This document shows positions 1 to 13,025 of a DNA stretch of 13,025 nt, piece by piece. Both the position numbers and the translations under genes were made by a program. Position 1 is the first letter of the stretch; each line of letters starts with the position of its first letter. This DNA is from Thiotrichales bacterium (GTDB lineage: Bacteria; Pseudomonadota; Gammaproteobacteria; PS1; Pseudothioglobaceae): the NCBI GenBank assembly GCA_002711905.1, contig PASI01000023.1, positions 1-13,025 of the forward strand. Direction: 5' to 3'. The notes beneath the pieces are model-generated. The model was not told the origin of the DNA, made no database searches, and worked only from the letters and a program-made list of their open reading frames with translations.

Positions 1-33
1 GCTGATAGGTATCAAATTGACTATAGGTTATGA
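1..33 (+). CDS. possible C-terminal end of an upstream gene (partial)
   Basis: The first frame is open from base 1 to a TGA at 31-33 and reads ADRYQIDYRL. This stop overlaps the ATG of the next gene in an ATGA arrangement (30-33), which is typical of translationally coupled operon genes. The second frame is also open, to a TGA at 35-37, so the reading frame of any upstream gene is not certain. Ten residues are too few to identify a family. The ATGA overlap is the only support. Confidence 0.3.
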   Translation, partial: ADRYQIDYRL

Positions 34-815
34 GTGAATTAACGATCCTCTTTTTATTACTTGGCGCCTTTTCTGGTTTTGTAGCAGGCCTTCTTGGCAT
101 TGGTGGTGGTTTAATAATTGTCCCAGTATTGCTTTATCTATTGGCCCCATCGATAGATCAATCAATCTTAATGCATACCTCAATTGGAACTGCTCTAGCG
201 GTCATTGTCTTTACATCTATCTCAAGTCTTTATGCTCATCATCGTCATGGCGCTATTCTTTGGAGAAACTTTGTTAAGCTTACTCCAACAATTCTGTTGG
301 GCTCATATAGCGGGGCTATTTTGGCGAAATATTTGAGCTTTGACTTTCTAAGAATGTTCTTTGCTTTTTTTGAAATTACTGTGGCTTTAATTATGTGGTT
401 TGGCATCAGTGCATCCAGCCATGCTGATAACTTATCAAGGTGGATTTGGTCTTTTGCAGGTTATTTTATTGGTTTGATTTCAGCCATGGTTGGAATTGGT
501 GGCGGGACAATGACCACTCCATTCTTAGTTTATAACAATGTTGAAATTAAAAACGCTATTGCAACTTCTGCAGCAGTTGGAATGCCAATTGCTATTGCTG
601 GAAGTATTGGTTTTGTGGTGGCTGGTTTATCTCAAGCTCTTCCAACTGGAGGTATTGGTTTTGTAAACTTTGAAGCGCTGATTACAATAGTTGCTGCGAG
701 TATTTTTTTTGCACCATTAGGAGCAAAAGTTACACATAAGTTGGATAGCAATAAACTCAAAAAAGGCTTTTCAATTTTCTTGGCTTTTCTTGCAGCAATG
801 GTGCTTTTATTTTAA
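30..815 (+). CDS. TSUP (TauE/SafE) family membrane permease
   Basis: A 261-residue integral membrane protein of the TSUP / TauE-SafE (DUF81) family. Members export or import small anions such as sulfite, sulfoacetate or other organosulfur acids across the inner membrane. The sequence shows the two homologous halves of the family, each opening with a glycine-rich motif followed by a proline: GLLGIGGGLIIVP near residues 20-32 and AMVGIGGGTMTTP near 150-163. About seven to eight hydrophobic segments are visible and the length is normal. The ATG overlaps a possible upstream stop codon, suggesting it is the last gene of an operon. In Pseudomonas a TSUP gene of this kind lies near ptsP and lgt, but neither gene is visible here. 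The substrate cannot be told from sequence. Confidence 0.85.
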   Translation: MSELTILFLLLGAFSGFVAGLLGIGGGLIIVPVLLYLLAPSIDQSILMHTSIGTALAVIVFTSISSLYAHHRHGAILWRNFVKLTPTILLGSYSGAILAKYLSFDFLRMFFAFFEITVALIMWFGISASSHADNLSRWIWSFAGYFIGLISAMVGIGGGTMTTPFLVYNNVEIKNAIATSAAVGMPIAIAGSIGFVVAGLSQALPTGGIGFVNFEALITIVAASIFFAPLGAKVTHKLDSNKLKKGFSIFLAFLAAMVLLF

Positions 816-845
816 AAAAGACTTCCCTATCTAAATCAGCTACGA

Positions 846-1214
846 TTAATCACCAGAAAAATTTAAAGCAACAGAGTTAATACAGTAGCGTTTTCCAGTT
901 GGTTGTGGCCCATCTGGAAAAACATGACCTAAATGAGAATCACATGAGGAGCATCTCACTTCAATTCTCATATGACCTAATGAATCATCTTCTAATTGTC
1001 TTACACAATCACTATTAGCGAGCTCATAAAAACTCGGCCAGCCACTTCCTGAATCAAATTTAGTGCTAGATTCGAATAACAATGCGTCGCAACAGATGCA
1101 GTGATAGTTTCCAGTTTCACTATGGTTATAATACTCACCAGAGAAAGGCGGCTCAGTTCCGCATTCTTGAGTGATGTGATAAGCTTCGGGTGATAAATTC
1201 TTCTTTTTGTTCAT
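846..1214 (-). CDS. msrB: peptide-methionine (R)-S-oxide reductase MsrB
   Basis: MsrB reduces methionine-R-sulfoxide in oxidised proteins, using thioredoxin as reductant. From the ATG at 1214 the protein has 122 residues. It carries the family hallmarks: GTEPPFSG near 19-26, two zinc-binding CxxC pairs (C39/C42 and C88/C91), SGWPSF near 57-62, [13 protein letters not shown], and the catalytic Cys111 in RYCINS. The resolving cysteine that E. coli has in its SGCGWPSF motif is Ser57 here, so the disulfide must form with another cysteine (C18, C41 or C70) or the enzyme is recycled directly. The frame stays open upstream to a TTG/ATG pair at 1250/1247. I prefer 1214 because it fits the E. coli N-terminus and a promoter (1221-1250) lies inside the longer version. 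It converges with the TSUP gene, with 30 bp between them. Confidence 0.93.
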
Positions 1215-1220
1215 TCGTGT

Positions 1221-1250
1221 ATTATAAGAGAAATTTGAGATTAACATCAA
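1221..1250 (-). promoter_or_regulatory. putative sigma70 promoter of msrB, leaderless arrangement
   Basis: On the minus strand TTGATG (1245-1250) and a perfect TATAAT (1221-1226) are separated by 18 bp. Only 6 bp lie between the -10 box and the ATG at 1214, so transcription would start at or within a base or two of the start codon, giving a leaderless mRNA. No Shine-Dalgarno sequence is seen before that ATG, which agrees. This is inferred from motif match only. Confidence 0.5.
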
Positions 1251-1268
1251 TATCTAAAGTTAAAATTT

Positions 1269-2348
1269 ATGAAAGAATTTTTAGTTGGTGGCGCAATTCG
1301 GGATAGGATTTTAGGTGTCGCTACCGAAACAACAGAAAAGGACTTTGTCGTAGTTGGATCATCTCCTGAGGAGATGAAGTCTTTAGGTTTTCGTCAGGTT
1401 GGAAAAGAATTTCCTGTGTTTCTTCATCCAAAAACTAATGATGAGTATGCTTTAGCTCGTATAGAACGAAAGATTGGTAAGGGGTATAAGGGTTTTGAGT
1501 TTGATACATCGAATTCTGTGACTTTGGAGCAGGATCTCTCTAGAAGGGATCTAACTATTAACGCTATAGCTCAAAATAAGGATGGAACTGGAGAATATAT
1601 TGACCCCTTTGATGGAATCAAGGATTTAAAACAGAAAAAAATCCGTCATGTTTCTGATGCTTTTTCTGAGGACCCAGTGAGAGTTCTCAGGACAGCAAGG
1701 TTTGCATCCCGATTTAACAATCTTGGCTTTACTATAGACTCAAAAACTCTTGATTTAATGAAAAAGATGGTCGTTTCAGGCGAGGTGGATGCGCTGACAC
1801 CAGAGAGAGTTTTTAAGGAAATCTCTCTTTCAATGAGTTCTGTGTCAACCTCTGTTTTTTTTGATGTGTTAATGGAGTCAGGCGCTTACCAAAAATTATT
1901 TCCGATGCTAGAAGCTGTTCAAAATGAAAATTTCAAGTTACTTGATAAGTTAAATCAGAATCCTGAAGTAAAGTTTGCTCTCTGGCTTTATAATCAAAGT
2001 ACAACAAATATTCAGTCACTTTGCGAACACCTTAAGTGCCCAAAAGATTTTCAGCAGATTGCTGAGCTTGTTTCAATGTGGCATCATTTTGCATCAGAAT
2101 TTGTAGATCATAGCCCTCAAGATATATTAAATTTCTTTCTTAAGAGTGATGGAATGAGGCGACAAAAAAGGTTCGAAATTATTCTCACCACTTTTGATAA
2201 TCTTGGGATAAATACAGCCCACATTGTCCAATTACAAACTTTACTTAACTCAATAAAGATTTCAGATTTAAAAAATCTGAATATTGCTCAAGAACTATTA
2301 GAAGAAAGACTATCGGTTATTGCCAGATTTCTCAAATCTACAAAGTAA
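1269..2348 (+). CDS. cca: CCA tRNA nucleotidyltransferase, HD domain degenerate
   Basis: Adds or repairs the 3'-CCA end of tRNAs from CTP and ATP without a template (class II nucleotidyltransferase). The head is very close to E. coli Cca: LVGGAIRD at 5-12; the metal-binding pair E23-K-D25 (E. coli has DxD at this place); KEFPVFLHP; EYALAR; RRDLTINA; EDPVRVLRTARFASR; and TPERVFKEI. E. coli Cca has 412 residues and a C-terminal HD phosphohydrolase domain; this protein has 359. The stretch that should hold the HD residues (IHTLM and HDLGK in E. coli) is missing: after LFPMLEAV it runs through a short linker into the later helical part (SLCEHLKCPKDFQQIAELVSMWH). Nucleotidyl transfer should be intact, while the 2'-phosphatase and 2',3'-cyclic phosphodiesterase activities should be lost. 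It is divergent from msrB, and its 3' end overlaps the convergent nuclease gene. Confidence 0.93.
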   Translation: MKEFLVGGAIRDRILGVATETTEKDFVVVGSSPEEMKSLGFRQVGKEFPVFLHPKTNDEYALARIERKIGKGYKGFEFDTSNSVTLEQDLSRRDLTINAIAQNKDGTGEYIDPFDGIKDLKQKKIRHVSDAFSEDPVRVLRTARFASRFNNLGFTIDSKTLDLMKKMVVSGEVDALTPERVFKEISLSMSSVSTSVFFDVLMESGAYQKLFPMLEAVQNENFKLLDKLNQNPEVKFALWLYNQSTTNIQSLCEHLKCPKDFQQIAELVSMWHHFASEFVDHSPQDILNFFLKSDGMRRQKRFEIILTTFDNLGINTAHIVQLQTLLNSIKISDLKNLNIAQELLEERLSVIARFLKSTK

Positions 2349-4817
2349 ATCATAATCACAGTAATCACAAGCATTTATTGTGGGTAAAACTTCAGCGACC
2401 CCTTCCTGAAATTTTTGACTTGCTGAGTTGAGTTCTGACTTCCACTCTGAAACCTGCTTATTCCACTCTGGCATTCTTTTAATCGCTTGTTGACTTATTG
2501 GCAAATCATGTTTATTTTTTGTTATTGCCTTAAACTGACAATCTTTAGCGTTTACAGTTGCAAAGGCAACGCCATCAACTGGATTCGTAATCGCATAGAT
2601 TGGAAGCTGAGCCTGCTCTAAAGGATCGCCAGTCAGTTGACTCAAATTAACGTTTTGACCTGTTTTATAATCAATGATGAGTTTTTTGCCATCTTCCATT
2701 TGGTCCATTCGATCTATTCGAGTAGAGAATTTAAGGCCATTTACATCAACTTTGGATTCTGACTCTGTCTTTATTACTTGAAAGAATTCACGGTTTTTTT
2801 CAAGCTTAATATATTTGTTGATAATTTTTGTGAGCCTTTCCTTTTCGATTGATTTAAAGTTTGATTGAGAAATTTCTTTACAGGCCGACCCAATATGTTT
2901 ACTAATGAGCTCCTGAAGTTTGGCTTCAGAGAGTTTATTTAATTTTGAACTCGATGATATTTCATTGAAAAAACTTTCTAAAATTTTATGAACAAGACTC
3001 CCCTGCTCAAGTCTACTGAGACCAATGTGAGTTTCATCAAATTCTTGAATATTAAGTCTATTTACAAAACCTTTAAAACTGCAACTAATTTGATCTTGAA
3101 GAGTACTGACACCTTTCTTAATTTCAAAATTATCTATCTCGGGAGCGATAAAATCATCTATCAATTCCATTTCTTTTGGCAATGTTTCATGCGCTATGGT
3201 ATTAGGATAATCCTCAAAATTTATATAGGGTGTTGGAAGCTCATCACGGTTATTGGAAGTTTTTGAATAGCTATTTATTAGATGACTACTTAGATTCAAT
3301 AAGTTATTAAGAGTTGCCTCACTCTCTTTAGTTATCAGTGTGAAGCTTGTGCTTGGCAAGGAGTATTCAATAGAAGTTTTAGGAGGGATAAATAGAGGCA
3401 TTTTTATTTTTCCTGGCAGGAAATCACTAGTCATACTTGAGACCCAGGCATAATCAAAAAATAATCCTTCAGCTTCCAATGAGCCTAATATGTGAATATT
3501 AGCAGGACCACTTTGAGGTTGAAATATCACCGCATTCATGTGAGCGATTAAAATTTCAAGTACGTCTATTAGAGATGATTTTTTGTGAAATATTGACATT
3601 TTGTTAAGAATCAAGCTTTCCATTTGATACTTTTCAAAAATTTGATATTCACTACTTGAAAGGCTTCGATCTGAAGTAAAGCCACAAAGAAGTAAAATTG
3701 AGTTGATTAAATCTAAAGAATCCTCTAATGTTGATTTTTTTGCACATTTAAGAGTACTGATTGAAATAAAAATCTCTTTGAGTAATGAACAGTCACCGCA
3801 TAATTCAATAATTTTTTTGGCTTGACTCTCTTTTGAGCCAATTTTTAGAATTTTATTGACAAGTAACGCACGATTATTTTGTTCACTTCTTGCACCTTTA
3901 ATATAGGGTGAAGTAGCCACCTGCATCAACAACTCATGTTCAACACGACCATTGATAAGTTGCGAAGATAGCCTCATAATGGAAAAAAGATTGTTAATCA
4001 GAGGGTAATTGCCAAGAGGAATTCCCAAAGATATATTGTATGGCTTTTGATGAGTTTCAATTAGTTGTGATGAGAACTCAAGATCAAACGATGTCTTCAC
4101 TATGTGTTGCAAGTCATTTAAATTAGGGATGACGATGCCAATTTTTTTTTCAGGATTATTGGTATTGATTTCCCTGGCCCATTTCGCTATTGTTTTTAAT
4201 TCAGCTTCTTGATCAATGAATGAATAATTCTGCGAATGACTTGTTATTTTACGATTTGCCAATGGCGAACATTCAAAGGCTTTGAAGAGCTCTCTTTGCT
4301 CGGGAGTTGGTTCATTGAATCCATAGTGATAATAGCGCTCTTCATTGAGGTGATCATGCTTAAGATTTGATAAGGATAAGTTGAGAATATCGGTTTGGTC
4401 TATGCACTTATTATCATTTTTAAATTTTTCAAATCTATCTATTATTTCAACATATAACTTAGATGTGATGGATGGAAACGTTTTGATTTCAGCAATTGGG
4501 ATTCCGTAGCTTTTACAAAGTCTATAGCATTTAATCAATTCTTCAATGAAGGTTTCAGGATTTTTAGCAGGACTATCTTTACAAAACTTTTTTATTAAGA
4601 ACCTAAGCTCAAGGTGGCTTAGTAGACGATATTCTTTCGTTGGGTTATGAGATCTCCAAAACTTTTCAATCCAAGATTGATAGGAGAATATTCTGGGTAT
4701 TTTAGAAGCGCCACTTGCAAGAGGTATTGATTTCTTAATAGCAAGAGCTTGACGATTATTCGCAGCAATGATTGTATCTTTTGCTTGAATTGATGAGAGA
4801 TCTATATTAACTCTCAT
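2310..4817 (-). CDS. AddB-like DNA repair protein with PD-(D/E)XK nuclease
   Basis: An 835-residue protein of the gammaproteobacterial 'probable DNA repair protein' type, related to AddB of the AddAB recombination nuclease. Residues 1 to about 540 look like the AddB helicase-like region but show no Walker A motif (the matching place reads [12 protein letters not shown]), so it is probably not an active ATPase. Residues from about 560 form a RecB-family nuclease: H610 in SLVHKILE, D702 in RIDRMD, and D716-Y717-K718 in IIDYKTG. Cys579, Cys817, Cys820 and Cys826 match the one-plus-three cysteine pattern of the 4Fe-4S cluster of AddB and Cas4 nucleases. A likely role is DNA end processing or repair. 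Its start overlaps the end of engB by 11 bp, so it is translationally coupled, and its TAG overlaps cca by 39 bp. No AddA-like partner helicase is in the window. Confidence 0.8.
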
Positions 4818-5412
4818 TACTCATTTCAAATACTTTGTCTAAATACATACATAGTTCAGGAACACCCTCCTTTTTTAAAGATGAGAATAGCTGGACATTG
4901 ACTGATGGAAAATCTTTAACTGCTTTCATAACTGAAAGTCTGGCAGAGCTTGAAGCACCCTTTTTTAATTTATCAGATTTAGTTAATAAGATGTTTACTG
5001 GCACTTTGCTATTAATGCACCATTCCAGCATCATTTGGTCGAAAGGTTTAAGAGGATGGCGACAATCCATCACCAGTATAGCGGCCTTGATACATTTACG
5101 ATTATCAAAGTACTGACTCATATTCTGATGCCAATCACGCTTAATTGAGTCTGGAACTTTGGCATAGCCATAACCTGGGAGGTCAACAAGTCTTCGATCA
5201 TTTCCAAGCTCAAAAAAAACAAGGTGCTGAGTTCTGCCCGGCGTTCTACTTACTTTAGCCAATTTTTTTTGTTCAGTTAATGTATTTATTGCGCTCGATT
5301 TTCCTGCATTTGAGCGGCCTGCAAAAATCACTTCATAGCCACTATCATTTGGACAGCCCTTAAGAGAAGGACACGATAAGAGAAATTTGGCTTGACGGTA
5401 GGAATTATGCAT
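4807..5412 (-). CDS. engB: ribosome biogenesis GTPase EngB (YihA/YsxC)
   Basis: An essential TRAFAC-class GTPase that binds the large ribosomal subunit late in its assembly. The 201-residue length is normal. All G motifs are present: G1 GRSNAGKS (32-39), G2 region TPGRTQ (57-62), G3 DLPG (77-80) followed by YGYAKV as in the family, G4 TKSD (144-147) and G5 around SSLKKEG (177-183). The ATG at 5412 gives an N-terminus of typical length. The gene is first in a two-gene operon with the AddB-like nuclease, whose ATG (4815-4817) lies inside the last codons of engB. The divergent neighbour across 93 bp is the CoA-thioester operon. In Pseudomonas engB is found beside a small cytochrome c and cytochrome c4, which here lie about 4.7 kb away. 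Confidence 0.96.
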
Positions 5413-5422
5413 AATTCAAGTA

Positions 5423-5450
5423 TTGCGAGGCTTTTAATCCATTATATAAT
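5423..5450 (+). promoter_or_regulatory. putative promoter of the CoA-thioester operon, with palindromic -10
   Basis: TTGCGA (5423-5428) and a perfect TATAAT (5445-5450) are 16 bp apart, which would place the start of transcription near 5457 and leave a leader of about 50 nt before the first gene. The -10 lies in a perfect 10-bp palindrome, ATTATATAAT (5441-5450), so a TATAAT also faces engB on the minus strand (5441-5446). I see no good -35 box for that direction. Motif match only. Confidence 0.45.
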
Positions 5451-5505
5451 CTTTATTTATTGAGTTCTCGTTACATTCTAATTCTACAGGTAATTTTGAC
5501 GACAT

Positions 5506-6027
5506 ATGGATAACGAAATATATCTAAAAAGAGAATACAAGTACTTTTCTAAAGAAGATAATTTAAATGAACCTTTAGCTCTCTACAATGCCAAAGTCGA
5601 TCCAGACTGGATTGATTACAATGGGCATATGAGTGAGTCATTCTACCTCTACGCATTTGGCGATGCATCCGATGCTTTGTTTCAATATATAGGGATTGAT
5701 AATAACTATAGAATGGCGGGTCAATCCTTCTATACAGTAGAGACACACATCAATTACTATTTGGAAGCTTCAGAGGGCGAACCTTTAAAGTTTCTGACAC
5801 AGGTGCTTGGATTAGACTCCAAAAGACTCCACATTTTCCATCAGATGTTTCATGGCGATACAGGTGACTTATTGGCAACCACTGAACAAATGATAATTCA
5901 TGTTGATATGAAGAAAGCAAGAGCGAGCGAAATTGATCATGATGTGTTTGAAATTCTTGAAAAGGTATGGAATTCTCACCAAAAATTACCATCACCGAAA
6001 CAAAAAGGTCGAGTGATGAAAATATAA
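5506..6027 (+). CDS. acyl-CoA thioesterase, betainyl-CoA thioesterase-like
   Basis: A 173-residue single hotdog-fold (4HBT-like) thioesterase. It carries the family's active-site motif as D37-Y-N-G-H41-M, then FGDASDALF (51-59), SFYTVETH (74-81), KRLHIFHQMFH (106-116), and ATTEQMIIHVD (124-134). From memory of the family, this pattern matches the thioesterase found beside, or fused to the C-terminus of, L-carnitine 3-dehydrogenase, which hydrolyses betainyl-CoA to glycine betaine and CoA. It heads a four-gene operon ending in CaiD, which supports a carnitine or gamma-butyrobetaine role. The ATG has no strong Shine-Dalgarno; a weak ACAGG lies 15 bp upstream. It could act on another short CoA ester, such as a different trimethylammonium or sulfonium acyl-CoA. 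The fold is secure; the substrate is inferred. Confidence 0.8.
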   Translation: MDNEIYLKREYKYFSKEDNLNEPLALYNAKVDPDWIDYNGHMSESFYLYAFGDASDALFQYIGIDNNYRMAGQSFYTVETHINYYLEASEGEPLKFLTQVLGLDSKRLHIFHQMFHGDTGDLLATTEQMIIHVDMKKARASEIDHDVFEILEKVWNSHQKLPSPKQKGRVMKI

Positions 6028-6051
6028 ATTAAATTAATTCAAGGAAGAAAA

Positions 6052-7209
6052 ATGGATTTTGGACTTACAAATGAGCAACAAATGATTATTGACTCTGTCA
6101 AAAGTTTTGTTGAAAAGGAGCTCTATCCTTTTGAAGATGACGTTGAAAAGAGCAATAAGATTGAAGAATCAGTTGCAGAGAATATAAAGCAAAAAGCAAT
6201 TGAAAGTGGTATTTATGCTTGCAATATGCCTGAAATTCATGGTGGTGGTGGTCTTGATACACTAACTTTATGCCTTTTAGAAAAGGAATTAGGTAAAGCA
6301 AATTTTGGACTTCAGTATATTGTTGCCAGGCCAAGTAATATTTTATTGGCATGTAAGGGGTCACAAATTGATGATTATCTTCTACCAACTATCCGAGGAG
6401 ATAAAGTTGACTGTCTTGCGATGACTGAGCCTAACGCTGGTTCAGATGTTCGTTCGATGAAATGTAAAGCAGAGCGAGATGGTGATTTCTTTGTAATTAA
6501 TGGATCAAAGCATTTCATAAGTCATGCAGATATGGCTGACTTTGTTATTTTATTTGCAGCCTCAGGAGTTGAGCAAACTTCTAGAGGTGAGAAAAAAAAG
6601 ATTACCAGTTTTTTGATTGATATGGGAACACCCGGTTTTTCTGTAGAGCCAGGTTATAACAGCGTCTCTCATAGAGGCTATCATAATTTCATTCTTAATT
6701 TTGATAACTGCCGTGTTCACGAATCACAGGTGTTGGGCGACGTTGACCATGGTTTTGATGTTGCTAATGAGTGGTTAGGCGCTACTCGATTATCCGTTGC
6801 TGCGATGTGTCTTGGTAGGGCTGAAAGAGCTTTACAGATAGCCACTGAGTGGGCCGCGACACGTGAACAATTTGGTCAACGCATTGGTAAATTTCAAGGC
6901 GTCTCTTTTAAACTGGCTGATATGTCTATGGAGCTTCAGGCTGCAGAACTTTTGACTCTTAAGGCTGCCTGGAAGGATACTCAAGGTGAAATGACTGATA
7001 GTGATGCCGCGATGGCAAAACTTAAGGCGACTGAAACGCTTGCGATGATTTCAGATGAGGCCATCCAAATATTAGGAGGTATGGGCTTGATGGATGAACT
7101 CCCTTTAGAGAGGATATGGAGAGATCATCGTGTTGAAAGGATCTGGGATGGCACTAGCGAAATTCAAAGACATATTATTTCTAGATCACTTCTTAGGCCA
7201 TTTGAGTAG
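6052..7209 (+). CDS. acyl-CoA dehydrogenase, probable gamma-butyrobetainyl-CoA / CaiA-type
   Basis: A 385-residue FAD-dependent acyl-CoA dehydrogenase, which forms an alpha-beta double bond and passes electrons to ETF. Family motifs are clear: TEPNAGSD (125-132), INGSKHFISHA (149-159), REQFGQRIGKFQ (271-282), LGGMGLM (341-347) and the C-terminal WDGTSEIQR (365-373). The place of the catalytic glutamate (YEGT in MCAD) holds Asp366. The alternative catalytic site of isovaleryl-CoA dehydrogenase (helix G) holds Thr245, so Asp366 is the only likely base. In this operon, between a betainyl-CoA-type thioesterase and CaiD, the probable reaction is gamma-butyrobetainyl-CoA to crotonobetainyl-CoA, or the reverse. 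A good ribosome site (AAGGAAG, about 6 bp upstream) precedes the ATG. Only 6 bp separate it from the ligase gene. Family certain, substrate inferred. Confidence 0.88.
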   Translation: MDFGLTNEQQMIIDSVKSFVEKELYPFEDDVEKSNKIEESVAENIKQKAIESGIYACNMPEIHGGGGLDTLTLCLLEKELGKANFGLQYIVARPSNILLACKGSQIDDYLLPTIRGDKVDCLAMTEPNAGSDVRSMKCKAERDGDFFVINGSKHFISHADMADFVILFAASGVEQTSRGEKKKITSFLIDMGTPGFSVEPGYNSVSHRGYHNFILNFDNCRVHESQVLGDVDHGFDVANEWLGATRLSVAAMCLGRAERALQIATEWAATREQFGQRIGKFQGVSFKLADMSMELQAAELLTLKAAWKDTQGEMTDSDAAMAKLKATETLAMISDEAIQILGGMGLMDELPLERIWRDHRVERIWDGTSEIQRHIISRSLLRPFE

Positions 7210-7215
7210 CCCCTT

Positions 7216-9273
7216 ATGAGCAGAAGTAATTTGCATCGATTAATATCTCCAAAATCAATTGCTGTAGTTGGAAATCGAGGTGCTGATTTTGCTATTAAAG
7301 AGTCAAAAAAGTTAGGCTTTAATCATAAAATATGGGCTGTTCATCCAACTTTGGATAAACTTGAAGGCATCCAATGTTATAGAGACATTAAAGATTTGCC
7401 TGAGGCTCCCGATGCAACGTTTATCGCTGTTAATGCAGAATCAGCTATCGAGATAGTTTCTGATCTCAAGTCAATGGGAGGTGGTGGAGCAGTTTTATAC
7501 GCCTCAGGATTTGGAGAAGTTGGTGATAAAGGTGCGAAACGAAACCAGAGATTATTTGAAGCAGCAAATGGAATGCCGCTCATTGGCCCGAACTGTTACG
7601 GATTCGTCAATAGTCTCGATAGAGTTGCACTTTGGCCCGATGTTAATGGATGTGACCATGTTAGTGAGGGCGTTGCAATCATTACTCAAAGCGGAAATAT
7701 CGGTCTAAATATGACTATGCAATCCTCTGGCCTTCCAATTGCCTATATGTTTACAGTGGGCAATCAGACAAACACAAATATTGCAGATATTATTCATGCA
7801 ATGTTGGATGATACAAGAGTTAATGCGATTGGCCTTCATATCGAAGGTATTAAAGATATTAAGTCATTTGATAGTGCTGCAAGAAGAGCACTCAAAATGA
7901 AAGTACCAATCATTGCAATTAAATCAGGTAAGACTTCAGCCTCTGCTAAGATTGCTCTAAGCCATACAAGCTCCTTGACGGGGTCAGATGAATTATTTAG
8001 TTTCTATTTTGAAAGACTCGGTATTGCCAGAGTCGATTCAGTCCCTGAATTTCTTGAGACCCTAAAACTGTTAAGTGCTGTAGGGGTTATTGACCATAAT
8101 GGTGTTGCCTCTATGAGCTGTTCAGGAGGAGAGGCTGGAATGATGGCTGATTTAATTGATGGCATGGAGATCGCTTTTCCAAGCCTTACTGACTCTCACA
8201 AAAGTAAAGTCAAACAAACACTAAATGAATATGTTGAAGTAGATAATCCATTGGATTATCATACATTTATTTGGGGTGATCTAAAAAGAACATCAGAGTG
8301 TTTTAAACAAATGATTAATGGAAGTTTTGCTGCTACCATGTTGTTGTTAGATTGGCCAAAAACATCGGAATCTGAACAAAAAGATTGGGATACAACGCTT
8401 TTAGCACTTTCGGACGCAATCACTGGAACAAATGAAAAGGCAATAGTGCTTGCATCTATGGCAGACTGCATGCCAAAACGAATCATAGATGAATGTCTGA
8501 ATTACGGTATTACCCCTATGATTGGCTTAGACACTTGCCTCAAAGCTCTCAACCACTCTTACAAAATTGGACGCGCTTTTAAGCGAGAAGAAACACCAGC
8601 AATAAATATAATTCAAGGTAGTTTAGAAAGTAATGCAAGCAGGCAATTAACTGAATTTGAGGGAAAGCAGCTTATTAAGAATTATGGAGTTTCAATTCCA
8701 AAGGGAGTCATCATAAAAAATCTATCTGAAGCATTAAAGGCTGCTGAAGATATCACTTATCCAGTTACACTAAAGGTCTCAAGCCTTGAGTTAGCCCATA
8801 AGACCGAGCTAGGCGCTGTCAGGCTTAATATTCAAGACTCTGAAATGCTGGAAAAAGCCTGTCATGATTTATTCAAAATTGACTCTTCTCTGTTAATTGA
8901 AAAAATGATTAAAGATTCTGTGTGTGAATTAATCATTGGTGTTGACCATGATCCAACATTTGGAAAGCATGTCATCATTGGTGGTGGTGGCGTATTTGTT
9001 GAAATACTACAAGACAGTTCATTATTGCTTTTACCAGTGACAAGAGAGGATGTCTTATTGGCGCTTTCAAAGCTAAAAGTGTATCCCTTACTCGGCGGTT
9101 ATAGGGGGAATTCAAAAGGAGATATAGAGTCTGTTGTGGATGCGGTTATCTCAATCATTGCGTTAATTAAAGAAAATGATGTTTTAGAGTTGGATATTAA
9201 CCCATTGATTGTTTTAAAAGAAAAAAAAGGTGTTGTTGCAGCTGATGTACTTATCAGGTTAAATTCAGACTAG
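7216..9273 (+). CDS. ADP-forming acid-CoA ligase (fused alpha/beta NDP-forming acyl-CoA synthetase)
   Basis: A 685-residue enzyme of the NDP-forming acyl-CoA synthetase family, related to succinyl-CoA synthetase, which makes an acyl-CoA from acid, CoA and ATP with release of ADP and phosphate. The alpha part comes first: a CoA-binding Rossmann domain ([10 protein letters not shown] at the N-terminus, [11 protein letters not shown] near 121-131) and a ligase domain with the phosphohistidine candidate H250 in [12 protein letters not shown]. After a linker near 455-475 comes the ATP-grasp beta part: [19 protein letters not shown] around H528, [29 protein letters not shown] and LDINPL. The acetyltransferase domain of E. 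coli PatZ is absent. It starts 6 bp after the dehydrogenase with no visible Shine-Dalgarno, so translation is probably coupled. In context it probably activates the operon's substrate (gamma-butyrobetaine, crotonobetaine or carnitine), in place of CaiB/CaiC. Substrate inferred. Confidence 0.87.
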
Positions 9274-9295
9274 GAAACTTTATATTGAGGAAATT

Positions 9296-10081
9296 ATGAA
9301 TAATGCTATAAATTTTGAGTTGCATGATGAAGTTATGCTCATAACTTTAGACCGTCCAAAAGCTAATGCGATTGATGCCGAAACAAGTCATATGTTGGGC
9401 GAGGCGTTTATTCGCTATAGAGATGATAAAAACCTACGAGTTGCTATCATTACCGGTGCTGGAGATCGTTTTTTTTGCGGCGGATGGGACTTAAAAGCGG
9501 CATCAGAGGGCGAAGCTGTTGATGCAGATTTTGGGCCTGGAGGCTTTGCAGGGCTTACAGAACTATGGGATTTAGATAAGCCAGTCATTGCAGCTGTTAA
9601 TGGACTAGCGGTTGGTGGTGGTTTCGAGTTGGCTCTTGCAGCAGACCTCATTATTGCATCAAGTAATGCAGAATTTTTTGTTCCTGAGGCTACTTTAGGA
9701 ATCATTCCAGATAGTGGCGGAGTATTAAGACTCCCTCGCCGACTACCAAAAGCAGTGGCTATGGATATGCTCTTGACAGGGAGAAGAATGACAGTTGATG
9801 AGGCCAAACATTTTGGCCTTGTTAATAGAAGCTGTGAACAGGAAGATTTAGTCAATGAGGCGCTTGATTGGGCTCATCAGATTGCCATGTCTGCACCACT
9901 CTCATTGGCCGCAATAAAGTCAGTTGTTCGTAAGACAGAGGCTATGGATTTAGAGAGTGCATACGAGTCTATGCGTTCTGGAGAGATTGAAGCTTACCAG
10001 AGAATGCTTCATTCTGAGGACGCCAAAGAAGGCCCCTTGGCTTTTTCAGAAAAACGGCCCCCAAAATGGAAAGGAAAATAA
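9296..10081 (+). CDS. caiD: crotonobetainyl-CoA hydratase (carnitinyl-CoA dehydratase) CaiD
   Basis: A 261-residue crotonase-family enzyme that interconverts crotonobetainyl-CoA and L-carnitinyl-CoA. Long stretches agree with E. coli CaiD as I remember it: [11 protein letters not shown] (18-28), WDLKAA (64-69), [14 protein letters not shown] (76-89), [11 protein letters not shown] (93-103), [11 protein letters not shown] (107-117), [10 protein letters not shown] (138-147), HSEDA (239-243) and the C-terminal WKGK. The two catalytic glutamates are at E111 and E131, the same numbers as in E. coli CaiD. This identity is far stronger than for generic enoyl-CoA hydratases and gives the operon its likely substrate class. 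The ribosome site GAGGAAA lies close before the ATG, 22 bp after the ligase stop. It is the last gene of the operon, and a strong promoter for the cytochromes follows directly. Confidence 0.92.
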
Positions 10082-10093
10082 TAAATTAGAAAT

Positions 10094-10102
10094 TGGTATA
10101 AT
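10094..10102 (+). promoter_or_regulatory. extended -10 promoter of the cytochrome c genes
   Basis: TGGTATAAT is a perfect extended -10 element (TGnTATAAT). It lies 12 bp after the caiD stop codon and 33 bp before the first cytochrome ATG, so transcription would start near 10109. No good -35 hexamer is seen, as is usual for extended -10 promoters. A ribosome-binding AAAGG (about 10121-10125) precedes the ATG at 10136. This suggests the cytochromes are transcribed separately from the catabolic operon. Confidence 0.55.
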
Positions 10103-10135
10103 CTGAGGGTCTAATTTGATAAAGGCGCGTATTTA

Positions 10136-10447
10136 ATGAAGAAGATTTTTTATATATTAATCACTTTTGTTTTGACTGCTTTTTCTATGAGCTCTCTCGC
10201 TAATAGTGAGGGAGAGGCAATGTATAACGCATTGGGTTGTGCTAGTTGTCATGGTGAAAATGGTCGCTCTAAAGATGAATCTATTCCTTCTCTAGCAGGC
10301 AATGATGTTGATTGGATTGTTCAGCAGCTCGAGTATTTTCAATCTGGCGAACGGCAAAATGCATACATGAATGCGATGGCTCCAATGGCTGAAGGCTTTG
10401 AGCAATCGATAGCAGAATATCTCGCGATTCAAGACCCACAGAAATAA
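10136..10447 (+). CDS. small periplasmic monoheme cytochrome c (c4-like half)
   Basis: A 103-residue secreted c-type cytochrome and probable periplasmic electron carrier. A lysine-led hydrophobic signal peptide covers about residues 1-22 (cleavage near SSLA-N). One heme-attachment motif, CASCH, lies at 35-39. The sixth heme ligand is probably a methionine in YMNAMAPMA (78-86), since this region lines up with ERKNAMMAG of the next gene. It is like one half of cytochrome c4: the SLAGNDVDWIVQQLEYFQSGER stretch parallels KLAGQGEAYIVKQLQYFKSGER there, so the pair may have arisen by duplication. In Pseudomonas a small cytochrome also lies between engB and the c4 gene, which supports common ancestry of the locus. 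Its redox partners are not shown by the sequence; a terminal oxidase is likely. Confidence 0.88.
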   Translation: MKKIFYILITFVLTAFSMSSLANSEGEAMYNALGCASCHGENGRSKDESIPSLAGNDVDWIVQQLEYFQSGERQNAYMNAMAPMAEGFEQSIAEYLAIQDPQK

Positions 10448-10480
10448 ACCTTTTCTTTTAAATTTTGCATCATCAGAGGG

Positions 10481-10509
10481 TTACTTATCCTTCATTTATA
10501 ACGTATAAT
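10481..10509 (+). promoter_or_regulatory. possible promoter of cytochrome c4 gene
   Basis: A perfect TATAAT (10504-10509) lies in the 88-bp gap between the two cytochrome genes, with a poor TTACTT (10481-10486) 17 bp upstream as the only -35 candidate. Transcription would start near 10516, just before the GGAG ribosome site. Cytochrome c4 may thus have its own transcript in addition to read-through. Motif match only. Confidence 0.35.
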
Positions 10510-10535
10510 TTCTTGGAATTTTTTGGAGATTGAGA

Positions 10536-11174
10536 ATGAAAAAAATCGTTATTATTTTAGCTTCTATACTTATCACTTCGTTGAGTAACCCGATATTAGC
10601 TGTAGGAGATGCAGAGGCAGGCCAAGCAAAATCTGCTACTTGTATGGGTTGTCACGGTCTTGCAGGAAATAGTACGATTCCAAATTTTCCTAAATTGGCA
10701 GGCCAGGGTGAGGCTTACATTGTAAAGCAGCTCCAATATTTCAAGTCAGGTGAAAGAAAGAATGCAATGATGGCAGGTGTCGCTTTGTCGCTTTCTGATC
10801 AAGATATGGAAGATGTTGCAGCTTACTACTCAATCCAAACAATCAGCGAAAATTCCGCACAAGGTTCAGAGAAAATGATTGAGCTTGGCAGAAAAATTTA
10901 TGTTGGTGGTAAGATGGATACACAAACGACAGCGTGTATCGCGTGTCATGGTCCGAAAGGAAAAGGCATTCCAACTGCTGGCTTTCCATCTGTAGCTGCT
11001 CAGCATGCAGACTATACAGCGTCTCAGTTAAAGGCTTTCCGTCAATATTCTATTAATCAGCAGACAGACTCTGATGGCGTTGAAAGAGTCAATGAGATGA
11101 TGAATAATGTTGCTATGGGATTAACAAACGAAGAGATTGACGCGTTGTCTCAGTATATCGCTGGACTTCACTGA
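10536..11174 (+). CDS. diheme cytochrome c4
   Basis: A periplasmic diheme cytochrome c4, which carries electrons, probably to a terminal oxidase. From the ATG at 10536 it has 212 residues: a signal peptide (about 1-22, ending PILA), then two homologous cytochrome c domains with heme motifs CMGCH (36-40) and CIACH (134-138). Probable axial methionines are M78/M79 (ERKNAMMAG) and M188/M189 (VNEMMNN). Length and two-domain layout are normal for the family. I chose 10536 because GGAG (10525-10528) lies 7 bp before it; the longer frame opens with a TTG at 10530 that is too near that site. It follows the small cytochrome by 88 bp and converges with the SDR gene. Confidence 0.92.
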   Translation: MKKIVIILASILITSLSNPILAVGDAEAGQAKSATCMGCHGLAGNSTIPNFPKLAGQGEAYIVKQLQYFKSGERKNAMMAGVALSLSDQDMEDVAAYYSIQTISENSAQGSEKMIELGRKIYVGGKMDTQTTACIACHGPKGKGIPTAGFPSVAAQHADYTASQLKAFRQYSINQQTDSDGVERVNEMMNNVAMGLTNEEIDALSQYIAGLH

Positions 11175-11204
11175 CATTCAAGAGTTGCTGAGCTAAATTG
11201 TATT

Positions 11205-11972
11205 TTAGTCCATCCTCTCTGTATTGCCATCCACTGTCATAATTTGACCTGAGATTCTGTGGGCTTCATTCGATAATAGAAATACCACCATATTGGCAAT
11301 ATCCTCTTTGTCAACGAATGTTTTGAGGGAAACCATGCCCTCAAAATCCTCTCTAACCTCCTTTTCATCAACACTAAGAGATTCTGCCTTTGCCTTTATG
11401 ACTCGGTTGATTCGATCTCCTGAAACTGATCCAGGGCAAATCGCATTGACTCTTATATTGAACTGACCAAGCTCCATAGCCAATGATTTAGTAACCCCTA
11501 TGATTGCCCACTTAGAGGCTGCATAAGGGGTCCTTAATGGAAAGCCAAAGATTCCTGCTGTAGAAGACAGGTTGACGATTGAGCCGCCTTTATCCTTTAA
11601 AAGTGGGATTGCATCTTTTGTGAAATAAAAATGACTATTTAAATTAGTATCAATTGTATTTTTCCAGTCATCAACTGATACTTCTTCCATCATGCTGGTT
11701 GGTCCGGCAATGCCAACGTTATTAATTAAGGCGCTAATACTTGATACTTTATTACGCAGAGATTCAAAGTATTGATTGACTGATTCAGGGTCACTTGCAT
11801 TGATATTTTCAATAAATAATCTTTTATTAATGAGTGGATGTTTACTGACCTCATCAATTTTTTTTTGATTAATGTCCGATGCATAGACCGTGAATCCTTG
11901 CTCTAACAAAGCGCTTGCAATGCACCAACCAATTCCATCTGCCGCTGCTGAAATAACTACATTTTTGCTCAC
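11205..11972 (-). CDS. short-chain dehydrogenase/reductase (SDR), classical type
   Basis: A classical NAD(P)-dependent SDR oxidoreductase of 255 residues from a GTG at 11972. The nucleotide-binding motif reads ISAAADGIG (7-15), in which the usual TG is SA. Asp33 at the end of the second strand suggests NAD rather than NADP. NNVG lies at 84-87, and the catalytic S137, Y150 and K154 are all in place, followed by NAICPGSVSGDRINR and ISGQIMTVDG. The longer frame starts at a TTG at 11987; neither start has a clear ribosome site, and the GTG gives the normal SDR N-terminus. It lies just downstream of a TSUP permease in the same direction, so the two are probably one operon. The substrate is unknown. 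A 3-hydroxyacyl (carnitinyl-CoA-like) dehydrogenase is one possibility given the nearby operon, but nothing in the sequence shows it. Confidence 0.85.
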   Translation of the reverse strand: MSKNVVISAAADGIGWCIASALLEQGFTVYASDINQKKIDEVSKHPLINKRLFIENINASDPESVNQYFESLRNKVSSISALINNVGIAGPTSMMEEVSVDDWKNTIDTNLNSHFYFTKDAIPLLKDKGGSIVNLSSTAGIFGFPLRTPYAASKWAIIGVTKSLAMELGQFNIRVNAICPGSVSGDRINRVIKAKAESLSVDEKEVREDFEGMVSLKTFVDKEDIANMVVFLLSNEAHRISGQIMTVDGNTERMD

Positions 11973-12000
11973 GGTGCCATAAAACAAGTTGTTCTAATTA

Positions 12001-12738
12001 TTAAAACAATAATACCAACCCCGCAAGAAAAATAAGTCCCAGAATAACTTGTCTAAAAAGGGTCTCATTTATGAGTGCATAAATCTTGATGCCAATCCAA
12101 GATCCAAGCATGAGTGCAGGAAATGCTTTCAGAAAGTTATAAAAAATATCTAAAGTCAAAAATCCAGCAAAATAAAAACTGATAACAGCTGCAATGCTGG
12201 TTATAAATATGAATGGCTCATATGTTCCGCGCTGAGTATTTTTTGGAAGCCTTTGAAGATTGACCCAGATTGTTGGGAGTATACCGCCCAGTGCAGCAAA
12301 CCCTCCCAGTATTCCACTGATAAAGCCGATAAATTTATCAAGAGTCGGATTGCTTTTAAAGTTTATTAAAATGTTTTTACTTCTGAATTTCCAGATTGAG
12401 AAGACAACTAATATAAATCCAACAGTCGTCTTAAAGATAGTCGGATCAGTAATAGTCAAAATGAGCAAACCGGTCGGTATTCCAATGACACCAAAAACTA
12501 CAAACGACTTGAGTTTAGAGAAGTCTAAAGTTTTACGTAGCTTATAGATTGGAAGAGCAGAGACAAACAAACAGGAGACAATGTTTAATGAAATTGCAGC
12601 TGAAGGCTCAAGAATATGAAGCCAAAAAGCGTTCAGTACAATCCCACTACCAAAGCCCGTTGCACCCTGTACAATACCTGCAAAGAAGGCGCCAAAAAGC
12701 AATATTGACTGAAAAATGACTGGATCTGAAATGAGCAT
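12001..12738 (-). CDS. TSUP (TauE/SafE) family membrane permease, second copy
   Basis: A 245-residue membrane protein of the TSUP / TauE-SafE family. The first half-motif is GIVQGATGFGSGI (about 20-32), a subgroup variant of the glycine-rich motif seen in the protein at 30-815. The second half opens with GFISGILGGFAALGGILP. About seven to eight hydrophobic segments are present. The two window paralogues differ clearly in these motifs, so they are not a recent duplication and may carry different substrates. The gene is transcribed towards the SDR, so the permease may import a substrate for the SDR or export its product. The ATG at 12738 has no Shine-Dalgarno. It is divergent from the GMC oxidoreductase across 100 bp. 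Confidence 0.85.
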   Translation of the reverse strand: MLISDPVIFQSILLFGAFFAGIVQGATGFGSGIVLNAFWLHILEPSAAISLNIVSCLFVSALPIYKLRKTLDFSKLKSFVVFGVIGIPTGLLILTITDPTIFKTTVGFILVVFSIWKFRSKNILINFKSNPTLDKFIGFISGILGGFAALGGILPTIWVNLQRLPKNTQRGTYEPFIFITSIAAVISFYFAGFLTLDIFYNFLKAFPALMLGSWIGIKIYALINETLFRQVILGLIFLAGLVLLF

Positions 12739-12781
12739 TGAAAATTAGTTTAATGGGTGACCTCAAGTTTATAGATTATTT

Positions 12782-12790
12782 TGGTATTAT
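12782..12790 (+). promoter_or_regulatory. possible extended -10 promoter of the GMC oxidoreductase gene
   Basis: TGGTATTAT fits the extended -10 pattern (TGnTATTAT) with one mismatch from TATAAT. It would start transcription near 12797, leaving a leader of about 42 nt before the ATG at 12839. No convincing -35 box is seen. The 100-bp divergent gap is very AT-rich, so a chance match is possible. Confidence 0.3.
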
Positions 12791-12838
12791 TTTTTTAATT
12801 TCTACAAATTAATACATAAAAGCTTTAATATTCATCAC

Positions 12839-13025
12839 ATGAAATACGACTATATTATTGTTGGTGCAGGCTCTGCTGGCTGCGTAATTGCTAATCGGCT
12901 CAGTCAAGATGCATCGAATAAGGTTTTGCTGCTCGAGGCTGGCGGTTCGGACCGCCGCTTCTTCATTCAAATGCCAATTGGTTATGGGGTGACTTATCAC
13001 CAAAAGGCGGTTAACTGGATGTATA
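12839..13025 (+). CDS. GMC-family FAD oxidoreductase, N-terminal part
   Basis: The gene begins at an ATG at 12839 and is open to the window edge, giving 62 residues of a protein that is usually 530-560 long. The N-terminus shows the FAD-binding GAGSAG (9-14) in [19 protein letters not shown], the LLEAGG strand (31-36) whose Glu33 would bind the ribose of FAD, and [14 protein letters not shown] followed by NWMY. This is typical of the GMC (glucose-methanol-choline) family, the branch often annotated as choline dehydrogenase or alcohol dehydrogenase. Choline oxidation to glycine betaine would fit the betaine theme, but the N-terminus cannot decide the substrate, and many GMC proteins of this branch are general alcohol dehydrogenases. 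No clear Shine-Dalgarno is visible. Confidence 0.85.

Follow-up and report, generated by a model that had tools for sequence, protein, structure and literature searches.

An operon combining CaiD with an ADP-forming ligase as a probable oxygen-independent route from gamma-butyrobetaine to L-carnitine in a SUP05-type bacterium

Glycine betaine, an osmolyte of marine environments and a methyl donor, can be formed from gamma-butyrobetaine and carnitine. In E. coli, CaiD hydrates crotonobetainyl-CoA, and the activation with CoA relies on CaiC, an AMP-forming ligase, and CaiB, a CoA-transferase. The locus analyzed here raises the question which reaction sequence a CaiD-type hydratase serves if its operon offers an ADP-forming ligase. 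The window, i.e. the whole stretch of DNA that was analyzed, comprises 13,025 nucleotides and belongs to a Thioglobus/SUP05-type genome that is 58% complete. A preliminary description had reported four co-directional genes with gaps of 24, 6 and 22 bp, and the coordinates of the open reading frames, all of which start with ATG, confirm this layout:

5506..6027, + strand: 4HBT_2 thioesterase (173 aa), proposed carnitinyl-CoA thioesterase (Pfam/NCBIfam; tree with thioesterases fused to carnitine dehydrogenase)
6052..7209, + strand: acyl-CoA dehydrogenase (385 aa), proposed gamma-butyrobetainyl-CoA dehydrogenase (Pfam/NCBIfam; conservation in relatives)
7216..9273, + strand: fused NDP(ADP)-forming acyl-CoA ligase (685 aa), proposed gamma-butyrobetaine:CoA ligase (Pfam domains)
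9296..10081, + strand: CaiD-type crotonobetainyl-CoA hydratase (261 aa; identity to known CaiD; tree)

A scan for promoter-like sites returned 18 sites; shuffled sequences gave 13.8 (sd 3.3). A 10-of-12 site upstream of the operon, at 5423-5450, was not counted as evidence.

We consider it probable that the operon hydroxylates gamma-butyrobetaine to L-carnitine independently of O2 and at the level of the CoA ester, with the ADP-forming ligase as activating enzyme. In the first step the ligase would form gamma-butyrobetainyl-CoA via a phosphohistidine at His250, with the trimethylammonium head held in an aromatic cage. The acyl-CoA dehydrogenase, judged by its family and context, would yield crotonobetainyl-CoA, which CaiD would hydrate to carnitinyl-CoA; this activity is known for the family and agrees with the clade and the residues of the protein. 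The thioesterase would then release L-carnitine. Afterwards, in most sequenced relatives, carnitine 3-dehydrogenase (CDH) and BKACE, usually encoded elsewhere, would take carnitine towards glycine betaine. Gene order, families, clade membership, conservation and co-occurrence form the basis of this pathway, and from these we infer the substrates. A route through carnitinyl-CoA towards glycine betaine had been suggested in the preliminary description; we propose it here as far as carnitine, and the later steps are encoded outside the operon.

The CaiD of the window is 60.5% identical to CaiD of E. coli and 62.8% to that of Proteus. Its Pfam family is ECH_1, and its top NCBIfam match is the crotonobetainyl-CoA hydratase model PRK03580 with 392.4 bits. 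The cut-off of this model, 500 bits, is exceeded by E. coli (562.7) and Proteus (550.6) and by none of the 39 relatives; the window protein, Aestuariispira (373.4) and Rhizobium (314.5) lie under it. The Rhizobium CaiD found beside carnitine genes scores below that of the window (314 vs. 392 bits). In the tree a clade of 39 rows (support 98/96) contains the proteins of E. coli, Proteus and the window, and PaaF, PaaG, ScpB and MenB fall outside it, the outgroup branches being long. Two glutamates, which we take to be the catalytic pair of CaiD, are aligned:

9626..9628, + strand: Glu111 of CaiD, aligned with Glu111 of E. coli CaiD
9686..9688, + strand: Glu131 of CaiD, aligned with Glu131 of E. 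coli CaiD

The protein had initially been described as CaiD-like with phylogeny as the proposed check, and it groups with known CaiD. On tree and alignment we claim it as a member of the CaiD clade, not as an NCBI equivalog.

The dehydrogenase is 59-98% identical across the 36 relative loci that hold the gene. The NCBIfam names it matches are general ones, and with the model of the CaiA-type crotonobetainyl-CoA reductase it obtains 194.5 bits, not reaching the cut-off of 540. One position of the alignment is presumably the site of the catalytic Glu in many acyl-CoA dehydrogenases:

7147..7149, + strand: Asp366 of the dehydrogenase (motif IWDGTSEIQR, alignment)

The motif is present in every aligned row except that of E. 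coli CaiA, which has Gly at the Asp366 position.

In NCBIfam the thioesterase matches a single model, PRK07531 for carnitine 3-dehydrogenase, of which it covers the C-terminal third (profile 336-491 of 495) with 167.6 bits, and in the tree it groups with the fused thioesterase domain of the Aestuariispira carnitine dehydrogenase at 99/99. Genomes of the genus encode a second such enzyme, which is fused to carnitine dehydrogenase, adjoins BKACE (8 loci) and sits on a separate branch. Because of this second enzyme the operon thioesterase is predicted more likely to cleave carnitinyl-CoA than betainyl-CoA; the latter as sole target is disfavored as the main reading, and the earlier designation as a betainyl-CoA-type thioesterase is revised. 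Betainyl-CoA keeps some probability, since Alphaproteobacteria whose cluster has only one, fused thioesterase must use it for both steps or run the ligase backwards. There is a further variant to which we give only a small chance: a ligase of a reversible class specific for gamma-butyrobetaine and betaines, which would also turn carnitinyl-CoA into free carnitine, regaining ATP, and so stand in for CaiC as well as CaiB; the thioesterase would then act as a pull or a safety valve. If the ligase is reversible, SUP05-type ocean bacteria would gain a nearly cost-free O2-independent hydroxylation of gamma-butyrobetaine beside the O2-dependent dioxygenase.

For the gene neighborhoods 39 relative loci were read, and loci cut off at the position in question were not counted. 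All 36 uncut loci (3 cut) have the dehydrogenase immediately before the ligase. CaiD comes immediately after the ligase in 30 of 35 (4 cut), and 28 of 34 (5 cut) have the thioesterase upstream, two of these 28 as a fusion with carnitine dehydrogenase. Among the 28 loci with a thioesterase, CaiD is present in 25 of the 25 whose CaiD site is readable; the five readable loci without CaiD also lack the operon thioesterase. The four-gene arrangement is not due to chance. As to the co-occurrence of the ligase clade with CaiD and the thioesterase, which had been proposed as a check, the genes travel together in relatives, and these counts speak against the possibility raised earlier that they rarely co-occur elsewhere. 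The Aestuariispira cluster has the order regulator, BKACE, CDH/thioesterase, acyl-CoA dehydrogenase, ligase, CaiD. Dehydrogenase, ligase and CaiD are likewise found with carnitine 3-dehydrogenase/thioesterase and BKACE in R. johnstonii pRL10, Sinorhizobium B11, Paracoccus methylovorus and Pseudooceanicola, and R. etli IE4803 has a comparable carnitine cluster in which the gene in the place of BKACE is annotated as hypothetical. At ten loci of Oceanospirillaceae type, genes of the BHMT and MTTB types and one for a GbdR-like regulator occur in the vicinity (by gene clusters; one locus annotated). In the window a TauE-type gene directly follows the SDR gene, at the place where relatives have a choline/betaine-type transporter; that this transporter is missing from its usual place counts against the carnitine reading. 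A Paraburkholderia control ligase lies between genes for an acyl-CoA dehydrogenase and a 3-hydroxyacyl-CoA dehydrogenase. Pairs of acyl-CoA dehydrogenase and ligase occur outside carnitine metabolism, too.

Membership of the ligase in the ADP/NDP-forming acyl-CoA ligase family is supported by its domains CoA_binding_2, Succ_CoA_lig and ATP-grasp_5, all over the Pfam cut-offs. The records examined in databases annotate the clade merely as “acetate--CoA ligase family protein” or similar. According to the list of open reading frames neither CaiB nor CaiC is encoded in the operon. Their relatives were sought at E <= 1e-20 in 29 genomes of the genus: CaiB-like matches occur in 9 of them (best 32% identical) and CaiC-like AMP-forming ligases in 28 (best 33% identical), so another activator may be at hand. 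The suggestion that the ADP-forming ligase replaces CaiB/CaiC is thus favored by its family and by the absence of both from the operon, and weakened by the CaiC-like ligases. The following parts of the ligase are relevant for its potential substrate:

7963..7965, + strand: His250 of the ligase, aligned with phosphohistidine His292 of DddX (45 of 45 clade rows)
8257..8274, + strand: ligase loop 348-353 (YHTFIW) including Tyr348 and Trp353 (clade conservation)
8353..8388, + strand: ligase loop 380-391 including Trp380 and Trp391 (clade conservation)

The loop 239-255 around His250 has a pLDDT < 50. Tyr348 and Trp353 are each found in 47 of 47 rows of the ligase clade, and the ten control ligases have no aromatic residue at either column (one gap at 353). 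Column 380 is aromatic in 46 of 47 clade rows and in none of the ten controls, eight of which have a gap there; column 391 is aromatic in all 47 (46 Trp, one Tyr) and in two controls. Further clade-specific aromatics, Tyr128 and Trp140, lie outside both loops. Trp391 matches Phe435 of DddX in both alignments, while the partner of DddX Trp391 depends on the alignment (Trp353 in one, His349 in the other). The comparison supports a location of the conserved aromatics in loops matching the sulfonium-binding loops of DddX, which is the nearest solved structure (TM 0.88).

DddX is an ATP-dependent lyase of DMSP, a sulfonium acid (PMC8163506). The window ligase shares with it the fused NDP-forming fold, the phosphohistidine and, as proposed here, an onium carboxylic acid as substrate. 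It differs in its sequence (29.0% identity over 696 columns, under the >30% criterion of the DddX authors) and in the absence of the lyase general base Glu432, where it has Gln388; Glu occurs there in 0 of 45 clade rows. With this base absent, activation of the acid without elimination is expected. A DddX-type DMSP lyase was rejected as a candidate, as an equivalent of Glu432 is missing and CaiD and the carnitine genes would have no role in DMSP cleavage. A quaternary-ammonium acid had been regarded as a notable substrate for this family, and DddX already provides a precedent for an onium acid (PMC8163506). It also lends some weight to a reading that we regard as improbable, namely that another onium or short-chain carboxylic acid, e.g. 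some other betaine or a sulfonium acid, is partly beta-oxidized and then released from its thioester, a related enoyl-CoA being the substrate of CaiD. The frequent presence of a gamma-butyrobetaine dioxygenase points the same way. The placement of CaiD in its clade, the lack of Glu432 and the linkage in one cluster to carnitine 3-dehydrogenase and BKACE (Aestuariispira, Rhizobium, Sinorhizobium, Paracoccus, Pseudooceanicola) argue against it.

In the family the ligase is present in 24 of 80 genomes, i.e. in 22 of 26 and 2 of 2 genomes of two genera and in none of the remaining 52. BKACE and strong CDH matches occur in 25 genomes each, confined to the two ligase-bearing genera, and ligase and BKACE are both present in 21. 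Co-occurrence at the family level is confounded by common descent. A search of the genome from which the window comes, 58% complete, gave no BKACE and only weak CDH-like matches, the best at E 8e-15. A CDH match at E <= 1e-60 is present in 34 of 39 genomes that carry the ligase. One TAG was marked in each of four ligase matches (G069, G070, G021, G079); it was taken as the gene's own stop because the frame is open to the end in L032, L009, L010 and L011; these loci were equated with the four genomes via the coordinates of their CDH matches.

The gamma-butyrobetaine dioxygenase (TIGR02409 over cut-off) is found in 23 of 29 genomes of the genus, and 31 of the 39 ligase-bearing genomes have a match at E <= 1e-60, 18 of them over cut-off. 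The operon would therefore often be a second route, or could serve another acid. As the dioxygenase already handles gamma-butyrobetaine in most of these genomes, and crotonobetainyl-CoA is the substrate of CaiD in E. coli, crotonobetaine might be the main substrate, converted to carnitine by ligase, CaiD and thioesterase with the dehydrogenase in a side or balancing role. We regard this as improbable, for no gene accompanies the ligase more constantly than the dehydrogenase (all 36 readable loci), which would be needless in such a scheme, and genome G026 (94% complete) has ligase, CDH and BKACE without a TIGR02409 match. A generic module for short-chain fatty acids with incidental resemblance to carnitine enzymes would fit the general names of the dehydrogenase, the CaiD score below the PRK03580 cut-off and the Paraburkholderia control, but is very improbable given the clade-specific ligase aromatics, the CaiD clade, the linkage to carnitine genes and the genome co-occurrence.

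The proposed hydroxylation of gamma-butyrobetaine can be compared to known systems. Like the E. coli operon caiTABCDE for anaerobic carnitine reduction, the window operon has a CaiD of the same clade and would handle gamma-butyrobetaine, crotonobetaine and carnitine as CoA esters. Unlike there, activation would fall to an ADP-forming ligase in place of CaiB/CaiC, the dehydrogenase is not CaiA-like and has Asp for Gly at the catalytic site, and the presumed direction is oxidative. An E. coli-type cai operon was rejected, given the absence of CaiB/CaiC from the operon, the low identity of their relatives in the genus genomes and the CaiA score (194.5 vs. 540).

The industrial L-carnitine route of HK4 reportedly runs through CoA esters. 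According to passages of a review, this route of HK4 (Lonza; HK4/HK13/HK1349, a strain between Agrobacterium and Rhizobium) is analogous to fatty acid degradation; a table of the review lists HK4 under gamma-butyrobetaine hydroxylase, and the same passages leave the CoA ligase unnamed (PMC2131755). By analogy with the Rhizobium clusters (R. johnstonii, Sinorhizobium B11, R. etli) it may be a ligase of the present clade. Excerpts on SAR11 describe a route of gamma-butyrobetaine dioxygenase (BBOX), CDH and BKACE, which has the gamma-butyrobetaine start, the carnitine intermediate and the downstream enzymes in common with ours, with a dioxygenase there and ligase, dehydrogenase and hydratase here (PMC12421898). 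An onium-acid ligase of the family (DddX, PMC8163506) and, going by the review passages, a comparable route in HK4 (PMC2131755) are already known.

The operon marks the ligase clade as likely betaine:CoA ligases with an aromatic motif. In bacteria from soil and the sea its gene set also adjoins genes for carnitine breakdown, and genes of this set may be behind the HK4 route in rhizobia-like strains. If the proposed pathway is true, SUP05-type bacteria would have an O2-independent counterpart to gamma-butyrobetaine dioxygenase.

The four co-directional genes with gaps of 24, 6 and 22 bp, which the preliminary description had read as a CaiD operon leading from gamma-butyrobetaine or crotonobetaine through carnitinyl-CoA towards glycine betaine, are borne out by the ORF coordinates and the domain matches. 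All four start with ATG and were assigned by domain search, or in the case of CaiD by model search. They are listed together with their neighbours in the window, the TauE/SafE-type genes also resting on a domain search:

5506-6027, + strand: 4HBT_2 thioesterase
6052-7209, + strand: acyl-CoA dehydrogenase
7216-9273, + strand: fused NDP-forming acyl-CoA ligase
9296-10081, + strand: crotonase, best NCBIfam model crotonobetainyl-CoA hydratase (CaiD)
10136-10447 and 10530-11174, same strand as CaiD: two c-type cytochrome genes after CaiD
11205-11987, - strand: SDR; in relatives it separates the operon from a choline/betaine-type ABC transporter
30-815 and 12001-12738 (- strand): two TauE/SafE-type transporters, at both window ends

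To describe the gene order in relatives, 39 loci from one ligase search of genome contigs were compared with the window proteins. The dehydrogenase lies directly upstream of the ligase in all 36 loci intact there (three are cut), CaiD directly downstream in 30 of 35 (four cut), and the thioesterase precedes the dehydrogenase in 28 of 34 (five cut), two of which (L022, L039) have it fused to carnitine dehydrogenase. The four genes do co-occur beyond the window. Five Oceanospirillaceae-type loci (L017, L020, L031, L036, L037), about two lineages in the ligase tree, keep dehydrogenase and ligase and have neither the thioesterase nor an adjacent CaiD; the thioesterase is also missing from L034, where the CaiD site is cut. 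Wherever the thioesterase is present and the CaiD site readable, CaiD is found (25/25), and all five genomes of the CaiD-less loci carry a CaiD-like gene away from the ligase, 48-49% identical in the three inspected. The c-type cytochrome genes occur in 18 of the 39 relatives, or 20 loci counting the window and its own copy L001.

The window CaiD shares 60.5% identity with the E. coli enzyme and 62.8% with that of Proteus, and the alignment with the E. coli protein shows Glu111 and Glu131, which we take to be the catalytic pair, to be kept. Its proposed place inside the CaiD clade was confirmed in a 45-row tree, where a 39-row clade (98/96) unites it with E. coli, Proteus and alphaproteobacterial CaiD, and PaaF, PaaG, ScpB, MenB and two further crotonases encoded at the loci lie beyond it; the exact root is unsure owing to long outgroup branches. 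With 392 bits the protein stays below the PRK03580 cut-off of 500, which E. coli CaiD passes (563). This cut-off looks narrow, because CaiD genes adjoining carnitine genes in Aestuariispira and Rhizobium score 373 and 314, and none of the 39 relatives reaches it.

Of the four proteins, the dehydrogenase varies least (59-98% in 36 loci). An identity as CaiA was rejected because its score with the CaiA model is 194.5 bits against a cut-off of 540. All aligned dehydrogenases except CaiA share the motif IWDGTSEIQR, with Asp at the site that holds the catalytic Glu in many members of the acyl-CoA dehydrogenase family; E. coli CaiA has Gly there.

A link to carnitine degradation arises from the gene clusters. 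Aestuariispira insulae (L022) has the order AraC-type regulator, BKACE (the family acting after carnitine 3-dehydrogenase, CDH, towards glycine betaine), CDH/thioesterase fusion, dehydrogenase, ligase and CaiD. The same order with an ABC transporter occurs in R. johnstonii pRL10, Sinorhizobium B11 and R. etli IE4803, the BKACE place being annotated "hypothetical" in the last and "3-keto-5-aminohexanoate cleavage protein", presumably the BKACE family, in the first two. Paracoccus methylovorus and Pseudooceanicola have this gene set rearranged; in Ruegeria AD91A the stretch viewed holds regulator, dehydrogenase, ligase and CaiD, and no CDH or BKACE; in Paracoccus aminophilus CaiD, BKACE and CDH stand together, the ligase not being nearby, and in Aminobacter SR38 a crotonase is accompanied by 3HCDH and BKACE-type genes. 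Among the neighbour clusters, BHMT- and MTTB-type genes and a GbdR-like regulator lie near ten Oceanospirillaceae-type loci (one annotated), and Thioglobus-type loci (L002 annotated) carry a ChoXWV/ProXWV-type transporter and choline dehydrogenase downstream. This transporter is absent from the corresponding place in the window, where the TauE-type gene at 12001-12738 directly follows the SDR. MTTB-family methyltransferase genes (L025:15725-17338, L049, L050) were seen near the Oceanospirillaceae-type ligase cluster and the Thioglobus-type CDH cluster. Since an SDR 43% like that of the window adjoins CDH and BKACE in L049, the window SDR may belong to the same metabolism as the operon.

Of 80 family genomes, 24 contain the ligase (E <= 1e-60), namely 22 of 26 in the window's genus, 2 of 2 in a second genus and 0 of 52 elsewhere, and 25 contain BKACE. 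Both occur in 21 genomes, the ligase only in 3, BKACE only in 4 and neither in 52 (Fisher p 2e-12, confounded by shared descent). CDH-model matches at E <= 0.001 occur in 39 genomes; 25 of these are strong (E below about 2e-101) and confined to the two ligase-bearing genera, the remainder being weak and common to ordinary genomes. None of the 25 reaches the NF005471 cut-off, and the one full-length match tested, L051, passes the fusion model PRK07531 (713 vs 592 bits). Among 39 ligase-bearing genomes, overlapping with the 80, 34 have a CDH and 35 a CaiD match, both at E <= 1e-60. The window's own genome (852,504 bases, estimated 58% complete, window in contig C17; family printed with the tree Pseudothioglobaceae, nearest named relatives Candidatus Thioglobus/SUP05-type genomes) yielded no BKACE, and its CDH-like matches were all weak.

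The closest relatives of the operon thioesterase are thioesterase domains fused to CDH. Together with the Aestuariispira fusion domain it makes up a 99/99 clade, and the fused domains of eight CDHs from the family form a separate branch of the same tree. The earlier label of a betainyl-CoA-type thioesterase probably has to be changed: where one organism has two thioesterases, one near BKACE and the other near CaiD, we lean towards the former acting on betainyl-CoA and the latter on carnitinyl-CoA.

The suggestion that an ADP-forming ligase replaces CaiB and CaiC holds in so far as 29 genus genomes showed no close ortholog of these two; CaiB-like proteins (E <= 1e-20) occur in 9, at best 32% identical. 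However, CaiC-like AMP-forming ligases (E <= 1e-20, best 33% identical) occur in 28 of the 29, including the window's, and activation might in principle be aided by an AMP-forming ligase of general type.

The presence of gamma-butyrobetaine dioxygenase cuts against a simple story of the operon as the sole route. Its model TIGR02409 is over cut-off in 23 of the 29 genus genomes. Among the 39 ligase-bearing genomes 31 have a match at E <= 1e-60, 18 of these over cut-off, which would also fit an operon serving a different acid. The genus includes 14 genomes with a completeness of 89% or more (a limit picked afterwards), all with CDH and BKACE; among them ligase and dioxygenase occur together in 10, the ligase only in 2 (G026 and G068, the latter with a dioxygenase-like match that is weaker, at 246 bits), the dioxygenase only in 2 (G031, G045) and neither in none. 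As most ligase-bearing genomes also have the dioxygenase, the operon is often a second route; for an operon acting on gamma-butyrobetaine the natural reading would be an O2-independent alternative to the dioxygenase.

The route of the industrial L-carnitine strain HK4 reportedly passes through CoA esters, and its genes are said to be named bco in a patent. The overall route proposed here is comparable, and every operon step belongs to a known family. PMC2131755 reports for HK4 a route resembling fatty acid degradation, and a table there places HK4-type strains under gamma-butyrobetaine hydroxylase; PMC12421898 describes islands in SAR11 that carry the dioxygenase, CDH and BKACE, and PMC12478193 covers R. 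pomeroyi proteomics on carnitine. Among the open-licence papers listed, judged by title and abstract opening, none assigned an ADP-forming ligase to gamma-butyrobetaine. We regard the predicted pathway assignment as well-supported and the ligase substrate as putative; the new elements are the role proposed for the ligase, its wide occurrence among ocean and soil bacteria and the parallel to the dioxygenase route.
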